A DNA stretch of 64,000 nt. It comes from Microbispora hainanensis. Its GTDB lineage: Bacteria > Actinomycetota > Actinomycetes > Streptosporangiales > Streptosporangiaceae. The notes below the pieces were generated by a model that ran no database searches, was not told the DNA's origin, and worked only from the letters and a program-made list of their open reading frames with translations. The DNA lies in assembly GCF_006874475.1 (NCBI RefSeq), contig NZ_VIRM01000022.1, forward strand, positions 62,001-126,000. Reading direction: 5' to 3'. The translations under genes were made by a program, and so were the position numbers. Of the stretch, positions 1 to 64,000 are shown piece after piece (the stretch's first letter is position 1; the number at the start of each line of letters is the position of its first letter).

Positions 1-371
1 GCGCGCTCGTCGCGGGCGCTATCGCACTAATAAAGGCGAAATATCCGGATTTGCCGCCGGAGTTGGTGTCGCGTGCTTTGACGGCGACCTCGCGGCCTCG
101 TCCGGCCGCGGGTTATGACGACAAAGTCGGATTCGGCGTCATAGACGCGGCGGCGGCCCTGCGGAAAGCCGCGGAGCTGACCGAATATGGCCGCGCGTTC
201 TCCATGCGGGACGACGTGGTGCAGGACGACGCGCATTTCGGCAGTGGCCCGGTCTCGGAGGGGCCGGCGCGCCCGGGGCCCGATCCGGTTAGGCTCTGGA
301 TCTACGGCATCGCCGTCGCCCTGGGAATCGGCGGTTTCTGCACCGCGTCCGTCGCGTTGCGCCGCCGTTGA
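1..371 (+). CDS. Mycosin-type S8 serine protease, C-terminal end (5' truncated by window)
   Basis: The open frame enters from the left edge (codons from base 3) and reads ALVAGAIALIKAKYPDL, then YDDKVGFGVIDAAAAL, the usual end of a subtilisin fold just after the catalytic Ser; the Asp, His and Ser of the triad lie outside the window. A short linker precedes one hydrophobic segment (LWIYGIAVALGIGGF) and an RRR tail, so the protease is tethered with its catalytic domain outside. This domain order is that of mycosins, the membrane-anchored proteases of type VII (ESX) secretion systems. No other ESX gene is visible. Identification rests on about 120 residues; another membrane-anchored S8 protease is possible. 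Confidence 0.75.
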   Translation, partial: ALVAGAIALIKAKYPDLPPELVSRALTATSRPRPAAGYDDKVGFGVIDAAAALRKAAELTEYGRAFSMRDDVVQDDAHFGSGPVSEGPARPGPDPVRLWIYGIAVALGIGGFCTASVALRRR

Positions 372-468
372 CCCGAAAGCCGCCGCTGCCCGAGTGCCGC
401 CGGTGATCACATGTTGGCCGCCGTTCTGCAGCATTTCGGACGCGGTCTTCCCGATGTTCGTGTTTCCG

Positions 469-499
469 GTGACAGAGCCCGGTTAAATTTCGCTAAGGT
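469..499 (+). promoter_or_regulatory. Candidate promoter for a leaderless transcript
   Basis: A -10-like TAAGGT (494-499) lies nine bases before the ATG at 508, and GTGACA (469-474) is 19 bp upstream of it. There is no purine-rich ribosome binding site before the ATG. This is the usual arrangement for leaderless actinobacterial mRNAs. Predicted from pattern only. Confidence 0.4.
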
Positions 500-507
500 C
501 GCGGCTC

Positions 508-876
508 ATGGGGTACGAGCTGCGCGTAGAGCGGGATGCACCGCTCGCCTACGCCGAACTCGCGAGCGTCTCGGCACGGGCCGGATTCGAGCTGCGCGGG
601 TCGCAGGAGGCGGGCGAGGTCGTCGCGCGCCACGGCGACTCGGTGCATCAGATCGCGACCTGGTCGGGGCGGCTCTCCGGCCAGCCCGGGTCCGACTGGC
701 AGGTCGCCCAGCTGGCTCTTCTCACCGATCTCATGGGGGCCCGGCTCCTGGGTGAGGACGGCGAGGCGTACGGCATCAGGAACGGCGTCGTCGAGCAGAT
801 CAACGGATCGTCCACGTACGAGTTCGGCAAGCTCGAAGAGATCCTCGCGGCCGGGCCGACCGAGTGGAGCGCTTGA
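508..876 (+). CDS. Conserved-looking hypothetical protein, 122 aa
   Basis: A 122-residue soluble protein with no signal peptide or membrane segment and no family I recognise. It has a regular mix of acidic and hydrophobic residues and a glycine-rich middle (SGQPGSDWQVAQLALLTDLMG), as expected of a small alpha/beta domain. The ATG at 508 is chosen because a -10-like TAAGGT sits nine bases upstream and earlier in-frame starts are lacking. Its stop overlaps the GTG start of the alkyltransferase-like gene by 13 bp in another frame, so the two are very probably co-transcribed and translationally coupled. Function unknown. Confidence 0.7.
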   Translation: MGYELRVERDAPLAYAELASVSARAGFELRGSQEAGEVVARHGDSVHQIATWSGRLSGQPGSDWQVAQLALLTDLMGARLLGEDGEAYGIRNGVVEQINGSSTYEFGKLEEILAAGPTEWSA

Positions 877-1190
877 GGGACGGCCGCGGCCAGCCGCCGC
901 CGTACGCGGAGCGGGTGCTCGACGTGGTCGAGCGGATCCCCCGCGGCAAGGTGATGTCGTACGGGGACGTCGCCGAGTATCTCGGCGAGGGCGGCCCGCG
1001 GCAGGTCGGCCGCGTGATGTCGCTGTGGGGCGGAGCCGTGCCCTGGTGGCGCGTGATCCACGCCGACGGCACCCCGGCGGCCGGCCTCGAGGCCGAATGC
1101 GTCGCCCGGTGGCGCGAGGAGGGCACCCCGCACCGTGGGACGCGTGCGGACATGCGCGCGGCCCGCTGGGACGGCCGGGACCGGCCGTGA
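864..1190 (+). CDS. MGMT-family alkyltransferase-like (ATL) DNA-binding protein
   Basis: A 108-residue single-domain protein of the O6-methylguanine-DNA methyltransferase family. The helix-turn-helix part is clear (PRGKVMSYGDVAEYLG, then RQVGRVMS, which carries the arginine that flips the damaged base). Where true methyltransferases have PCHRV with the acceptor cysteine, this protein has PWWRVIHADG. The Cys-to-Trp change is the hallmark of ATL proteins, which bind alkylated guanine without repairing it and hand it to nucleotide excision repair. It lacks the N-terminal domain of Ada/Ogt. The GTG start overlaps the preceding gene. The family assignment is strong; the repair role is from known homologues. 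Confidence 0.88.
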   Translation: MERLRDGRGQPPPYAERVLDVVERIPRGKVMSYGDVAEYLGEGGPRQVGRVMSLWGGAVPWWRVIHADGTPAAGLEAECVARWREEGTPHRGTRADMRAARWDGRDRP

Positions 1191-1365
1191 CGGTGATCAT
1201 CGTAACCGTCTTCCGGTGCTGACTCCAGAGCTGACTTCGGGCCTGACGATCCGCGCCCCGGACGGTCGGATCGGCGTCCCACCCCTCCCCGTAGTGCCAC
1301 TCGTCACCCGGTGCCACAGGGGTGTCACCCGCTGATTCACAGGAAATCCACAGGCTTTCGCGAGT

Positions 1366-1417
1366 CAGGTCTGGCAGTGTTCTGGGGGCATTACCATTTT
1401 CTGAAACCAGGTCTGGC
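1366..1417 (+). repeat. Direct repeat CAGGTCTGGC x2 upstream of the TagF-like gene
   Basis: Two exact 10-bp copies at 1366-1375 and 1408-1417, 42 bp apart (about four helical turns), in the 246-bp gap before the glycerophosphotransferase-like gene. No other gene or terminator is visible in that gap. The spacing would place both copies on one face of the helix, so a regulator site is possible, but chance is not excluded. Confidence 0.3.
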
Positions 1418-1436
1418 GAAGGGTGGTGCCTCCCGA

Positions 1437-4334
1437 ATGACACCCGCACCCACGAGCGACGCCGTCGCTGAACGACTGCGGGCTGTCCAGGAGCTATACG
1501 ACCGGGGCGAGCCGATAGACGCGCTGGTCGCGCTCGTGCGCGCGGAGGGGCTCAGCCCCGCGCAGCGCCGGGAGGTCGACCGCGAGGCGATCGTCGGTCC
1601 CCTGGGTCTGCGCCTCGACGCCGCCGCCAAACGCGGGCCCGCCCGCCGCCGTCAGACCATCGACGCGCTGCGCCCCTACCTCGCGGAGGTGGACCCGAAG
1701 GTCAAGCGGGAGCTGCCGGTCGGGCGCCGGGTCGCCTGCCACCTGATCGAGACGCAGGACCCGGGCGAGCTCGCCGAGGGCGACGCGCTGGCCAAGCTCG
1801 CCGCCGCCGCGGCCGAGCCCTCCCGCCGGGTGCGGCGGGGCCTGCGGTGGTACGCCGACCTGCCGGTGGAGGTCGGCGACCCCTCGCTGCTGCGCCTGCG
1901 GGCGGCCGACCTCGTGCCGGTCACGCAGATCGACGACATCACCTGGGTGGGCAACCGCCTGAGGGTGACCGGGCACGCCTACATCGCGGGCCTGTCGGTC
2001 CGCAGCGGGCGGTTCAACCGCGCCACCGTCGTGCTGCGCGGCCCCCGCTGGCTGCCCCGGATCACGATGAAGACCCGCAGGACCTACCGGCCCGAGGCGA
2101 CCCACGCGGCCCGCGAGCCCGGATGCAACTACGACTGGGCGGGCTTCACCGCCGAGGTGCACCCGTTCGCCCTGCGCTGGCGCGCCGGGGTGCGGGCCCT
2201 GGTGCGCGGCACGAAGCGGGTGCTGCGCCGCCGCCACATCGTCCAGGACACCACCACCTGGCGGGCCGAGATCGTGATCTGGAGCCGCGCCGCCCGCGCG
2301 AAGGGCGTGCTGCGCGGCCCGGTGATCGGCCGCACCGAGCGCCCGGCCGGGCTCCAGGTGCGCCCGCGCTGGTGGGTGCGGCCCGTGTGGACCTCCGACA
2401 AGGCGCTGCAGGTGGTCTACCAGCCGACCCGCGCCCAGCTCACCGGTGTGCGGCTGAACGGCGACAACATCGAGCTCACCGGCTTCCTGCCGGGCCGGCC
2501 CGTCACCAAGGGCAAGGCCCGCGTCGGCGGCCACCGCATGTCGGCCGACTTCACCCCGGTCGAGGGCGGCAGCCGGTTCTCGCTGTCGCTCGCGGTCGGC
2601 ACCCTGCTCAACGCCGAGTCCCGCCGGCTGTGGGTCGAGCCCAAGGGAGACCCGGCCGCCGCCGTCATGCTGGAGGGCGCGGAGGAGACCCGCCTGCTGC
2701 TCGGCGAGCGCGAGGTCACGGTGCAGGGCGACCGGCGCGACCGGGTCGTCATCTCGGGTCACAAGATCCTGCCGGTGATCACCTCGGCCGAGTGGCACGA
2801 CGAGTCGATCACGCTCACCGGCCGCTACCCCGACCCCGACCAGGGCCCGCGCGACCTCGTGCTGCGGCACCGGGGCGGGCTCACGATCCGCGTGCCCCTG
2901 GAGCGCGACGGCGAGCGCTTCACCGTACGGCTGTCGCCCGGCGCGATGCCGCGCTTCGGGTCGGCCGTGCCGCTGGCCGAGGGCACCTGGAACGTCTCGG
3001 TGGCCCCGCCCGGCCGGTACGGCCCCGCGATGGTGCCCGTCCGGTTCGACCACGCCGGCCTCGACGCGCTGGACGAGAGCCCCCGGCTCATCGACGGCCG
3101 GGTCTACCGGTTCGTCGCCACCCGTTACGACGTGCCCGTGCTGGTGGCGGCCGAGGACCGGCCCGGCGACGAGCGGAGCGCGGCGGGCGTGTGGGCGCTC
3201 AGCCGCACCTTCTACCCCGCCGAGCGCGCCCGGCCGCTGCGTGAGGCCACCGTCTACGTCTCCTTCGACGGCCGTGCCTACTCCGACAACCCGCGCGCCA
3301 TCTACGAGGAGCGGGTGCGGCGCGGCGACGAGGGCGAGCACATCTGGGTCGTCAGGGACGGCGCGTTCGTCCCGCCGGGCTCGCGCGAGCTGGGCCTCGG
3401 CGACGGCGTGACGCCCACGGTCGTCCGCGAGGGCAGCCGGGAGCACTACGAGGCGCTGGCCCGCGCCCGCTACATCGTGTCCAACGGCTTCATGCCGCAG
3501 TGGTTCCGCACCCGCGACGACCAGGTGTGCGTGCAGACCTGGCACGGCACGCCGGTCAAGCACATCGGCCGCGACCAGGCGCACATGAAGCGCGAGCCCC
3601 GGCCCCCGGTGTGGCACCGCCAGGCGGTGGAGGTGCGCGGCTGGGACCTGCTGCTGTCGCAGAGCCCGTGGGCGTCGTCCGTCCTGCGCAAGGCGTTCGG
3701 CTACGAGGGCGAGATCCTTGAGTCGGGCTACCCGCGCAACGACGTGCTCGTCTCCGGCGAGCGTGACGCGATGGCGGCCGAGATCCGGCGCCGGATCGGC
3801 ATCCCCGAGGGCAAGCGGGTCGTCCTGTACGCGCCGACCTACCGCGACTACGACCGCAGGAACGCCACGGTCAAGCTCGACCTGGCGGACGCGAAGCGGG
3901 CGCTCGGCGCCGATCACGTCGTGCTGGTCCGCGGGCACATGATGCAGGCCTTCCCGCACGTGAACGCGCACGACGGCTTCGCGATCGACGTGACGACCTA
4001 TCCCGACACCGCCGATCTGCTGCTGATCGCCGACGTGCTCGTCACCGACTACTCCTCGGTGATGTTCGACTTCGTGGCGACCGGGCGGCCGGTCGTGCTG
4101 TTCACGCCGGACCTGGCCAAGTATCGCTCCTCGCGGGGGCTGTACCTCGACCTGGAGTCCCAGCGTCCGGGGCTGCGGCTGGAGACCTCACCCGAGGTCG
4201 TGGAGGCCCTGCGCAACATCGACGCGGTGACCGCCAAGCTGGCCGACCGTTACGCGGCCTTCGCGCGGACCTACGCGCCGCACGACAACGGCAAGGCCAC
4301 CGCCCGGGTCATCGACCACGTGTTCTCCTCCTGA
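1437..4334 (+). CDS. CDP-glycerol glycerophosphotransferase family protein (TagF-like)
   Basis: A 965-residue protein. The last ~330 residues are the Glyphos_transf domain that polymerises polyol-phosphate units of teichoic-acid-like polymers: VQTWHGTPVKHIG (near residue 700), APTYRDYD and VLVTDYSSVMFDF (near 870), with the His and Asp/Ser motifs used for the CDP-linked donor. The first ~600 residues are a long region, partly beta-rich by eye, with an arginine-rich, alanine-rich helical start. The ATG at 1437 is preferred over earlier non-ATG codons, which would add 42 residues of unlikely composition. It probably acts on the inner face of the membrane in wall glycopolymer synthesis. No other wall-polymer gene is adjacent, so the donor sugar or polyol cannot be specified. 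Confidence 0.85.
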   Translation: MTPAPTSDAVAERLRAVQELYDRGEPIDALVALVRAEGLSPAQRREVDREAIVGPLGLRLDAAAKRGPARRRQTIDALRPYLAEVDPKVKRELPVGRRVACHLIETQDPGELAEGDALAKLAAAAAEPSRRVRRGLRWYADLPVEVGDPSLLRLRAADLVPVTQIDDITWVGNRLRVTGHAYIAGLSVRSGRFNRATVVLRGPRWLPRITMKTRRTYRPEATHAAREPGCNYDWAGFTAEVHPFALRWRAGVRALVRGTKRVLRRRHIVQDTTTWRAEIVIWSRAARAKGVLRGPVIGRTERPAGLQVRPRWWVRPVWTSDKALQVVYQPTRAQLTGVRLNGDNIELTGFLPGRPVTKGKARVGGHRMSADFTPVEGGSRFSLSLAVGTLLNAESRRLWVEPKGDPAAAVMLEGAEETRLLLGEREVTVQGDRRDRVVISGHKILPVITSAEWHDESITLTGRYPDPDQGPRDLVLRHRGGLTIRVPLERDGERFTVRLSPGAMPRFGSAVPLAEGTWNVSVAPPGRYGPAMVPVRFDHAGLDALDESPRLIDGRVYRFVATRYDVPVLVAAEDRPGDERSAAGVWALSRTFYPAERARPLREATVYVSFDGRAYSDNPRAIYEERVRRGDEGEHIWVVRDGAFVPPGSRELGLGDGVTPTVVREGSREHYEALARARYIVSNGFMPQWFRTRDDQVCVQTWHGTPVKHIGRDQAHMKREPRPPVWHRQAVEVRGWDLLLSQSPWASSVLRKAFGYEGEILESGYPRNDVLVSGERDAMAAEIRRRIGIPEGKRVVLYAPTYRDYDRRNATVKLDLADAKRALGADHVVLVRGHMMQAFPHVNAHDGFAIDVTTYPDTADLLLIADVLVTDYSSVMFDFVATGRPVVLFTPDLAKYRSSRGLYLDLESQRPGLRLETSPEVVEALRNIDAVTAKLADRYAAFARTYAPHDNGKATARVIDHVFSS

Positions 4335-4369
4335 CCGGCGCCGAGAACGCCGAGGATCGCGAGGCACCG

Positions 4370-4903
4370 GTGCCGGACGGAGGAGGTCCCCAGGGGACGA
4401 GGCCAGGGCTGCGGCCGTACGCGCTGATGCTCGTGCTGGCCGCGGCGGTGCTGGTCGTGGACCAGGCGACCAAGTTCTGGGCGACCTCCGCACTGTCCGG
4501 CGGTGAGTCCATCACGGTGATCCCGGGCCTGATCGGGTTCCGGTTGTTGCTGAACCCCGGTGCCGCCTTCTCGACCGGCACCGGGGTGACGTGGGTGTTC
4601 ACCCTGGTGGCGGCCGTCGCGGTCGCCGTCATCCTGTTCGTCGGGCGGCGGCTGCGCTCCCGGGCGTGGACCTTCGTGCTGGGGGCGTTGCTCGGGGGCG
4701 CCACCACCCATCTGCTCGACCGCCTCTTCCGCCCGCCCGCCTTCGCTCAGGGGCATGTCGTGGACTTCATCGACTACGGCGGCCTGTTCGTCGGCAACGT
4801 CGCCGACATCGCGCTGACCGTGGGCTGCGCCTTCCTCCTGCTGCTGGCCCTCCGCGACGTTCCTCTCGGGGGCGTGGCCGGCGAGGAACACCCCTCGGTG
4901 TAG
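4370..4903 (+). CDS. lspA: Lipoprotein signal peptidase (signal peptidase II)
   Basis: A 177-residue polytopic protein with four hydrophobic segments. It has the LspA landmarks: VVDQATKFW in the first helix, LNPGAAFS, the first catalytic Asp in THLLDRLFR and the second in FVGNVADIAL, with VVDFIDYGG between. It cuts prolipoproteins ahead of the lipid-modified cysteine in the outer leaflet of the membrane, so it would process the three lipoproteins encoded here (15369, 49981 and 63184). The GTG start gives a 16-residue polar N-terminus; a later start would still retain all helices. It follows the TagF-like gene by 35 bp with no terminator visible, so the two may share a transcript. Confidence 0.92.
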   Translation: MPDGGGPQGTRPGLRPYALMLVLAAAVLVVDQATKFWATSALSGGESITVIPGLIGFRLLLNPGAAFSTGTGVTWVFTLVAAVAVAVILFVGRRLRSRAWTFVLGALLGGATTHLLDRLFRPPAFAQGHVVDFIDYGGLFVGNVADIALTVGCAFLLLLALRDVPLGGVAGEEHPSV

Positions 4904-5032
4904 GCGGCCTGGCGGGAACCCGTCGGCATGTGACGCCAATGCCCCTGGGAGGGCACACGGCCGGCTGGTTGGCTGTCCGACGCGGGTTCGCCACTCGCGC
5001 TCACGACAGCCATCCGAGAGAGCCGCACGACC

Positions 5033-5449
5033 ATGAATCTTGTCCTGCCGATCCTGATCGGCCTCGCCTACGCCGTGCTGATGTCACTGATCCCCGAACC
5101 GGCCCGCCGCCGCTTCAACGCGATCATGGTGGGCGGGGCGGGGGCCGCCTACCTCAGCGGTGGGGGCCTCGGCGGCTGGGAGTTCCCCTTCACCGCCCTC
5201 GTCGCCTACTGCGCCTACCGCGGCCTGGAGTCGTGGACGTTCATCGGGATCGCCTGGCTGCTGCATACCGGTTGGGACGTGCTCCACCACCTCAAGGGCA
5301 GCCCGATCATTCCCTTCGCCCACGACTCGTCCTTCGGCTGCGCCGTCTGCGACCCCGTCATCGCCCTGTGGTGCTTCTGGGGCGGTCCCTCGCTCATCGG
5401 CCTCGTACGGGCCCGGATCGCCCGGCCGCGCACGACGGTTTCTCCGTGA
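5033..5449 (+). CDS. DUF6010 family integral membrane protein
   Basis: A 138-residue protein with about four membrane segments (NLVLPILIGLAYAVLMSLI; an alanine/glycine-rich second; IGIAWLLHTGWDVLHHL; VIALWCFWGGPSLIGLV). The conserved stretch WLLHTGWDVLHHLKG with GCAVCDPVIALWC matches what I know of the DUF6010 family, which has no assigned activity. The two histidines and the CAVCD motif near the membrane face could bind a metal or haem, but that is speculation. A purine-rich GAGAGAG sits upstream of the ATG. The RDD protein follows in the same direction 59 bp later. Confidence 0.8.
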   Translation: MNLVLPILIGLAYAVLMSLIPEPARRRFNAIMVGGAGAAYLSGGGLGGWEFPFTALVAYCAYRGLESWTFIGIAWLLHTGWDVLHHLKGSPIIPFAHDSSFGCAVCDPVIALWCFWGGPSLIGLVRARIARPRTTVSP

Positions 5450-5508
5450 GGAGTGGCGCTTCTCCCTCTCCGCCCCGGTAGCGTCCTGAACGTTCATGAA
5501 AGGACGCC

Positions 5509-6051
5509 ATGTCGACTTCGTCATCATTCAACGGGGGGACCCCCGCACCGGCCTGGCGCCGCATCACCGCCTGGCTGATCGACTGGTTGTGGATCCTCAT
5601 CCTTCCGCTGCTCCTGGTCCCCGTCGGCGTGGTCGTCTACTCGGCGGGACTGCGACTACCCGTCCCCCTGTGGAACCTCATATCGTTCCTCTTCCTGATC
5701 GCGCCGGTGACCCTCTGGTGCGCCCGGCGTGAGTCCGGCCGCTTCCAGGCCACGCCGGGAAAGCGGGCCAGGGGCCTGATCGTCGTCGACGCCCGCTCCG
5801 GGGGACCGATCGGTTTCGGGCGGGCGCTGCTGCGCAACACCGCCAAGATCGCTCTGCCGTGGCAGCTGGGGCACACCGTCGCGTACGGCTTCGCCGCCGA
5901 GGCCCGGAACCCGTCCGGGTCTCTGATGGTGCTGACGATCACCGTCTACGTCATCATGTTCGCCTGGCTGGGCGCCCTTTTCCTGCCCTCGGGCAGGACG
6001 CCCTACGACCTGCTCGCCGGCACCCGGGTCGTCCGGGCGCACGCGCCGTGA
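5509..6051 (+). CDS. RDD family membrane protein
   Basis: A 180-residue protein with the RDD-family layout: PAWRRITAWLIDWLWILILP (Arg and Asp in helix 1), a second helix, a soluble loop with TPGKRARGLIVVDARSG, then RALLRNTAKI and a third membrane region ending LPSGRTPYDLLAGTRVV. The final DLLAGTRVV is a strong signature. RDD proteins are small integral membrane proteins, some linked to ion or compatible-solute transport; no specific role can be given here. The ATG is preceded by AAAGGA at a good distance, and TAGCGT (5479-5484) could be its -10 box. It converges with the SDR gene. Confidence 0.88.
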   Translation: MSTSSSFNGGTPAPAWRRITAWLIDWLWILILPLLLVPVGVVVYSAGLRLPVPLWNLISFLFLIAPVTLWCARRESGRFQATPGKRARGLIVVDARSGGPIGFGRALLRNTAKIALPWQLGHTVAYGFAAEARNPSGSLMVLTITVYVIMFAWLGALFLPSGRTPYDLLAGTRVVRAHAP

Positions 6052-6064
6052 TCGGCCGGCCCGC

Positions 6065-6826
6065 TCAGACCTGGTTCGCCGGAAGCACGACGACCTGACG
6101 GAGGTTGACGCGCCTGGCCCGGCTGACCGTGTAGGCGATCAGGTCGGCGACGTCCTCGGCGGTGAGGGACGTGATGACCTCGTACATCCCGGCGAGCTGC
6201 GCCCCGAGCTCCCGGCTGTCGACGTGGTCGCCCAGCTCCGTCGCCGTCAGGCCCGGCTCGATGTTGGTCACCCGCACGCCGCGCGGGCCGAACTCCGCCC
6301 GAAGGTTCGCCGACAGGTGGGTGAGGGCGGCCTTGGTCGCCCCATAGACGGCGTAGCCGGGGAAGACGGCGTGGGCGCCGATGGACGAGATGTTCACGAG
6401 GTCGGCCGTCCGGCCCTCCGTCCCCGCCGCGAGCAGGTCGGCGGTGAAGGCCCGGATGATCCGCAGTGCGCCGGCGAGGTTGGTGTCGAGCATCCGCGTC
6501 CACTCGTCGACGCGGCCGTCGTCGATCGGGTTGGGCAGCATCACGCCCGCGGTGTTGACCAGCAGGTCCACCGGGCCGAGCTCGGCATGGACGCGGTCGG
6601 CCGCGGCCGCCACGCTGTCGTCGCGGGTGACGTCGGCCGCCACGGCCAGCGCGGAGCCGCCGTCCGCGGCGATCTTCCGGGCGACCTCCTCCAGCCGGTC
6701 GGCGCGGCGGGCGAGCAGCGCGACCTTCGCGCCGGAGGCGGCCAGCAGCCGCGCCGTCGCCTCTCCGATGCCGCTGGCGGCCCCCGTGACGACGGCGACG
6801 CGTCCGGCAAGGTTCTCGTAGCTCAT
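6065..6826 (-). CDS. SDR family NAD(P)-dependent oxidoreductase
   Basis: A 253-residue classical short-chain dehydrogenase. It shows the TGxxxGIG nucleotide motif (VVTGAASGIGEATARLL), the NTAG motif as VNTAGVM, the catalytic Ser in VNISSIGAH, and YxxxK as YAVYGATKAAL. Substrate is unknown. The start is the ATG of MSYENLAG, with GAAGGAG seven bases upstream. It is divergent from an XRE/MmyB regulator gene, a pairing common in actinomycetes where the regulator controls the adjacent SDR gene. The 120-bp gap between them contains the tandem GTACTAGTCT repeats, a natural site for that control. Confidence 0.92.
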   Translation of the reverse strand: MSYENLAGRVAVVTGAASGIGEATARLLAASGAKVALLARRADRLEEVARKIAADGGSALAVAADVTRDDSVAAAADRVHAELGPVDLLVNTAGVMLPNPIDDGRVDEWTRMLDTNLAGALRIIRAFTADLLAAGTEGRTADLVNISSIGAHAVFPGYAVYGATKAALTHLSANLRAEFGPRGVRVTNIEPGLTATELGDHVDSRELGAQLAGMYEVITSLTAEDVADLIAYTVSRARRVNLRQVVVLPANQV

Positions 6827-6915
6827 GGTGACTCCTTCGCGTTCGAGGTTGACGAGAGCCACCCTGCCGGGGCGGGCCGGGCACACCCAGCACACGCTTT
6901 TTCCTGGTAAAGCCA

Positions 6916-6937
6916 GTACTAGTCTGTGTACTAGTCT
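6916..6937 (+). promoter_or_regulatory. Tandem direct repeat GTACTAGTCT x2, probable operator
   Basis: Two perfect 10-bp copies (6916-6925 and 6928-6937) separated by 2 bp, giving a 12-bp period. Each contains the palindrome ACTAGT. The second copy contains TAGTCT, a TAnnnT -10 box nine bases before the regulator's ATG, so a protein bound here would cover the promoter. Candidate site for the adjacent XRE/MmyB regulator. Confidence 0.6.
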
Positions 6938-6946
6938 TGGGGCGTC

Positions 6947-7798
6947 ATGGATGGCGATCTGGGACGGTTCCTACGCTCTCGCCGGGCCCGGATCCGGCCC
7001 GAGGACGTCGGCCTCCCGGCGCACGGGCGGCGGCGGGTCAGCGGGTTGCGGCGCGAGGAGGTCGCGCTGCTCGCGGGCATGAGCGCGGAGTACTACATCC
7101 GCCTGGAGCAGCAGCGCGTCCGCAACGTCTCCGACGAGGTGCTCGACGCGGTCGCGCGGGTGCTGCGCCTGGACGGCACCGAGCGGGCGCACCTGCGCCG
7201 CCTCCTCCGGCCGCCGGGCGACCGGCGGGCTCCCCTCGGCCAGGTCCGGCCCGGGGTGCGGATGCTCCTGGACGCGGCCGGCTCCGTGCCGGCGTTCGTC
7301 CTCGGGCCCCGGATGGACGTGCTCGCCTGGAACGCCCTCGCCGACGCGATCACCGGTTTCTCGGACATGCCCGAGGGCGAGCGCAACATGGCCCGCCAGA
7401 CGTTCCTGACGCCGCGTGCGCGCTCCCTCTATCGCGACTGGCCGGCCGTGGCCGCCGAGACCATCTCCTATCTGCGGCTGTACGCCGGGAGGCACCCCGG
7501 CGACCCGCTGCTGGGCCCGCTCGTCGCCGGCCTGTCCGCCGACCCCGGCTTCGCCCGCCTGTGGGAGGAGCACCGGGTCGCCGAGAAGACCTTCGGCGTC
7601 AAGCTGCTGCGCCACCCGGAGCTCGGCGACCTCGACTTCGCGTACGAGACCCTGGCCCTGCCGGGGGACCCCGATCTGCTGGTCGTCATGTACACGGCCG
7701 ATCCGGCCTCCCCAACCGGCCGTGTGCTGGCCCGGCTCTGGCGGGCGCATCGCGGCGATCTGGACGAACCGGACGTACGGGTGACCGCGGCCGACTGA
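6947..7798 (+). CDS. XRE-type HTH regulator with MmyB-like ligand-binding domain
   Basis: A 283-residue regulator. Residues ~5-75 form the helix-turn-helix (LGRFLRSRRARIRPEDVGL, then GLRREEVALLAGMSAEYYIR). Residues ~100-270 are the PAS-like MmyB ligand domain, recognisable from PAFVLGPRMDVLAWNALADAI and FARLWEEHRV. Members of this family often repress a divergent SDR gene and respond to a small hydrophobic ligand, which fits the neighbour at 6065-6826. The ATG has no good ribosome binding site but a -10-like box just upstream, so the message may be leaderless and autoregulated through the tandem GTACTAGTCT repeats. Confidence 0.9.
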   Translation: MDGDLGRFLRSRRARIRPEDVGLPAHGRRRVSGLRREEVALLAGMSAEYYIRLEQQRVRNVSDEVLDAVARVLRLDGTERAHLRRLLRPPGDRRAPLGQVRPGVRMLLDAAGSVPAFVLGPRMDVLAWNALADAITGFSDMPEGERNMARQTFLTPRARSLYRDWPAVAAETISYLRLYAGRHPGDPLLGPLVAGLSADPGFARLWEEHRVAEKTFGVKLLRHPELGDLDFAYETLALPGDPDLLVVMYTADPASPTGRVLARLWRAHRGDLDEPDVRVTAAD

Positions 7799-7869
7799 TC
7801 CGCCCCACTGGGACATGGAGTGGGCATTCGGGCACGATCTGTCTCAGTGATCTGGTGGAATGCTGTGTT

Positions 7870-10800
7870 GTGAGTGGTCAGAACTACCGGCTGGTGCGTC
7901 GCGGGGGAGTGGGACGCCGCGCGGCTCCCGTGCTGGACGAACATCAGCGCGCCGTCGTCGAGCACGAGAGCGGCCCGCTGCTCGTGCTCGCCGGGCCGGG
8001 CACCGGCAAGACCACCACGATCGTGGAGACCGTCGTCGACCGGGTCGAGCGCCGCGGCGTGGACCCCGAGCGGGTGCTCGTCCTCACCTTCAGCCGCAAG
8101 GCGGCCGGCGAGCTGCGCGAGCGGATCACCGCCCGGATGCGCAGGACCACCAGGACCCCGCTGGCCCTCACCTTCCACAGCTACGCGTACGCGCTGCTGC
8201 GCCGTGAGGCGGTGCTGGCCGGTGAGCCGCCGCCGCGCCTGCTCACCGGTCCCGAGCAGCTGCTGGAGATCCGGCGGCTGCTGCACGGCGAGCTGGAGGA
8301 CGGCGCGCGGCACTGGCCCCCGGACATGCGGGAGCTGCTCAAGACCCGGGGGTTCGCCGAGGAGCTGCGCGACTTCCTGTCCCGCGCGGCCGAGCGCGGC
8401 CTGTACGGCGACGCGCTGGTGCGGTTGGGCCGCGAGCACGGCAGGCCCGACTGGGAGGCCGCCGGGCTGTTCTCCTACCGCTATCAGGACCGGTTCGACC
8501 TCGATCCGGTGCCCGCGCTGGACTACTCGGAGCTGATCCGCGAGGCGGCCGGTCTGCTCGCCGACGGCGAGGTGCGGCGGCGCGAGCGGGACGCGTACGA
8601 CCTGGTGCTCGTCGACGAATACCAGGACACCGACCCGGCGCAGGAGTTCCTGCTCAGGCAGCTCGCGGGAGACGGCCGCGACCTGATCGCCGTGGGCGAC
8701 CCCGACCAGTCGATCTACGGCTTCCGCGGCGCCGACGTGCAGGGCATCCTCCGGTTCCCCGAGCGCTTCCCTGCGCGCGACGGGCGGGACGCCCCGGTGG
8801 TCGCGCTGCGGGTGTGCCGCCGCAGCGGCCCGGCCCTGCTGGAGGCCTCCCGCCGCGTCGCCGGCCGCCTCCCGGCCGTACCAGGCCATGAGAACAGGAC
8901 CGGCGGCCACCGGGACCTGATCCCGCTGGAGGACGCCGACCCGGGCGAGGTGAAGGTCCTGCTGGCCGACAGCACCAGCCAGGAGGCCGCGGTGGTGGCC
9001 GACACGCTGCGCCGGGCGCACCTGCTCGACGGGGTGCCGTGGTCGCGCATGGCGGTGCTGGTGCGCAGCGCCGTGCGCCACGTGCCGCTGCTGCGGCGGG
9101 CGCTGGTCACCGCGGGCGTGCCCGTCGTGGTCGCGGGCGACGAGCTCCCGTTGGTGCAGGAGCCCGGCGTCCGGCCGCTGATCACGCTGCTGCGGATCGC
9201 CGCCGCGCCGGCCGCGCTCGACGTCGCGACCGCCGAGGAACTGCTGACCGGTCCGCTCGGCGGCACCGACATGATCGGCGTGCGCCGGCTGCGCCGCGCC
9301 CTGCGGATCGCCGAGCACGAGGCGGTCGCCGCGGAGGCCGCCGCCGCGGAGGAGGCGGGTCAGCCGCCGCTGCCCTTCACCCCGCGCTCGTCGGACGAGC
9401 TGCTGGTCGCGGCGCTGCGCGACGCCCGGGAGCTGGGCGGCGTCGAGCCCCACGTCGCGGCGCCGGCGGAACGGCTCGCGCGGCTCATCGCGACCGCCCG
9501 CGAGGCCGTACGGCACGGCCAGGGCGCCGAGGAGACGCTGTGGGAGATCTGGCAGGCCAGCGGGCTCGCGGAGCGCTGGACCGAGGCCAGCCTCGCGGGC
9601 GGTGCCCGGGGCGCCCAGGCCGACCGCGACCTCGACGCCGTCGTGGCCCTGTTCGACCATGTGGCCCGCTTCACCGACCGGCTGCCCAAGGCCGGGGTCG
9701 CGGTGTTCCTCGACGACCTGACGTCCCAGGAGATCGCCGGCGACTCGCTGGCCGAGTCGGCCCCCGAGGGCGACGCCGTACGGATCCTGACCGCGCACCG
9801 GTCGAAGGGCCTGGAATGGGACGTGGTGGTGGTCGCCGGCGTCCAGGAGGGCCTGTGGCCCGACCTGCGCCTGCGCGGTTCGCTCCTCGGCACCGAGGCG
9901 CTGGTGGATCTGGCGGGCGGGGTGGAGTTCACGGGCGGAGTGGAGTTCGCGGGCGGCTCGGCGCTGGACACCACGCAGGCGGCGACCGCCGCGCTGGCGT
10001 CCAAGCTGCTCGCCGAGGAGCGGCGGCTGTTCTACGTCGCGGCCACCCGCGCCCGCAGGAAACTCGTCGTCACGGCCGTCGGCGGCGAGGACACCGACGA
10101 ACGGCCCTCCCGGTTCCTCACCGAGCTGCTGCCCGGCGGGGTGGAGGCGGCGACCGTGGACGACCGGGCGCGGTGGCTCAGCATGTCGGCGCTGGTCGCG
10201 GACCTGCGCGCGGCGGTGTGCGACACGACCAAGCCCGAGGCGATGCGCCGCGAGGCGGCCGCGCACCTCGCCAGGCTGGCCCAGGCGGGGGTGCCCGGGG
10301 CCAACCCCGGCGAGTGGTACGCGCTGACCCCGATCTCCGACGACCGGCCGCTCGGCTGGCCCGACGACGTCGTCCAGATCTCCCCGTCGTCGGTGGAGAG
10401 CTTCACCAAGTGCGGCCTGCGCTGGATGCTGGAGACCGCGGTCGGGGCCGGGTCGTCGAACGTCACCCAGAACCTCGGCACGGTCGTCCACGCGATCGCC
10501 GCCATGGCCACCGAGGACGGCACCGACTACGTCAAGCGGCTCGACGACATCTGGGACCAGTTCGACTTCGGCGGGCTGTGGTTCAACCGCAAGCAGCGCC
10601 GCGTCGCCGAGCAGATGGTCGACAGGTTCGTCCGGTGGCAGAAGGACAGACCACGCGACCTGGTCGCTGTGGAGGAGGCGTTCACCGTACGGGTGCCGGG
10701 CCACGACATCCAGATCACCGGGCGGGTGGACCGGGTCGAGCGGGACGAGACCGGCCGGGCGGTGATCATCGACATCAAGACCGGCAGCGGCAGGCCCAAG

Positions 10801-11127
10801 GACACCGAGATCGACCGGCATCCGCAGCTGGGGGTGTATCAGCTCGCCACGACGCTCGGGGCGTTCGAACGGCACGGCCTCCTCCAGCCGGGCGGCGCGT
10901 CGCTGCTGCATCTGGGCAAGGCGGCGGGCCAGTCGGCCGACGCCAGGGAGCAGGCGCAGCGGGCGCTCGCCGACGACCCCGAGCCCGACTGGGCGGAGAC
11001 CCTGGTCAAGACGGTGGCGACCGGCATGTCCGCCAAGGTGTTCGTCGCCACGGTCAACGACGGCTGCCGCAACTGTGCCGCTAAAATCGCCTGCCCTGTG
11101 AACGACAACGGAGGACAGGTGTGCTGA
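7870..11127 (+). CDS. adnA: AdnA-like subunit of the AdnAB helicase-nuclease
   Basis: A 1085-residue SF1A helicase fused to a RecB-type nuclease. Motor motifs: GPGTGKTT (residues 42-49), LTFSRKAAGEL, DEYQDTDPAQ (near 249), GDPDQSIYGFRGAD, LTAHRSKGLEW and FYVAATRAR. Motif IV is unusual (RVCRRSG in place of NYRS). The nuclease core is IIDIKTG (Asp 968, Lys 970). Cys 848, 1066, 1069 and 1075 follow the pattern that holds a 4Fe-4S cluster in AddB/Cas4-type nucleases. With AdnB it resects double-strand breaks. The GTG at 7870 is chosen because the frame upstream lies inside the MmyB gene; GTG 7855 is an alternative. The stop overlaps the adnB start. An 18-bp in-frame duplication lies at 9915-9950. 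Confidence 0.9.
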   Translation: MSGQNYRLVRRGGVGRRAAPVLDEHQRAVVEHESGPLLVLAGPGTGKTTTIVETVVDRVERRGVDPERVLVLTFSRKAAGELRERITARMRRTTRTPLALTFHSYAYALLRREAVLAGEPPPRLLTGPEQLLEIRRLLHGELEDGARHWPPDMRELLKTRGFAEELRDFLSRAAERGLYGDALVRLGREHGRPDWEAAGLFSYRYQDRFDLDPVPALDYSELIREAAGLLADGEVRRRERDAYDLVLVDEYQDTDPAQEFLLRQLAGDGRDLIAVGDPDQSIYGFRGADVQGILRFPERFPARDGRDAPVVALRVCRRSGPALLEASRRVAGRLPAVPGHENRTGGHRDLIPLEDADPGEVKVLLADSTSQEAAVVADTLRRAHLLDGVPWSRMAVLVRSAVRHVPLLRRALVTAGVPVVVAGDELPLVQEPGVRPLITLLRIAAAPAALDVATAEELLTGPLGGTDMIGVRRLRRALRIAEHEAVAAEAAAAEEAGQPPLPFTPRSSDELLVAALRDARELGGVEPHVAAPAERLARLIATAREAVRHGQGAEETLWEIWQASGLAERWTEASLAGGARGAQADRDLDAVVALFDHVARFTDRLPKAGVAVFLDDLTSQEIAGDSLAESAPEGDAVRILTAHRSKGLEWDVVVVAGVQEGLWPDLRLRGSLLGTEALVDLAGGVEFTGGVEFAGGSALDTTQAATAALASKLLAEERRLFYVAATRARRKLVVTAVGGEDTDERPSRFLTELLPGGVEAATVDDRARWLSMSALVADLRAAVCDTTKPEAMRREAAAHLARLAQAGVPGANPGEWYALTPISDDRPLGWPDDVVQISPSSVESFTKCGLRWMLETAVGAGSSNVTQNLGTVVHAIAAMATEDGTDYVKRLDDIWDQFDFGGLWFNRKQRRVAEQMVDRFVRWQKDRPRDLVAVEEAFTVRVPGHDIQITGRVDRVERDETGRAVIIDIKTGSGRPKDTEIDRHPQLGVYQLATTLGAFERHGLLQPGGASLLHLGKAAGQSADAREQAQRALADDPEPDWAETLVKTVATGMSAKVFVATVNDGCRNCAAKIACPVNDNGGQVC
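9915..9950 (+). repeat. Two tandem 18-bp units inside adnA
   Basis: Units at 9915-9932 and 9933-9950 differ at three or fewer positions and encode GGVEFT and GGVEFA, just after the GSLLG turn that follows helicase motif V. The unit length is a multiple of three, so the frame is kept. It looks like a recent in-frame slippage in a surface loop. Confidence 0.7.
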
Positions 11128-14100
11128 CGCCCGGTGAGCTGGCCGGTCGGCTCGGGATCCTCCCGCCCACCCCCGAGCAGGCGGCCGTCATCGAGGCGCC
11201 CCCGGAGCCGATGGTGGTGGTGGCGGGGGCGGGATCCGGCAAGAGCGAGACCATGGCCGGGCGGGTGGTCTGGCTGGTCGCCAACGGCCTGGCCAGGCCC
11301 GAGCAGATCCTCGGCCTCACCTTCACGCGCAAGGCCGCCGCCGAGCTGGCCGAACGGGTGCGCCGGCGGCTGGCGGGGCTGGCGGCGGCCGGGCTGGTCG
11401 AGCCCGAGCTGCTCGACTCCGAGCCGACGGTCTCCACCTATCACGCGTACGCCGCCCGGCTGGTGACCGACCACGCGCTGCGCGAGGGGCTGGAGCCCAC
11501 CATGCGGCTCGTCACGCCCGCCGTCGCCTGGCAGATGGCCGCCCGGGTGGTGGGCCAGTATGACGGGCCGATGGACCGGGTGGACCTGTCTCCGCCCAGC
11601 GTCACCGCCGCCGTGCTCGAACTGGCCGGAGAGCTCGCCGAGCACCTGCGCGACCCGTCGGACGTACGCGAGGTCGGCGACTGGCTGCGCGAGCGCCTGG
11701 CCTCGCTTACCGGGCGGATCGTCAAGGACCAGCGCAAGCCGGTCGAGACCCAGGCCGTCCGCGAGCAACTGCTGCCGATGGTCGAGGCGTACGAACGGCT
11801 CAAGCGGTCCAGGGAGGTCATCGACTACGGCGACCAGATGGCGCTGGCCGCGCGGATCGCCTCGCGGCATCCGGAGGTCGGCGCGTCCGAGCGGTCCCGG
11901 TTCTCCGTCGTGCTGCTCGACGAATATCAGGACACCAGCCACGCCCAGCTCGTGCTGCTGCGTTCGCTGTACGGCGGGGGCCACCCCGTCACGGCGGTCG
12001 GCGACCCCTGCCAGTCGATCTACGGATGGCGCGGCGCCTCGGCGGGCAACCTGTCCCGGTTCCCCCGGGACTTCCCCGCGGCGTCCGGAGAACCCGCCCA
12101 GGTGCGGCGGCTGTCGGTCAGCTTCCGCAACGGCGAGCACGTGCTCGGCGTCGCGGCCCGGATCCAGGCGCCCCTGCGCCGGGAGGCCAGTGAGGTGCCG
12201 GTGCTGGTGCCGGGCGGCAACCGGGTGGGCCGGGGCCGGGTGCTGTGCGCCTTCCACGAGACGGCCGAGGACGAGGCGGAGTGGATCGCCGAGGGCCTGG
12301 CCGGCATGCTGCACGGCGAGGACGCCCCGGACGGCCTGCCCTGGGGCGAGGGCGAGCGGGCCAAGCGCGGCCCCGCCCTGCAGCCGCAGGACGTCGCGAT
12401 CCTCGCCCGCAAGCGGTCGCAGTTCCCGGCCCTGCGCCGGGCCCTGGAGGCCCGGGGGATCCCCGTGGAGGTCGTGGGCCTCGGCGGGCTGCTCACCGTG
12501 CCCGAGGTGGCCGACATCGTGGCGACCCTGCGGGCCCTGTACGACCCGACCGCCGGGGACGCGCTGGTGCGGCTGCTCGCAGGCCCGCGCTGGCGGATCG
12601 GCCCGGCCGACCTCAAGGTGCTCGGCGACCTGGCCCGCGAGCTCAACAAGGAGATCAGGCAGGCCAGGGGAGGACCACGGCCGGAAGACCCGCTCGACCA
12701 GGTCGTCGCCGACCTCGCCGAGGAGCGCGGCAGCCTGATCGACGCACTCGACGAGCTGCCCGACCGGCCCGACTGGCTGGAGCGGTTCTCCGCGCTGGCG
12801 CGGATGCGGCTGCCCGCCGTCGCCCGTGAGCTGCGCTGGCTGCGCGCCCACGCGGGACAGCCGCTGCCCGACCTGATCAGCGAGATCGAGCGCAGGCTCG
12901 GCCTCGACGTGGAGGTCGCCGCCAGGGGAGGCAGCCCGCTCGCCGCCCGCGCCGACCTCGACGCCTTCCTCGACGCCGCCTCCCGGTTCGCCGGCGACTC
13001 GGAGGACCCGACGCTCGGCGCGTTCCTGGCGTACCTCAAGGCGGCGGAGAGCGAGGAGTTCGGGCTGGAGGCCGGGCGGGTCGGCGACAGCAACACGGTC
13101 AAGCTGATGACCGTCCACGCCTCCAAGGGGCTTGAGTGGCCGGTCGTGGTGGTGCCGGGACTGTCGCAGCTCACCTCCCAGAAGGGCGGGCTGATCAAGG
13201 GCAGCATGTTCCCCGCGACCCCGGTCACCAACTCACGCTGGACGGAGAACCCGCGCAAGCTGCCGTACCCGCTGCGGGGGGACAGCGCGGACCTGCCCGA
13301 GCTGGCCGGGCTGGACCGGGAGGCATTGGGCGCCTTCGACGAGCGCTGCCGCGACCGCGACCTGATGGAGGAGCGGCGGCTGGCGTACGTCGCCGTCACC
13401 AGGGCGCACTACCTGCTGATCGCCTCCGGCTACCGCTGGGGCACCTCGTCGCGGCCTCTGGAGCCGTCGGACTTCCTGCGGGAGATCCGCGAGGCGGGCG
13501 CCCGGGTCGTCCGCTGGGCCGAGGACGCGGAGAGCACGGACAATCCGCTGCTCGCCGAGCCGCCGGTGGCCGAGTGGCCGTCCGTCACGGTGCGCGACGC
13601 GATCCTCGACGGCGCCCGCCTCGTGGAGGAGGCGATGATGGGCGACGCCCCGCCCCCGGCGGCGGACGATCACGCCCTGCTCAGGGACCGCGACCGGGAG
13701 CGGCTGCGGGCCTGGGCGCGCGACACCGACCTGCTGCTGCGCGAGCGGGAGACGAACCGGCAGCGGGCCGGGGCGGTCGTGGAGCTGCCGTCGCGGCTGT
13801 CGGTGTCGTCGCTGGTCACGCTGGCCCAGGACCCGGCGGCGTTCGCCCGGCAGGTGCGTCGTCCGCTGCCGCGCCGCCCTGCCCCGCTGGCGCGCCGGGG
13901 CACCACCTTCCACCGGTGGCTGGAGTCGCGCTGGGGCCAGCAGCGCCTGATCGACGACCTGGAGCTGCCCGGCGCCGCCGACGAGCTGTCGGAGACCGAG
14001 ATCCAGCTCGCCGAGCTGCAGGAGCGGTTCGAGGAGAGCGAGTGGGCCGCGCGTGAGCCGGTCGACCTGGAGGTCCCGTTCGAGACCATGATCGGCGACC

Positions 14101-14378
14101 GTCTGCTGCGCGGGCGGATGGACGCGGTCTTCCGTGAGGGCGACGGCTACGTGGTGGTCGACTGGAAGACCGGTGAACGGCCGCAGGGCAGGGCCGCCGA
14201 GACCGCGTCGGTGCAGCTCGCGGCCTACCGGGTGGCCTGGGCCGCGCTGGCCGGGGTGCCGTTGGAGAAGGTCGGGGCGGCCTTCCACTACGTGCGCTCG
14301 AACGAGACCGTCCGCCCGGTGGATCTCCTCGACGCGGACGGTCTCACCACGCTCATTCAGCGGGTTCCGGAGGACTGA
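11121..14378 (+). CDS. adnB: AdnB-like subunit of the AdnAB helicase-nuclease
   Basis: A 1085-residue SF1A helicase-nuclease. Motor: GAGSGKS (residues 36-42), LGLTFTRKAAAELAERV, LLDEYQDTSHAQ, GDPCQSIYGWRGAS, LSVSFRNGEHVL, MTVHASKGLEW, RRLAYVAVTRA. All motifs look intact, in line with AdnB being the lead motor. C-terminal RecB nuclease: RGTTFHRWLESRWG, LRGRMDAVF, VVDWKTGE (Asp 1014, Lys 1016), QLAAYR. The GTG start is preceded by GGAGGACAGGT and overlaps the adnA stop by 7 bp, so the subunits are translationally coupled, as expected of a stoichiometric heterodimer. Its 3' end overlaps the convergent Uma2 gene by 26 bp. Confidence 0.92.
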   Translation: MLTPGELAGRLGILPPTPEQAAVIEAPPEPMVVVAGAGSGKSETMAGRVVWLVANGLARPEQILGLTFTRKAAAELAERVRRRLAGLAAAGLVEPELLDSEPTVSTYHAYAARLVTDHALREGLEPTMRLVTPAVAWQMAARVVGQYDGPMDRVDLSPPSVTAAVLELAGELAEHLRDPSDVREVGDWLRERLASLTGRIVKDQRKPVETQAVREQLLPMVEAYERLKRSREVIDYGDQMALAARIASRHPEVGASERSRFSVVLLDEYQDTSHAQLVLLRSLYGGGHPVTAVGDPCQSIYGWRGASAGNLSRFPRDFPAASGEPAQVRRLSVSFRNGEHVLGVAARIQAPLRREASEVPVLVPGGNRVGRGRVLCAFHETAEDEAEWIAEGLAGMLHGEDAPDGLPWGEGERAKRGPALQPQDVAILARKRSQFPALRRALEARGIPVEVVGLGGLLTVPEVADIVATLRALYDPTAGDALVRLLAGPRWRIGPADLKVLGDLARELNKEIRQARGGPRPEDPLDQVVADLAEERGSLIDALDELPDRPDWLERFSALARMRLPAVARELRWLRAHAGQPLPDLISEIERRLGLDVEVAARGGSPLAARADLDAFLDAASRFAGDSEDPTLGAFLAYLKAAESEEFGLEAGRVGDSNTVKLMTVHASKGLEWPVVVVPGLSQLTSQKGGLIKGSMFPATPVTNSRWTENPRKLPYPLRGDSADLPELAGLDREALGAFDERCRDRDLMEERRLAYVAVTRAHYLLIASGYRWGTSSRPLEPSDFLREIREAGARVVRWAEDAESTDNPLLAEPPVAEWPSVTVRDAILDGARLVEEAMMGDAPPPAADDHALLRDRDRERLRAWARDTDLLLRERETNRQRAGAVVELPSRLSVSSLVTLAQDPAAFARQVRRPLPRRPAPLARRGTTFHRWLESRWGQQRLIDDLELPGAADELSETEIQLAELQERFEESEWAAREPVDLEVPFETMIGDRLLRGRMDAVFREGDGYVVVDWKTGERPQGRAAETASVQLAAYRVAWAALAGVPLEKVGAAFHYVRSNETVRPVDLLDADGLTTLIQRVPED

Positions 14379-15102
14379 CCACCGGGTCGAAGAGCGCGCT
14401 CGTCTCGATCTTTATCCCGAACGGTTCGGGCAGCTCCAGCACCTCGCCCTCCTCGGCGGTCACCATCCGCCGGTACGGCTGCCGCTCGTCGCGGGGGCCG
14501 AGGTCGGGGAGCGGGTCGCTCATCAGGGTCACCGTGCGTGGAGTCGCCAGGGGGTCCACGATCAGGTAGAGCGGCACGCCCGCCCGCGCGTAGTCGAGTG
14601 GCTTCTCCTTCCAGTCGATCTCGTGGTTGCCCGGAGAGCACACCTCCACGGCCAGCAGGACGCTGTGCCCGTGCACCCGCATCCGATCGAGCCGCTCGGC
14701 TTTCATCGGCAGGACGAGCAGGTCGGGTAGCCGATGGTCGAGCATCGGCGGGATGTGGACCGCCCAGTTGCAGAAGAAGCGCCAGCCCTTCGCCGTTATC
14801 AGGGGCAGCAGGAGCTTGGTGAGCCGGTAGACGATCTCGTTGCTCTCCTCACTCATCCACGGGCTCACGACGACCTGCCCACGACGAATCTCCGCCCGAT
14901 AACCGGCGTCGTTGAGTCGCATGCACAGGTGCAGCACCTCGTCCGGGAGGGCCTGCGGCTCGTCGGGCTCGGGCTCGGGCTTCCTGGCCTCCTGCTGGGG
15001 TTCGTCCTCGCCGAGGACGGGGTCGTCCGGGGCGGGGTCGTCCTGCTTCTGCGGGACGGGGTGGTCGTGCCTGCCGCGTTTGGTCGGCTTGGTGAGAGCC
15101 AT
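14353..15102 (-). CDS. Uma2 family (PD-(D/E)XK nuclease-fold) protein
   Basis: A 249-residue protein. The first ~55 residues are polar, low-complexity and rich in Pro, Glu, Asp and Lys. The rest is the Uma2/DUF820 domain: RRGQVVVSPWMS, DHRLPDLLVLP (metal-binding Asp), LLAVEVCSPGN (acidic residue after a beta strand), WKEKPLDYARAGVPLYLIVDP. These follow the PD-(D/E)XK nuclease fold. Members are numerous in actinomycetes and cyanobacteria, and substrates are unknown. The N-terminal extension is unusual for the family. It is tail-to-tail with adnB, overlapping by 26 bp, and begins the accessory segment that separates adnAB from nudC. Confidence 0.87.
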   Translation of the reverse strand: MALTKPTKRGRHDHPVPQKQDDPAPDDPVLGEDEPQQEARKPEPEPDEPQALPDEVLHLCMRLNDAGYRAEIRRGQVVVSPWMSEESNEIVYRLTKLLLPLITAKGWRFFCNWAVHIPPMLDHRLPDLLVLPMKAERLDRMRVHGHSVLLAVEVCSPGNHEIDWKEKPLDYARAGVPLYLIVDPLATPRTVTLMSDPLPDLGPRDERQPYRRMVTAEEGEVLELPEPFGIKIETSALFDPVVSPPEPAE

Positions 15103-15368
15103 AGCGCCATCCTCTCCTGCTCCTCCATTGATGGTACGGAAGGTTTCCAGAGCGCCACGGAAAGTAACAGGAGAGTGATGGGCGGGAAATTGCTGGGAAG
15201 GGCGACGCGGTGAAGGAAGTCCCTACCGGGTGAAGGAAAATCGGCTCCTCAAATCAGTCATAGGCGACGTGCCTGCCACAAAGGTCCCGCGCCGGGTTCG
15301 GGATTATCCGCGGGAGTGATTCTCTATTCCGTCGACGCGGACCATTCATGATCGGCTAATAATGGCCT

Positions 15369-16274
15369 ATGTCGGTTGTGCGGATGACGATGGCGGCGGT
15401 CTGCGTCGCGGTGGTGACCGGGTGTTCGGCGTCGGCGGCGGCGAATACTCCGGATCTCACGCTTCCCTTGGACGCCTACAGTCTCGGCGCGAAGGATCGC
15501 GCCCAGGTGACTCGAGCCCGGTTCATGCTGATGGAGGAATGCCTGCGCCATGTGGGGATCGATTTCCGCTTTCCCGCCGTCCAGCCGGTGACCGACCTGC
15601 GCAATGTCGATCTCCTGGGGTGGCTCGATCCCCGGCAGGCCGCAGAATCCGGATATCTGCAGGCTGGACGGAGCTCGGTCGAGATGACCGGCGTGCCGTC
15701 GTACTCGGTCGGCGACGAGGAGTTCGGCGTGCTGGAAGGGAAGGTCCGGCGATACCGCGGACGGACGGTGCCGCCCGGAGGCTGCAGGGCCAAGGCGGAC
15801 GCCCTGCTGAACCGTGGAGCGCGAGGCGTGAGCCCGGCCGACGCCGGCAAGAGGTTCGACGACGACGAGGTCCCGCGTTTCGTCGACGCCGCGGCCGACG
15901 TGGCCGTGAAGGACCCGCGGATCGCGGCGGCCGAACGCGAGTGGAGCGACTGCATGCGGTCGGAGGGGTTCGACTATCGGAGCACCGTCGAGGCCGGTGG
16001 CGACCGGCGCTGGGCGGCGACCGTCAACGACGACTCGCCTGGTCACACCCCCAAGCCGCGCGGCACGAAGGCCGAGATCGACACTGCGGTCGCGGACGTG
16101 CGATGCCGGGCCGAGACCGGCTACACCGACGCTCGCCGCGAGGTCTTCGTCGAGGCCGAGAACCGGGTCATCGGCCGGAACCGGGCCCGGCTCGACGTCA
16201 TCAGATCGCTCAACGAGGCCCGCCTCGCCAACTCCGCCAAGGTCTTCGACGGCACGCTCACGCTGTCCTGGTGA
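15369..16274 (+). CDS. Putative lipoprotein of unknown function, 301 aa
   Basis: A type II signal peptide with lipobox VVTGC (Cys 19) marks an exported, lipid-anchored protein. The mature part is hydrophilic and has three further cysteines in the body (MEECLRHVG, PGGCRAK, SDCMRSEGFDY) plus one in DVRCRAETG, so disulfides are likely outside the cell. The motifs ECLRHVG and DCMRSEGFDY are typical of a group of actinobacterial lipoproteins with no assigned function. The ATG lies seven bases after an AT-rich TAATAAT, suggesting a leaderless message; the 266-bp gap to the divergent Uma2 gene shows nothing else. Its TGA abuts the TetR stop. Confidence 0.75.
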   Translation: MSVVRMTMAAVCVAVVTGCSASAAANTPDLTLPLDAYSLGAKDRAQVTRARFMLMEECLRHVGIDFRFPAVQPVTDLRNVDLLGWLDPRQAAESGYLQAGRSSVEMTGVPSYSVGDEEFGVLEGKVRRYRGRTVPPGGCRAKADALLNRGARGVSPADAGKRFDDDEVPRFVDAAADVAVKDPRIAAAEREWSDCMRSEGFDYRSTVEAGGDRRWAATVNDDSPGHTPKPRGTKAEIDTAVADVRCRAETGYTDARREVFVEAENRVIGRNRARLDVIRSLNEARLANSAKVFDGTLTLSW

Positions 16275-16913
16275 TCACCGACCGGCGGCCGCCTCGATCA
16301 GCCGCAGGACGTCGTCCAGGTCGGCCTCGAACTCGGTGGCGAGGTCGGCGGGCAGGCGGAGCCATGGCGTGAGCCTGGCGTGAGCGGGAAAGCCGCCCTC
16401 GGGGTGACTGCCGCGGTGCCCGCGCGGATCGGGGTCGCCGCTCGTGAAGCGGCCCGAGACCTCGGAGGCGGCGAAGCCGATCACGAACGTGCTGAGCAGG
16501 CGCTCCAGCCGGGGCACTTCGCGATCCGGCACCCCGGCCTCGATGAGCGCGTCGTAGATCACGTCCACCGCGCGGACGGCGTCCGGCGTGACGGCGGGCC
16601 GGGAGAACAGCAGGGGCGCCGCCCAGGGATGCCGCCGGACCATCGCCCGGACGGCGCGTGCGAGGGCCGCGAGCCGTTCGTCCCACCGCTGAGGCTCCTG
16701 CCGATCCCGGCTCCGATCCGGCGGCAGGAGTGCCGAAAGCAGGTGCCCGACCATGGCGTCGAGCAGCTCGGCCTTGCCGCCGACATGCCGATACAGCGCC
16801 ATCGGGGTCACTCCGACACGCTCGGCCACCGCGCGCATCGAGACCCCGTCGAGCCCGCGCTCGTCGGCGATGGCCAGCGCCGCCTCCAGGATCTCTTCCC
16901 GCCTGCCGCCCAT
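16275..16913 (-). CDS. TetR family transcriptional repressor
   Basis: A 212-residue regulator. The N-terminal HTH is plain: REEILEAALAIADERGL, VSMRAVAERVGVTPMALYRHVGGKAELLDAMV. The C-terminal ligand domain resembles the TetR_C class (MVRRHPWAAPLLFSRP, then a long helix with ERLLSTFVIGFAASEV). It is divergent from the ABC exporter genes, with three GTATAC motifs in the 46-bp gap, so it most likely represses that exporter and itself and releases DNA on binding the exported compound. The ATG overlaps no upstream gene. Confidence 0.93.
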   Translation of the reverse strand: MGGRREEILEAALAIADERGLDGVSMRAVAERVGVTPMALYRHVGGKAELLDAMVGHLLSALLPPDRSRDRQEPQRWDERLAALARAVRAMVRRHPWAAPLLFSRPAVTPDAVRAVDVIYDALIEAGVPDREVPRLERLLSTFVIGFAASEVSGRFTSGDPDPRGHRGSHPEGGFPAHARLTPWLRLPADLATEFEADLDDVLRLIEAAAGR

Positions 16914-16915
16914 AG

Positions 16916-16945
16916 GTATACAGTGTAGACGTATACACCGTATAC
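16916..16945 (+). promoter_or_regulatory. Three GTATAC motifs, probable TetR operator
   Basis: Palindromic GTATAC occurs at 16916-16921, 16931-16936 and 16940-16945. The last two, with a 3-bp spacer, form a 15-bp inverted repeat, and the first sits 15 bp before the second. The site fills the gap between tetR and the ABC ATPase start and would overlap both promoters. Confidence 0.65.
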
Positions 16946-16959
16946 ATCGGAGGGACCGG

Positions 16960-17654
16960 ATGCTCGCCGCGGAGAAGCTGGTGAAGCGCTACGGCCCGCG
17001 CCACGTGCTCGACGGCTTCGGCCTCACGGTCGCGCCCGGCGAGATCGCCGGCCTGATCGGCCACAACGGCGCGGGCAAGACCACCTTCGTCGAGATCGTC
17101 ACCGGCCTGGTGCGCCCCGACGCCGGCCGCCTGTCGGTCGCCGGGCATGACGCGATCCGCTCCGGCGGTGCCGTACGACGTCTGCTCGGGGTGGCTCCGC
17201 AGGAGCTCGCCCTGTACAACCGCGTGAGCGTCCGGGAGCACCTGCGGCTGTTCGCGGGACTCGCCGGGCTGCGCGGGCGGCCCTGCTGGCCGCGGTCAGG
17301 GCCCGCGCCGAGGCGGGGGCCGCCGTCCTCTACACGACCCACTATCTGCCGGAGCTCGTCGATCTGGACGCGACGGTGGCGCTCGCCCGTGCCGGACGCG
17401 TCATCGCGCGTGGCTCCCAGCAGGAGCTCACCCGAGACCTGCCGGGCGAGTTGCGGGTCACCTTCGACGACCCGGGCGAGCCGGAGCTGCGCCTGCCGAC
17501 CACGGACCCCGGCGCCGACCTCGCCGCGCTGCTCGCGTCGGGCCGCACGCCCGTCTCCGTCGACGTGCGGCGGCCCGGCCTGGACGACCTCTACCGCTCG
17601 CTGGAAGCCGCGTTCTCGGAGCAGGACGGGGAGGTGCGCGATGCGGTCGGGTGA
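16960..17654 (+). pseudogene. ABC exporter ATP-binding protein, internally deleted and frameshifted
   Basis: It starts normally at ATG 16960 after GGAGGG: EKLVKRYGPRHVLDGFGL, Walker A GHNGAGKTT, Q-loop GVAPQELALYNRVSVREH. At about 17280 the similarity jumps. In another frame the sequence resumes with ALLAAVRARAEAGAAVLYTTHYLPELVDLDA (H-loop, positions from 17280) and runs to the stop at 17652-17654. The LSGGQ signature, Walker B and D-loop, roughly 60-75 residues, are missing. The lost segment is not a multiple of three bases, because the two halves are in different frames. Frame 1 stays open past the junction into the permease, so a nonsense fusion of 480 codons is theoretically readable. As it stands it cannot hydrolyse ATP. 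It is either a true pseudogene or a sequencing/assembly deletion. Confidence 0.85.
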
Positions 17655-18402
17655 GTCGGTGCGCCGCGTCGGCGTGCTGATACGTCACAACCTGCTGCTG
17701 ATGCGGGGCGAGCCCGGCCCCCTGCTGAGCCGGATGATCCTGCCGCTCGCCTTCCTCGCCCTGCTGCGCCCGCTCTACACGGCGGCGCAGGGCGAAGCGG
17801 CGGGCACGGAGCAGGCGGTCGTGAGCACGCTGGTGACCTTCTCGCTGCTCGCGCTCGGCATCTCCGGCAGCGCGATCCTCACCGAGAGGCTCGGCCGCAC
17901 CTGGGACCGCCTGCGCGGCACGGCGCTGCGTCCCGCGGAGATTCTCGTGGGCAAGGCCGTGCCCGTCTTCGCCGCCCTGCTCGCCCAGCAACTGCTCGTC
18001 ATCGCCTTCGGCGTGTGGGTCCTGGGCCTGCGGGTGCCGCATCCGGCGCTTCTGCTTGGCGTCCTGCTCTGCTGGAGCTCCACCCTGCTCGCCCTCGGCG
18101 CGTTGCTCGGCGTGCTCGTACGCGGGTTGGGCGAGCTGTCGGCCGCGTACGACATCGGCGGCATGCTGCTCAGCAGTCTCGGCGGTGCGCTCGTTCCGCT
18201 CGGTGAGCTGCCGCACTGGGTCGCGGTCGCGGCCCCCGTCTCTCCCGGCTACTGGGCCGTTCGCGGGTTGCGCGCCGCCCTTTCCGGCGACGCGGCGACC
18301 GTGGCGGAGGTGTGCGGGGTGCTCCTCGTCGTCGCGCTGGCCTGCGGCGCCCTGGCGGTGGGACGTCTGAGGGGACGCAGCGGACGGCTGGTGGCGCTCT
18401 AA
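17641..18402 (+). CDS. ABC-2 type exporter permease
   Basis: A 253-residue protein with six hydrophobic segments in ABC-2 order: MILPLAFLALLRPL, VSTLVTFSLLALGISGSAI, then LTERLGRTWDRLRGTALRPAEILVGK (the cytoplasmic coupling helix), VFAALLAQQLLVIAFGVWVLGL, ALLGVLLCWSSTLLALGALLGV, GGMLLSSLGGALVPLGELP, and a last helix near the C-terminus. It would pair with the ATPase upstream as a drug or lipid exporter under the TetR regulator. The gene itself looks intact. Its ATG lies 14 bp before the ATPase stop in a different frame. With the ATPase disrupted the exporter is probably non-functional unless another ATPase substitutes. Its TAA overlaps the convergent decarboxylase stop. Confidence 0.9.
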   Translation: MRSGESVRRVGVLIRHNLLLMRGEPGPLLSRMILPLAFLALLRPLYTAAQGEAAGTEQAVVSTLVTFSLLALGISGSAILTERLGRTWDRLRGTALRPAEILVGKAVPVFAALLAQQLLVIAFGVWVLGLRVPHPALLLGVLLCWSSTLLALGALLGVLVRGLGELSAAYDIGGMLLSSLGGALVPLGELPHWVAVAAPVSPGYWAVRGLRAALSGDAATVAEVCGVLLVVALACGALAVGRLRGRSGRLVAL

Positions 18403-19496
18403 CCCGGCAGGTAGTGGAACTCGGGCTTCGGGTGCATGAGGAAGTCGTGGTGGGAGATGTTCCAGGCGTACGCGCCGGCCATGGCGAAGGCCACGACGTC
18501 GCCGACGGCGAGTGAGGCGGTGACCCGGCGGGCGAAGACGTCCTTGGGGGTGCAGAGCCGCCCCACCAGGGTCACCGGGCCGTCCTCGCCGTCCTCACCC
18601 CTCGGGAGCACCACGAACGGCTGGTCGTGGCCCTTGGTGACCGGGGTCCGCAGGTGGTGGGTGCCGCCGGACAGGACGGCGAAGCGCTCCCCGTGGACGC
18701 GCTTCACGTCGAGCACCGTCGTCAGATACCACCCGCAGTAGGCCGTCAGGGCGCGTCCGGGCTCCACGCGCAGCGTCTCGCCGGGCCGGGCCAGCGCCCG
18801 CAGGCCCGCGCCGTACGCCGCCCAGTCGAACCGCTCCTCTGGACGGGTGTAGGAGACGGCCATGCCGCCGCCCAGGTTGAACTCGCGCAGCCCGAGGCTC
18901 CTGCCGTACGTCAGGACGGCCTCGGCGAGCGCGAGCAGGCCGGGGGCGGCGAGACCGCTCGCGAGGTGGGCGTGGATGCCGCGCAGCCGCACCGGCGAGG
19001 ACCCGAGCAGGGCCAGGCACTCGGCGACCCCGGCGGGGTCCATGCCGAACGGCGTGGCGCCGCCGCCCATCGCGAGCGCCGCGCCGGTGACGGGCACGTC
19101 GAGGTTGACCCGCAGCAGCACGTCGGCCGGTTCGCGCATCCGCCGCAGCTCGGCCGGGCTCTCGACGTGCCAGCGATACGCCGAGGGGGCGAGGGCCAGC
19201 TCCGCGCCGGTCTTGCCCGGCCCGCCGAAGCTCAGCGGGACTTCCGGCAGCGCCGCCCTGATGTGCGCGAACTCGCCCCCGGAGGAGACCTCGAAGCCGT
19301 CCACGTGCGGCGCGAGCACCCGCAGCACCTCGGGGTCGGGGTTGGCCTTGACGGCGTAGCAGATCTGCGTGCCCGCCAGGGCGGCCCGCACGCCGGCCGC
19401 GTGACGGTCGAGCCCGGCCAGGTCGTAGACGTAGGCGGGGACGTCGTCCAACGACTCGGCGACCTTCCGCACGCCCGCCGGGACCTCGATGCTCAT
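18399..19496 (-). CDS. Type III PLP-dependent decarboxylase of a siderophore operon
   Basis: A 365-residue fold-type III (alanine racemase-like barrel) enzyme related to ornithine/diaminopimelate decarboxylases. Visible: ICYAVKANPDP with the PLP lysine (Lys 50), VDGFEVSSGGEFAHI, LSFGGPGKT, LLRVNLDVP, GIHAHLAS, FNLGGGMAVSY, and the C-terminal active-site part CTPKDVFAR and AYAWNISHHDFLMHPKP. Such enzymes make the amine or amino-acid building block in staphyloferrin-type pathways (SbnH, SfaC). Its ATG overlaps the stop of the upstream IucA/IucC gene (ATGA), so it is the last gene of the four-gene iron-regulated operon. Substrate (ornithine, lysine, diaminopimelate or citryl adduct) cannot be fixed from sequence. 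Confidence 0.88.
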   Translation of the reverse strand: MSIEVPAGVRKVAESLDDVPAYVYDLAGLDRHAAGVRAALAGTQICYAVKANPDPEVLRVLAPHVDGFEVSSGGEFAHIRAALPEVPLSFGGPGKTGAELALAPSAYRWHVESPAELRRMREPADVLLRVNLDVPVTGAALAMGGGATPFGMDPAGVAECLALLGSSPVRLRGIHAHLASGLAAPGLLALAEAVLTYGRSLGLREFNLGGGMAVSYTRPEERFDWAAYGAGLRALARPGETLRVEPGRALTAYCGWYLTTVLDVKRVHGERFAVLSGGTHHLRTPVTKGHDQPFVVLPRGEDGEDGPVTLVGRLCTPKDVFARRVTASLAVGDVVAFAMAGAYAWNISHHDFLMHPKPEFHYLPG

Positions 19497-21124
19497 CGGC
19501 GCTCTCCTTCCGCCAGGCGGTGCACGCGGAGCGGGTTCGGGACGGGGACATATCCGGCGGTCCGGTCGGCCGCCCTCGCCCAGCGCACGCCCAGGTTGGC
19601 CTTGGCCGGCAGCGGCGCCCCGGCCAGCACCCGGGTCAGCGGTCCGGCCGGGCCGGGGGCGTGGTCCTCCATAAGACGGCTCAAAACCTCCCGGGCGGCC
19701 GCCCACAACGCGCGCAGGACGGCGTCGTCCGGGCCGGCCACCGTCGCGGCGACCTCTGCCAGATGGTTGACGAACAGGCAGTAGGCGACCCGGTTCCAGC
19801 CCCGCGCGGCGTCGTACGACAGAGGGGCGGCCACCTCGCCCGGCACGCCGGTCAGGTCGTGCCGTCCGGCGACCAGTTTGGTGCCCTCCAGGTCGCGGAA
19901 GACGGCCTCGACCGGCCACCCGGCGGCGTCGAATCCGACGAGCACGTTCTGCACATGCGCTTCGAGCACGACCCCGTGCCGGAAGAAGGCGTCGAGCACC
20001 GGGAACGCCACGCGCTCGACGTACGCCCCCCACCACGCCACAGGATCGGCCGTACGGCGGGCCAGGACGGCCTCGGGCACCCCGTCCGCGCCGGCGGCCA
20101 GGGCGCCGGCGAGCACCGGGGTGATCCCCGGCCCGCACACGGCCCACGGGCCGGTACGCACGATCACCCCGAGCCCTTCCAACAGCCGGGTGCCGAGCGC
20201 GGCGGACCGGTAGCCGGGCTCCGGCAGCCACCGCGTGCCGGGGAAACACCGGGCCAGCCGTTCGAAGACGGGAGCGAGCCGCCGGGTCAGCTCGACCGCG
20301 CCGCACAGCTCATACCAGGCGTTCTTGCGTACGCAGTTGGTGATGCGCACGTCGAGGCTGAACTTCAGGCACATGCCGGTGCCGGGGTCATACACCGTCC
20401 GGACCGACGACGTGGGCACGACCGCGCGGGGGCCGGGCCCGAGGTCGACCAGCCGCCCGTCCGCGAACGGCCCGCGCAGCTCGGCGGCCAGCAGGCCGAG
20501 CTGCCAGGGATGGGCGGGCAGCGGGACATATCCCTCCGGCGCGTCCCCGAACGCGTCGAGCGCCGTCGTGTCGCCTTCCTCCGTCACCAGGTCGGCGCGC
20601 ACCCCGAGCAGCCGCGGCGCGAACCGCGCGTGCGTCTCGGGCGCGTAGTCCGGCCAGTCGTCCCCCGAGCGCGCCTTCGGAGCGGGGTGAAACGGGTGCC
20701 CGGCCACGAGGGCCTGCTCGGAGGCGAGCCACGGGTCGGCGGGCGGCACGGCCCGCGCGCGGGCGGCCAGGATCGCGGCGACCACGTCCCGCCCGGCCCG
20801 CACCTGGGCGGCGAACTCCTCGTTGCCCCCGTCGAGTTCCTGCTCCACCAGCGCGACGAGCGAGGACAGATCGAGGGGCCGCCAGCGTCCCTCCACGAGG
20901 TGCTCGGGCGGGCCGTCGAAGCGCAGCGCGATGCCGCCGCGGACGCGGACGCGCACCGGCGTTCCCGCCACGCGGAGCGTGAGGTGGGGTCCCGCGGCGC
21001 GCACGTGCCCACGAGGGCCGGCGACCTCGCGCAGCCAGCAGCGCAGCAGCGCCCCGAGCGCCGTCTCCTCGGCCAGGGCGGCGTGCGGATCCCGGGTGTG
21101 ATTGTCGAGGAGCAGGCCGTCCAT
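19493..21124 (-). CDS. IucA/IucC family NIS siderophore synthetase (second)
   Basis: A 543-residue NRPS-independent siderophore (NIS) synthetase that adenylates a carboxylate and condenses it with an amine or hydroxyl. Motifs: GHPFHPAPKARSG (ATP-binding), LPAHPWQLGLL, VVPTSSVRTVYDP, CLKFSLDVRITNCVRKN, and in the C-terminal ferric-reductase-like part EAHVQNVLVGF. These are complete, so the enzyme looks active. It starts 3 bp after the stop of the first synthetase and its stop overlaps the decarboxylase start. The presence of two synthetases suggests two successive condensations on citrate or a similar acid, as in staphyloferrin A or B, but the product may differ because of the added ATP-grasp enzyme. 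Confidence 0.92.
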   Translation of the reverse strand: MDGLLLDNHTRDPHAALAEETALGALLRCWLREVAGPRGHVRAAGPHLTLRVAGTPVRVRVRGGIALRFDGPPEHLVEGRWRPLDLSSLVALVEQELDGGNEEFAAQVRAGRDVVAAILAARARAVPPADPWLASEQALVAGHPFHPAPKARSGDDWPDYAPETHARFAPRLLGVRADLVTEEGDTTALDAFGDAPEGYVPLPAHPWQLGLLAAELRGPFADGRLVDLGPGPRAVVPTSSVRTVYDPGTGMCLKFSLDVRITNCVRKNAWYELCGAVELTRRLAPVFERLARCFPGTRWLPEPGYRSAALGTRLLEGLGVIVRTGPWAVCGPGITPVLAGALAAGADGVPEAVLARRTADPVAWWGAYVERVAFPVLDAFFRHGVVLEAHVQNVLVGFDAAGWPVEAVFRDLEGTKLVAGRHDLTGVPGEVAAPLSYDAARGWNRVAYCLFVNHLAEVAATVAGPDDAVLRALWAAAREVLSRLMEDHAPGPAGPLTRVLAGAPLPAKANLGVRWARAADRTAGYVPVPNPLRVHRLAEGERR

Positions 21125-21127
21125 GCG

Positions 21128-22729
21128 TCAGGCACCCCTCAGATAGTTGGGACCGGTCGTGCCGTAGAACTTGTTGACGTCCCCGGCCCTGGTGCGGTCC
21201 TTGGCCACGAGCGTCCCGGCGACGACCATCGATTTGCCGGTGAGGCGGGCGGCCTCCAGCGTGCGCGCCCGCAGCAGCCGGGCCATCGGGTCGTCCCCGT
21301 ACGGCTCCAGCGCGGCCGTCAGCGCCCGTGCGACGAGCGTGGCGGCGGACCCGGGCAGCGCGCCGTGGGCCACCGCCATGGCGGCGAGGTGCAGGGTGAT
21401 CGTCACGAAGACGTCGGCGAGCGCGTACGGGTCGTCGGTCAGCATGCGCTCGTCGCCGAAGCCGGGCGGCTCGATTCCCGCCGCGTGCAGCCGCCGGGGC
21501 GAGGCGAGCAGCCCGTCGTTGTCCTTGACCAGCAGTCGCATGGGCCCGTCGCCGAACACCAGCGCGAGGTTCTGCTGGTGGGCCTCCAGCGCGACGCCGT
21601 ACCGGACGAAGAGCGTGACGTTCCACGCGAGCAGCGCCGCGAGGTAGTCGCGCAGCAGCGCCTCCGCGTCGCCGCCGTAATGGCGCCCGGCCACCTCGTG
21701 CAGGACGAGCCGCCCGCCCTCGCCGGGCAGCGGCGCGAGCAGGGCGGCGACCGGCACGATCTGCCCTTCCGGCAGGTCGCGGACGAGCCAGCCCAGGTAT
21801 TCGTGTTCCGCGTGCCCGTAGGTCTGCTCGTCCGCGACCGTGACCCGCAGGCCGGGTTCGCGCGCCAGGACCGCGCGCAGCAGCGACTCGGCCAGCGCGC
21901 CGTCACGCAGGGTCCCCGGTTTGATCGACCGGCGGTTGCGCAGGCCCAGCGTGCTGGCCGGGAGGGGCACCTTGAGATGGACGCGCTCGGCCACCTCGAC
22001 CGTACGGGTCGACAGGGTCGGGCGTACGACCAGACAGGGCCGTGGTCCCGCGACCAGCCCGGGAAGCCCGGACACCAGCGGCTCCGTCAGCGGATGGACG
22101 GGAAGGAGCACGTGCGTGCGGGCCAGACCGGGCGGCAGCCCCACGTCACGCGGCGCCGGCCACCAGCGGGGAAGACCCGGCCGCGAGAGCGTCACCCGCT
22201 CGCGCGGCGCCGCCGCCCACCGCATCGCGAACTCCGGGGCGAACTCGGGCGCGTACGCCGCCAGGTCGCCGGGGGAGAGCCCGAGGCGGGCGCGGGCCGT
22301 CGGATAGAGCGGGTGGTCCACGGCCGCGGCCAGCGACTCGTACCGGATGAGGCCGCGACGCCCGCGCAGCCGCCGGGTCACCTCGCCGCGCATGCGGTGG
22401 TGGGCGTCCAGGGCCGCGAGCGCGTCGTGGCACTCCCGCTCGAAGGCGGCGACCCCCTCGGCGTCGGCGGGGTGGGCGACGGCCTTCAGCGTCTCCAGCA
22501 CCTCCGCCAGGCGCAGGCGCTCGTGCGGGGCCGTGGCGAAGTCCTGGAACGGACTGCCCGGGGCGAGCCCCACCCGCCGCCCCGAGGCGAGCACGATCGC
22601 GACCCCGTCCTTGTCGTGGGTGACCCTGGCCGAGATCCCGGCGTAGTCCTCCCGCAGCAGGGCGTTCAGCACCCGCGCGGCCAGATAGCGCTCCCGCTCG
22701 GTGGCCTGGTCGTGCGCCGCCGGGATCAT
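21128..22729 (-). CDS. IucA/IucC family NIS siderophore synthetase (first, divergent ATP motif)
   Basis: A 533-residue IucA/IucC protein. Family landmarks: THVLLPVHPLTEPLV, RPTLSTRTVEVAERVHLKV, FVRYGVALEAHQQNLALVF, LLVKDNDGLLAS. The equivalent of the usual HPxHPxxK(x)RxG stretch reads DHPLYPTARARLGLS, with Tyr for the second His and Ala for the Lys, so nucleotide or acid binding may differ from the second synthetase. The ATG at 22729 overlaps the ATP-grasp stop (ATGA). C-terminal NKFYGTTGPNYLRG is well formed, so the gene is not truncated. It probably attaches a different substrate or acts at the second carboxylate. Confidence 0.9.
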   Translation of the reverse strand: MIPAAHDQATERERYLAARVLNALLREDYAGISARVTHDKDGVAIVLASGRRVGLAPGSPFQDFATAPHERLRLAEVLETLKAVAHPADAEGVAAFERECHDALAALDAHHRMRGEVTRRLRGRRGLIRYESLAAAVDHPLYPTARARLGLSPGDLAAYAPEFAPEFAMRWAAAPRERVTLSRPGLPRWWPAPRDVGLPPGLARTHVLLPVHPLTEPLVSGLPGLVAGPRPCLVVRPTLSTRTVEVAERVHLKVPLPASTLGLRNRRSIKPGTLRDGALAESLLRAVLAREPGLRVTVADEQTYGHAEHEYLGWLVRDLPEGQIVPVAALLAPLPGEGGRLVLHEVAGRHYGGDAEALLRDYLAALLAWNVTLFVRYGVALEAHQQNLALVFGDGPMRLLVKDNDGLLASPRRLHAAGIEPPGFGDERMLTDDPYALADVFVTITLHLAAMAVAHGALPGSAATLVARALTAALEPYGDDPMARLLRARTLEAARLTGKSMVVAGTLVAKDRTRAGDVNKFYGTTGPNYLRGA

Positions 22730-23907
22730 GCGAGCACCCAAGGGTGCTCCTTCCTGAACGTGCCGATCGCGGCGTCCACGCTCGCGTGGTCCGGGCCGAC
22801 GGCGCGGAGCAGGCCGAGGTAGTCGCGGTTCGTGCCCGTCACCTCGACATGATCGCCGATCTCGCGCAGCGCCCGGTGCCAGAGCCGCACGCCGTCCTTC
22901 TCCGAGGACAGGTCCGGCGGCGCGGCGGCGACCGTGCCGGAGCGCTCGGCCACGAGGCTCACCACGGACCCGTACGCCGCTCCGCACGCCGCGCGCATGC
23001 CGTCGAGGTCGAAGGAGGACACCGGTTCGCCCGCGTGGACGCGCAGGATCCACTCGTGCAGCGGCACGCCGAGCAGGTCCGCGAGCAGGAGGTCGCAGTT
23101 GTCGCCGATCAGCCGATAGTTGATCTCGATGACGCGGGGGCCGTCGCGGGTGACGGCATATTCGGTGTGGCACGCGCCGAAGCCGATCCCGGCCGCGTCG
23201 AGTGCCGCGCCGAGATGGGCCAGGTGGTCCGCGTCGGGGGGCCGCCAGTCGAGACGCTCCTCCACGAAGTGCGGCAGCGGGCCGAGCGTGGTGGCGAATC
23301 CGCCCAGCACATGCCGGGTCTCGCCGTCGCCGAGCGTCTCCAGCGTGCGCACCGGCCCGTCGAGGAACTCCTCCGCGACCAGGACCTCCCCCGGCCGCCG
23401 CTCCCGTGCCGCCGCGACGGCGGCGGCCAGCGCGTCCGGGCCGTCCACCAGCACGACGTCCTCGCTGGCCACGCCCTGCGCGGGCTTGACCACCACCGGG
23501 TACGGCAGGCCCTCCGGCAAACCCTCAGGCAGGTCCGCGCCGGGAGGGATCCGTACGGACCCGACCGGTTCGACGGCGGCGAGGGCGCGGCGGGTGAGCG
23601 CCTTGTCCTTGGCGGTGACGCAGGCCCGCCAGTCCTTGCCGGGCAGGCCGAAATACTCGGCGGCGAGCGCGGTCGCGGCCTGGAGATGGTCGGAGTTGGA
23701 GAAGATGACGTCGGGCCGGTGGTGGGCGGCCACCGCGTCGATCACGGCCCGGAAGTCGCGGACGTCCGCCGCCACGACGTCGTGGCCCGGATACCGATCA
23801 GGCTGGTCGGTGAGTATCGTCACGTCCCAGCCCAGCGCGGCCGCGGCGGGGAGGAACCCGCCGGTCACCGAATCGGTCGGGTTGAGCGTGGTGAGGTACA
23901 GCCGCAC
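22726..23907 (-). CDS. ATP-grasp ligase, first gene of the siderophore operon
   Basis: A 393-residue ATP-grasp protein: a Rossmann-like N-terminus (RLYLTTLNPTDSVTGGFLPAA), central ATP lid region (LPYPVVVKPAQGVASEDVVLV), EVLVAEEFLDGPV, and the metal-binding end RVIEINYRLIGDN. These enzymes form amide or peptide bonds through acyl-phosphates. Its lead position in an IucA/IucC operon implies it makes or loads a building block or joins a final amino acid. The GTG start has GGAGGG six bases upstream, and the iron box ends ten bases from the start, so transcription must be iron-repressed. It overlaps the next gene by ATGA. Confidence 0.88.
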   Translation of the reverse strand: MRLYLTTLNPTDSVTGGFLPAAAALGWDVTILTDQPDRYPGHDVVAADVRDFRAVIDAVAAHHRPDVIFSNSDHLQAATALAAEYFGLPGKDWRACVTAKDKALTRRALAAVEPVGSVRIPPGADLPEGLPEGLPYPVVVKPAQGVASEDVVLVDGPDALAAAVAAARERRPGEVLVAEEFLDGPVRTLETLGDGETRHVLGGFATTLGPLPHFVEERLDWRPPDADHLAHLGAALDAAGIGFGACHTEYAVTRDGPRVIEINYRLIGDNCDLLLADLLGVPLHEWILRVHAGEPVSSFDLDGMRAACGAAYGSVVSLVAERSGTVAAAPPDLSSEKDGVRLWHRALREIGDHVEVTGTNRDYLGLLRAVGPDHASVDAAIGTFRKEHPWVLA

Positions 23908-23916
23908 CGGCCCTCC

Positions 23917-23935
23917 ATAGGTAAGGCTAACCTAA
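23917..23935 (-). promoter_or_regulatory. DtxR/IdeR-type iron box
   Basis: A 19-bp imperfect palindrome matching 17 of 19 positions of the DtxR/IdeR/DmdR consensus (core TAGGTAAGGCTAACCTAA). It sits immediately upstream of the ATP-grasp GTG, where an Fe(II)-loaded repressor would block the siderophore promoter. It also lies in the gap shared with divergent nudC, but nearly 100 bp from that start. Confidence 0.92.
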
Positions 23936-24029
23936 GTGAGCGCATCCTAACCGGGAGCCCGATCATTTGACCGGCGAACGGGAAAGGGCGGGGAGATTGC
24001 CGGAGCGGCGCCAGTGGAAGGATGACGGC

Positions 24030-24935
24030 GTGGAAATCGCGGACGGACTGCTCGGACCCCTGCTCCTGGCGCGCAGCGCCATCGACCGATCGGCGGCCCT
24101 GCGGGGCGACGAGGAATGGCTGCGCCGGGCGTGGGAGGCGGAGAAGACGCGGGTCCTCTTCGTCCACGACGGCCGCACCCTGGTCCGCCGCTTCACCGAC
24201 GGCGCGGCCCTGGTGCTCACCTCGCCGGCCGAGGCGCCGGAGGGCACCCGCTATCTGCTGGGCGTGGACGAGGACGGCGTGCCCTACTTCGCCGTCAACG
24301 CGCCGCTGCCGGAGGGCGACGTGGCGGGCCTGCGGGAGGCCGCGGTGCTGCTGGACGACCGCGACGCCGGGCTGCTCGTCTACGCGGTGGCCCTGGAGGC
24401 GTGGCACGCGAGCCACGAATACTGCCCGAGGTGCGGCAGCCGTACCGACGTGACCGCGTCGGGCCACATGCGGGTGTGCCCGCGCGACGGCAGCCAGCAC
24501 TTCCCGCGCGTCGACCCCGCGGTGATCATGCTGGTGCACGACGACGAGGGCCGCATCCTGCTCGCGCGCGGCCCGGAGTGGCCCCAGGGCCGGATGTCGG
24601 TGCTCGCCGGGTTCGTGGAGCCGGGGGAGTCGCTGGAGCACGCGGTGGTCCGCGAGGTCCTGGAGGAGGTGGGCGTCGCCGTCACCGCGCCGCGTTATCT
24701 CGGCAGCCAGCCCTGGCCGTTCCCGCGCAGCCTGATGCTCGGCTTCTTCGCCCGTGCCGTCACCACCGACCTGCGTCCGGACCTGGAGGAGATCGCCGAG
24801 GCCCGCTGGCTGTCCCGGGAGGAGCTGGAGAGCCAGGTGCGTTCGGGCGACCTGGTGCTGCCCGGCCAGGTCTCGATCGCCCGGCGGCTGATCGAGACCT
24901 GGTATGGGGAGCCGATCCCCGACACCGAGTGGTGA
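24030..24935 (+). CDS. nudC: NAD(+) diphosphatase / RNA deNADding hydrolase NudC
   Basis: A 301-residue NudC. N-terminal domain, then a four-Cys zinc ribbon (YCPRCGS and RVCPRDGS; only three of the usual four cysteines are visible, with the fourth replaced by Asp), NFPRVDP-type element (HFPRVDPAVI), the Nudix box GFVEPGES...REVLEEVG, and the family-specific SQPWPFPRSLM. It hydrolyses NADH to NMNH and AMP and can remove NAD caps from RNA. The GTG at 24030 follows GGAAGGATGACGGC; TTG 23967 would add 21 basic, unlikely residues. It is the left end of a conserved nudC-mrx-uvrD2 group and is convergent with mycoredoxin, 1 bp apart. Confidence 0.9.
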   Translation: MEIADGLLGPLLLARSAIDRSAALRGDEEWLRRAWEAEKTRVLFVHDGRTLVRRFTDGAALVLTSPAEAPEGTRYLLGVDEDGVPYFAVNAPLPEGDVAGLREAAVLLDDRDAGLLVYAVALEAWHASHEYCPRCGSRTDVTASGHMRVCPRDGSQHFPRVDPAVIMLVHDDEGRILLARGPEWPQGRMSVLAGFVEPGESLEHAVVREVLEEVGVAVTAPRYLGSQPWPFPRSLMLGFFARAVTTDLRPDLEEIAEARWLSREELESQVRSGDLVLPGQVSIARRLIETWYGEPIPDTEW

Positions 24936-24936
24936 G

Positions 24937-25176
24937 TCAGCAGGCGCCTTCGAGGTGCCGCTTCACCTCGGCGACGGAGGGGTTGGTCATGGTGTGGCAG
25001 TCCGCGACCACGGTGGGGACGACCTGGTTGCCGTTGTTCACGCTCGCGACGAAGTCCGCGGCGTCCGGGTGCTGCTCGATGTCCACCTCGCTGAAGACGA
25101 TGCCCTCCCGGGTGAGCTGGCTCTTCAGCCGCTTGCAGGGGCCGCACCAGCTCGTGGTGTAAACCGTCAGCGCCAT
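24937..25176 (-). CDS. mrx1: Mycoredoxin / glutaredoxin-like protein
   Basis: A 79-residue thioredoxin-fold protein with active site WCGPCKRLK (Cys 11 and 14), the cis-proline loop QVVPTVV and a C-terminal helix. Length and neighbourhood (between nudC and uvrD2, as in mycobacteria) match mycoredoxin-1, which reduces mycothiol mixed disulfides. The classical mycoredoxin motif is CGYC, whereas this has CGPC, the thioredoxin dipeptide, so its redox potential may differ. A third Cys (ADCHT) and the final Cys are extra. The start is ATG 25176 after GAAGGGACGAC. Confidence 0.85.
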   Translation of the reverse strand: MALTVYTTSWCGPCKRLKSQLTREGIVFSEVDIEQHPDAADFVASVNNGNQVVPTVVADCHTMTNPSVAEVKRHLEGAC

Positions 25177-25252
25177 CTGTCGTCCCTTCCGTGCGCATCA
25201 CTGTTGCCGAGAGCAGTCATGGCAACATCGTGAGCGCGCCGCATGTTCCCGG

Positions 25253-26290
25253 TTATCCGGCGACGCGTCCCAGCCGGGCGACGATCCAGTTCTGGACGGT
25301 CTCGGCGACCCCCGGCTCGCGGTAGAGCGGGGCGCTGTGCTGGGTGCCGGCCATCGTCTTGACGGTCATCCGGACCCCGACGCTCGCCAGCGCCTCCTTG
25401 AGCATCTCGCTCTGGTAGGGCGGGACGAACTCCTCGGAGGAGTGAAAGGCGAGCATCGGCGGGTCGCCGGGCGAGGCGTGGAACGGCACCTCCATGCTCG
25501 ACCAGACGCTCGGGCACTTGGCGGGCGTGCAGCCGCCGGCCAGCTTGATCGCCGCCTTGCGCAGCTTCTGCTGCTCCTCGGTGCCGAACGCGCTGCCGTC
25601 CGCGAACGCCGACAGCGGCGAGACGGGCGGGGAGATCCCGACGACGCCGCGCAGGCCCGGCCGGCCGTCGCCGTACGCGCCGACGGCGGCGGCGAGGTGG
25701 CCGCCCGCGGAGAACCCGACCAGGACGTAGCGGCCGGGGTCGGTGTTGAACATCGCCGCGTGCCTGCGCACGGCGTTGACAGCGGTCAGCACGTCGGTGC
25801 GCTGCGCCGGCCAGGCCGCGTCGCCCGACAGCCGATAGTCGAGGTTCACGACCGTGTAGCCGAGCTGGAAGTAGCTGCGGCTGATCGACTTCATGTACTT
25901 CTTGTCGCCCCCGGACCACCAGCCGCCGTGGATGACGAAGACGGCCGGGCGCCGCGGCCCGGCGGTGTGCCACCACACGTCCATGGTCTGCCGCGCGTGC
26001 GAGCCGTACGCGTAGGTGCGGATGCGCGCGTCCGGCGGGGTGGGCGCCGACGAGGGCGAGGCCGACGGGGACGGCGAGGGCGACGGGCTCGCGGAGGGCG
26101 AGGCGGAGGACCCGGCGGTGGGCCGGCCGGAGGAGGCGCCGGAGTGCGTCGCGGAGGGGTTGGGGGAAGCGGAGGGGCGATGGGCGGGGGAGCCTGCCGG
26201 GGTGGCCGCCTGGGCGTCCGGCGAGGCGAGGGCGAGGGTGGCGAGGGCGGCGGCGCCCATGCCTAAAGCAGTTCGGACCGCGGTGGCCAC
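25253..26290 (-). CDS. Secreted alpha/beta-hydrolase (carboxylesterase/lipase-like), TTA codon near start
   Basis: A 345-residue exported esterase. Signal peptide (one Arg, then GMGAAALATLALASPDAQA), a 50-residue Ser/Pro/Ala linker, then the hydrolase: oxyanion motif VFVIHGGWWSGGDKKY, nucleophile elbow GFSAGGHLAAA, acidic residue in PPMLAFHSSEEFVPP, and His in GTQHSAPLY. This is the hormone-sensitive-lipase/BD-FAE type. The GTG at 26290 has GGAGGA and supplies the positive N-region; ATG 26260 would drop it. Codon 9 is TTA (26264-26266), a codon that depends on the bldA tRNA in actinomycetes. Divergent from uvrD2 with 72 bp between. Confidence 0.87.
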   Translation of the reverse strand: MATAVRTALGMGAAALATLALASPDAQAATPAGSPAHRPSASPNPSATHSGASSGRPTAGSSASPSASPSPSPSPSASPSSAPTPPDARIRTYAYGSHARQTMDVWWHTAGPRRPAVFVIHGGWWSGGDKKYMKSISRSYFQLGYTVVNLDYRLSGDAAWPAQRTDVLTAVNAVRRHAAMFNTDPGRYVLVGFSAGGHLAAAVGAYGDGRPGLRGVVGISPPVSPLSAFADGSAFGTEEQQKLRKAAIKLAGGCTPAKCPSVWSSMEVPFHASPGDPPMLAFHSSEEFVPPYQSEMLKEALASVGVRMTVKTMAGTQHSAPLYREPGVAETVQNWIVARLGRVAG

Positions 26291-26362
26291 GGTGTGTTCC
26301 TCCCCGATGTAGCGTCGTGCGCCGACCGGTCCCCGGGACATGCTCGGCCGGCTGCTGGAAGG

Positions 26363-28462
26363 ATGATGCCAGTAACAACGTCCGCAACGCATGTTGGGAG
26401 CTCCTCCTTGGACGTCCTCGACGGTCTGGATCCCGAGCAGCGCGAGGTCGCCCAGGCGGTGCGCGGACCGGTGTGCGTGCTCGCCGGCGCGGGGACCGGC
26501 AAGACCCGCGCCATCACGCACCGCATCGCGTACGCCGTGCACACCGGGGTCGTCGAGCCGCAGGGCGTGCTCGCCGTGACCTTCACGACCCGAGCGGCGG
26601 CCGAGCTCAAGCAGCGGCTGCGCGGCCTCGGGGCGGCCGGCGTGCAGGCCCGCACGTTCCACGCGGCGGCCCTGCGCCAGCTCAGCTACTTCTGGCCGCG
26701 CGTGATCGGCGGCGACCCGCCGCAGGTGGTCGAGTCGAAGCTGCCGCTGCTCGTGGAGGCGGCGAGGCGCCTGCGCAGGAACCCCGACCGCGGCGAGCTG
26801 CGCGACGTCGCGAGCGAGATCGAGTGGGCGAAGGTCACCCAGGTCGGCCCCGAGGACTACCCCGCCGCCGCGGCCAAGGCGCGGCGCACGCCGCCGATCG
26901 CGCCCGAGGAGGTGGCCCGGCTGTACGAGGGGTACGAGAGCCTGCGCCGCCAGCGCAACCTGATCGACTTCGAGACGATCCTGGAGCTCACGGCGGCCGT
27001 GATGACCGAGCACCGCGAGGTCGCGGCGCAGATCCGCCAGCAGTACCGCTATTTCGTGGTCGACGAGTTCCAGGACGTCAACCCGCTGCAGAAGCTGCTG
27101 CTCGACACCTGGCTCGGCGGGCGCGACGACGTGTGCGTGGTGGGCGACCCCAACCAGACGATCTACTCGTTCACCGGCGCGACGCCCCACTACCTGACCA
27201 ACTTCGCCGTCGAGCACCCCTCGGCGGCCGTGATCAGGCTGGTGCGCGACTACCGCTCGACCCCGCAGGTGGTGACGCTGGCCAACCGCGTGATGGCGCG
27301 CTCGCCCCACCGGCTGGAACTGGTCGCCCAGCGGCCCGACGGTCCCGAGCCGGTCTTCACCGAGTATGACGACGAGCAGGCCGAGGCCCTCGGCGTCGCG
27401 CTCACGGTCAAGAAACTGATGGCCGACGGTGTGCCCACCCGCGAGATCGCCGTGCTGTTCCGGGTCAACGCCCAGTCGGAGGCGTACGAGCAGGCGTTCA
27501 CCGACGCCGGCGTGCCCTATCTGCTGCGCGGGGCGGAGCGGTTCTTCGAGCGCCCCGAGGTGCGCCAGGCCGTGGTGCTGCTGCGCGGCGCGGCCCGGTC
27601 GTCGGCCGACGAGCCGCTCGCGCCCGCCGTGCACGCGATCCTGTCGGGCATCGGGCTGACCGCCGAGCCGCCCGGGGGCGGCAAGGCCAGGGAGAAGTGG
27701 GAGTCGCTCAAGGCGCTCGCCGACCTGGCCGAGGACATGGCGGCCGAGGGCGCCGACCTGCCCAGGTTCGTCGGCGAGCTGGAGCGCAGGGCCATGGAGC
27801 AGCACGCGCCGCCGGTCGAGGGCGTGACGCTCGCCTCCCTGCACGCCGCCAAGGGCCTGGAGTGGGACGCGGTCTTCCTCGTCGGCCTCACCGACGGCAT
27901 GGTCCCGATCGTCTACGCGGAGACGCCGGACCAGATCGAGGAGGAGCGCCGGCTGCTGTACGTCGGGATCACCCGGGCCCGCGAGCACCTGCACATGTCG
28001 TGGGCGCTCGCCCGCTCGCCGGGGGGCCGCCGTTCCCGGAGGCCGTCGCGTTTCCTCGACGGGCTGTCCCCGCGTACGGCGAGCGTGGCCAGGGCCGAGC
28101 GGCCGGGGGGCTCCGGCGGCCGGGCGAAGCGGTCGGCGGCGCCGCTGCACTGCCGGATCTGCGGCAAGACGCTCTCTGCCGCGGCCGAGCAGAAGCTGGG
28201 CCGCTGCGCGACCTGCCCCGCGGACTACGACGAGGCCCTGCTCGAACGCCTCAAGGCGTGGCGCACGGCGGAGGCGAAGGAGCAGAAGGTCCCCGCGTAC
28301 GTCGTCTTCACGGACGTCACCCTCCAGGCCATCGCCGAGCGGGCGCCCGCCTCAGAGGAGGACCTGCTCGCGATCGCCGGAATCGGACGCGTCAAACTTG
28401 AGCGGTACGGCGACGCGGTCCTGGAGCTCTGCCGCGGCGCCGGTAGTGTTACTGACGAGTAA
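26363..28462 (+). CDS. uvrD2: UvrD2-type SF1 DNA helicase with HRDC domain
   Basis: About 699 residues. SF1A motifs are intact: LAGAGTGKTRAITHRI, VTFTTRAAAELKQR, VVDEFQDVNPLQ, GDPNQTIYSFTGA, LVRDYRSTPQVV, ASLHAAKGLEWD, RRLLYVGITRARE. Residues ~590-640 carry the UvrD2 tetracysteine module (HCRICGKTL ... GRCATCPADYDE), followed by an HRDC domain (VVFTDVTLQAIAERAP, LLAIAGIGRVKLERYG). This architecture is typical of mycobacterial UvrD2, a 3'-5' helicase essential in M. tuberculosis. ATG 26363 or 26366 follows GGAAGG; I cannot choose between them. The thioesterase gene follows 24 bp later. Confidence 0.92.
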   Translation: MMPVTTSATHVGSSSLDVLDGLDPEQREVAQAVRGPVCVLAGAGTGKTRAITHRIAYAVHTGVVEPQGVLAVTFTTRAAAELKQRLRGLGAAGVQARTFHAAALRQLSYFWPRVIGGDPPQVVESKLPLLVEAARRLRRNPDRGELRDVASEIEWAKVTQVGPEDYPAAAAKARRTPPIAPEEVARLYEGYESLRRQRNLIDFETILELTAAVMTEHREVAAQIRQQYRYFVVDEFQDVNPLQKLLLDTWLGGRDDVCVVGDPNQTIYSFTGATPHYLTNFAVEHPSAAVIRLVRDYRSTPQVVTLANRVMARSPHRLELVAQRPDGPEPVFTEYDDEQAEALGVALTVKKLMADGVPTREIAVLFRVNAQSEAYEQAFTDAGVPYLLRGAERFFERPEVRQAVVLLRGAARSSADEPLAPAVHAILSGIGLTAEPPGGGKAREKWESLKALADLAEDMAAEGADLPRFVGELERRAMEQHAPPVEGVTLASLHAAKGLEWDAVFLVGLTDGMVPIVYAETPDQIEEERRLLYVGITRAREHLHMSWALARSPGGRRSRRPSRFLDGLSPRTASVARAERPGGSGGRAKRSAAPLHCRICGKTLSAAAEQKLGRCATCPADYDEALLERLKAWRTAEAKEQKVPAYVVFTDVTLQAIAERAPASEEDLLAIAGIGRVKLERYGDAVLELCRGAGSVTDE

Positions 28463-28486
28463 TACCCGCGTGTGCTGGAGGCTGCC

Positions 28487-29383
28487 GTGAACTCGGCCCT
28501 GAAGGAGCTGCTGGACCTGCTCGACCTCGAACCGATCGAGCTCGACATCTTCCGGGGACGCAGCCCGGAGGAGCGCATCCAGCGGGTCTTCGGCGGCCAG
28601 GTGGCGGCGCAGGCGCTCGTGGCGGCCGGCCGTACGGTGCCGTCCGACCGGATGGTCCACTCGCTGCACGCCTACTTCATCCGGCCGGGGGACCCGGCCG
28701 TCCCGATCGTCTACAACGTCGAGCGGGTGCGCGACGGGCGGTCGTTCACCACCCGGCGCATCACGGCGATCCAGCACGGCAAGGCGATCTTCTCGATGTC
28801 GGCGTCGTTCCACATCGAGGAGCCGGGCGTGAGCCACCAGGCCGTGCGCATGCCGCAGGTGCCGGACCCCGAGACGCTGCCGACCTTCCAGGAGCGGATG
28901 CTCGACGTCGTGGGCGACGAGCCGGGCTGGCGCGAGCTGCTGGCCAAGCCGCGACCGGTGGACGCGCGCTACGTGAACGCGCTGACGTGGGAGGCGGCCC
29001 ACGACCCCGCCCTGGTCACCCCGGAGAACAACGTCTGGTTCCGCTACGACGCCGACCTGCCCGACGACCCGCTGCTGCACGTCGTGCTCGCGGCCTACGC
29101 CAGCGACTTCACGCTCGTCGACACCGTGCTGCTGGCCCACGGCCTGGCCTGGGGGTCCTCGGCGGTGTCCGGCGCGTCGCTCGACCACGCAATGTGGTTC
29201 CACCGGCCCTTCCGGGCCGACGAATGGCTGCTGTACGCCCAGGAGTCGCCCTGGTCGGGATCGGCGCGCGGGCTCGCCCGCGGGCAGATGTTCACCGCCG
29301 CCGGGGAACTGGCCGTGTCCGTGGTCCAGGAGTGCCTTATCCGGGTGTCGCCGGCGTTGCACTCCGATGTCACGAAGTCGTGA
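28487..29383 (+). CDS. tesB: Acyl-CoA thioesterase II
   Basis: A 298-residue double-hotdog thioesterase. N-terminal hotdog: RVFGGQVAAQALVAA, VHSLHAYFIRPGD, RVRDGRSFTTRRI. C-terminal hotdog: AYASDFTLVDTVL (catalytic Asp/Thr region), ASLDHAMWFHRPFRADEW, SGSARGLARGQMF. It cleaves medium and long-chain acyl-CoAs in the cytosol. The GTG at 28487 is preferred because GGAGG (28477-28481) stands five bases before it; GTG 28472 lacks one. The stop lies 13 bases before the WhiB7-type promoter. Confidence 0.92.
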   Translation: MNSALKELLDLLDLEPIELDIFRGRSPEERIQRVFGGQVAAQALVAAGRTVPSDRMVHSLHAYFIRPGDPAVPIVYNVERVRDGRSFTTRRITAIQHGKAIFSMSASFHIEEPGVSHQAVRMPQVPDPETLPTFQERMLDVVGDEPGWRELLAKPRPVDARYVNALTWEAAHDPALVTPENNVWFRYDADLPDDPLLHVVLAAYASDFTLVDTVLLAHGLAWGSSAVSGASLDHAMWFHRPFRADEWLLYAQESPWSGSARGLARGQMFTAAGELAVSVVQECLIRVSPALHSDVTKS

Positions 29384-29396
29384 AAATCGCAGGTAG

Positions 29397-29433
29397 AAAA
29401 TAGGTTGCCCACCCTGCCGCAGCGGTTTAGGGT
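29397..29433 (+). promoter_or_regulatory. WhiB7-activated-type promoter for the whiB7 transcript
   Basis: AAAAT (29397-29401) stands three bases ahead of a -35 TTGCCC (29405-29410), then a 17-bp spacer and -10 TAGGGT (29428-29433). An AT-rich block just upstream of -35 is where the WhiB7 AT-hook docks beside sigma A, so autoactivation is expected. The start is predicted near 29440, giving a leader of almost 490 nt. Confidence 0.75.
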
Positions 29434-29495
29434 CTTGGACAAGTCAGCCGGACGCTTCGGTCCGGCGAGATCGCACTGAAATGGAGGTGAGTCCA

Positions 29496-29804
29496 GTGAG
29501 GAACATTACGACGTCCCGCACGCTGTGGCTCGCCTCCGCATGCCCGGCCGCCATTGTCATGCCGAAACTGCGGCGTGGCGAGGCCGCCTCTGCCCTGGCT
29601 CCGGTGACCGGAGCCGCGGGCTCGGCCGCCTTCGGCGCGTTCGCCGGCCTGGCCGGTCGCCGCAGCAGCCTGGCCAGCCACCGCAACCCCGTCCAGCGAC
29701 CGGTTTACGTGAACCGGCCGATGGGCGATGAGCAGATCCGCACCGCCGCTCGCGGAGGTGCGCAGGGTCCGCACGATGCCTGGAGAGGACCAGTCATACC
29801 CTGA
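29496..29804 (+). CDS. Leader open reading frame upstream of whiB7 (102 codons)
   Basis: The GTG at 29496 has a strong GGAGGTGA ribosome binding site (29483-29490) and lies ~56 nt into the predicted whiB7 transcript. The peptide (MRNITTSRTLWLASACP..., later GLAGRRSSLASHRNP and a final GPVIP) has no recognisable domain and is Ala-, Gly- and Arg-rich. Its stop (29802-29804) is inside a hairpin 17 nt before the terminator stem. In other actinobacteria whiB7/wblC leaders carry an upstream frame whose slowed translation by antibiotics switches off a terminator, so I read this as that sensor rather than a protein with its own job. A functional small protein is not excluded. Confidence 0.7.
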   Translation: MRNITTSRTLWLASACPAAIVMPKLRRGEAASALAPVTGAAGSAAFGAFAGLAGRRSSLASHRNPVQRPVYVNRPMGDEQIRTAARGGAQGPHDAWRGPVIP

Positions 29805-29832
29805 CTAGGTCTCCATCTCCGGGCCGCGGATC
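29735..29832 (+). promoter_or_regulatory. Competing leader hairpins of whiB7 (anti-terminator candidates)
   Basis: TGGAGA (29781-29786) plus AGTCA (29792-29796) can pair with TGACT (29802-29806) plus TCTCCA (29810-29815), a hairpin that contains the leader-peptide stop. Separately, GATCCGC (29735-29741) in the leader frame can pair with GCGGATC (29826-29832), the left arm of the terminator. A ribosome stalled upstream or parked at the stop would favour different structures. Pairings were found by eye; energies were not computed. Confidence 0.55.
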
Positions 29833-29862
29833 CCACCCAGGATCCGCGGCCTTCTTGTTTGT
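29822..29862 (+). terminator. Intrinsic terminator (attenuator) in front of whiB7
   Basis: Perfect 12-bp stem: GGCCGCGGATCC (29822-29833), 6-nt loop, GGATCCGCGGCC (29840-29851), then the T-rich TTCTTGTTTGT (29852-29862). It lies between the leader frame and whiB7 and would stop transcription unless antitermination occurs. Confidence 0.9.
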
Positions 29863-29926
29863 CGGCCACGAATCCACACCCCACAACGAGGACAACCAGA
29901 CCAAACCATTCAAAGAGGTGACGCAG

Positions 29927-30190
29927 ATGGCGGCCCCGGTCATGGACCTGATCGAAGCCGAAATCCCCTGTCGTACCGAACCCGACCTGTGGTTCGCCGA
30001 GTCTCCCGAGGACGTGGAGTTCGCCAAGGCGCTCTGCGGCGGCTGCCCGATCCAGAAGGCCTGCCTGGCCCGCGCGCTGGAGCGCGAGGAGCCGTGGGGC
30101 GTCTGGGGCGGGGAGCTCATCCTGAGGGGGGTCGTCGTACCCCGCAAGCGCCCCCGTGGGCGCCCGCGTAAGTCCCCTGTCGCCGCCTGA
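29927..30190 (+). CDS. whiB7: WhiB7 transcriptional activator of intrinsic antibiotic resistance
   Basis: An 87-residue WhiB-like iron-sulfur protein. Cluster ligands Cys 15, 37, 40 and 46 (C-x21-CxxC-x5-C), the GVWGG turn (PWGVWGGE, residues 56-63), and a C-terminal AT-hook RKRPRGRPRK (73-82), which distinguishes WhiB7/WblC from other WhiB proteins. It binds the sigma A region 4 and activates promoters with AT-rich -35 flanks in response to ribosome-targeting drugs and redox change. The ATG at 29927 follows GAGGTG by six bases. Expression depends on its own promoter at 29397 and the attenuator at 29822. Synteny with uvrD2 supports the identity. Confidence 0.95.
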   Translation: MAAPVMDLIEAEIPCRTEPDLWFAESPEDVEFAKALCGGCPIQKACLARALEREEPWGVWGGELILRGVVVPRKRPRGRPRKSPVAA

Positions 30191-30228
30191 CCAGCAACCA
30201 CAGCAATTTCCGGAAGGAACCGATCCAG

Positions 30229-30411
30229 ATGAGCATCTCCCCGACCACCGCCCTGTATCTGCATCAAGAACTGGCGTACGAGCGAATACGAACGCTCCAC
30301 CGCGAAGCTGCGGAGGAGCGGCTGGCCGGCCGGATCAGGAGCGTGCAGAGGGCACGCCGGCAGGCCGAGCGCGCGTCCCGGCGGCTGAGCTCCGCGCTGT
30401 CGCGCATGTGA
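30229..30411 (+). CDS. Small basic helical protein downstream of whiB7, 60 aa
   Basis: A 60-residue protein, ATG at 30229 after GGAAGGA. Sequence from residue ~14 is a single amphipathic, arginine-rich helix (YERIRTLHREAAEERLAGR, RSVQRARRQAERASRR), pI very high, no Cys, no membrane segment. It lies 38 bp after whiB7 and ahead of a strong terminator, so it is co-transcribed with whiB7 and shares the antibiotic-inducible control. I do not recognise a family; nucleic-acid or ribosome binding would fit the composition but is inference. Confidence 0.7.
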   Translation: MSISPTTALYLHQELAYERIRTLHREAAEERLAGRIRSVQRARRQAERASRRLSSALSRM

Positions 30412-30450
30412 CGCGAGCCTGACACGACGACCGACCATGTGAACCGATGA

Positions 30451-30494
30451 CGAAGGCCCGGGCCCGGAGAGCGGCCCGGGCCTTCGGCCGTTTT
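30451..30494 (+). terminator. Intrinsic terminator of the whiB7 transcript
   Basis: Perfect 14-bp stem CGAAGGCCCGGGCC (30451-30464) with GGCCCGGGCCTTCG (30473-30486) around an 8-nt loop, followed by GCCGTTTT. It closes the whiB7-small protein unit. Confidence 0.9.
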
Positions 30495-30655
30495 CCGGGC
30501 AGGCCGCGCTCGTAAAGATGTGATCACCGAACGCACAGAAGATCGTCTGCCGTGGGAGCGGGCGAGGACCACGGGGTATGAGGCGGATCGCCGCCGGGGC
30601 CGGGATGGTCACCAGGGGCAGGCGAAGTGGTGCATGAGCGGTGGGTGGGACTCGG

Positions 30656-31087
30656 ATGGGCGACCGTACGTCAGGCGCGCTTGATCTCGTGGCGGCTGCG
30701 CGACGGCTCGCCGTCACCGCGCTCGTCGCCGGACTGTGGTGTTCGGTCATGCCGGAGGCCGAGGCCGCGCCGATCGCCGCGACGTCGCGGGTGGCCCGCC
30801 ACGGCGACGGGAACGGCGGCGGTCACGGCGACGGAGCGACCCAGGCCAGCGGGGGCACCAACACCTCGAACGCGCCCGCCATCAACAGCCCGCCCAAGCA
30901 GATATCCGGGGGCCGGCGCAACGTGAACGCCCCCGCGGCCAACAGCGCCGTCACATTCGTGGGCGTCCAGCAGGTGTCGAGCGTCAGCGTCTTCACCAAC
31001 ACCCTCAACGGCAACTGCAAGAGAGGGATCAAGCGCTGCGTCATCAACCAGAACCTGCAGACGAGCGAGGGCCGGGGCGGCCGATAA
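30656..31087 (+). CDS. Small secreted protein with a C-terminal Cys pair, 143 aa
   Basis: A signal peptide (ARRLAVTALVAGLWCSVMPEAEA) is followed by a flexible Gly/His/Asp stretch (HGDGNGGGHGDG), an Asn/Pro/Ala-rich region (SNAPAINSPPKQ, NVNAPAANSA) and a structured end FVGVQQVSSVSVFTNTLNGN with two cysteines in NGNCKRGIKRCVINQN, likely a disulfide. The repeated Asn-Ala-Pro and amyloid-like VQQVSSVSVF recall small actinomycete surface proteins, but I see no chaplin motif, so no family is assigned. ATG 30656 is chosen over GTG 30641; both are weakly supported. It converges with the ABC1 kinase gene, 10 bp between stops. Confidence 0.65.
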   Translation: MGDRTSGALDLVAAARRLAVTALVAGLWCSVMPEAEAAPIAATSRVARHGDGNGGGHGDGATQASGGTNTSNAPAINSPPKQISGGRRNVNAPAANSAVTFVGVQQVSSVSVFTNTLNGNCKRGIKRCVINQNLQTSEGRGGR

Positions 31088-31097
31088 CGCCGCAGGC

Positions 31098-32441
31098 TCA
31101 GGTCAGGGCGAGCGCGTTGTCCTCGGATTCGCCCGTCTCGTCGGCGAAGCCGGGCACCCAGCGCACCACCTCGTCGCGGAAGCGGGCGGTGGCGCCGAGC
31201 TGGCACAGCACGCCGACGCCGGCCGCGTGCACGCGGTGGATCAGCACGTACGACGCGGGCAGGTTGAGCTGGCGGACCACGCTGTTCGGCCGCAGGTCGG
31301 CCACGGTCGCCGCCTGCTCCCGCAGCCACTCCCTGCTGAAGGCGAACTCCTCGACCCGGGTCGGCTCGACGTACGGCGCGAGGAAGGCTCGCAGGGCGTC
31401 GACGTCGACCTCGATGTGCGGGCGGATGAAGCCCTCCGCGCGGAGCCCGCGCACGACCGTGTCCATGTCGCCCTGGTTGAAGATGCGGGTGAGCCTGCCG
31501 AAGGCGACGGGGTAGCCGTCGGGCATGCGGTTGACCGCCCCGAAGTCCAGCACGCCGAGGCGCCCGTCCTCCAGCAGCCAGAAGTTGCCGGGGTGCGGGT
31601 CGGCGTGCAGCATCCCGACCCGGGCCGGGGAGCAGAACAGGAAGCGGACGAACAGCAGACCGGCGTGGTTGCGCTCCTCCTGGGTGCCGTCGGCGATGAT
31701 CCGGGAGAGCGGGGTGCCCGTCATCCACTCGGAGACGAGGATCTGCTCGTTGGCCGCGATCACGGCGGGCACGTGGAAGTCGGGGTCGTCGCGGAACTCC
31801 TCGGCGAACGCCTGCTGGGCCTCCGCCTCCTTCAGGTAGTCGAGCTCCTCGGCCACCCGCTCCTTCAGCTCGGCCAGCACCGGCTTGATGTCCAGGCCGG
31901 GCAGCAGCGCGCCGAAGAGCTTGCCGAGCCGCGCGAGCTGGTTGAAGTCGGAGATCAGGGCCTTGCCCGCCCCCGGATACTGGATCTTCACGGCGACCGG
32001 GCGGCCGTCGTGCCACACGGCGCGGTGCACCTGCCCGATCGACGCCGCGGCGCTCGGCCGGTCGTCGAACTCCAGGAAGTTCTCCCGCCAGTCGTCGCCG
32101 AGCTGCTCGGTCAGCACCCGGTGGACGGTGGCGGCCGGAAGCGGCGGCGCGGCGTCCTGCAGGCGGGTGAGCGTCGCCCGGTAGGGCCCGGCGATCTCGG
32201 GCGGCAGCGCCGCCTCGAAGATCGAAAGTGCCTGACCGAGCTTCATCGCCCCGCCCTTGAGCTCGCCGAGCACCTTGAAGACCTGGTCGGCCGTACGCTT
32301 CTGGATCTCCTGGGCGACGATCTCCGCGGAGGCGCCACCGAGCCGCCTGCCCAGTCCGAGCGCGGTGCGGCCGGCGAACCCGAGAGGGAGTGTCGCGAGC
32401 TTTGCCGAGCGGGTCACGGCGCGGTGGGGAAGGTCACTCAC
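31098..32441 (-). CDS. ABC1/AarF/UbiB family atypical kinase
   Basis: A 447-residue ADCK-type protein (Rv3197 position in mycobacteria). Motifs: KGGAMKLGQALSIF (the KxGQ inhibitory loop), AAASIGQVHRAVW (Ala-rich nucleotide loop), PVAVKIQYPG (Lys), EELDYLKEAEAQ (Glu of helix C), GMLHADPHPGNFWL (catalytic), LDFGAVNRMP (DFG). These kinases act on lipid or quinone metabolism as ATPases. GTG 32441 (VSDLPHRAV) is chosen because homologues begin just before the AKLATLPLGFAGR segment; the longer frame would add 22 residues. No Shine-Dalgarno sequence is visible before it. Confidence 0.9.
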   Translation of the reverse strand: MSDLPHRAVTRSAKLATLPLGFAGRTALGLGRRLGGASAEIVAQEIQKRTADQVFKVLGELKGGAMKLGQALSIFEAALPPEIAGPYRATLTRLQDAAPPLPAATVHRVLTEQLGDDWRENFLEFDDRPSAAASIGQVHRAVWHDGRPVAVKIQYPGAGKALISDFNQLARLGKLFGALLPGLDIKPVLAELKERVAEELDYLKEAEAQQAFAEEFRDDPDFHVPAVIAANEQILVSEWMTGTPLSRIIADGTQEERNHAGLLFVRFLFCSPARVGMLHADPHPGNFWLLEDGRLGVLDFGAVNRMPDGYPVAFGRLTRIFNQGDMDTVVRGLRAEGFIRPHIEVDVDALRAFLAPYVEPTRVEEFAFSREWLREQAATVADLRPNSVVRQLNLPASYVLIHRVHAAGVGVLCQLGATARFRDEVVRWVPGFADETGESEDNALALT

Positions 32442-32612
32442 ACGACCATTGTCGGCGATGAAGAGTGCTTTCGACCACAATTTCCGATCGAGCGGCCGCC
32501 AGGGCACCGGAGGGCGCGAGCCTCGCGGAGGAATACGCCGTCTATGAGATTGGTCACACCGCGACTGCCGTGACGAGAGTATCCGCTGGTTAGCGGGGTG
32601 GTCTGTGGCCGT

Positions 32613-33701
32613 TCACGCGGCCCGCCCGGGAGCGCGGGGCAGGGTCGCCGCCGCGCCGGTCGCGTCGCTCGGGACGCAGCCGCAGTCGGGGTGCGGCTCG
32701 CAGGTGCGGTGCCGCCAGCGCCACCCGGGCGACACCTCCAGCAGGCCGCCGGGCACGCGCCCCTCGTCGAGATAGGCCAGAGCCTGACCGGCCGCCTGCG
32801 CGGCGACCAGGCACGACAGCACCACGTCGCAGGCGATCTCACCCGCCGGGTAACCCCCGAGCCGGGCGCCCACGAGCGGCCAGGACGGATCCCGGTCGCG
32901 GCGGCCGAGATCGAGGCAGCGCAGGCAGGGGGTGAGCCCGGGGACGACGAAGGGCCCCACCGAGCCGTGTCCCTCGAAGGCGCAGACCAGCAGGTGGGGC
33001 ACCCCCTCGGCGACGATTTCGTGGACCAGCGTGGCGTCGAGCGGCTCGGCGGGCGCGAGGATCACCAGGTCGGGGCGTACCCCGCCGTCGGACAGACGGG
33101 AGGCGGCCCGCCCGGGCCAGGCGTTGACCGCGGGGGAGATCCGCCGGGCCGCGAGCACGGCGGCCTCCTCGCGGGTCGTCCCCGTCTCCGCGCGGCCGAG
33201 CCCGCCGGGGGCCACGTCGCCCCAGGTGGCCGTGCCGGGATCGACCACGCAGATGTGCCCTGCTCCCGCCGCGGCGAGGAGCGTGACGACCCGTGCGCCG
33301 ACCCGGCCCGCGCCGTACACGCGGATCCGGGCCGCTCGGCGCGCCGACATCGCGCTCATGCCGCCGTCGGTGGAGGTCAACGCCAGCCTGTCCAGGTCGG
33401 GGCGGAGGCGGTCGCGCTCGGCGAGTGGCAGGTCGGCGAGGGGCTCCGGCCGCGCCGCGGCGTCCTCGATCAGGCCGTGCGCGGCGAGCCGGGCGACGAC
33501 CTCCAGGGCGGACGCCTCGTCGAGGCCGCTGCTCGCCACCGCCTGCCGCAGGGTGCGGGCGCCGTCGAGGCCGTCGATCAGGCGGCGCACGGGCGGCTCG
33601 ACACCGGTCAGCACGACGGCCCGGAGCGGATGGACGCCGAACTGCAGCGTGCGGCCGTCCCGTTCGATCCGGCGCAGGACCGGCTTGAGGCGAGGTCTCA
33701 T
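32613..33701 (-). CDS. ThiF/E1-like adenylyltransferase-fold protein, cyclodehydratase-like
   Basis: A 362-residue protein. Residues ~1-95 look like a RiPP-recognition-type winged helix (RRLIDGLDGARTLRQAV, DEASALEVVARLAAHGLI). Residues ~115-330 are the ThiF fold: RIRVYGAGRVGARVVTLLAAAG, ICVVDPGTATWGDVAPG, LTPCLRCLDLGRRDRDP and, later, CEPHPDCGC, four cysteines that would bind zinc. This is the E1-like partner of TOMM azole synthesis, or a stand-alone relative. No YcaO, precursor peptide or dehydrogenase gene is in the window, so azole synthesis is not supported; it is a conserved neighbour of whiB7 (Rv3196 position). Divergent from the YgjP-type gene by 200 bp. Confidence 0.78.
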   Translation of the reverse strand: MRPRLKPVLRRIERDGRTLQFGVHPLRAVVLTGVEPPVRRLIDGLDGARTLRQAVASSGLDEASALEVVARLAAHGLIEDAAARPEPLADLPLAERDRLRPDLDRLALTSTDGGMSAMSARRAARIRVYGAGRVGARVVTLLAAAGAGHICVVDPGTATWGDVAPGGLGRAETGTTREEAAVLAARRISPAVNAWPGRAASRLSDGGVRPDLVILAPAEPLDATLVHEIVAEGVPHLLVCAFEGHGSVGPFVVPGLTPCLRCLDLGRRDRDPSWPLVGARLGGYPAGEIACDVVLSCLVAAQAAGQALAYLDEGRVPGGLLEVSPGWRWRHRTCEPHPDCGCVPSDATGAAATLPRAPGRAA

Positions 33702-33889
33702 AGTCGCCAGACCTTGCCATATGCCGGGTGGGCGCGGCGTCGATACCAGCGTGGCTGTGGATAATTACCGGGGTGATCGTGGTCGGTGAATATCCGCAAC
33801 CCCGTAGCTTTCACGCCCGCAAGGTCACGTTCGCCCGATTGACCAGGGAGAACGTGTACCACCCCCTGTGGAATTCGGCGCGTGTCGGC

Positions 33890-33895
33890 TACCTT
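33890..33895 (+). promoter_or_regulatory. Candidate -10 box (TACCTT) for a leaderless gene
   Basis: TACCTT ends seven bases before GTG 33902, where there is no ribosome binding site. The spacing puts the transcription start on the start codon. No convincing -35 is seen. Confidence 0.4.
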
Positions 33896-33901
33896 TCATA
33901 T

Positions 33902-34417
33902 GTGCCCCCCGAGACAGTCGAGGTTCGTCGGAGCGCACGACGGCGGCGAACCGTTTCCGCGTACCGCGATGGCGACAAGACCATCGTGCTGCTTCCGGCT
34001 GGTCTGAGCACGACCGACGAGGAGCAGTGGGTACGCCGCATGCTCGACCGCCTTGCGGCCAAGGAGCAGCGAAGACGCCCGAGCGACGACGACCTGCTCG
34101 AACGGGCGACGGAGCTTTCGGCGCGCTATCTGGACGGCAAGGCCCTGCCGGCAAGTGTCCGCTGGGTGGAGAACCAGCTGCACAGGTGGGGGTCGTGCAC
34201 CCCCGACCACGGCACGATCAGGTTGTCGGCCCGGCTGCGGGGCATGCCGGCCTGGGTGGTCGACTACGTCATCATGCACGAGCTCGTCCACCTGCTCGTG
34301 CCCAGTCACGGCCCGCGTTTCTGGGCGCTCGTGGAGCGCTACCCGCGGGCGGAACGTGCCAGGGGTTTCCTCGAAGGATTCTCGATGGCCGCCAACGGCG
34401 CGCCGGAGGAGTGTTGA
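33902..34417 (+). CDS. YgjP-type (DUF45) zinc metallopeptidase
   Basis: A 171-residue protein with the zincin core MHELVHLLVPSHGPRFWALVERYP (HExxH followed by the third-ligand His of the GxxFW region). Before it stands WGSCTPDHGTIRLSARLRGMP, the typical DUF45/YgjP strand. Such enzymes are small cytosolic peptidases, often near restriction or SprT-type genes; substrate unknown. GTG 33902 is chosen for the -10-like TACCTT seven bases upstream. The longer frame would begin with a hydrophobic segment (IPAWLWIITGVIVV) unlike the family. Overlaps the next gene by 4 bp. Confidence 0.85.
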   Translation: MPPETVEVRRSARRRRTVSAYRDGDKTIVLLPAGLSTTDEEQWVRRMLDRLAAKEQRRRPSDDDLLERATELSARYLDGKALPASVRWVENQLHRWGSCTPDHGTIRLSARLRGMPAWVVDYVIMHELVHLLVPSHGPRFWALVERYPRAERARGFLEGFSMAANGAPEEC

Positions 34418-35001
34418 CCCGGGTCGTCGCGGTGCTGGTCACTCCGGGCATGGCGGACGCGGCTCCGCCCGGCGTTGACCCGGCCGAGTTCCTGACGGCG
34501 ATGGCCGAGGACACCTATGAGATGGTCGCGGGGCTCGAACTCGTGCGGCCGGTGATCCTGTCGGCCGGCGTTCCGGGGCTTGAGGACATCGCGTGGCCGG
34601 GCACGCCCGTCCTGCGGATCGCCTCGCCCGCCGACGCCTTCGCCGTGCTGCCAGCCGGCGACGAGACCGCGGAGGAGGGCGTGGTCGTCAGCGCCGACGC
34701 CCCCGACCTGCCGCCGCTGCTGATCGGAAAGCTGTTCCGCGAGCTCGGGCGGGCCCACCTCGCGGTCTGCCCTGCCGAGGGCGGCGGTGCCGTCGCCGTG
34801 GCGGCGCGCCTGCCGGTCCCCGAGTGGGCCGCGCCCGACCTCGACGAGCCCGACGCCGTCGCGGCGATGCGCCGCCGTGCGCCGGGCCCCCGCATGGTCG
34901 CCACCGGTCCCGGCTGGCACCGGCTCAGGAAACCGCAGGACGTGGCCCGTCTCGACCCGGGGCTCGAAGGCTGGGACAACACCCGGGCTCTGCTGAGCTG
35001 A
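34414..35001 (+). CDS. Hypothetical protein, 195 aa, nucleotidyltransferase-like pattern
   Basis: The TTG at 34414 follows GGAGGA; GTG 34411 lies too close to it. The protein has a Rossmann-like alternation (VVAVLVTPGMADA, VRPVILSAGVP, TPVLRI, EEGVVVSADAPDLPPLLIGKLFRELG, HLAVCPAEGGGAVAVAARLPVPEWA). SADAPDLP and AVCPAEGGG resemble the acidic and product-binding loops of DUF2064/CofC-type transferases, but N-terminal nucleotide motifs are weak, so I leave the function open. It is translationally coupled with the peptidase before it and converges on the EEP protein 1 bp away. Confidence 0.6.
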   Translation: MTRVVAVLVTPGMADAAPPGVDPAEFLTAMAEDTYEMVAGLELVRPVILSAGVPGLEDIAWPGTPVLRIASPADAFAVLPAGDETAEEGVVVSADAPDLPPLLIGKLFRELGRAHLAVCPAEGGGAVAVAARLPVPEWAAPDLDEPDAVAAMRRRAPGPRMVATGPGWHRLRKPQDVARLDPGLEGWDNTRALLS

Positions 35002-35002
35002 T

Positions 35003-36010
35003 CTACAACTGCCGGGGCAGGCGGAGCTCGGCGAAGAACGCCCGGTGGTCGCTGCCCGGCACCCGGTGGACGCCGGTGCGCACGGCCGACGCCCGCTGGT
35101 CGTACAGCACGTGGTCGATCGTGATCAACGGCGGAAACCATCGGTCGGCGGGCCAGGTCGCGGTCAGGCCGCCGCCGGTCGCGCCGGCCGCGTCCGCGTA
35201 GCCCCGCCCGAGCACCGCGCGCAGCGCGGCGTGATCGAGGCTCGCGTTGAAGTCGCCCGCCAGGACGCGTACGACGCCGGGGGACGTGGCCGGGAGCGCC
35301 GCCAGATCGGCGTCCCACCGGGCCGCGTAGGGAGCGTTCAACGGCGCGAGGGTGTGCACGTCGACGATCTCCACGGGCGGCCCGGACGGCAGGGAGAGCC
35401 GGGCCCTCGGCATATGGTGACCGCCCTCGGGCACGAAGTCGGGCGCCGCGGTGAGGGGGTGACGCGCGTAGATCCCGCTGCCCGAGGGCCCGGGCCCGTC
35501 CTCCAGGTGCCGATAGGGCAGCAGGCGCGCCACGCCCGCCGCGTCCAGCGCCTCGACGGCCTCGGGAGTGAGCTCCTGGGTGGTGAGCACGTCCGGCCGG
35601 AGCCGGCGTACGAGGTCCACGACGGTCGCGGCGTCGCCCGCGCCGAAGAAGAGGTTGACCGTGAGGATCCGCAGCGACGGCCCGGCGGCCGTGGGGGCCG
35701 AGCCGGCCGCGCGGGGCAGGACCACGGCCGCCAGGAGCACCGACGCCGCCACCGCCACCGCGATCACGGCCGCACGCCGGGCGGCCAGCGCGATCGCCAC
35801 CGACAGGAGCGACGCGGCCGCGACGTAGGGCGTGCCCGTCATCAGCGCGACGCCCACTCCGCCAAGGGGGACGGCGCCGTCGGCCCCGGCGAGCCGGGCC
35901 GCCGCCCAGACCGCGAACGGCGCCACCGCGAACCACGCCAGGATCGGGGAGACCCGGAGCCTCCGGCGTGGGGGAGAGACGATCTCGCCGCCCACGTCCA
36001 GCTCGGTCAT
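35003..36010 (-). CDS. Membrane-anchored endonuclease/exonuclease/phosphatase family protein
   Basis: A 335-residue protein. Three hydrophobic segments fill residues ~22-102 (LAWFAVAPFAVWAAARL, GGVGVALMTGTPYVAAASLL, AAVIAVAVAASVLLAAVVL). The rest is the DNase I-like EEP fold: RILTVNLFFGAG, TQELTPEAVEAL (catalytic Glu), VHTLAPLNAP, LAGDFNASLDHAALR, IDHVLYDQR, GSDHRAFFAELRL (catalytic His). It faces the outside by topology and would cleave a phosphodiester or phospholipid; substrate unknown. Near-identical architecture is frequent in actinomycetes. Confidence 0.88.
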   Translation of the reverse strand: MTELDVGGEIVSPPRRRLRVSPILAWFAVAPFAVWAAARLAGADGAVPLGGVGVALMTGTPYVAAASLLSVAIALAARRAAVIAVAVAASVLLAAVVLPRAAGSAPTAAGPSLRILTVNLFFGAGDAATVVDLVRRLRPDVLTTQELTPEAVEALDAAGVARLLPYRHLEDGPGPSGSGIYARHPLTAAPDFVPEGGHHMPRARLSLPSGPPVEIVDVHTLAPLNAPYAARWDADLAALPATSPGVVRVLAGDFNASLDHAALRAVLGRGYADAAGATGGGLTATWPADRWFPPLITIDHVLYDQRASAVRTGVHRVPGSDHRAFFAELRLPRQL

Positions 36011-36093
36011 GGGGTGACACTAGCCACCGGACGGGAAACGCGGCGTAAGGGAGACGTGCGCGAACCGTGCACAGGGTGAACACCCTGCGGGCG

Positions 36094-36636
36094 TCAGGCG
36101 CGGCACAGCGACCGGGCGCGGCGGGCCAGCCGCCGCGTCGCCTCGTCGCTCAGCTCCGGGATCTCCTCCACCGGAAACCAGCGCAGGTCGAGGGACTCGT
36201 CGCTGATCACCGCCTCGGCCCCCGGCGGCGCGACCGCGCCGTACTCGACGTCGAGATGCCAGCTGTGCGGCGGGTGGCACCAGACCTTGTGCCGGTCGAG
36301 CGCGAGCGGGCCGTCCAGCAGGGTCAGCCCGGCGATGCCCGACTCCTCGGTGGCCTCGCGCAGGGCGACCTGCGCGAGCGTCGTGTCGGACGCCTCGCAG
36401 TGCCCGCCCATCGGCAGCCACATCCCGGCCTTGGGGTGCAGGGTCAGCAGCACCCGTTCGCCGTCGTGCGACAGGACGGCCGTCGTCGCCGTGAGGTGGC
36501 CGGGAGCGCACTCGCGCCACATCGCGTCCTCGTGGCCGCGCAGGTGCGTCAGGAACTCCTCGCGGAGCCGCTCCTCCTCAGGGGTGGGCGCGACCCATCC
36601 GGCCAGTACGGCTTGCGCGTCACGATGCAGGCTCAC
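36094..36636 (-). CDS. Nudix hydrolase
   Basis: A 180-residue Nudix protein. Nudix box GGHCEASDTTLAQVALREAT followed by EESGI has the REx2Ex-EExG core; it begins GGHC rather than GGxx5E, typical of a group acting on nucleoside diphosphate linked compounds in actinomycetes. Before it stands PAGMW-type KAGMWLPMGG. GTG start at 36636. It lies 29 bp downstream of the DUF2342 gene in the same direction, so probably in that transcript. Confidence 0.9.
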   Translation of the reverse strand: MSLHRDAQAVLAGWVAPTPEEERLREEFLTHLRGHEDAMWRECAPGHLTATTAVLSHDGERVLLTLHPKAGMWLPMGGHCEASDTTLAQVALREATEESGIAGLTLLDGPLALDRHKVWCHPPHSWHLDVEYGAVAPPGAEAVISDESLDLRWFPVEEIPELSDEATRRLARRARSLCRA

Positions 36637-36665
36637 CGGCGCAGCCTACCGACAGCAGCCCAGCC

Positions 36666-37961
36666 TTACTTGCCGGACTCCTCGCCGGTCGCCTCACCCG
36701 AGCCGGGCTCCTTGGGCTCCTCAGGCTCCTTGGGCTCCTCCAGCGCGGACAGGTCCCACTCGGCCTCGCCCTTCACGAACGACTCGGGGTTGTCCAGGTC
36801 GTCGGCGGTGGGCATCAGGTCGGGGTGACCCCAGACGGCGTCCCTGCCCTCGATTCCGCGCTCGGCGTCCAGGGCCTTCCACAGGGCGGCCGCCTCACGC
36901 AGCCGTCGCGGGCGCAGCTCCAGGCCCACCAGGGTGGCGAAGGTCCGCTCGGCCGGGCCGCCCGTGGCGCGGCGGCGCCGTACGGTCTCGGCCAGCGCCG
37001 CGGCGGACGGGAGCTTGCCCTCGGCGGCGGCGTCGACCACCGTGGCCACCCAGCCCTCGACCAGCGCGAGCGCGGTCTCCAGCCGGATGAGCGCGGCCTT
37101 CTGCCGCTCGGTCTCCTCGGGCTTGAGCAGCTCGCCGCCGCCCAGGACCTCCTGGATCCGCTCGGGGTCGCTGAGGTCGAGCCCCTGGAGCTTGTCCTGC
37201 AGGGCGGACACGTCCACCGTGATGCCCTGGGCGTACTCCTCGACCGTGCCGAGCAGGTGCGCCCGCAGCCACGGCACGTGCTGGAAGAGCCGGTGGTGCG
37301 CCGCCTCGCGGAGCGCCAGGTAGAGGCGGATCTCGTCGGAGGGCGTCTCCAGGCCGCTGCTGAACGCGGCCACGCCTCCGGGCAGCAGGGCGGCGGTGTC
37401 CGACAGCGGCAGGCCGATGTCGGAGGAGCCGACCACCTCGCGGGCGAGCGAGCCGAGGGCCTGGCCGATCTGCTGGCCGACCATCATGCTGCCCATCTGC
37501 CGGAGCATGCCCATGAGCGGCCCGGCCACGGCCTGCGCCTCGGGCGGCAGGCCCGCCCCGCCGAGCGTGCCGCCCATCGTCTCGACCATCTGGGCGGCGA
37601 CGGGATCGCACAGCTGCTTCCAGACCGGGATCGTCTTCTCGATCCACTCCGACCGGCTCCAGGCCTGCGGGGTGGTCACGCCGCTCGGCAGCGTGGTCAC
37701 CTCGTTGAGCCACAGGTCGGCCAGGTTGAGGGCCTCGACGATCTGGCGTCGCTCGCCCTCCATGACGCTCGGATCGCCCTCGGCGACCACGGCGTGCCGT
37801 GCGATGTTCTTCGCCATGTCCCAGTTGACGGGACCGGCCTCCGGTGAGGCCGACAGCATGTCGGCGAACTGCCGCATGGCCGCGGCGATCTGCTCCGGGC
37901 TGCCGAACATGGCGAACGGGTTGTCGTTGGGGTCGTTTTCGCGACCTGGCAGGTCAGTCAC
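36666..37961 (-). CDS. Zinc-dependent metalloprotease-like protein (DUF2342)
   Basis: A 431-residue protein of the DUF2342 group (Rv3195 position). The signature is the central helix REAAHHRLFQHVPWLRAHL, a modified zincin-like site, preceded by GLPLSDTAALLPGGVAAFSSGL and followed by the acidic helix GTVEEYAQGITVDVSAL. The N-terminus (NPFAMFGSPEQIAAAMRQFADML) and QMVETMGGTLGG region are typical. The C-terminal tail is acidic with EEPKEPEEPKEPGSGE repeats. No signal peptide: it is cytosolic. Proteolysis by members is unproven. The GTG start has GAGGTG upstream. Conserved beside the PDZ protease and UPF0182 genes. Confidence 0.88.
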   Translation of the reverse strand: MTDLPGRENDPNDNPFAMFGSPEQIAAAMRQFADMLSASPEAGPVNWDMAKNIARHAVVAEGDPSVMEGERRQIVEALNLADLWLNEVTTLPSGVTTPQAWSRSEWIEKTIPVWKQLCDPVAAQMVETMGGTLGGAGLPPEAQAVAGPLMGMLRQMGSMMVGQQIGQALGSLAREVVGSSDIGLPLSDTAALLPGGVAAFSSGLETPSDEIRLYLALREAAHHRLFQHVPWLRAHLLGTVEEYAQGITVDVSALQDKLQGLDLSDPERIQEVLGGGELLKPEETERQKAALIRLETALALVEGWVATVVDAAAEGKLPSAAALAETVRRRRATGGPAERTFATLVGLELRPRRLREAAALWKALDAERGIEGRDAVWGHPDLMPTADDLDNPESFVKGEAEWDLSALEEPKEPEEPKEPGSGEATGEESGK

Positions 37962-38043
37962 CGCGCCACCTCGTGCAGGATGGAGGAGTCCACATCCGCC
38001 ACGTTATCCGCCGTGGGGCGGATCAGTGCAAAGTGAGGACCTC

Positions 38044-39114
38044 GTGCCTACCTCGAAACGCCTGCGTCCCCCCGTCGTCGCCGTCACCGGCGCCGCCTCC
38101 GGTCTCGGCCGGGCGTTCCTCGCGAAAGTGGCCTCGTCTGCGGATTTCCGCCGCGTCGTGGCCATCGACGAGCAGCGCGGCGACACCCCGGACGTCACCT
38201 GGCGGGTCCTCGACATTCGCGATCCGCTCTTGGCGAACCGGATCTCCGATGTGGACGTCCTGGTGCATCTCGGCACGGACGAGTCGCTCGACACCGACCC
38301 CGCCGCGCGCCGCCGCTACAACCTGCGCGCCGCCCAGACCGTGCTCACGGCCTGCGCCGCGGCCCGGGTGCGGCGGGTCGTGCTGGTCACGAGCGCGATG
38401 GTGTACGGCGCCGCCGCCGACAACCCGGTGCCCCTGCCCGAGGACGCGCCGGTCGCGGCCGAGCCCGACACCGGCCTGGTGGGCGACCACCTGGAGATCG
38501 AGGCCCTGGCGCGGCGGTCGCTGCGGGCGCACCCCGGCCTGGAGGTGATCGTGCTGCGGCCCGCCGCCCTGGTCGGGCCGGGCGTCGACACCGTCATCAC
38601 CCGCCACTTCGAGGCGCCGCGGCTGCTCGTGGTGAAGGGCTGCCTGCCGCGCTGGCAGTTCTGCCACGTAGACGACCTGGTGTCCGCACTGGAGGCCGCC
38701 GCCCTGGGCCGCGTCGGCGGCGTCGTGGCGGTCGGCTCCGAGGGCTGGCTGGAGATGGAGCAGGTGGAGGAGATCTCCGGCCTGAAGCGGTTCGAGCTGC
38801 CGGCGGGGCTGACGTTCGGCACCGCGCAGCGGCTGCACCGGCTCGGCATCACGCCGACGGCCGCGACCGACCTCCACTACGTGGTCTATCCCTGGGTGGT
38901 CGACGGCGTGGCGCTGCGGGAGGCGGGCTGGAAGCCGGCCTGGACCAACGAGGCCGCGCTGCGGGAGCTGCTCGAACTGTGCGAGGGCAGGCACGCGGTC
39001 GTCGGCCGCCGCCTGTCGGGCAAGGAGGCCACGATCACCGCGGCGGGCGCGACCGTCGCGGTCATCGGCACCGCCGCGATCGTCCGGGCCGCCCGCCGCA
39101 AGCGCCGCACCTGA
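38044..39114 (+). CDS. NAD-dependent epimerase/dehydratase-like protein with C-terminal anchor
   Basis: A 356-residue extended SDR. Nucleotide loop VVAVTGAASGLGRAFL, then VDVLVHLGTDESLDT, VVLVTSAMVYGAAAD (Tyr of the active site region), LRPAALVGPGVDTVI, FCHVDDLVSALEAA. The lysine of the YxxxK motif is not clear, as DHLEIEALARRS stands there, so catalysis may be lost or altered. A C-terminal hydrophobic helix (AGATVAVIGTAAIVRAARRK) would anchor it to the membrane. The GTG at 38044 follows GAGGA. It begins a + strand run with moaE, the PDZ protease and UPF0182. Confidence 0.8.
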   Translation: MPTSKRLRPPVVAVTGAASGLGRAFLAKVASSADFRRVVAIDEQRGDTPDVTWRVLDIRDPLLANRISDVDVLVHLGTDESLDTDPAARRRYNLRAAQTVLTACAAARVRRVVLVTSAMVYGAAADNPVPLPEDAPVAAEPDTGLVGDHLEIEALARRSLRAHPGLEVIVLRPAALVGPGVDTVITRHFEAPRLLVVKGCLPRWQFCHVDDLVSALEAAALGRVGGVVAVGSEGWLEMEQVEEISGLKRFELPAGLTFGTAQRLHRLGITPTAATDLHYVVYPWVVDGVALREAGWKPAWTNEAALRELLELCEGRHAVVGRRLSGKEATITAAGATVAVIGTAAIVRAARRKRRT

Positions 39115-39128
39115 CGGGCCGCAGGCAC

Positions 39129-39134
39129 TACCCT
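39129..39134 (+). promoter_or_regulatory. Candidate -10 box (TACCCT) for moaE
   Basis: TACCCT ends eight bases before GTG 39142 with no ribosome binding site between, the leaderless arrangement. A -35 was not identified. Confidence 0.35.
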
Positions 39135-39141
39135 CGGTGAC

Positions 39142-39567
39142 GTGGACGTCATCCGATTGCTGGGCATTCGCGACACCCCGTTGTCCGTGGACGAGGTGCT
39201 GGGCGCGGTGGAGGACCACGCCGCCGGAGGCACCGCGGTCTTCGTCGGCACCGTGCGCGAGCAGGACGGCGGCAGGCCGGTGACACTCCTGTCCTACTCG
39301 GCGCATCCGTCCGCCGAGGAGCGCCTGCGCAGGGTCGCGGAGAAGGTCGCGGCGGATTTCCCCGTCACCGCCCTGGCGGCCGTCCACCGGGTGGGCGACC
39401 TGCGCCTGGGGGAGATCGCCGTCGTCGTGGCGGCCGCCTGCCCCCACCGCGGCGAGGCGTTCGAGGCGTGCCGCAGGCTGATCGACGACCTCAAGCACGA
39501 GGTGCCCATCTGGAAGCACCAGGTGTTCGCCGACGGGGACGCCGAGTGGGTCGGCGCCTGCGACTGA
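39142..39567 (+). CDS. moaE: Molybdopterin synthase catalytic subunit
   Basis: A 141-residue MoaE. Recognised by GTAVFVGTVREQDGG, LSYSAHPSAEERLRR, VHRVGDLRLGEIAVVVAAACPHRGEAF and the active-site lysine region HEVPIWKHQVFADGDAEWVG. It adds the dithiolene sulfurs to precursor Z during molybdenum cofactor synthesis, taking sulfur from MoaD; no moaD or other moa gene is nearby. The GTG at 39142 has no Shine-Dalgarno but TACCCT upstream, hence probably leaderless. Confidence 0.95.
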   Translation: MDVIRLLGIRDTPLSVDEVLGAVEDHAAGGTAVFVGTVREQDGGRPVTLLSYSAHPSAEERLRRVAEKVAADFPVTALAAVHRVGDLRLGEIAVVVAAACPHRGEAFEACRRLIDDLKHEVPIWKHQVFADGDAEWVGACD

Positions 39568-39598
39568 TGCACCCGGAATGCCCGGAGCCCGGAACGCA

Positions 39599-39604
39599 TA
39601 GAGT
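39599..39604 (+). promoter_or_regulatory. Candidate -10 box (TAGAGT) for the PDZ protease gene
   Basis: TAGAGT ends seven bases before ATG 39611 and no ribosome binding site intervenes. The message is likely leaderless. Confidence 0.45.
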
Positions 39605-39610
39605 TCGTCC

Positions 39611-40657
39611 ATGTCCCGACGCGCTCTGACCCTGCTGGTCGCGGGATTCCTCGCGCTCGCGCTGGCCGTGATCGGCGCCATGCTGCCGGTGCCGTACGTC
39701 GTGCTGAGCCCCGGACCCACCGAGAACACGATCGGGGACGTCAAGGGGAAACCGGTCATCACGATCTCGGGTCATGAGACCTATCCCACCCAGGGCAGGC
39801 TGAGCCTGGTCACCGTCGCCTACCAGGGCGGGCCCGACAACCGTCTCGACCTGATCACCGCGCTGCGCGGCTGGCTCGACCCGACGGTCGCCGTGGTGCC
39901 GGAGGAGACGCTGTTCCCGAAGTCCACCTCGGCCGAGCAGGTCCAGGAGCAGAACACACAGGAGATGACCGACTCGCAGCAGTCGGCCACCGCCGCCGCG
40001 CTGAACGCCCTCAAGATCCCCACCGAGAAGGTGATCACGGTCGCCGGGACCGACAAGGGCACGCCGGCCGACGGCAAGCTCAAGCCGGGCGACGAGATCA
40101 CGGCGGTGGACGGCAAGACGGTGGGAGAGCTCTCGTCCGTCGCCTCGTCCGTGCAGAGCCGCAAGCCCGGCGAGCAGGTGACGTTCACGGTCAAGCGCTC
40201 CGGCGCCTCGACGCAGGTGCAGGTCGGCACCGTGGCGGGCGACGACGGCAAGGCCAAGGTCGGTGTCCAGATGCGCTCGGGCTACCGGTTCCCGTTCAAG
40301 GTCGACATCAGCGTCGGCGAGGTCGGCGGGCCGAGCGCGGGCCTGATGTTCTCGCTGGGCATCTACGACAAGCTGACGCCGGGGGCGCTCACCGGAGGCA
40401 TGTCGGTCGCGGGCACCGGGACCATCGACCCGGCCGGACAGGTCGGCCCGATCGGCGGGATCGAGCAGAAGATGGTCGGCGCGCGCCGGGCCGGGGCGAC
40501 CGTCTTCCTCACGCCAGCGGGCAACTGCGCCGACGCCGTCAAGGCCGCGCCCGCCGGGCTGCGCCTGGTGCGGGTCGAGACGCTGGACGGCGCCATCAAG
40601 GCGATCGACGCCCTGCGCGATCACAAGGGCGAGGTCCCCGCCTGCCCGGCCGGCTGA
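39611..40657 (+). CDS. Membrane-anchored PDZ/Lon-type (S16) serine protease
   Basis: A 348-residue protein (Rv3194c position). An N-terminal hydrophobic helix (LTLLVAGFLALALAVIGAML) anchors it, with the rest outside. Residues ~140-205 form a PDZ domain (TDKGTPADGKLKPGDEITAVDGKTVG). The C-terminal S16 peptidase has the Ser/Lys dyad: EVGGPSAGLMF (Ser 242) and GIEQKMVGARRAG (Lys 287), spaced as in Lon. It resembles the YlbL/SepM group that clips membrane or surface proteins. The ATG likely begins a leaderless mRNA. It is next to UPF0182 in many actinobacteria. Confidence 0.92.
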   Translation: MSRRALTLLVAGFLALALAVIGAMLPVPYVVLSPGPTENTIGDVKGKPVITISGHETYPTQGRLSLVTVAYQGGPDNRLDLITALRGWLDPTVAVVPEETLFPKSTSAEQVQEQNTQEMTDSQQSATAAALNALKIPTEKVITVAGTDKGTPADGKLKPGDEITAVDGKTVGELSSVASSVQSRKPGEQVTFTVKRSGASTQVQVGTVAGDDGKAKVGVQMRSGYRFPFKVDISVGEVGGPSAGLMFSLGIYDKLTPGALTGGMSVAGTGTIDPAGQVGPIGGIEQKMVGARRAGATVFLTPAGNCADAVKAAPAGLRLVRVETLDGAIKAIDALRDHKGEVPACPAG

Positions 40658-40710
40658 CCGTACGACCCGGGCGCGGGGCCGTGACCTGCTCGTCCTGTCC
40701 GCACGTGGCG

Positions 40711-40740
40711 TCGTGATAACGATCAGATCTGTTACCACGA
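40711..40740 (+). promoter_or_regulatory. Inverted repeat upstream of the UPF0182 gene
   Basis: TCGTGATAAC (40711-40720) and GTTACCACGA (40731-40740) are complementary at 9 of 10 positions across a 10-bp spacer. It is in the 171-bp gap before the UPF0182 gene and looks like a dimer binding site; the cognate regulator is unknown. Confidence 0.55.
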
Positions 40741-40828
40741 CCACGCCAATCGCGGTGTAGGTTTCCAAGCACGGACCGTTGCCCTCTGACAATCATGGCC
40801 CTGCCAATCTGAGACAAGGGGTTGAGCG

Positions 40829-43807
40829 TTGAGCTTCCGGAGCCCCGGAGCCGGACGGGCGGTGCGCTTGCCCCGACGGCCGCGCCTTCTGATACCCGTG
40901 CTGCTCGCCGTCGTGGCGATCGTCGTGTTACTGCTGGTCTTCTCGGGGATCTACACCGACTACCTCTGGTATGACTCGGTGAGCTTCTCCTCGGTGTTCT
41001 CCACGATGCTGATCACCCAGGTGGTGCTGTTCATCGTGGGCGCCGCCCTGATGATCGCCATCGTGGGCGGCAACATGGTGCTCGCGCACCGCACCCGCCC
41101 GATGTTCGGGCCGGGGATGTTCGGGGCGCCGCAGGGCGCCGACCGCTACCGGGTCGCGCTCGACCCGCACCGGCGGCTGGTCTTCCTGGTCGGCATGGGC
41201 GTCCTCGCCCTGTTCACGGGCTCGTCCACGGCGGGGCTGTGGAAGACCTGGCTGCAGTTCGTGAACCGCACGCCCTTCAACCAGAAGGACGCGCAGTTCG
41301 GCCTCGACCTGTCGTTCTTCGTGTTCACGATGCCGTTCCTGCGGATGCTGCTGAACTTCCTGTTCACGGCCGTCGTCCTGTCGATCATCGCGGCCGTGAT
41401 CGTGCACTACCTGTACGGCGGGTTCCGGATCTCCTCGCCCGGCGGAGTGCACGCCACCCGGGCCGCCAGGGGGCACCTGTCGGTGCTGCTCGGCGTGTTC
41501 GTCCTGCTCAAGGCCGCGGCCTACTGGCTCGACAGGTACAGCCTGGTCTTCTCCGACCGCGGCAAGACCTTCGGCGCGTCGTACACCGACGTGCACGCGG
41601 TGCTCCCGGCCAAGGGGATCCTCGCGGTCATCTCCCTCATCTGCGCGCTGATCTTCTTCGCCGGCGTCATCAGGCCGGGCGGGATGTTCCCGGGCGTGGC
41701 GTTCGGGCTGCTCGTGCTGTCGGCGGTCCTGATCGGCACCGTCTATCCCTCGCTGGTCGAGCAGTTCCAGGTCAAGCCGAACCAGCAGAGCAAGGAGCAG
41801 GCGTACATCCAGCGCAACATCGACGCGACACGAAAAGCCTACGGAGTCAATACGGCGAAGGTCACGGAGTACAGCGCCAAGACCGACACCGACGCCTCCG
41901 TGCTGCAGACCGAGGCGTCGGCCATCCCCGGCATGCGCCTGCTCGACCCGAGCCTGCTGTCGCCGACGTTCCAGCAGAAGCAGCAGATCAAGGGCTACTA
42001 CCAGTTCCCCGAGCAGCTCGACATCGACAGGTATCCGGTCGACGGCAAGCCGCGTGACACGGTGGTGGCGGTTCGCGAGATCGGCCGCCCGCCGGACGGG
42101 CAGCGCAACTGGATCAACGACCACCTGGTCTACACGCATGGTTTCGGCTTCGTCGCCGCGCCCGGCAACAAGGTGGACAGCAGCGGCCTGCCGGAGTTCA
42201 GCGAGCGCGACATCCCGCCGGTCGGCGACCTCGGCGACTACGAGCCCCGCGTCTACTTCGGCGAGAACTCGCCCGACTACTCGATCGTCGGCGGTCCCAC
42301 GACCGGCAAGAAGATCGAGCTCGACTACCCGCAGCAGGGACAGGCGGGCGACGCACAGCAGAACAACACCGGCCAGGTCAACAACACCTACGAGGGCAAG
42401 GGCGGCGTCTCGGTCGGGAACTTCTTCCGCCGCCTGCTCTACGCGGTGAAGTACGGCGAGACCAACCTGTTGCTGAACTCGAACATCAACGCCGAGTCCC
42501 GCATCCTCTACAACCGGGAGCCGGTGCAGCGCATCCAGCAGGTCGCGCCGTTCCTCACGCTGGACCGCGACCCGTACCCGGCCGTGGTGGGCGGACGGAT
42601 CGTGTGGATCGTGGACGCGTACACGACCTCCGACTCCTATCCCTACTCGGAGCGGAAGAGCCTGGAGTCGCTCACCACCGACGTGCAGTCGAGCCGTCTC
42701 GGCGTGCCGCAGGTGCCCAGGGACGAGATCAACTACATCCGCAACTCGGTCAAGGCGACCGTGGACGCCTACGACGGCACGGTCACCCTGTACGCCTGGG
42801 ACGAGTCCGACCCGGTGCTCAAGACCTGGGAGAAGGCCTTCGGCGGGGTCGTCAAGCCGGCCTCGCAGATCAGCGAGGAACTGCGCGCCCACCTGCGCTA
42901 CCCGGCCGACCTGTTCAAGGCCCAGCGGGAGATCCTCACCTCCTACCACGTCACCGACGCCAACGCGTTCTTCGGCGGTCAGGACTTCTGGAAGGTCCCC
43001 GAGGACCCGGCGACCGGCAAGAGCAAGCAGCCGCCCTACTACGTGACGATGAAGATGCCCGGCAGCGACACCGAGCGCTTCTCGCTGACGACCACGTTCG
43101 TGCCGAACCAGCGGCAGAACATGGCGGCGTTCATGGCGGTCGACGCGACGGCCGCCACGCCGAACCCGCCACTGGAGATCCTCCAGTTGCCGAGCACGAC
43201 CGCGATCCAGGGTCCGCCACAGGCGCAGAACCTGTTCGAGTCGAACACGACGGTGTCGACCGAGCTCAACCTGCTGCGCGGCGGCGGCACAGACGTGCTG
43301 TACGGCAACCTGCTCACACTGCCGTTCGGCAACGGTCTGCTGTACGTCGAGCCGGTCTACATCCAGCCGCGCGCGGAGACCTCGGGCAAGTATCCGACCC
43401 TCCGCCGGGTGCTCGTCCTGTACGGCGAGAAGGTCGGCTTCGGCCCCACGCTCAGCAACGCGCTTGAGCAGGTGTTCGGCGGCACCGTGGCGACGCCACC
43501 GGAACAGACGCCCGACGAGACGGCGAACCAGCCGCCGGGTCAGGTGACCCCGCCGGAGAGCTCGTCCGCGCTGACGTCGGCGCTCGACCGGGCCCAGCAG
43601 GCGTACGACGCTTCGCAGAAGGCGCTGTCGTCGAACCCGCCCGACTGGAAGGCGTACGGCGACGCGCAGACCTCGCTGAAGAAGGCGCTGGACGATCTGG
43701 CCAAGCTCAAGACCGGGGCGTCCCAGACCCCGGCCCCGAGCGCCAGTCCGAGTGCGAGCGGGAGCCCACCGGCCGGTGCGACTGCCAGCCCGGCACCGAG
43801 CGGCTGA
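40829..43807 (+). CDS. UPF0182 family large membrane protein
   Basis: A 992-residue protein. Seven or so membrane helices lie in the first ~310 residues (LLIPVLLAVVAIVVLLLVFSG, ILITQVVLFIVGAALMIAIV and others), then a long soluble region typical of UPF0182: YQFPEQLDIDRYPVDG, NWINDHLVYTHGFGFVAAP, PRVYFGENSPDYSIVG, EARILYNREPVQRIQQVAPFL-type motif, and the WxYSERKSLE-like region. The C-terminal tail is a Ser/Thr/Pro-rich extracellular-looking stretch. Its role is unknown; the family is widely conserved in actinobacteria and cyanobacteria. It begins with TTG after ACAAGGGGTTGAGCG, and codon 34 is TTA (40928-40930). A 10-bp inverted repeat precedes it and a strong terminator follows. Confidence 0.92.
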   Translation: MSFRSPGAGRAVRLPRRPRLLIPVLLAVVAIVVLLLVFSGIYTDYLWYDSVSFSSVFSTMLITQVVLFIVGAALMIAIVGGNMVLAHRTRPMFGPGMFGAPQGADRYRVALDPHRRLVFLVGMGVLALFTGSSTAGLWKTWLQFVNRTPFNQKDAQFGLDLSFFVFTMPFLRMLLNFLFTAVVLSIIAAVIVHYLYGGFRISSPGGVHATRAARGHLSVLLGVFVLLKAAAYWLDRYSLVFSDRGKTFGASYTDVHAVLPAKGILAVISLICALIFFAGVIRPGGMFPGVAFGLLVLSAVLIGTVYPSLVEQFQVKPNQQSKEQAYIQRNIDATRKAYGVNTAKVTEYSAKTDTDASVLQTEASAIPGMRLLDPSLLSPTFQQKQQIKGYYQFPEQLDIDRYPVDGKPRDTVVAVREIGRPPDGQRNWINDHLVYTHGFGFVAAPGNKVDSSGLPEFSERDIPPVGDLGDYEPRVYFGENSPDYSIVGGPTTGKKIELDYPQQGQAGDAQQNNTGQVNNTYEGKGGVSVGNFFRRLLYAVKYGETNLLLNSNINAESRILYNREPVQRIQQVAPFLTLDRDPYPAVVGGRIVWIVDAYTTSDSYPYSERKSLESLTTDVQSSRLGVPQVPRDEINYIRNSVKATVDAYDGTVTLYAWDESDPVLKTWEKAFGGVVKPASQISEELRAHLRYPADLFKAQREILTSYHVTDANAFFGGQDFWKVPEDPATGKSKQPPYYVTMKMPGSDTERFSLTTTFVPNQRQNMAAFMAVDATAATPNPPLEILQLPSTTAIQGPPQAQNLFESNTTVSTELNLLRGGGTDVLYGNLLTLPFGNGLLYVEPVYIQPRAETSGKYPTLRRVLVLYGEKVGFGPTLSNALEQVFGGTVATPPEQTPDETANQPPGQVTPPESSSALTSALDRAQQAYDASQKALSSNPPDWKAYGDAQTSLKKALDDLAKLKTGASQTPAPSASPSASGSPPAGATASPAPSG

Positions 43808-43827
43808 GACACGGGCGGCTGAGCCAT

Positions 43828-43863
43828 CCGGAGCCCCGCGTCCCGACGGGCGCGGGGTTCCGG
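43828..43863 (+). terminator. Terminator after the UPF0182 gene
   Basis: A 16-bp stem with two G-U pairs (left arm 43828-43843, right arm 43848-43863, loop CGAC), followed by TTTG. It ends just before the -35 of the first tRNA promoter. Confidence 0.75.
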
Positions 43864-43864
43864 T

Positions 43865-43893
43865 TTGCCTCCCGCGCGATGCCAGGATAGTGT
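43865..43893 (+). promoter_or_regulatory. Promoter of the first initiator tRNA
   Basis: TTGCCT (43865-43870) and TAGTGT (43888-43893) with a 17-bp spacer; the predicted start is a few bases before the tRNA 5' end. Confidence 0.65.
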
Positions 43894-43905
43894 TCATAGA
43901 GCCGA

Positions 43906-43982
43906 CGCGGGGTGGAGCAGCTCGGTAGCTCGCTGGGCTCATAACCCAGAGGTCGCAGGTTCAAATCCTGTCCCCGCTACCA
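43906..43982 (+). tRNA. Initiator tRNA-Met (CAT), copy 1
   Basis: A 77-nt cloverleaf. The acceptor stem begins with an unpaired C1 against T72, as in actinomycete initiator tRNA. The anticodon stem CTGGG/CCCAG holds the three consecutive G-C pairs required for initiation, with the anticodon loop CTCATAA. The T arm is GCAGG TTCAAAT CCTGT, and CCA is encoded. It has its own promoter and terminator. Confidence 0.97.
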
Positions 43983-43985
43983 CGT

Positions 43986-44030
43986 CAGAGGCCCGGTCTC
44001 CGGAAACGGAGACCGGGCCTCTGGTCTTTT
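43986..44030 (+). terminator. Terminator after initiator tRNA copy 1
   Basis: Perfect 16-bp stem (43986-44001 with 44008-44023) around a 6-nt loop, followed by GTCTTTT. Confidence 0.92.
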
Positions 44031-44055
44031 CCGAGGCCTCTGGTCTTTTCCGAGG
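44018..44055 (+). repeat. 19-bp tandem duplication of the terminator's distal arm and T-run
   Basis: Two identical 19-bp units, 44018-44036 and 44037-44055, each containing CCTCTGGTCTTTTCCGAGG. The second unit repeats the right arm end and the T-run, giving a possible alternative pairing for the same left arm. Confidence 0.9.
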
Positions 44056-44128
44056 ATGGCCCGCCTGGTCGCTCACCCCGGGCGAGCGCCTGACGCGGTC
44101 GGCGACGGGGCCGGTCACCACAAACGAT

Positions 44129-44158
44129 TTGGCACCCGTTCCCAACCGGGGGTAAGCT
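44129..44158 (+). promoter_or_regulatory. Promoter of the second initiator tRNA
   Basis: TTGGCA (44129-44134) and TAAGCT (44153-44158) with an 18-bp spacer, about 14 bases before the tRNA. Confidence 0.65.
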
Positions 44159-44171
44159 TTGAACACAACGA

Positions 44172-44248
44172 CGCGGGGTGGAGCAGTTCGGTAGCTCGCT
44201 GGGCTCATAACCCAGAGGTCGCAGGTTCAAATCCTGTCCCCGCTACCA
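44172..44248 (+). tRNA. Initiator tRNA-Met (CAT), copy 2
   Basis: A 77-nt near-duplicate of copy 1 with one visible change in the D loop (GCAGTTCGG against GCAGCTCGG). All initiator features are retained, including C1:T72 and three G-C pairs next to the anticodon loop. It is 189 bp after copy 1 and has a separate promoter and terminator. Confidence 0.97.
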
Positions 44249-44253
44249 AGAGA

Positions 44254-44292
44254 CGAAGGCCCGGCCTCCGGAAAACGGAGACCGGGCCTTCG
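44254..44292 (+). terminator. Terminator-like hairpin after initiator tRNA copy 2
   Basis: A 17-bp stem with one C-A mismatch (44254-44270 with 44276-44292) and a 5-nt loop. Only a short T pair follows, so efficiency may be lower than for copy 1. Confidence 0.75.
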
Positions 44293-44329
44293 GCGTTCCA
44301 CGGGGTTCGGTCCGGTGCGGGAGTAGCGC

Positions 44330-45859
44330 ATGATCACGTTGGATCGCCTGGTCAACGTGCTGGGCGCGTACGGCGTGCGGCTGTGCGGGCGGCCCGAGAG
44401 GCGCTCGGCGCGGCTGCGCAGCGTGGCGATGCCGGACGCCACCGACGGCCGGGTCACCGGTGACGTGCTGGTGGCCGTGGGGGCCGGGTCGGTGACCGAG
44501 GCGGTGCGGTGGGCGGTCGCGGCGCAGGCCGCGGTGGTCCTGGTGCGGGCGGGCGCCGAGACCGCGCGCGAGGCGGCCGTGGCCGGCGAGAGCAACGACG
44601 TGGCGGTGCTGCTCGTCGATCCCGCGGTCTCGTGGAGCCACCTCGTCGGCGTGGTCTACGGACTGGTGCTCGAAGGGCGGGAGACCGAGTCGGGGCGGGG
44701 GCCCACCGACCTGTTCGCGCTGGCCGACAGCCTGGCGGACGCCGTCGGCGGCGCCGTGACCATCGAGGACCCGCTCTCGCGGGTGCTCGCGTACTCCCGG
44801 TCGCAGCAGGCGGGCGACCCGGCACGGCTGGAGACGATCCTGGTGCGGCAGGTCCCGGAGCGGCTGCGCGAGGTCTTCCGGGAGCGCGGGGTGTTCGCCC
44901 GCCTGACGGCGACGGACGAGCCGATCTTCGTCGAGCCGGACCCGTCGCACGGCATGACCGGGCGGATGGCGGTGGCGGTGCGGGCCGGCCGCGAGCTGCT
45001 CGGGTCGGTGTGGGTGACGTGCGGCAGCCCCCTGACCGGCGCGCGGCACACCGCGCTGGCGAACGGCGCGCGCACCGTGGCGCTGCACCTGCTGCGCTCC
45101 AGGGCGAGCGCGGACCTGGAACGGCAGGTGGAGTCGGACCTGGTCGTACGGCTGCTGGAGGGCACCGCCGACGCGGCGACCGTGGTCAGCCGGCTGGGGC
45201 TGCCCACACGGGAGATGCGGGTCGTCGCGGTGCGCACGCACACCTCCGAGGAGCCGCACGCCATGCTCCTGCTGGCCTTCGAGAAGGCCACCACCGGCTT
45301 CGGCTGGTCCAGGCCCGGGAGAAGCGCGCTGCTCGGCGACACGCTCTACACGGTCCTGCCCGGCGCGGGGGCGGCCGTGGCACGGGAGTGGGTGGCCGCG
45401 CTGGCGGCCGGGCTGCCGCCGCGGGTGCGCGTCGCGGCCGGGATCGGGGCGGCGGCCCAGGCGGCGGAGCTGCCGGCGAGCCGCCGGGAGGCGGAGGAGT
45501 GCCTGGCGCTGCACGAGAGGGAGGCCTCCCGTGCGGAGCCGCCGGCCTACGACGAGTCGTGGGACGACATCCTGCTCCAGCGGTTGCGCGCCGCGGCCCG
45601 GGCGGGCCGCGTCCCCGCCCGCGGGCCGGTGAGCGCGCTGCGCCGGCACGACGTCCTCTACGACACCCACTATGTGGCGACGTTGCGGGCGTGGCTGGAG
45701 GCCCAGGGCGATCTGCTGGCCGCCGCCGAACGGCTCGGGGTGCACGTCAACACCGTCCGCAACCGCCTGCGCCGGATGAGCGAGGTGACCCCGCTGCACC
45801 TGGACGACCCGCGCAAGCGCCTCGCCATGGTCATCACGCTGGCGGCCGAGGACGAGTAG
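44330..45859 (+). CDS. PucR family transcriptional regulator (first)
   Basis: A 509-residue regulator. N-terminal purine-catabolism-regulator-like domain (residues ~1-130), a GAF-like middle (LADAVGGAVTIEDPLSRVL, LLGSVWVTCGSP), a GGDEF-like/CdaR-type segment, and the C-terminal PucR helix-turn-helix LEAQGDLLAAAERLGVHVNTVRNRLRRM. Members switch on catabolic genes in response to substrate. Lying just before the DadA-like gene (116 bp) and the hydantoin genes, it most likely controls them. The ATG has GGGAG upstream. A second PucR regulator lies at 55326. Confidence 0.88.
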   Translation: MITLDRLVNVLGAYGVRLCGRPERRSARLRSVAMPDATDGRVTGDVLVAVGAGSVTEAVRWAVAAQAAVVLVRAGAETAREAAVAGESNDVAVLLVDPAVSWSHLVGVVYGLVLEGRETESGRGPTDLFALADSLADAVGGAVTIEDPLSRVLAYSRSQQAGDPARLETILVRQVPERLREVFRERGVFARLTATDEPIFVEPDPSHGMTGRMAVAVRAGRELLGSVWVTCGSPLTGARHTALANGARTVALHLLRSRASADLERQVESDLVVRLLEGTADAATVVSRLGLPTREMRVVAVRTHTSEEPHAMLLLAFEKATTGFGWSRPGRSALLGDTLYTVLPGAGAAVAREWVAALAAGLPPRVRVAAGIGAAAQAAELPASRREAEECLALHEREASRAEPPAYDESWDDILLQRLRAAARAGRVPARGPVSALRRHDVLYDTHYVATLRAWLEAQGDLLAAAERLGVHVNTVRNRLRRMSEVTPLHLDDPRKRLAMVITLAAEDE

Positions 45860-45975
45860 GAGGCTGTCCGAAATCCACAACAGGGGCGCCGCGATTGTGC
45901 GGCCGCTACAACGGCGCGCGGCGCCGTACGGGTGATGCTGGCCGGGCAAGCAGTCGTCTGGTGTGGAGGTGGGGC

Positions 45976-47229
45976 ATGTCCGAGCGCGTCGACGGGTGGC
46001 CGCGGTCGGTCGTCGTGGTGGGCGCGGGGATCGTGGGCCTGTCCACCGCGTGGTTCCTGCAGGAACGCGGTGTGGAGGTCACCGTGGTCGACCGCCGGGG
46101 CGTGGCGGCCGGCGCGTCATGGGGCAACGCGGGCTGGATCGCGCCCGGCCTGGCCATCCCCCTGAACGAGCCCTCGGTGCTGCGCTATGGCCTGCGCTCG
46201 CTGCTCAACCCGGCCGCGCCGCTGCACGTCCCGGCGACCGTCGATCCGGGGCTGTGGGCGTTCCTGACCCGCTTCGCCGCCAACTGCCGATGGTCGTCGT
46301 GGACCCGGGCCGTGCGCGCCAACCTGCCGCTCAACGACGAGTGCATCGAGGCGTACGAGGTGCTCGCCGCCAACGGCGTGGCCGCCCCCGTCGAGGACGC
46401 GCCGATCACCGCCGGGTTCCGCACGCCCCGCCAGGCCGCGGGCCTGCTCCACGAGCTGCGCAGGATGGCGGAGGCCGGGCAGCCCGTCGACCACACCGCG
46501 CTGGACGCGCGGCGGCTTGCCGAGGCCGTGCCGCTCGCCTCGGAGGCGCTGACCGCGGGCGTGCGGATCGACGGGCAGCGCTACGTCGACCCCGGCCGCT
46601 TCGTGCACGCGCTGGGCGAGGCCGTCGTCGCCCGGGGCGCCGCCGTGGAGACCTTCGAGGTCACGGACGTGCGCGGCGACGCAGGGAAGGCCGTCGTGGC
46701 GGGCCGGGACGGCGCCGTCCTGTCCGCCGACGCGGTGGTGCTGGCCACCGGCGCGTGGCTGTCGCGGCTCGCGGGCCGCTGGGGCGTACGCGTCCCCGTG
46801 CGGGCGGGCCGCGGCTACTCGTTCACCGTGCCGGTGGACCACCCCGTCCCCGGCCCGATCTACCTGCCCGACGTGCGGGTGGCGTGCACGCCCTACCAGG
46901 GCGGGCTGCGCGTCGCGGGCACGATGGAGTTCCGCGACCCGGACGCTCCGGCCGTCGAGGCCCGGCTGCGGGCGATCATCGCCTCGGCCCGTCCCCTGCT
47001 GCGGGGTGTGCGCTGGGAGGAACGCACGGACGTGTGGGTCGGACCCCGGCCGGTCACGCCGGACGGGCGGCCCCTGATCGGCGCGACCGGCGCCCCGGGG
47101 ATCTACGTGGCCGGCGGGCACGGCATGTGGGGCATGGCCCAGGGCCCGGCCACCGGGCGGCTTCTCGCCGAGCGGATCACCACCGGCAAGCAGCCCGCCG
47201 TCCTGCGGGAGTTCGACCCGCTGCGCTGA
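45976..47229 (+). CDS. DadA-like FAD-dependent amino acid oxidoreductase
   Basis: A 417-residue FAD enzyme of the D-amino-acid dehydrogenase/glycine-oxidase group. The FAD loop is VVVVGAGIVGLSTAWFLQERG; GASWGNAGWIAPGLAIPL is typical of DadA; later VVLATGAWLSRLAGRWG, VRAGRGYSFTVP and the C-terminal PDGRPLIGATGAPGIYVAGGHGMWGM. It would oxidise an amino acid, perhaps a product or side product of hydantoin breakdown, giving an imino acid and passing electrons to the respiratory chain. The ATG follows GGAGGT. A palindrome (47245-47265) separates it from the DUF917 gene, so it may be a separate unit. Confidence 0.9.
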   Translation: MSERVDGWPRSVVVVGAGIVGLSTAWFLQERGVEVTVVDRRGVAAGASWGNAGWIAPGLAIPLNEPSVLRYGLRSLLNPAAPLHVPATVDPGLWAFLTRFAANCRWSSWTRAVRANLPLNDECIEAYEVLAANGVAAPVEDAPITAGFRTPRQAAGLLHELRRMAEAGQPVDHTALDARRLAEAVPLASEALTAGVRIDGQRYVDPGRFVHALGEAVVARGAAVETFEVTDVRGDAGKAVVAGRDGAVLSADAVVLATGAWLSRLAGRWGVRVPVRAGRGYSFTVPVDHPVPGPIYLPDVRVACTPYQGGLRVAGTMEFRDPDAPAVEARLRAIIASARPLLRGVRWEERTDVWVGPRPVTPDGRPLIGATGAPGIYVAGGHGMWGMAQGPATGRLLAERITTGKQPAVLREFDPLR

Positions 47230-47244
47230 CGCCGGCCGCCGGGC

Positions 47245-47265
47245 TGTTGTCGTGATACGACAACA
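47245..47265 (+). promoter_or_regulatory. Perfect palindromic operator candidate before the DUF917 operon
   Basis: Arms TGTTGTCGT (47245-47253) and ACGACAACA (47257-47265) are perfectly complementary across a 3-bp spacer. The next genes are DUF917, HyuA and the ABC importer, so this is the best candidate operator for the island. ACAAC-type half-sites also occur near 45877 and 56829. Confidence 0.72.
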
Positions 47266-47330
47266 AATGTCCGACCGGTGGTCGCCGGTGACATTGATGC
47301 AGGACCGCCCGGTGGTGAAGGCTCCCCCGC

Positions 47331-48398
47331 ATGCAGGCCCGCATAACACTGGAGGACGTCGCCGCGCTGGCTCGCGGCTGCGCGGTGCTCGGCACCGGCG
47401 GCGGCGGAGACGTCCGTCCGGGCGCCATCGCCGCCCGGCGCGCCATACGCGAGCACGGCGAGGTGCCGCTGATCACCCTGGACGAGCTGCCCGACGACGC
47501 CCTCGTGCTGCCGTTGTCCGGAATCGGCGCACCGACCGTCAGCAACGAGATGGTCCACGGCTCGGACGAGCCGGTCAGGATCGCCGAGGAGATCGAGCGC
47601 ATCTTCGGCCGGCCGCCCGCCGCGGTCATGTCCTCGGAGATCGGCGGCGGCAACGGCGTCGCCCCGGTCGCCTGGGCGGCCAGGCTGGGGCTGCCGCTGC
47701 TCGACGCCGACGCGATGGGCCGGGCGTTCCCCGAGGTCCAGATGGTCTCGATGTACGTGGCCGGGATCCCGGCCAACCTCGTGGTCATGACCGACGTCGT
47801 CGGCAACGTCGTGACGATCCGGCCGGTCGACGGCCTGTGGTCGGAGCGGATCGCCCGTGCCGTCTGCGTGGCGGCGGGGTCGAGCGCCCTGATGGCCGAC
47901 TACGTGCTGACCGCGCGCGAGTGCGAGGGCGCGGTGATCGAGGGCACGGTGAGCCGGGCCATCGCCGTCGGCCGGGCGACCGAGGGGGCCGCCGACCCGC
48001 TGGCCACCCTGACCGCGGAGCTCGGCGCCGTACGGCTCATCTCCGGCAAGCTGGCCGACCTGGAGCGCAGGACCACCGGCGGGTTCGCCCGGGGCACGGC
48101 GACGATCGAGGGCACCGGCGACGACCGGGGCAGGACGCTGACCCTGGAGATCCAGAACGAGAACCTCGTCGCCGTCGAGGACGGCCGGGTCAGGGCCATG
48201 GTGCCCGACCTGATCACGGTGGTCGACAGTCAGACGGCGACGGCGATCCAGACCGAGGGGCTCCGGTACGGCCAGCGGGTGACCGTGCTGGCCTGGCCCT
48301 GCGACCCCCTGTGGCGTACGCCGAAGGGTCTGGAGACGGCGGGCCCGCGGGCGTTCGGCTACGACATGGACTACCTGCCGGTGGAGAAGATCGCATGA
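47331..48398 (+). CDS. DUF917 family protein (S-methyl thiohydantoin desulfurase family)
   Basis: A 355-residue protein of the DUF917 family: ITLEDVAALARGCAVLGTGGGGD, LPLSGIGAPTVSNE, SSEIGGGNGVAP, GLPLLDADAMGRAFPEVQM, then a beta-rich C-terminal part with LTLEIQNENLVA and DLITVVDSQT. The Pfam family now carries the name S-methyl thiohydantoin desulfurase and is almost always next to hydantoinase/oxoprolinase genes, as here. It could convert a thiohydantoin or related ring to the hydantoin. Its stop overlaps the HyuA start. The ribosome binding site is weak (GAAGG). Confidence 0.9.
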   Translation: MQARITLEDVAALARGCAVLGTGGGGDVRPGAIAARRAIREHGEVPLITLDELPDDALVLPLSGIGAPTVSNEMVHGSDEPVRIAEEIERIFGRPPAAVMSSEIGGGNGVAPVAWAARLGLPLLDADAMGRAFPEVQMVSMYVAGIPANLVVMTDVVGNVVTIRPVDGLWSERIARAVCVAAGSSALMADYVLTARECEGAVIEGTVSRAIAVGRATEGAADPLATLTAELGAVRLISGKLADLERRTTGGFARGTATIEGTGDDRGRTLTLEIQNENLVAVEDGRVRAMVPDLITVVDSQTATAIQTEGLRYGQRVTVLAWPCDPLWRTPKGLETAGPRAFGYDMDYLPVEKIA

Positions 48399-49963
48399 GC
48401 GAGCGAACCGGAGAACACCGTACGACGCTGCGGGTCGGCATCGACGTGGGGGGCACCAACACCGACGCCGTGGTGCTGGACGACGACGACCGCGTCATCG
48501 CGACCGCCAAGCGGCCCACCAGCCCCGACGTGACCGAGGGCCTGCGCGCCGCGCTCGACGCGGTCCTCGCCGAGCTGCCCGATCCCGAGATGGAACAGCG
48601 TGTGAAGCGGGTGATGCTCGGCACCACCCACGCGACCAACGCCATCCTGGAGCGGCGCGCGCTCGGCCGGGTGGCCGTGCTGCGGCTCGGCGCCCCGGCG
48701 ACCACGTCCGTGCCGCCGCTGAGCGAGTGGCCCGGCGACCTGCGCGACACGGTCGCGGCCGGAACCGCGATCGTGCGCGGCGGCTACTTCGTCGACGGGC
48801 GTGAGATCGCGCCTCTCGACGTGGACGCGGTCAGGAAGTTCGTGGCCACGACGCCCGCCGACGCGATCGCCGTCGCCGGCGTCTTCAGCCCGGCGAGCGC
48901 CGACCAGGAGAACATGGTCGCCGAGATCATCCGGGCCGAGGTCGGCGACGTGCCGGTGAGCCTCAGCCACGAGATCGGCTCGCTCGGCCTGCTGGAGCGC
49001 GAGAACGCGACCGTGCTCAACGCCGCCCTGTACGGCGTGGCCCGCGACGTCACCGCCGCGCTGCGCGAGGCCCTCACGGCGCGGGGCCTGGAGGTCGAGA
49101 CGTTCTTCGCGCAGAACGACGGCACGCTGATGGCCGTCGACTACGCGGCCCGCTATCCGGTGCTGACCATCGGCTCGGGGCCGGCCAACTCGCTGCGCGG
49201 CGCGGCGTACCTGTCGGGTGTGACGGACGCGATCGTGGCCGACGTCGGCGGCACCTCGACCGACCTCGGCGTGCTCGTGGGCGGCTTTCCGCGGGAGTCG
49301 GCCGCGGCGGTCGAGATCGGCGGCGTCACGACGAACTTCCGGATGCCCGACATCCTGTCCATCGCGCTCGGCGGCGGCACGATCGTCGGGGCGGAGCCGC
49401 GCTCGGTGGGCTACCGCATCGGCACGGAAGCCCTCGTCTTCGGCGGGTCGACCCCGACCATGACCGACGCCGCGGTGGCGGCCGGGCGCGGCACGGTCGG
49501 CACCCGTCCCGTCCCGGAGGAGTGGCGCGAGCGGCTGGCCCTGGCCGTGCGGGCGGCCGACGAGGCCGTCGCGGACGCGGTGGACCGGGTGGCGCTCGGC
49601 CGGGCCGACCGGCCGCTCGTGGCGGTCGGCGGCGGCGCGTTCCTGCTGGCCGACGAGGTGCCGGGGGCCCGCGAGGTGATCCGCCCCGCGCACGCGGAGG
49701 TGGCCAACGCCGTGGGCGCGGCCATCGCTCTCGCCAGCGGCAGGATCGAAACGATCGTGCCCGCTTCTGGAGGCGGGAGCTCCAGGGCTAGATTGATCGA
49801 CAACGCCAAGGAGGAGGCGGCCGCACGGGCCGTCGCCGCCGGGGCCGACCCTGCAACCGTTCAGATCGTCGAGCTCAGCGAGATTCCTCTCAGCTACCTT
49901 CCTGAGCCCGCGGTGCGCCTGCACGTCAAGGCCGCCGGCCCCCTCGCCCGGCAGGCCGGATAG
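48395..49963 (+). CDS. Hydantoinase/oxoprolinase family protein, short HyuA type
   Basis: A 522-residue ASKHA-fold enzyme: TLRVGIDVGGTNTDAVVLDDDD (phosphate-1 loop), MLGTTHATNAILERR, SLSHEIGSLGLLERENATVLNA, IVADVGGTSTDLGVL (phosphate-2) and ALGGGTIVG. It is shorter than the 670-residue HyuA at 56899 and lacks its extended C-terminus, as is usual for DUF917-linked members. It is probably an ATP-dependent ring-opening enzyme acting with DUF917. The ATG overlaps the DUF917 stop by 4 bp (ATGA); the first codons MSERTGEHR resemble the repeat at 53485. It lies 17 bp before the ABC substrate-binding gene. Confidence 0.88.
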   Translation: MSERTGEHRTTLRVGIDVGGTNTDAVVLDDDDRVIATAKRPTSPDVTEGLRAALDAVLAELPDPEMEQRVKRVMLGTTHATNAILERRALGRVAVLRLGAPATTSVPPLSEWPGDLRDTVAAGTAIVRGGYFVDGREIAPLDVDAVRKFVATTPADAIAVAGVFSPASADQENMVAEIIRAEVGDVPVSLSHEIGSLGLLERENATVLNAALYGVARDVTAALREALTARGLEVETFFAQNDGTLMAVDYAARYPVLTIGSGPANSLRGAAYLSGVTDAIVADVGGTSTDLGVLVGGFPRESAAAVEIGGVTTNFRMPDILSIALGGGTIVGAEPRSVGYRIGTEALVFGGSTPTMTDAAVAAGRGTVGTRPVPEEWRERLALAVRAADEAVADAVDRVALGRADRPLVAVGGGAFLLADEVPGAREVIRPAHAEVANAVGAAIALASGRIETIVPASGGGSSRARLIDNAKEEAAARAVAAGADPATVQIVELSEIPLSYLPEPAVRLHVKAAGPLARQAG

Positions 49964-49980
49964 GAAAGGAACTCCCTCAC

Positions 49981-51615
49981 ATGCGCTGGCACATGCGACT
50001 TCTCGCCGCGGGGGCCGTGGCCGCCGTGACCGTCACCGCCGCGGCCTGCTCGGGCGGGCAGGTCCGCGGCGCCGCCGACTCCGCTCCGCAGTCCGGCTCC
50101 TCGGCGGGCGCGGCCGGAGGCACGGCCGACGACACGTTCACGTACGTCCCCAACCTGGATGTCGTCACCGACTGGGACCCCGCGAGCTCGTATTCCAACG
50201 AGAACATCGCGATGGAGAACATCTACGAGTCGCTGACCCGCTACAACCCGCAGACCAAGAAGGCCGAGCCCCGGCTGGCCTCCTCGTGGACCTCCTCGCC
50301 CGACGGCAAGAAGTGGACCTTCACGCTGCGTGAGGGCGCGAAGTTCCACACGGGCAAGCCCGTGGACGCCGCGGCGGCCAAGGCTTCGATCGAGCGCACG
50401 ATGAAGGAGGGCCAGGGCGCGGCCTACATCTGGGGCGCGGTCAAGAAGATCGAGGCCAAGGACGCCACGACGCTCGAGTTCACGCTCAAGTACCCCGCGC
50501 CGCTCGACCTGATCGCCTCGGCCGGCTACGCGTCGTACGTCTACGACACCACGGCCGCCTCCGGCGACCTGAAGAAGTGGTTCGGTGAGGGCCACGACGC
50601 GGGCTCCGGGCCGTACACGATCGACACCTGGCAGAAGGGCAAGGAGACCGAGCTCACGCTCAAGGCGTTCGACGACTACTGGGGCGGCTGGGACGGCGCG
50701 CACTACAAGAAGATCGCCTACCGGGTCACGCCCGAGCTGACCACCGCCTGGCAGCTGCTGCAGCGCGGCGAGGTGTCGTTCGTCCAGCGGCTCAACGCGC
50801 AGCTGTTCGCCCAGGCGGGGAGCACCGACACGGTGCAGACCTCGCAGACGCCGTCGTTCCAGAACCTGCTCGTGCTGTTCAACACGGCCGACGGCCCGCT
50901 CAAGGACGTGAAGCTGCGGCAGGCCCTGCAGAAGGCGATCGACTACGACGGCCTCGTGGCGGCGCTGAAGGGCGCGGGCGTGGCCGCCAGCGGACTGGTC
51001 CCCGAGGGCCTGCTCGGCAACATCCCCGGCATGACGCCGAAGCAGGACCTGGCGGGCGCCGAGGCGCTGCTCAAGGAGGCCGGCTACGGCCCCGGCGGCA
51101 AGCCGCTCGACCTCACGCTGACCTACGCCCAGGGCGACGCCGACCAGGAGCTGCTGGTGACGTTGCTCTCCTCGGCGCTCGACAAGCTGAACGTGAAGCT
51201 GTCGGCCAAGCCGCTGCAGTGGACCACGCAGTGGGACCAGGGCAAGGCGAAGGACCCGTCGAAGCGCCAGGACATCTTCGTCATGTACTGGTTCCCCGAC
51301 TACGCCGACGCCTACTCGTGGTTCATCAACGTCTTCCACGGTGAGAAGGACGTGCAGTTCAACCTCTCCTACCTGAAGGACGCGGCGATCGACAAGGAGA
51401 TCGACGAGCTGCCCGCCCTCACGGCGACCGACCAGGCCGCCGCCGAGAAGGCGTACGCCGACCTCCAGAACAAGATCATCAATGAGCAGGCCGCGGTGGC
51501 CGTGCCGTACGTGCAGAACTACCAGCGGGCCTACTCCAAGTCGGTCCAGGGATACGTGGACAACCCGGCCTATCCCAACGTGGTGTTCGTCTACGACCTG
51601 AAGCCCGGCGCCTGA
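49981..51615 (+). CDS. ABC transporter substrate-binding lipoprotein (SBP family 5)
   Basis: A 544-residue lipoprotein with lipobox AAAC (Cys 23). SBP_bac_5 features: NLDVVTDWDPASSYSNE, IYESLTRYNPQTKKAEPRLAS, TFTLREGAKFHTGKPVDA, DAGSGPYTIDTWQKGKE, YRVTPELTTAWQLLQRGE, LPA-TDQAAAEKAY. Family members bind peptides, nickel or small cyclic compounds for Dpp/Opp transporters. It is followed directly by two permeases and two ATPases, forming a complete importer. A strong GGAAAGGA precedes it. A paralogue begins at 63184. Confidence 0.93.
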   Translation: MRWHMRLLAAGAVAAVTVTAAACSGGQVRGAADSAPQSGSSAGAAGGTADDTFTYVPNLDVVTDWDPASSYSNENIAMENIYESLTRYNPQTKKAEPRLASSWTSSPDGKKWTFTLREGAKFHTGKPVDAAAAKASIERTMKEGQGAAYIWGAVKKIEAKDATTLEFTLKYPAPLDLIASAGYASYVYDTTAASGDLKKWFGEGHDAGSGPYTIDTWQKGKETELTLKAFDDYWGGWDGAHYKKIAYRVTPELTTAWQLLQRGEVSFVQRLNAQLFAQAGSTDTVQTSQTPSFQNLLVLFNTADGPLKDVKLRQALQKAIDYDGLVAALKGAGVAASGLVPEGLLGNIPGMTPKQDLAGAEALLKEAGYGPGGKPLDLTLTYAQGDADQELLVTLLSSALDKLNVKLSAKPLQWTTQWDQGKAKDPSKRQDIFVMYWFPDYADAYSWFINVFHGEKDVQFNLSYLKDAAIDKEIDELPALTATDQAAAEKAYADLQNKIINEQAAVAVPYVQNYQRAYSKSVQGYVDNPAYPNVVFVYDLKPGA

Positions 51616-51617
51616 TC

Positions 51618-52634
51618 ATGCCGAGGTATCTGATCCGCCGGCTCGGCCAGGCCGTCCTGGTCGTGGCCGGCGTGATCGTCCTCACGTTCGCCATCATGCG
51701 CCTGGTGCCCGGCGACCCCGCCGTGGCGTACGCCGGGCCGAAGGCGACGGCGGCCGAGCTCGCCGATGCCCGGCGGCGGTTCGGCCTGGACGACCCGCTG
51801 CCGGTGCAGTTGTGGAACTACGTGCGCGACCTGCTGGGCGGCGACTGGGGGACCAGCCTGCACACCCGGCAGCCCGTGCGCGACGACCTCTTCCAGGCGT
51901 TCCCCGCCTCCCTGGAACTCGTGGGCGCGGCGCTGATCATCGCGCTGGTCGCCGGGATCCCGCTGGGGATCGCCGCGGCCCGCTACAAGGGCCGGCTGCC
52001 CGACCTGTCGGTGCGGCTGTCGTCGATGCTGGCCGTGTCGGTGCCGGTGTTCTGGCTGGCGCTGGCCCTGCAGACGGTCTTCGCCAGCGGGCTCGGCTGG
52101 TTCCCCGTCGCCGGGGAGTACGACGCGTCGCTCGACCGCACCAGCCCGCTGCACCTCTACACCAACATCACTGCCGTGGACGCGCTGATCACCGGCAACT
52201 GGCCGATCCTCACGAGCACGCTGGCCCACCTGGTGCTGCCCGCCCTGGTGATCGCGGCCTATCCGGCCGGGGTGGTGGCCCAGATGACCAGGGCCGCCCT
52301 CATCGAGGAGTCGTCGCGCGACCACGCCCGGCTGGAGCGCGCGCTCGGCTTCGGCGAGACCGCGGTGCTCACCCGGTTCGCCCTGCGGCCCGCGCTGAAC
52401 CCGGTGTTGTCGCTGATCGCGCTCGTCTTCGCCTACTCGATCGTCAACGGCTTCCTCGTGGAGGCCGTGTTCAACTGGCCGGGCCTCGGACGGTACGCCG
52501 CCGACTCGATCCGCTCGCTCGACACTCCCGCCATCGCCGGGGTCACGCTGCTGGTCGCCGTGCTGTACGTCGTCGCCAACCTCGCCGTGGACCTCCTCCA
52601 GGGCGTGGTCGATCCGAGGGTGAGGGCGCGATGA
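51618..52634 (+). CDS. ABC transporter permease, DppB-like
   Basis: A 338-residue permease with six membrane helices (LIRRLGQAVLVVAGVIVLTF, ELVGAALIIALVAGIPLGIA, LSVSVPVFWLALALQ-type region, LVLPALVIAAYPAGVVAQM, PVLSLIALVFAYSIVNGFL, GVTLLVAVLYVVANL). The coupling EAA loop is RDHARLERALGFGE. The periplasmic loop with LQTVFASGLGWFPVAGEYD is typical. ATG 2 bp after the SBP stop. It pairs with the DppC-like protein. Confidence 0.94.
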   Translation: MPRYLIRRLGQAVLVVAGVIVLTFAIMRLVPGDPAVAYAGPKATAAELADARRRFGLDDPLPVQLWNYVRDLLGGDWGTSLHTRQPVRDDLFQAFPASLELVGAALIIALVAGIPLGIAAARYKGRLPDLSVRLSSMLAVSVPVFWLALALQTVFASGLGWFPVAGEYDASLDRTSPLHLYTNITAVDALITGNWPILTSTLAHLVLPALVIAAYPAGVVAQMTRAALIEESSRDHARLERALGFGETAVLTRFALRPALNPVLSLIALVFAYSIVNGFLVEAVFNWPGLGRYAADSIRSLDTPAIAGVTLLVAVLYVVANLAVDLLQGVVDPRVRAR

Positions 52635-53488
52635 CCGCCCCGGCCCTGACCACGTTCCGCCGTACGCCGCTGCGGCACCTGGCGGGGGTGGACCGCCTCG
52701 CGGTGGCGGGAGGCGTGCTGCTGGGCATCGTCGTGCTGGCGGCACTGCTCGCGCCGTGGATCGCCCCCTACCCGGACGACGGCGGCTCGGCCACGCATCC
52801 CCTGGAGGCGCTGCTGCCGCCGAGCGGCGCCCACTGGTTCGGCACCGACCAGGTCGGCCGCGACGTGCTCAGCCGGGTGCTGTTCGGCGCCCGCACCTCG
52901 CTGCTGATCGCCGTCGCGGTGCTGGCGATCTCCGGGGTGGCCGGCGTCGGCCTGGGAGTGGTCGCCGGGTACGCCGGCGGCTGGGCCCGCGACGTGATCA
53001 TGCGGGTGACCGATATCTTCCTCGCCTTCCCCGCGCTGCTGCTGTCGCTGGCGCTCGCCGTGGTGCTCCAGCCGAGCGTGACCACCGTGATCGTGGCGAT
53101 CGCGGTCACCTGGTGGCCGTGGTACGCCCGGCTCACGGCGTCGGTCGCCGCGTCCGTGGCCACCCGGGGCTTCGTGGACTCCGCGCGCTGCCTGGGCGTG
53201 CCCGCACCGCTCATCGTGCTGCGGCACGTGCTGCCGAACTCGCTCACGCCGGTGCTGGTCCAGTTGTCGCTGGACGGCGGCGGGGTCATCCTCACCGCCG
53301 CCGCGCTGTCCTACCTCGGCCTGGGCGCCCACGAGCCGACCTCGGAGTGGGGGCTGATGGTCCAGCAGGGCCAGTCGCTGTTCACCACCGACTGGTGGGT
53401 GGTGACCTTCCCCGGCCTCGCCATCCTGGTCACCGCGTTCTCGTTCAACGTGCTCGGCGAGGGGCTGAGGGCGAGGCTGTCGCGATGA
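52631..53488 (+). CDS. ABC transporter permease, DppC-like
   Basis: A 285-residue permease. N-terminal helix VAGGVLLGIVVLAALLAPWIAP then HWFGTDQVGRDVLSRVLFGAR, a DppC hallmark, LLIAVAVLAISGVAGVGLGV, the EAA-loop region SARCLGVPAPLIVLRHVLPNSL, and YLGLGAHEPTSEWGLMVQQ. ATG overlaps the DppB stop (ATGA). Its stop overlaps the ATG of the 26-codon coupling element. Confidence 0.94.
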   Translation: MTAPALTTFRRTPLRHLAGVDRLAVAGGVLLGIVVLAALLAPWIAPYPDDGGSATHPLEALLPPSGAHWFGTDQVGRDVLSRVLFGARTSLLIAVAVLAISGVAGVGLGVVAGYAGGWARDVIMRVTDIFLAFPALLLSLALAVVLQPSVTTVIVAIAVTWWPWYARLTASVAASVATRGFVDSARCLGVPAPLIVLRHVLPNSLTPVLVQLSLDGGGVILTAAALSYLGLGAHEPTSEWGLMVQQGQSLFTTDWWVVTFPGLAILVTAFSFNVLGEGLRARLSR

Positions 53489-53565
53489 GCGAGCGTAGCG
53501 AGCGAATCAATAGGCACAGCGTCTGGCGCATGCCACTCCGAGCCGAAGGCGAGGAGGGCGCATGA
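53485..53565 (+). repeat. Dispersed Streptosporangiaceae-type repeat encoding a 26-codon coupling ORF
   Basis: The ATG (53485) overlaps the DppC-like stop and the TGA (53563-53565) overlaps the ATG of the ATPase, so it fills the gap exactly. It reads MSERSERINRHSVWRM, then PLRAEGEEGA, and carries GAGGAGG before the downstream ATG. In another frame the second half reads ASGACHSEPKASRRA, an N-terminus I remember on many annotated Streptosporangiaceae proteins. That indicates a mobile repeat rather than a protein gene. It looks like a portable translational coupler. Confidence 0.7.
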
Positions 53566-54362
53566 GTCTGATCAGCGTGAGGGATCTCGTCGTGCGGATC
53601 GGCGACCGGGTGATCGCGTCGGTCCCCGAGCTCGACGTGGCCGCCGGGGAGTGCGTGGCGCTCGTCGGCGAGAGCGGGTCGGGCAAGACGACCACCCTGC
53701 TCAGCACGCTCGGCCTCGTGCACGGCGCGGACGTCTCCGGCCGGATCACCGTCGGCGACGTGGACGTGCTCACGGCGAGCCCGGCCCGGCTGCGGGAGAT
53801 CCGCGGCTCGCGGGCCGCCCTCGTGATGCAGAGCCCGCAGGCCGCGCTCAACCCCACCATGCGCCTGGGCACGCTCATGCGCCGCGCGCTCGCCCGCCAC
53901 GGCGTCAAGGGCGCGGACGCCCGGGAGCGGGCCGAGGAGGGGGTCCGCGCGGTGCTGCTCGACCCCGGGATTCTGCGCCGCTATCCCCACCAGGTCTCCG
54001 GCGGGCAGGCGCAGCGGTTCGCCATCGCGCTGGCCCTCGCGCTCGGTGCGGAGGTCGTGCTGGCCGACGAGCCGACGAGCGCGCTGGACGTGACCGTGCA
54101 GGCCGAGGTGGTCGCGGTGCTGCGCCGGCTGCGCGACGAGCGTGGCCTCGCCGTGCTGCTGGTCTCCCACGACCTCGCGCTGGTCTCCACGATCGCCGAC
54201 CGGGTCGTGGTGATGCGCGACGGCGCCGTGGTGGAGAGCGGGCCCGCCGCCGAGGTGTTCGCCCGGCCGAGCGACCCCTACACCCGCGAACTGATCGCCG
54301 CAGTGCCTGCACTGCCCGAAGAAGCCGTTCCCGCACTGCCGGAAGCCGAGGAGGGGGCATGA
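53562..54362 (+). CDS. ABC transporter ATP-binding protein, DppD-like
   Basis: A 266-residue ATPase: Walker A GESGSGKTT, Q-loop VMQSPQAALNP, signature QVSGGQAQR, Walker B VVLADEPTSALDVT, H-loop SHDLALV. It is shorter than usual Dpp/Opp ATPases and ends with a LPEEAVPALPEAEEG repeat rather than the C-terminal Cys-rich domain. It pairs with the DppF-like ATPase, overlapping it by 4 bp. Translated from the coupling element just upstream. Confidence 0.94.
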   Translation: MSLISVRDLVVRIGDRVIASVPELDVAAGECVALVGESGSGKTTTLLSTLGLVHGADVSGRITVGDVDVLTASPARLREIRGSRAALVMQSPQAALNPTMRLGTLMRRALARHGVKGADARERAEEGVRAVLLDPGILRRYPHQVSGGQAQRFAIALALALGAEVVLADEPTSALDVTVQAEVVAVLRRLRDERGLAVLLVSHDLALVSTIADRVVVMRDGAVVESGPAAEVFARPSDPYTRELIAAVPALPEEAVPALPEAEEGA

Positions 54363-55342
54363 CGCTGCTCGCCGCCGAGGGGGTCACCCTCGCCTACGGC
54401 ACGACGGCGGTGGTCCACGACGTGAACCTCGCCGTGGACGAGGGCGGAGTGGGACTCATCGGAGAGAGCGGCTCGGGCAAGACCACGCTCGCCCGCGCCC
54501 TGCTCGGCCTGATGCGCCCCCGCTCCGGCACCGTCCGGTATGGCACTGGCGACCTGGCCGGGCTCGGCAGGGCCGGCCGGGCAGAGTTCCGCCGGGCCGT
54601 GCAGCCGGTCTTCCAGGACGGCAGCGAGGCGCTCGACCCCCGCATGACGGCCGGGGCGTCGATCGCCGAGGCGCTCACCACCCACCACCGCATGTCCAGG
54701 GCCGAGCGGGCCGACAGGGTCGCCGCGCTCCTCACCGACGTGGGGCTCGACCCCGGGATCGCCGCCCGCAGGCCGCACGAGATGTCCGGCGGCCAGCGGC
54801 AGCGGGTGTCCATCGCCCGGGCCCTGGCCGTGGAGCCCCGGCTGCTGGTGCTCGACGAGCCCACGAGCGCGCTCGACGTCACCGTGCAGGCGCGGATCCT
54901 CGACCTCCTGGAGCGGCTGGCCGCCGAGCACGGGCTCGGCTATCTGCTCATCACGCACAACCTCGGCGTCGTGGGGCGGCTGTGCCGTACGTCGTCGGTC
55001 ATGTTCGCCGGGCGGGTCGTCGAGTCGGGCCCGACCGGGGAGCTGCTCACCCGGCCGGCCCACCCGTACACCCGGGCGCTGCGCGACGCGGTGCCGCGCA
55101 TGGGCGGCGAGCCGCCGCGCGCGGCCGGGCGGACCGAGGCGGCCGCGGCGGCGACGGGGTGCCCGTTCCGGCTGCGCTGCCCCCTCGCGGTGGACCGCTG
55201 CAGTGCAGAGGCACCGCAGGCGCGTGAGGTCGAAGGGCGTAAAGTGGCATGTCATCGCGCGGAGGAGGTGCTGCACACCCCGGCCTCCTCGGCTCCGCGC
55301 GTCCCCCACGGAGGTGAGGCCCCCGATGCGCCGCGTCAGTGA
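54359..55342 (+). CDS. ABC transporter ATP-binding protein, DppF-like
   Basis: A 327-residue ATPase: GESGSGKTTLARALLGLMRP, VFQDGSEALDPRMTAG (Q-loop with the oligopeptide DGSEALDP signature), EMSGGQRQRVSIARALA, LLVLDEPTSALDVTVQA, ITHNLGVVGRLC. The end is the oligopeptide transporter C-terminal region with CPFRLRCPLAVDRC, which binds a metal cluster in related proteins. ATG overlaps the previous stop. Its 3' end overlaps the second PucR gene by 17 bp. Confidence 0.94.
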   Translation: MTLLAAEGVTLAYGTTAVVHDVNLAVDEGGVGLIGESGSGKTTLARALLGLMRPRSGTVRYGTGDLAGLGRAGRAEFRRAVQPVFQDGSEALDPRMTAGASIAEALTTHHRMSRAERADRVAALLTDVGLDPGIAARRPHEMSGGQRQRVSIARALAVEPRLLVLDEPTSALDVTVQARILDLLERLAAEHGLGYLLITHNLGVVGRLCRTSSVMFAGRVVESGPTGELLTRPAHPYTRALRDAVPRMGGEPPRAAGRTEAAAAATGCPFRLRCPLAVDRCSAEAPQAREVEGRKVACHRAEEVLHTPASSAPRVPHGGEAPDAPRQ

Positions 55343-56801
55343 CCTTCTCAGGACGCCCGCGGGCCGCCGGCTGACGCTCGTCGCCGGGCCCTGGGACGCC
55401 CGGGAGGTCGGCAGCGTCGTCCTCGTCGACGAGATGCGCGAGCTGACCACGGCGGCCCCCGGCGCGCTGGCGATCCTGTCGCGGCACGCCATGCGGTCGT
55501 GCGACGTGCTCGACGCGCTGCGCCTGGCCGGGCGCGGCGGCCTCGCCGGGATCGTGCTGCCCGGCCCTTCGGGCACGACACGGGAGATCGTGGAGCTGGC
55601 CAGGCGGGAGCGGGTCGCGCTGCTCGCCGGCGCCTCCGACCACTCGCTGTCGGACACCGTGCTCGGCCTCAGCGCGGCCGTACGCGCCGATCCCGGGCTG
55701 CTGCTGCGCCGTACGCGTGAGGCGATCGACGGCATCGGCGCGATGGAGGGCGCGGGGGAGGAGGACATCCTGCGCGCGGCATCCGCCTCCGTCGGCGTCT
55801 CGTACGTCGTCGCCGGCCTGGCCGACCCGGGGGCCAACGCGACGGTGATCCGGGTCGGCGGCCGGCCGGACGGCTACGTGTGCTGGGAGGGCGAGGACCC
55901 CGCGGCGGCGATCGTCGCCCAGGTCGTCGCGACCACGCTCGGCCGGGTGCGGGCGGCGGCGCGGGAGGCGGAGGCGGCTCGCGAGCGCGCGCTGCTGGCC
56001 CTGCTCGGCGCCAAGGACACCCGGACCGCCGCCCGCCGCGCCCGGCACGAGGGCGTCCCGGTGGACGGCTGGCACGTCGCGGTCTTCCTGCGCGACCCCG
56101 GTGGCGACGCGACCCCGGAGGCGGCGGATCCGGTGCTCCGCGAGGCGCGGGGGACCGCCGCCGCGTGGCCCGGCGCGCTCGGTTTCGGCGAGACGGCCGA
56201 GCTGTCGGCGCCGCCGCTGGTCACCCGGTGGCAGGACGGCGTGCTCGTGCTCCTCACCGCCGACGAGCGGACGACGCTCAACCTCCCGAATCCCCAGCGG
56301 CCGTCGAAACAGTGGCCGTCGGCGCTGCGCTCGTCGACACCGGGCCGGTCGTCCGCGGTGGGAGCGGGGCTCGGCACCTGCCAGGAGGGGCCGGACGGGC
56401 TGCGCCGTACGGCCGCGCAGGCACGGGCGGCCGCCGCTCGCGCCACGGCCGGGGAGGTGGTGCGGTTCGACCGGCTCGGGGTGCACGCGCTCCTCGCGGA
56501 GCTGAGCGGCAGCGACAGCGCGCTGGTGGCCGCCAGGGACATGCTCGCCCCGCTGGAACGCCTCGGGGCGCTCAGCGTCCACGCGGTGCCCACGCTGAAG
56601 GCCTACCTGGACAGCTGGGGCTCCCGCACCAGGGCGGCGGAGCTGCTCACCCTGCACCCCAACGCGGTGGCCCACCGGATCAGGCGCATCGCCGAGGCGC
56701 TCGACGCCGACCTGTCCGACCCGCAGACCCGCTTCGCGCTCCAGCTCGCCTGCCACGTGGTGCTCGACCACGACTGTTTCGCGGTGACTGTTTCGCGGTG
56801 A
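55326..56801 (+). CDS. PucR family transcriptional regulator (second)
   Basis: A 491-residue regulator, less like the first: N-terminal substrate-sensing region (VGSVVLVDEMRELTTAAPGALAILS), middle with ARERALLALLGAKDTRTAARRA, and the C-terminal PucR HTH LDSWGSRTRAAELLTLHPNAVAHRIRRIAEAL. It is embedded between the importer and the HyuA/HyuB pair, with its start inside the DppF-like gene, so it is co-expressed with the importer. The final codons (CFAVTVSR) are contributed by the 14-bp tandem repeat, in which the stop codon itself lies. Confidence 0.88.
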   Translation: MRRVSDLLRTPAGRRLTLVAGPWDAREVGSVVLVDEMRELTTAAPGALAILSRHAMRSCDVLDALRLAGRGGLAGIVLPGPSGTTREIVELARRERVALLAGASDHSLSDTVLGLSAAVRADPGLLLRRTREAIDGIGAMEGAGEEDILRAASASVGVSYVVAGLADPGANATVIRVGGRPDGYVCWEGEDPAAAIVAQVVATTLGRVRAAAREAEAARERALLALLGAKDTRTAARRARHEGVPVDGWHVAVFLRDPGGDATPEAADPVLREARGTAAAWPGALGFGETAELSAPPLVTRWQDGVLVLLTADERTTLNLPNPQRPSKQWPSALRSSTPGRSSAVGAGLGTCQEGPDGLRRTAAQARAAAARATAGEVVRFDRLGVHALLAELSGSDSALVAARDMLAPLERLGALSVHAVPTLKAYLDSWGSRTRAAELLTLHPNAVAHRIRRIAEALDADLSDPQTRFALQLACHVVLDHDCFAVTVSR

Positions 56802-56823
56802 CTGTTTCGCGGTGACTGTTTCG
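56772..56823 (+). repeat. 14-bp tandem repeat, 3.7 copies, across the pucR stop
   Basis: The unit GACTGTTTCGCGGT occurs at 56772-56785, 56786-56799, 56800-56813 and partly 56814-56823. Fourteen is not a multiple of three, so copy-number change would alter the pucR C-terminus. The array ends 75 bp before the HyuA start. Confidence 0.92.
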
Positions 56824-56898
56824 GGGGGACAACAACGGTGATCTCGTCGTCGTGAGGGCACATCGACGCGGCGTCCGGCCGCATCTACGTTGCCTGGC

Positions 56899-58908
56899 AT
56901 GACAACGGTCATCGGAGTGGACGTCGGCGGCACCTTCACCGACCTCGTCCTCCACGACGCCGCGACCGGCGAGATCAGGGTCGCGAAACAGCCCACCACG
57001 CCGTCCGCGCCGGAACGCGGGGTCCTCGCCGCGGTCGACGCGGCGGTGCCCGCGGATCTGCTCGCGCGCTGCCGCCACTTCGTGCACGGCACCACCGTGG
57101 GCCTCAACGCGCTGCTCGAAAGACGCGGCGCGACCGTGGGCCTGATCACCACGGCCGGGTTCCGCGACGTGCTGGAGATCCGCAGGGGCGACCGCGACGA
57201 CCCCTACGACCTGTTCTGGACCCCGCCGCCGCCGCTCGTGCCCCGGCGGCTGCGTCTGGAGGTGGCCGAGCGGGTGGCCGCCGACGGCTCGGTCGTACGC
57301 GACCTGGAGCCGGAGGACGTGCGGCGGGCCGCCGAGACGTTCGCCGCCGAGGGCGTGGACGCCGTCGCGATCGTGCTGGTCAACTCCTACGCCAACCCCG
57401 CGCACGAGGCGCGGGCGGCCGAGCTGCTCAGGCAGGCCGGGTTCGCCGGGCCGGTCTCGCTGTCGCACGAGGTGTCGGGGGAATACCGGGAGTACGAGCG
57501 CACCTGCACCACGGTCGTGGACGCCTTCGTCCGCCACCGCATGGGCCCCTACCTGCACAACCTCGACCGCGAGCTGCGCGCGAGGGGGTTCGCGGGCGAG
57601 CTGCTCGTGACCCGGTCCGGCGGCGGCGCGCTGGCGCTGGCCGAGGCCGCGGCCCGGCCGTTCGAGACGATCCTGTCCGGCCCGGTGGCCGGGGCCGCCG
57701 CCACCGCCCGCCTGGCCGCCTCGCTCGGTCCCTCCCTCGGCATCGGCACGGCCGTCGCCGCCGACGTGGGCGGCACCAGCTTCGACACCGCGCTCATCGA
57801 GGACGGGCGGCTCCCGCTGCTCTACCAGGGCGAGGTCGTCGGCCTGCCGCTGCAGAGCCCCTGGGTGGACGTGCGGTCGGTGGGCGCGGGCGGCGGCTCG
57901 ATCGCGTACGCCGACGCGGGCGGCCTGCTGCGCGTCGGCCCGCGCAGCGCGGGCGCCGACCCCGGGCCCGCCTGCTACCAGCGGGGCGGGACCGAGCCCA
58001 CGGTGACCGACGCCGCCCTGCACCTCGGCATGATCCCCCGCGGCCACATCTCCGGCGGCATCGAGCTGTCCGAGGACGCGGCGGCCCGCGCGCTGGCGCC
58101 GCTCACCGGCCCCACGGGCATCGACGGCGTGGACGCGGTCGCGGTGGGCGTGATCAGGATCGCCGCCGCGCACATGGCCCAGGCCGTACGCGGCGTGACC
58201 GTGGAGCGGGGCGTGGACCCGCGCGGCGGGGCCGTCGTCGCCTTCGGCGGCGCGGGGCCGGTGTTCGGCTGCCTGCTCGCCGACGAGCTCGACGTCGACA
58301 CCGTGGTCGTGCCGCCCAACGCGGGCAATTTCTCCGCCGTCGGCCTGGTGCAGGCCGACATCGTGCGGACGGCCGCCCGCACGATGGTGCGCCCCCTGGA
58401 CGACGAGGCGCTGCCGTTGGTCGAGCGGGTGACGGAGACGCTGTTCGAACGGCTCGCGCAGCCCGGAGCCGTACGCGAGGTGGACCTCGACCTGCGCCAC
58501 CGGGGTCAGGAGCACACGCTGACGATCCCGGTGCGGCTGGGCGAGGACGACGTGGCGGCCGTGTCCGCCCGGTTCTCCGAGGCGTACCACCGGGCCTTCG
58601 GCCACACCCTGCCCGACCCGCTGGAGATCGTCACGGTGCGGGCGACCGGCCGGGTGGTCCTCGACGCGGACCGTCCGATGGTGCCCGCCCCGCCGTCCGG
58701 CGAGAGCGGGCGGGGGACGACGCGGCTGTGGTCGTTCCGCCGGGGTGCCTGGACCGAGGCCCCGGTCGTACGGCGGGAGGACCTGGACGGCGTGGCCGAG
58801 GGCCCGCTGCTGGTGGTGGAGCCGACCGCGACGACCTATGTGGACGCCGGATTCGCGGCGGAGACGCACGAGAGCGGCTGCCTCGTGATCACACGGAAGG
58901 ACCGCTGA
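56899..58908 (+). CDS. hyuA: Hydantoinase/5-oxoprolinase subunit A (HyuA)
   Basis: A 669-residue HyuA: TTVIGVDVGGTFTDLVLHD (phosphate-1), HGTTVGLNALLERRGATVGL, LSHEVSGEYREYERTCTTV, VAADVGGTSFDTAL (phosphate-2), SVGAGGGSIAYAD, ACYQRGGTEPTVTDA. It cleaves a cyclic amide with ATP, with HyuB as partner. The C-terminal domain (residues ~500-669) is as expected for full-length members. ATG 56899 lacks a ribosome binding site but TACGTT (56886-56891) lies seven bases before, so the message may be leaderless. Its stop overlaps HyuB. Confidence 0.93.
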   Translation: MTTVIGVDVGGTFTDLVLHDAATGEIRVAKQPTTPSAPERGVLAAVDAAVPADLLARCRHFVHGTTVGLNALLERRGATVGLITTAGFRDVLEIRRGDRDDPYDLFWTPPPPLVPRRLRLEVAERVAADGSVVRDLEPEDVRRAAETFAAEGVDAVAIVLVNSYANPAHEARAAELLRQAGFAGPVSLSHEVSGEYREYERTCTTVVDAFVRHRMGPYLHNLDRELRARGFAGELLVTRSGGGALALAEAAARPFETILSGPVAGAAATARLAASLGPSLGIGTAVAADVGGTSFDTALIEDGRLPLLYQGEVVGLPLQSPWVDVRSVGAGGGSIAYADAGGLLRVGPRSAGADPGPACYQRGGTEPTVTDAALHLGMIPRGHISGGIELSEDAAARALAPLTGPTGIDGVDAVAVGVIRIAAAHMAQAVRGVTVERGVDPRGGAVVAFGGAGPVFGCLLADELDVDTVVVPPNAGNFSAVGLVQADIVRTAARTMVRPLDDEALPLVERVTETLFERLAQPGAVREVDLDLRHRGQEHTLTIPVRLGEDDVAAVSARFSEAYHRAFGHTLPDPLEIVTVRATGRVVLDADRPMVPAPPSGESGRGTTRLWSFRRGAWTEAPVVRREDLDGVAEGPLLVVEPTATTYVDAGFAAETHESGCLVITRKDR

Positions 58909-60617
58909 TGACCATCGTCCGCACCCGATACGCGGAGGTCCACCCCGGACTTGGCGAGGGCGCCGACCCCGTCACCACCGAGATCATCCGGCAGGGCCTC
59001 AACGCGGCCGCCGACCAGATGAAGCAGTCGCTGATCCGCACCGCGTTCTCGCCGATCATCTACGAGGCGCTCGACTTCGCCGTCGCCTTCTACGACGCCG
59101 ACATGTGCATGCTGGCGCAGGCCCCGACGCTGCCGGCGTTCATGGGCACGCTCGGCTTCTGCGTGCGGGAGGCCGTCGAGGGCGTCGGCGGCCCTGCCGC
59201 GCTCAGCCCCGGCGACGTGATCCTCTACAACGACCCGTACGGCACCGGCTCCCACCCTCAGGACGCGGCGATGGTGGTGCCGATCTTCCACGAGGACACG
59301 CTGGTCGCCTACTCGGCCATCAAGGCCCACTGGCTCGACATCGGCGGCAAGGACCCTTACTGCACCGACACGGTCGACGTCCACCAGGAAGGCACGATCT
59401 TCCCCGGCGTCAAGCTCTACGACGCCGGGCGGCTGGTCAGCGACGTCTACCGGATGATCCTGGCCAACAGCCGGATGCCCGAGATGGTCATCGGGGACAT
59501 CAACGCGATGGTGGCCGGGGCGCGCACCGGGGCCGAGGCCCTCGGCGCGCTGGTGCGCAGGCACGGACTCGACACCTTCCGCCGCTGCGTCGCCCGCATG
59601 TACGCCCATGGCGAGGCGCTGGTGCGCGGCTGGTTCGAGCGCCTGCCCGACGGCGTCTACGAGGCGTCCAGCGTCATCGACTCCGACGGCGTGAACGGCA
59701 CGCCGATCCCGTTCGGCGTCCGGGTCGTCGTGGAGGGCTCGTCGGTGACCGTCGACCTGACCGACTGCCCCGACCAGGTCGGCGGGCCGGTCAACTGCCC
59801 GCTGCCGTCCACCGTGGCGGCGGTGCGGATCGCGGTGGCCTTCCTCGCCGGGGCCGGTGAGCAGCCCAACGAGGGCCACTTCCGCCCGCTGGAGCTGGTC
59901 ACCAGGCTCGGCTCGCTGTTCCACCCCGTACGGCCCGCGCCCTGCTTCATGTACGGCATCCCCTCCGACCACGCCATCGAGCTGATCATCAAGGCGCTGG
60001 CGGAAGCCGTGCCGGAATCGGTGCCCGCCGCCAGCGGCGGGGACATCAACGCCCTGGTGTGGTGGGGCAACCGCGAGGCGACCGGCGAGCCGTGGGCCGA
60101 CGGCGCACCCCACCCGGTGGGCCAGGGCGCCTCGCCGTCGGGCGACGGCGCGAGCGCGCTCATGTACATCTCGGAGTCGGCCACCCGCTTCACCCCGGCC
60201 GAGGTGTGGGAGGCGCGCAACCCCTGGCGGATCGAGCGGCTCGCCCTGGCCGAGGACTCCGGCGGCCCCGGCCGGCACCGCGGCGGCCTGGGTCTCGACC
60301 TGTCCTTCCGCATCCTGGAGGACCAGTACCTCACCGCGGGCCTGGCCAGGACGGCGCTGGAGCCCTGGGGCCTGGAGGGCGGCCTGCCCGGCCGGCCCAA
60401 CCGGCTCACGGTGGAGTATCCCGACGGGCGCGCCGAGGACTTCTCGCTGAAGACGCGGATCTTCCTGCCCAAGGGCGCGGTCGTGCACCTGCGCACCGGC
60501 TCCGGCGGCGGGTACGGCCCGCCGGAAGAGCGCGATCCCGAGGCCGTGCGGGCCGACCTGCGGGAGGGCTACATCACCGCCGGGCACGCCGCACGGCACT
60601 ACCCGCACGCGCTGTGA
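58908..60617 (+). CDS. hyuB: Hydantoinase/5-oxoprolinase subunit B (HyuB)
   Basis: A 569-residue HyuB: DPVTTEIIRQGLNAAADQMK, SPIIYEALDFAVAFYDAD, GDVILYNDPYGTGSHPQDA, WLDIGGKDP, VYRMILANSRMPEMVIGDINA, LTDCPDQVGGPVNCPLPST, and the C-terminal RIFLPKGAVVHLRTGSGGGYG. These define the partner subunit of HyuA. ATG overlaps the hyuA stop by 1 base (TGATG). The gene ends in a hairpin shared with the convergent DUF742 gene. Confidence 0.95.
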   Translation: MTIVRTRYAEVHPGLGEGADPVTTEIIRQGLNAAADQMKQSLIRTAFSPIIYEALDFAVAFYDADMCMLAQAPTLPAFMGTLGFCVREAVEGVGGPAALSPGDVILYNDPYGTGSHPQDAAMVVPIFHEDTLVAYSAIKAHWLDIGGKDPYCTDTVDVHQEGTIFPGVKLYDAGRLVSDVYRMILANSRMPEMVIGDINAMVAGARTGAEALGALVRRHGLDTFRRCVARMYAHGEALVRGWFERLPDGVYEASSVIDSDGVNGTPIPFGVRVVVEGSSVTVDLTDCPDQVGGPVNCPLPSTVAAVRIAVAFLAGAGEQPNEGHFRPLELVTRLGSLFHPVRPAPCFMYGIPSDHAIELIIKALAEAVPESVPAASGGDINALVWWGNREATGEPWADGAPHPVGQGASPSGDGASALMYISESATRFTPAEVWEARNPWRIERLALAEDSGGPGRHRGGLGLDLSFRILEDQYLTAGLARTALEPWGLEGGLPGRPNRLTVEYPDGRAEDFSLKTRIFLPKGAVVHLRTGSGGGYGPPEERDPEAVRADLREGYITAGHAARHYPHAL

Positions 60618-60636
60618 CGCGGCAGGTCACAGCGCG
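60608..60636. terminator. Bidirectional hairpin at the convergent hyuB/DUF742 ends
   Basis: An 11-bp perfect stem (60608-60618 with 60626-60636) with a 7-nt loop. The stop codons of both genes lie in it. There is no T-run, so termination strength is uncertain. Confidence 0.6.
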
Positions 60637-60998
60637 CGCAGGCCGCTGATCACCTCGGACAGGATGCCGGGCGTGGGGAAGCGCGCGACGTTGGCGGGTG
60701 GGCGCACCTGCACGAGCCCCTGCTCGTGGAGGTCGCCCACCAGCACGCGTACGACGCCGAGCGGCAGGTCGATCGCCGCGGCGATGTCCGCCAGCGACGC
60801 CGGGCGGGCGCACAGGCTGAGGATCATCCACTGTTCGGGACCGAGGCTCACCGGCGTCGGCCCGCCGGTCGCGGTCACGATGGCGACGAGGTCGATCTCC
60901 TGGCTGGAGGGCCGCACGCGTCCGCGGGTCAGGGCGTAGGCCGGCACGATCGGCCCGGCCTCCTCGTCCAGCCACTGGTCCTGCATGCGTTCCGTCAC
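60627..60998 (-). CDS. DUF742 family protein (conservon component)
   Basis: A 123-residue protein: RVRPSSQEIDLVAIVTATGG, MILSLCARPASLADIAAAIDLPLGVVRVLVGDLHEQGLVQVRPP. This is the DUF742 winged-helix domain (CvnC in Streptomyces conservons). It is translated after the kinase gene with overlapping GTGA and has GGAGGA upstream. In complete conservons DUF742 comes with a roadblock protein and a small GTPase; neither is next to it. It probably relays the kinase-like signal, but the partner is unknown. Confidence 0.9.
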   Translation of the reverse strand: MTERMQDQWLDEEAGPIVPAYALTRGRVRPSSQEIDLVAIVTATGGPTPVSLGPEQWMILSLCARPASLADIAAAIDLPLGVVRVLVGDLHEQGLVQVRPPANVARFPTPGILSEVISGLRAL

Positions 60999-63007
60999 TT
61001 TCGGTCCTCCTCGCCGGTGTTCTCGTTCTCCTGAGGCCCCCGCTGCAGCGAGGCGAGGATGATGTCCTCCGGGGTGACCTCTCCCGCGGCGAGACGGGCG
61101 AGATCGGGATCCTTGGGGCCCACCATGAGCCCGGATGGGATCAGCACGATGGCGGTCGTTCCTCCATAGGGCGAGGGCCGCAGGGTCACGCGGATGTCCC
61201 GCCGTGCGGCCAGGCGCGCGACGACGAACAGTCCCATGCGGTCGGTGTCCGCGATGTCGAACTCCGGCGGGTCGGCCAGCCGTTCGTTCAGCTCCTCGAG
61301 CCGCTCCTTGGTCATGCCGAGCCCGCGGTCCTCGATCTCGACCGCGAAGCCCATGCCGACGAGCTCCCCGCGCACCGACACGGAGGTGTGCGGCGGCGAG
61401 AAGATCGTGGCGTTCTCGATCAGCTCGGCGATGAGGTGGATGACGTCGGCCACCGCGGCGCCGTCGAGCCCGTGGTCCTCCATCGGCAGCACGTTGACCC
61501 GGGCGTAGTCCTCCACCTCGGCCGCGGCCCCGCGTACGACGTCGTACATCGGGACGGGCTTGCGCCAGGCGCGTCCGGGGGCGTTGCCCGACAGGATGAT
61601 CAGGCCCTCGGCGTGGCGGCGCATGCGGGTCGTCAGGTGGTCGAGCCGGAACAGCTCTTCCAGCATGTCCGGGTCCGTCGTGTGCCGCTGCATGCCGTGC
61701 AGCTGGGTCCGCTGCCGGTGCAGCAGCGTCTGGCTGCGCCGCGCCAGGTTGAGGAAGACCTGGCTGACACCCCGCTGCAGGCGGGCCTGCCCGATCGCGG
61801 CCTCCACCGCGGTCTCCTGCACGGTGGAGAAGGCCCGGCCCACGTCCTGGATCTCGGCGGTCCCGCCCACGGTCTGCAGCGGAGGCGCCTCGGTGGCCAC
61901 GTCGACGTCCTCGCCCCGCTTGAGCTTGACCAGCACGCCCGGCAGCCGCTTGTTCGCGAGGTCGAGCGCGGCCTGCCGCAGGTCGGCCAGCTCGCGGGCG
62001 AGCCGTCCGCCGACCCGCAGCGAGATCAGGATCGAGGCGACGACCGCGAGGAGTCCGAAGCCTCCGGCCAGCACGGCCCGCCGCAGGATCGAGTCGGCGA
62101 TCGGCGCGGCGCGCTCGGCGAGCAGGGCCGCCGCCTGGGTCTGCGCCTTCTGGAACGACTCGGCCAGGTCGTCGGAGGTCGACTGCCACACCTGCTGCGT
62201 ACGCGCCGAGAGCTTGGGCGCGGCGATGATCTGCTCTTCCTGCAGCCGCAGCCGCTGGTAGAGCGGAGTGGTGATCAGGTTGACGTGGAGCTGCCGCAGG
62301 CCGGCGTCCAGCTCGGGCAGCGCCTGGTCGATGAGGAACCGGCGGTTGCCCACGAGCTGGGTGAACAGCTTGCGTTCCTCGTCGTTGAAGCCGCCCGACG
62401 GGCCGACCGCCGCCTCCAGCGCCTGCTCCCGGGTCAGCAGCTCCTTGGCGTACCCGAGCGAGATCACCACGCGCGACTGCTGGTAGATCGGGATGTCGTC
62501 GATCAGCGCCAGGCTGTAGTGCATGCGGTAGATCGAGTCGCTGACCAGGTTGTAGGTCTCGATGGCACGCAGCCGCTCGGACAGCCCCTCGTCGATCTCC
62601 GCCCGGATCTCGTCGATCTGGCTGAGGCCCGACAGCATCTCGTCGACCTGCGTGCGCATGGCCGGAGTGGTGGCCGAGCGGGAGGCGTCCGACAGGGCCA
62701 GCGTCCGGACCTGTTGCCTGGTCTTGTCCGTCCGCTGGCGCTGGAGGACCATGGCGTCGCGGTCGGTCGTCCGGTGCGAGCCGAGGTAGCGGGCCGTGGT
62801 CAGGCGCTCGGCCTGAAGATCGACGATCAGGGAGTCGGCGGGCCGCCGGAGCGTGGACCACAGCGTGTTGTAGGTGCGCAGGCTCAGGCTCTCGCCGATC
62901 GTGACGCCGGCGGTCACAGCCCACAGAGCGATCAGTGAGAAGAGTGGTACGAGCAGCAGGCCGATGAGCCGGGACCTGATCGGCCGGTCACGCCTGCGCG
63001 GACTCAT
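60995..63007 (-). CDS. NIT-domain sensor histidine kinase-like protein (conservon CvnA type)
   Basis: A 670-residue membrane sensor. TM1 at ~13-40 (LIGLLLVPLFSLIALWAV), an extracellular nitrate/nitrite-sensing (NIT) region (~45-310), TM2 (LAGGFGLLAVVASILISL), a HAMP-like linker, then a dimerisation region (QVFLNLARRSQTLLHRQRTQL) and an HATPase domain with N-box LIAELIENATIFSPP and G-box VEIEDRGLGMT. There is no clear phospho-accepting H-box. Actinomycete conservons use such a kinase with roadblock, DUF742 and GTPase proteins. ATG 63007 is chosen for GAGG five bases upstream. It lies divergently between the hydantoin island and the second SBP gene. Confidence 0.9.
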   Translation of the reverse strand: MSPRRRDRPIRSRLIGLLLVPLFSLIALWAVTAGVTIGESLSLRTYNTLWSTLRRPADSLIVDLQAERLTTARYLGSHRTTDRDAMVLQRQRTDKTRQQVRTLALSDASRSATTPAMRTQVDEMLSGLSQIDEIRAEIDEGLSERLRAIETYNLVSDSIYRMHYSLALIDDIPIYQQSRVVISLGYAKELLTREQALEAAVGPSGGFNDEERKLFTQLVGNRRFLIDQALPELDAGLRQLHVNLITTPLYQRLRLQEEQIIAAPKLSARTQQVWQSTSDDLAESFQKAQTQAAALLAERAAPIADSILRRAVLAGGFGLLAVVASILISLRVGGRLARELADLRQAALDLANKRLPGVLVKLKRGEDVDVATEAPPLQTVGGTAEIQDVGRAFSTVQETAVEAAIGQARLQRGVSQVFLNLARRSQTLLHRQRTQLHGMQRHTTDPDMLEELFRLDHLTTRMRRHAEGLIILSGNAPGRAWRKPVPMYDVVRGAAAEVEDYARVNVLPMEDHGLDGAAVADVIHLIAELIENATIFSPPHTSVSVRGELVGMGFAVEIEDRGLGMTKERLEELNERLADPPEFDIADTDRMGLFVVARLAARRDIRVTLRPSPYGGTTAIVLIPSGLMVGPKDPDLARLAAGEVTPEDIILASLQRGPQENENTGEEDRK

Positions 63008-63183
63008 GGCACCTCGCCCAATGAGGGACAAGCCTCACATAAAACCTTTTTGCGACAGGGATAGAGACTAGCAGTGAAGGTGTGCCGGATGAGGGGCCTG
63101 TGATCGGTTGGCCGGAAATATCGTGTCCAATCGTGATCTTGCAGTAGCGTCGATCATGGTAGACACGGAAAGGACCCGCACGC

Positions 63184-64000
63184 ATGCGCCGCTTACTCGT
63201 GCTGGGAGTGATGGCCGTGCTGGCCCTGGCGGGCTGCGGCGGAGGCGAGGTCCGGGAGATCTCGGCCGCGAACCTCCCCTCGACGAAGGACTCCACCTTC
63301 GTCTACCTGTCCAATCTGGACGTCGTCACCGACTGGGATCCGGCGAGCTCGTACTCCAACGAGATCATGGCGATGCAGAACGTCTACGACTCGCTGACGA
63401 TGTACAACCCCCGGACGCGCCGGGCCGCGCCACGCCTGGCCGAGCGCTGGCAGGCGTCGACCGACGGCAAGGTCTGGACCTTCACCCTGCGGTCCGGCGT
63501 GGTCTTCCACACCGGGCGGCCGGTGGACGCCGCCGCGGTCAAGGCGTCCGTCGAGCGCACCAAGCGGATGGGCGCCGGCGCGGCCTACGTCTGGGACTCC
63601 GTCCAGCAGATCACGGTCAAGGACCCGCTCACCGTGGAGTTCCGGCTGAAGTACGCGGCACCGCTCGACCTGATCGCCTCCTCCGACTACGCCGCATACG
63701 TCTACGACACCCGGGCGGCGGGCACGGGCGACCTCAAGAAGTGGTTCCAGGCCGGCCGCGACGCGGGCTCGGGGCCCTACACGGTGGCGAGCTGGAAGAA
63801 GGGCCGCGAGAAGGAACTGGTGCTGCGCGCCTTCGACCGCTACTGGGGCGGCTGGGAGGGCCCGCACTACCGGAACATCGAGTTCCGCGTGACGCCCGAC
63901 CTCGACCGGGCCTACCGGCTGCTGCTGCGCGGCGAGGCGAGCTTCGTGGAGCGGCTGAACCCCGATCTGTTCCGCCGGGCCCGCGGGACCGCGGGCGTCC
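63184..64000 (+). CDS. Second SBP family 5 lipoprotein, partial at window end, TTA codon 4
   Basis: The frame begins MRRLLVLGVMAVLALAGCGG (lipobox LAGC, Cys 18) and runs off the window. The mature part is closely similar to the lipoprotein at 49981 (NLDVVTDWDPASSYSNE, YDTRAAGTGDLKKWF, DAGSGPYTVASWKKGRE, SFVERLNPDLF), so it is a recent paralogue. Codon 4 is TTA (63193-63195). Divergent from the kinase gene, with a 176-bp gap. A further ABC importer probably follows outside the window. Confidence 0.92.
   Translation, partial: MRRLLVLGVMAVLALAGCGGGEVREISAANLPSTKDSTFVYLSNLDVVTDWDPASSYSNEIMAMQNVYDSLTMYNPRTRRAAPRLAERWQASTDGKVWTFTLRSGVVFHTGRPVDAAAVKASVERTKRMGAGAAYVWDSVQQITVKDPLTVEFRLKYAAPLDLIASSDYAAYVYDTRAAGTGDLKKWFQAGRDAGSGPYTVASWKKGREKELVLRAFDRYWGGWEGPHYRNIEFRVTPDLDRAYRLLLRGEASFVERLNPDLFRRARGTAGV

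Follow-up and report, generated by a model that had tools for sequence, protein, structure and literature searches.

Upstream of whiB7 in Microbispora hainanensis lie a UvrD-like helicase gene and a tesB-like acyl-CoA thioesterase gene (28472-29383 of the window, meaning the whole 64,000-nucleotide stretch that was analysed). Between the thioesterase gene and whiB7 come, in order, a promoter, a Shine-Dalgarno (SD) sequence with an upstream open reading frame (uORF; together 29483-29804) and an intrinsic terminator (29822-29861 with its U-rich tract); coordinates are given in Table 1. The whiB7 product matches Pfam Whib at 53.1 bits, ends in a basic tail that we take to be an AT-hook, and is 100% identical over 87 residues to the Microbispora corallina copy (L038). 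It is the best of five matches in its own 8.7 Mb genome, the runner-up being 39% identical. Right behind whiB7 is a 60-residue reading frame (30229-30411) with a possible ribosome-binding site and no Pfam or NCBIfam match. Elsewhere in the window, the roughly 190 bp that separate two tRNA-Met(CAT) genes (43906-44248) hold 2.1 copies of a perfect 19-bp tandem repeat, and a perfect 14-bp tandem repeat, GACTGTTTCGCGGT, is present in 3.7 copies at 56772-56830. A known Rfam family for the leader was considered and rejected: matches at the gathering threshold across the whole window were two tRNAs only, with two weak sub-threshold matches in the leader.

Table 1. Features of the whiB7 leader and gene (window coordinates)
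Feature	Position	Strand	Details
WhiB7-type promoter, putatively autoregulated	29396..29433	+	GAAAAT (AAAAT 29397-29401), 3 bases, -35 TTGCCC (29405-29410), 17 bp, -10 TAGGGT (29428-29433)
Short 5'-end hairpin	29447..29466	+	GCCGGAC/GTCCGGC; a few bases past the expected start
uORF SD and 5' arm of the predicted SD-sequestering helix	29483..29493	+	GGAGGTGAGTC; SD GGAGGTG 29483-29489
uORF	29496..29804	+	GTG start, TGA stop (29802-29804), 102 codons
Anti-SD arm	29527..29537	+	GGCTCGCCTCC; codons 11-14 (W-L-A-S); predicted to close on 29483-29493
Anti-terminator H1, 5' arm	29765..29772	+	GGGTCCGC; predicted to pair with 29826-29833
Anti-terminator H2/H3, nested hairpin around the uORF stop	29778..29824	+	29778-29796 with 29802-29824, predicted fold
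Intrinsic terminator stem	29822..29851	+	29822-29833/29840-29851; 5' arm common to H1/H2
U-rich tract of the terminator	29852..29861	+
whiB7	29927..30190	+	87 aa, WhiB domain, basic RPRGRPRK tail

The rule for WblC promoters, as given in part of PMC7157823, is GAAAWY placed 3 nt upstream of the -35 element. The window promoter fits this rule, and the AAAAT three bases before the -35 that a preliminary description of this DNA had pointed out is borne out by the sequence; AAAAT/TTGC/TAGGGT recurs in 73 of the 96 leaders that have a promoter call. Transcription would start near 29440, presumably under activation by WhiB7 itself. As for the short 5'-end hairpin, which is conserved, one of its pairs is changed on both sides in 3 of 13 Nonomuraea leaders and another in 1, and a stem of at least 6 bp lies near the start in 81 of the 96 leaders with a promoter call (a count of any stem, without a shuffled control). 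This hairpin may perhaps serve RNA stability. Both it and the hairpin over the SD had been overlooked in the preliminary description.

Conservation was followed in two samples, of 80 and 100 loci, that share species. The first set has 33 leaders, 32 of them from the 80 WhiB7 loci and one from the window; L036, which comes from a more distant MAG and whose terminator differs, was excluded. The larger set consists of 100 loci, mostly higher-scoring ones, drawn from the 158 of 200 sampled family genomes in which the attenuator tail was matched (2 of these had two matches); a uORF was called in 98 of the 100 and 2 were without a call. The label "Streptosporangiaceae-like" used below is our own. 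Among the 48 remaining WhiB7 loci, a sequence-only model (E up to 1, the weakest counted being 0.041) placed the tail upstream of the WhiB7 match in 39 and gave no match in 9 distant WhiB7-like loci (L039, L041, L047, L048, L050, L054, L062, L066, L067); of these, L050 and L054 carry upstream a hairpin resembling a terminator, and the sequence of L062 is incomplete. The order promoter, uORF, terminator recurs in the relatives. Further attenuator copies in the window's own genome were considered and rejected: there is one strong tail match, and the next best has an E of 0.026.

Terminator and anti-terminator

The perfect 12-bp terminator stem of the preliminary description is confirmed in the sequence, where it is followed by TTCTTGTTTG, and 99.1% of its cells are paired in the alignment of relatives. 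Judged from the alignments, the conserved anti-terminator is the H1 pairing, which encloses the nested stop hairpin and would lock 11 of the 12 bases of the terminator 5' arm. The stop hairpin was correctly recognised before, but it belongs to the anti-terminator and is not a separate element. The earlier version, with that hairpin standing apart and the anti-terminator formed by 29735-29741 and 29826-29832, is hardly credible: the match is real (seven perfect Watson-Crick pairs in the window, with the arm kept in 7 of 9 other leaders of the same genus), but the arm is absent from most leaders (the window alone has it in the set of 33, and its 7 occurrences among 98 all come from the window's genus, against 30 of 33 and 88 of 98 for the H1 core), and its predicted pairing was 0.00-0.03 in ensembles containing the arm, with one exception of 0.28 (ribosome at codon 90 and RNA ending at 29834; the codon-80 states lacked the arm). 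That arm was rejected on both counts, and the H1 arm 30 nt downstream takes its place. The three leaders of the first set without the H1 core are Herbidospora, with CGTCCGC.

Covariation of H1-H3 was scored in an alignment of the window, 87 of the 98 rows and 16 of 39 more distant tail-matched loci, the last picked for long matches; 10 near-duplicates (by judgement) and L152 were omitted. Over 101 distinct sequences 89.6% of cells are paired, compared with 27-50% in slid controls. Changes on both sides affect 10 of 23 pairs and 54 cells, against 5.0 and 15.3 in shuffles, none of 500 of which scored as high; slid versions of the same alignment also hold 3-7 double-changed pairs and 5-38 cells. 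The 33-leader alignment is likewise well paired (92.1% of cells, against 24-46% when slid), but here the tally of double-changed pairs does not stand out from shuffles (214 of 500 reached it), and additional pair types were less numerous than in shuffles (500 of 500). H1 alone had no double-changed pair in either column alignment, only one-sided compatible changes, a pattern that would follow if the terminator, too, constrains its 3' arm.

Other families offer a comparison of a different kind. Their terminator arm differs (GGAACCC, GGACCC) and, by eye, the 5' partner differs with it (L053, L072, L074); these folds are in a different register and so stand outside the column counts. In 21 of 22 leaders from other groups, RNA ahead of the second terminator arm pairs 7 or more of the 13 bases in the first arm, mostly, by eye, on the same nested plan; in L043 and L053 the arm is held in an open multiloop that does not enclose the stop. 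In the energies of these 22 folds a 95-base stretch is set against the bare terminator, so the two sides are not directly comparable. What covariation fixes is an anti-terminator recurring in many actinomycetes.

The folding energies of the two states, which the preliminary description had proposed to compare, come to -42.0 kcal/mol for the anti-terminator and -28.2 for the terminator, and the anti-terminator drops to -21.2 with a ribosome at the stop (assumed footprint 29784-29816). Across 98 tails the median energies are -38.2 and -28.6, and 88 of the 98 hold at least 60% of the terminator arm. At equilibrium, with RNA extending to 29852, the terminator is favoured in every modelled state (0.72-0.99), and read-through must therefore be kinetic, as in other attenuators: H1-H3 is completed first, its last arm ending at 29833 and the second arm of the terminator at 29851. 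Under simple ribosome masks at equilibrium, H1 probability did not tell a ribosome at the stop from an empty RNA (with RNA to 29842 and only the stop masked, H1 stays at 0.90, the value obtained with no ribosome at all); it was the energies that separated the two states.

A predicted hairpin over the Shine-Dalgarno sequence

The second conserved structure would hide the start of the uORF: the SD and the bases beside it are predicted to pair over 11 bp with an arm inside the frame. In most relatives the match lies about 29-50 nt past the start. Against base shuffles it reaches p<0.05 in 25 of the 33 leaders. At p<=0.05 it is present in 72 of the 86 leaders labelled Streptosporangiaceae-like and in 2 of the 12 remaining leaders of the family sample. 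The alignment of the helix took in 83 of the 98 uORF rows in addition to the window and omitted L152 (uncertain uORF), L153 (anti-SD displaced), L182 (SD in another register, pairing by eye) and 12 rows with tail scores close to the lowest, where the helix is mostly absent; this cut was chosen after the uORF calls on the 98 rows had been inspected. In 82 distinct sequences 95.7% of cells are paired, against 40-51% when slid. Four of the 11 pairs, and 9 cells, are double-changed, a score that 0 of 500 shuffles equalled (slid versions: 0-4 pairs, 0-6 cells); the 33-leader set, which overlaps with this one, points the same way (3 pairs, 3 cells). It is very improbable that the match is a by-product of a conserved W-L-A-S peptide motif: W is kept in 27 and L in 28 of 33 peptides, but W-G, L-F, A-T, A-V and S-F changes keep the helix in most rows (S-A and S-V, in 4 of 33 rows, break one pair), and neither the compensatory changes nor the poor pairing of the slid controls fits a purely coding origin.

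Predicted accessibility of the SD falls as the RNA grows: it is 0.42-0.66 up to an RNA end of 29532, 0.13 at 29536 and 0.00 from 29538. The probability that the SD is unpaired is below 0.1 in 59 of 86 relatives; the comparison groups give 0 of 12 and 4 of 22. Codon-permuted controls lend the hairpin modest support from predicted energy (z of -2.0 for the window, with 4% of 500 permutations as low; z below -2 in 22 of 86). Outside the clade an SD:anti-SD match at p<0.05 occurs in 6 of 29 uORFs, at scattered positions, and accessibility is low in the 4 of 22 just mentioned; for these reasons the helix is claimed for the clade alone. Other families are mostly without it, and by this comparison it is a clade-specific addition.

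The bases after the anti-SD arm resemble the consensus at which polymerase pauses, a suggestive likeness: in 81 distinct sequences a pyrimidine (99%) and then G (95%) occupy the would-be -1/+1 positions, with G in 75% at -10. That this polymerase uses such a signal would be a guess.

Just past the anti-SD arm the hexamer GCAYGC (29538-29543) is strongly kept; in 23 of 33 leaders it comes with GCA, a rare codon that makes up 1% of the Ala codons in three genes nearby.

The leader frame and its peptide

The leader frame with its strong ribosome binding site was rightly described before, and all 33 leaders of the first set have an SD and an open frame, of 72-112 codons, with the stop 13-21 nt upstream of the terminator and the SD similarly placed. 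In a search of 39 distant loci, a frame of 52-198 codons preceded by a clear SD was called in 29 and none in 10. The preliminary description had called the peptide long for a sensor, and Arg-rich late in the frame in a way that might tell which drugs are sensed. Neither property holds up: given the spans in relatives, 102 codons is usual for a whiB7 uORF, and Arg is evenly spread, with 4 residues in each third of the frame, so the late-Arg reading was rejected. With length usual, Arg even and constraint weak, there is no sign that the peptide distinguishes drugs. The uORF product was also compared with known proteins, and a match was rejected (no Pfam or NCBIfam hit at E 0.001).

The peptide appears to be weakly constrained in sequence. 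By a pooled, crude Nei-Gojobori estimate whose sequence pairs are not independent, dN/dS in the middle of the uORF is 0.67 for 13 Nonomuraea and 1.21 for 5 Microbispora-like leaders, and at its N-terminus 0.87 and 1.65, compared with 0.11 and 0.05 for whiB7. The well-conserved stretches of the 33-row peptide alignment are the helix-encoding WLAS and GP-PWR-PV. Codon choice at H1 and H2 inside the frame is unusual: Gly at H1 is GGT in all 29 of the 33 rows that have Gly (in three genes nearby GGT makes up 5% of the Gly codons), and Arg at H2 is AGG or AGA in all 27 rows that have Arg (together 10% in the same genes), with L116 and L142 of the larger set using CGG. Such rare-codon use is, as read from the alignment, an RNA-level constraint.

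These observations bear on the idea of an arrest peptide or an amino-acid-specific attenuator, in which particular residues would stall the ribosome under certain drugs or on shortage of one amino acid. The frame is indeed kept open and ends in the conserved GP-PWR-PV motif, and 20 of its 102 residues are Ala, in a peptide that by eye has no run of three equal residues; alanine starvation reportedly involves whiB7 in mycobacteria (according to the title of a cited paper). This idea is nonetheless improbable: besides the weak constraint and the even spread of Arg, the conserved C-terminal codons coincide with H1/H2, and there Arg is replaced by Gly with pairing kept, or by Ser with one outer pair lost. 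No conserved RYR or R-X-R-type arrest motif was found in the 33-row peptide alignment. We argue that the residues of the leader peptide matter little.

Proposed mechanism and known attenuators

Intrinsic resistance to many unrelated ribosome inhibitors depends on WhiB7/WblC, all of them having to be sensed through a single leader. The leader in the window is very probably a uORF-controlled transcription attenuator of the whiB7/wblC kind: whiB7 downstream, an AT-box promoter, a uORF with an SD, a terminator and a (predicted) competing anti-terminator are all present. Control by slowed uORF translation is, at the level of sequence, well supported by anatomy and covariation. From the computed parts, their conservation, pairings and energy ranking, we infer the following course of events. 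RNA polymerase would start near 29440 at a promoter activated by WhiB7 itself, and a ribosome would load at 29483-29498 and translate behind it. A ribosome keeping pace would cover the end of the frame and the stop (about 29750-29816) as 29826-29833 emerges; with the stop covered, H1-H2-H3 would be blocked, the 12-bp terminator would form and whiB7 would stay off. If, under a drug, the ribosome lagged or stalled within about the first 84 codons, a position that by geometry would leave the H1 5' arm free, or if it never loaded, H1-H2-H3 would fold first and lock the terminator 5' arm, giving read-through into whiB7. The uORF would thus be a yardstick of translation speed and not a specific arrest peptide.

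The hairpin over the SD could add a second point of control. Since it would close once codon 14 has been transcribed, probably only an early-loading ribosome is counted, and whiB7 would be turned on by slow initiation as well; the helix would then be a gate. In the resulting arrangement of two checkpoints, which we put forward tentatively and as no better than possible, a self-closing SD hairpin and a pause-like site would admit one prompt ribosome, and the anti-terminator would read its speed over some 100 weakly constrained codons. A simpler account, which comes fairly near an even chance, is that the hairpin merely lowers uORF translation and so sets basal whiB7 expression, with no gate and no selection of a first ribosome. 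A strong hairpin over an SD generally lowers initiation, and the pause-like signature beside this one is suggestive only; against the simpler account, the SD is near-consensus across the alignment, and closure needs about 50 nt more RNA, an arrangement that would favour early loading. Should the two checkpoints be real, whiB7 would answer both slow initiation and slow elongation without a drug-specific peptide, the conserved SD hairpin adding initiation sensing to the same leader.

Among the papers searched, none joins whiB7, uORF and Streptosporangium, and the matches to whiB7 with "anti-Shine-Dalgarno" concern other matters, judged by title. Attenuation of whiB7/wblC through slowed translation is established, as the preliminary description had said; the uORF-mediated form is described for Streptomyces and mycobacteria (in parts of PMC11550727, PMC12421871, PMC13236596 and PMC13393426; Lee, Lee and Roe 2022 is cited for it in the first, second and fourth), with early evidence for the whiB7 leader in part of PMC4128351. 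In what these sources describe, the attenuators of Streptomyces coelicolor and mycobacteria share with the window an autoregulated promoter, a uORF with an SD, a terminator, an anti-terminator and whiB7 downstream, and part of H1-H3 may already be drawn in print. The window differs in its clade-specific SD-sequestering hairpin and in having its pairings defined by covariation; its leader is the known whiB7 attenuator type plus that addition.

Two other systems are close in part. The ilvB attenuators of Corynebacterium and Mycobacterium tuberculosis, as portrayed in parts of PMC11109978 and PMC13236596, also have a uORF, an intrinsic terminator and a stop-bound ribosome that blocks the anti-terminator, but their frame is short and carries branched-chain amino-acid regulatory codons, and no such run is seen in the window uORF. 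The leader of tlrB (yxjB) in Bacillus subtilis likewise serves drug-inducible resistance, and its translation must start before an SD-sequestering structure closes, pausing letting the leader ribosome load in time (part of PMC6851288). There, according to the same source, a 9-residue peptide with an RYR arrest motif is read and the hairpin hides the SD of tlrB itself, whereas in the window the frame has about 100 codons and no conserved arrest motif, and the hairpin would hide the uORF's own SD. The tlrB-like feature present in the window is SD sequestration, predicted to set in as transcription proceeds and to be complete from 29538 (accessibility 0.00), together with the covariation of its helix.
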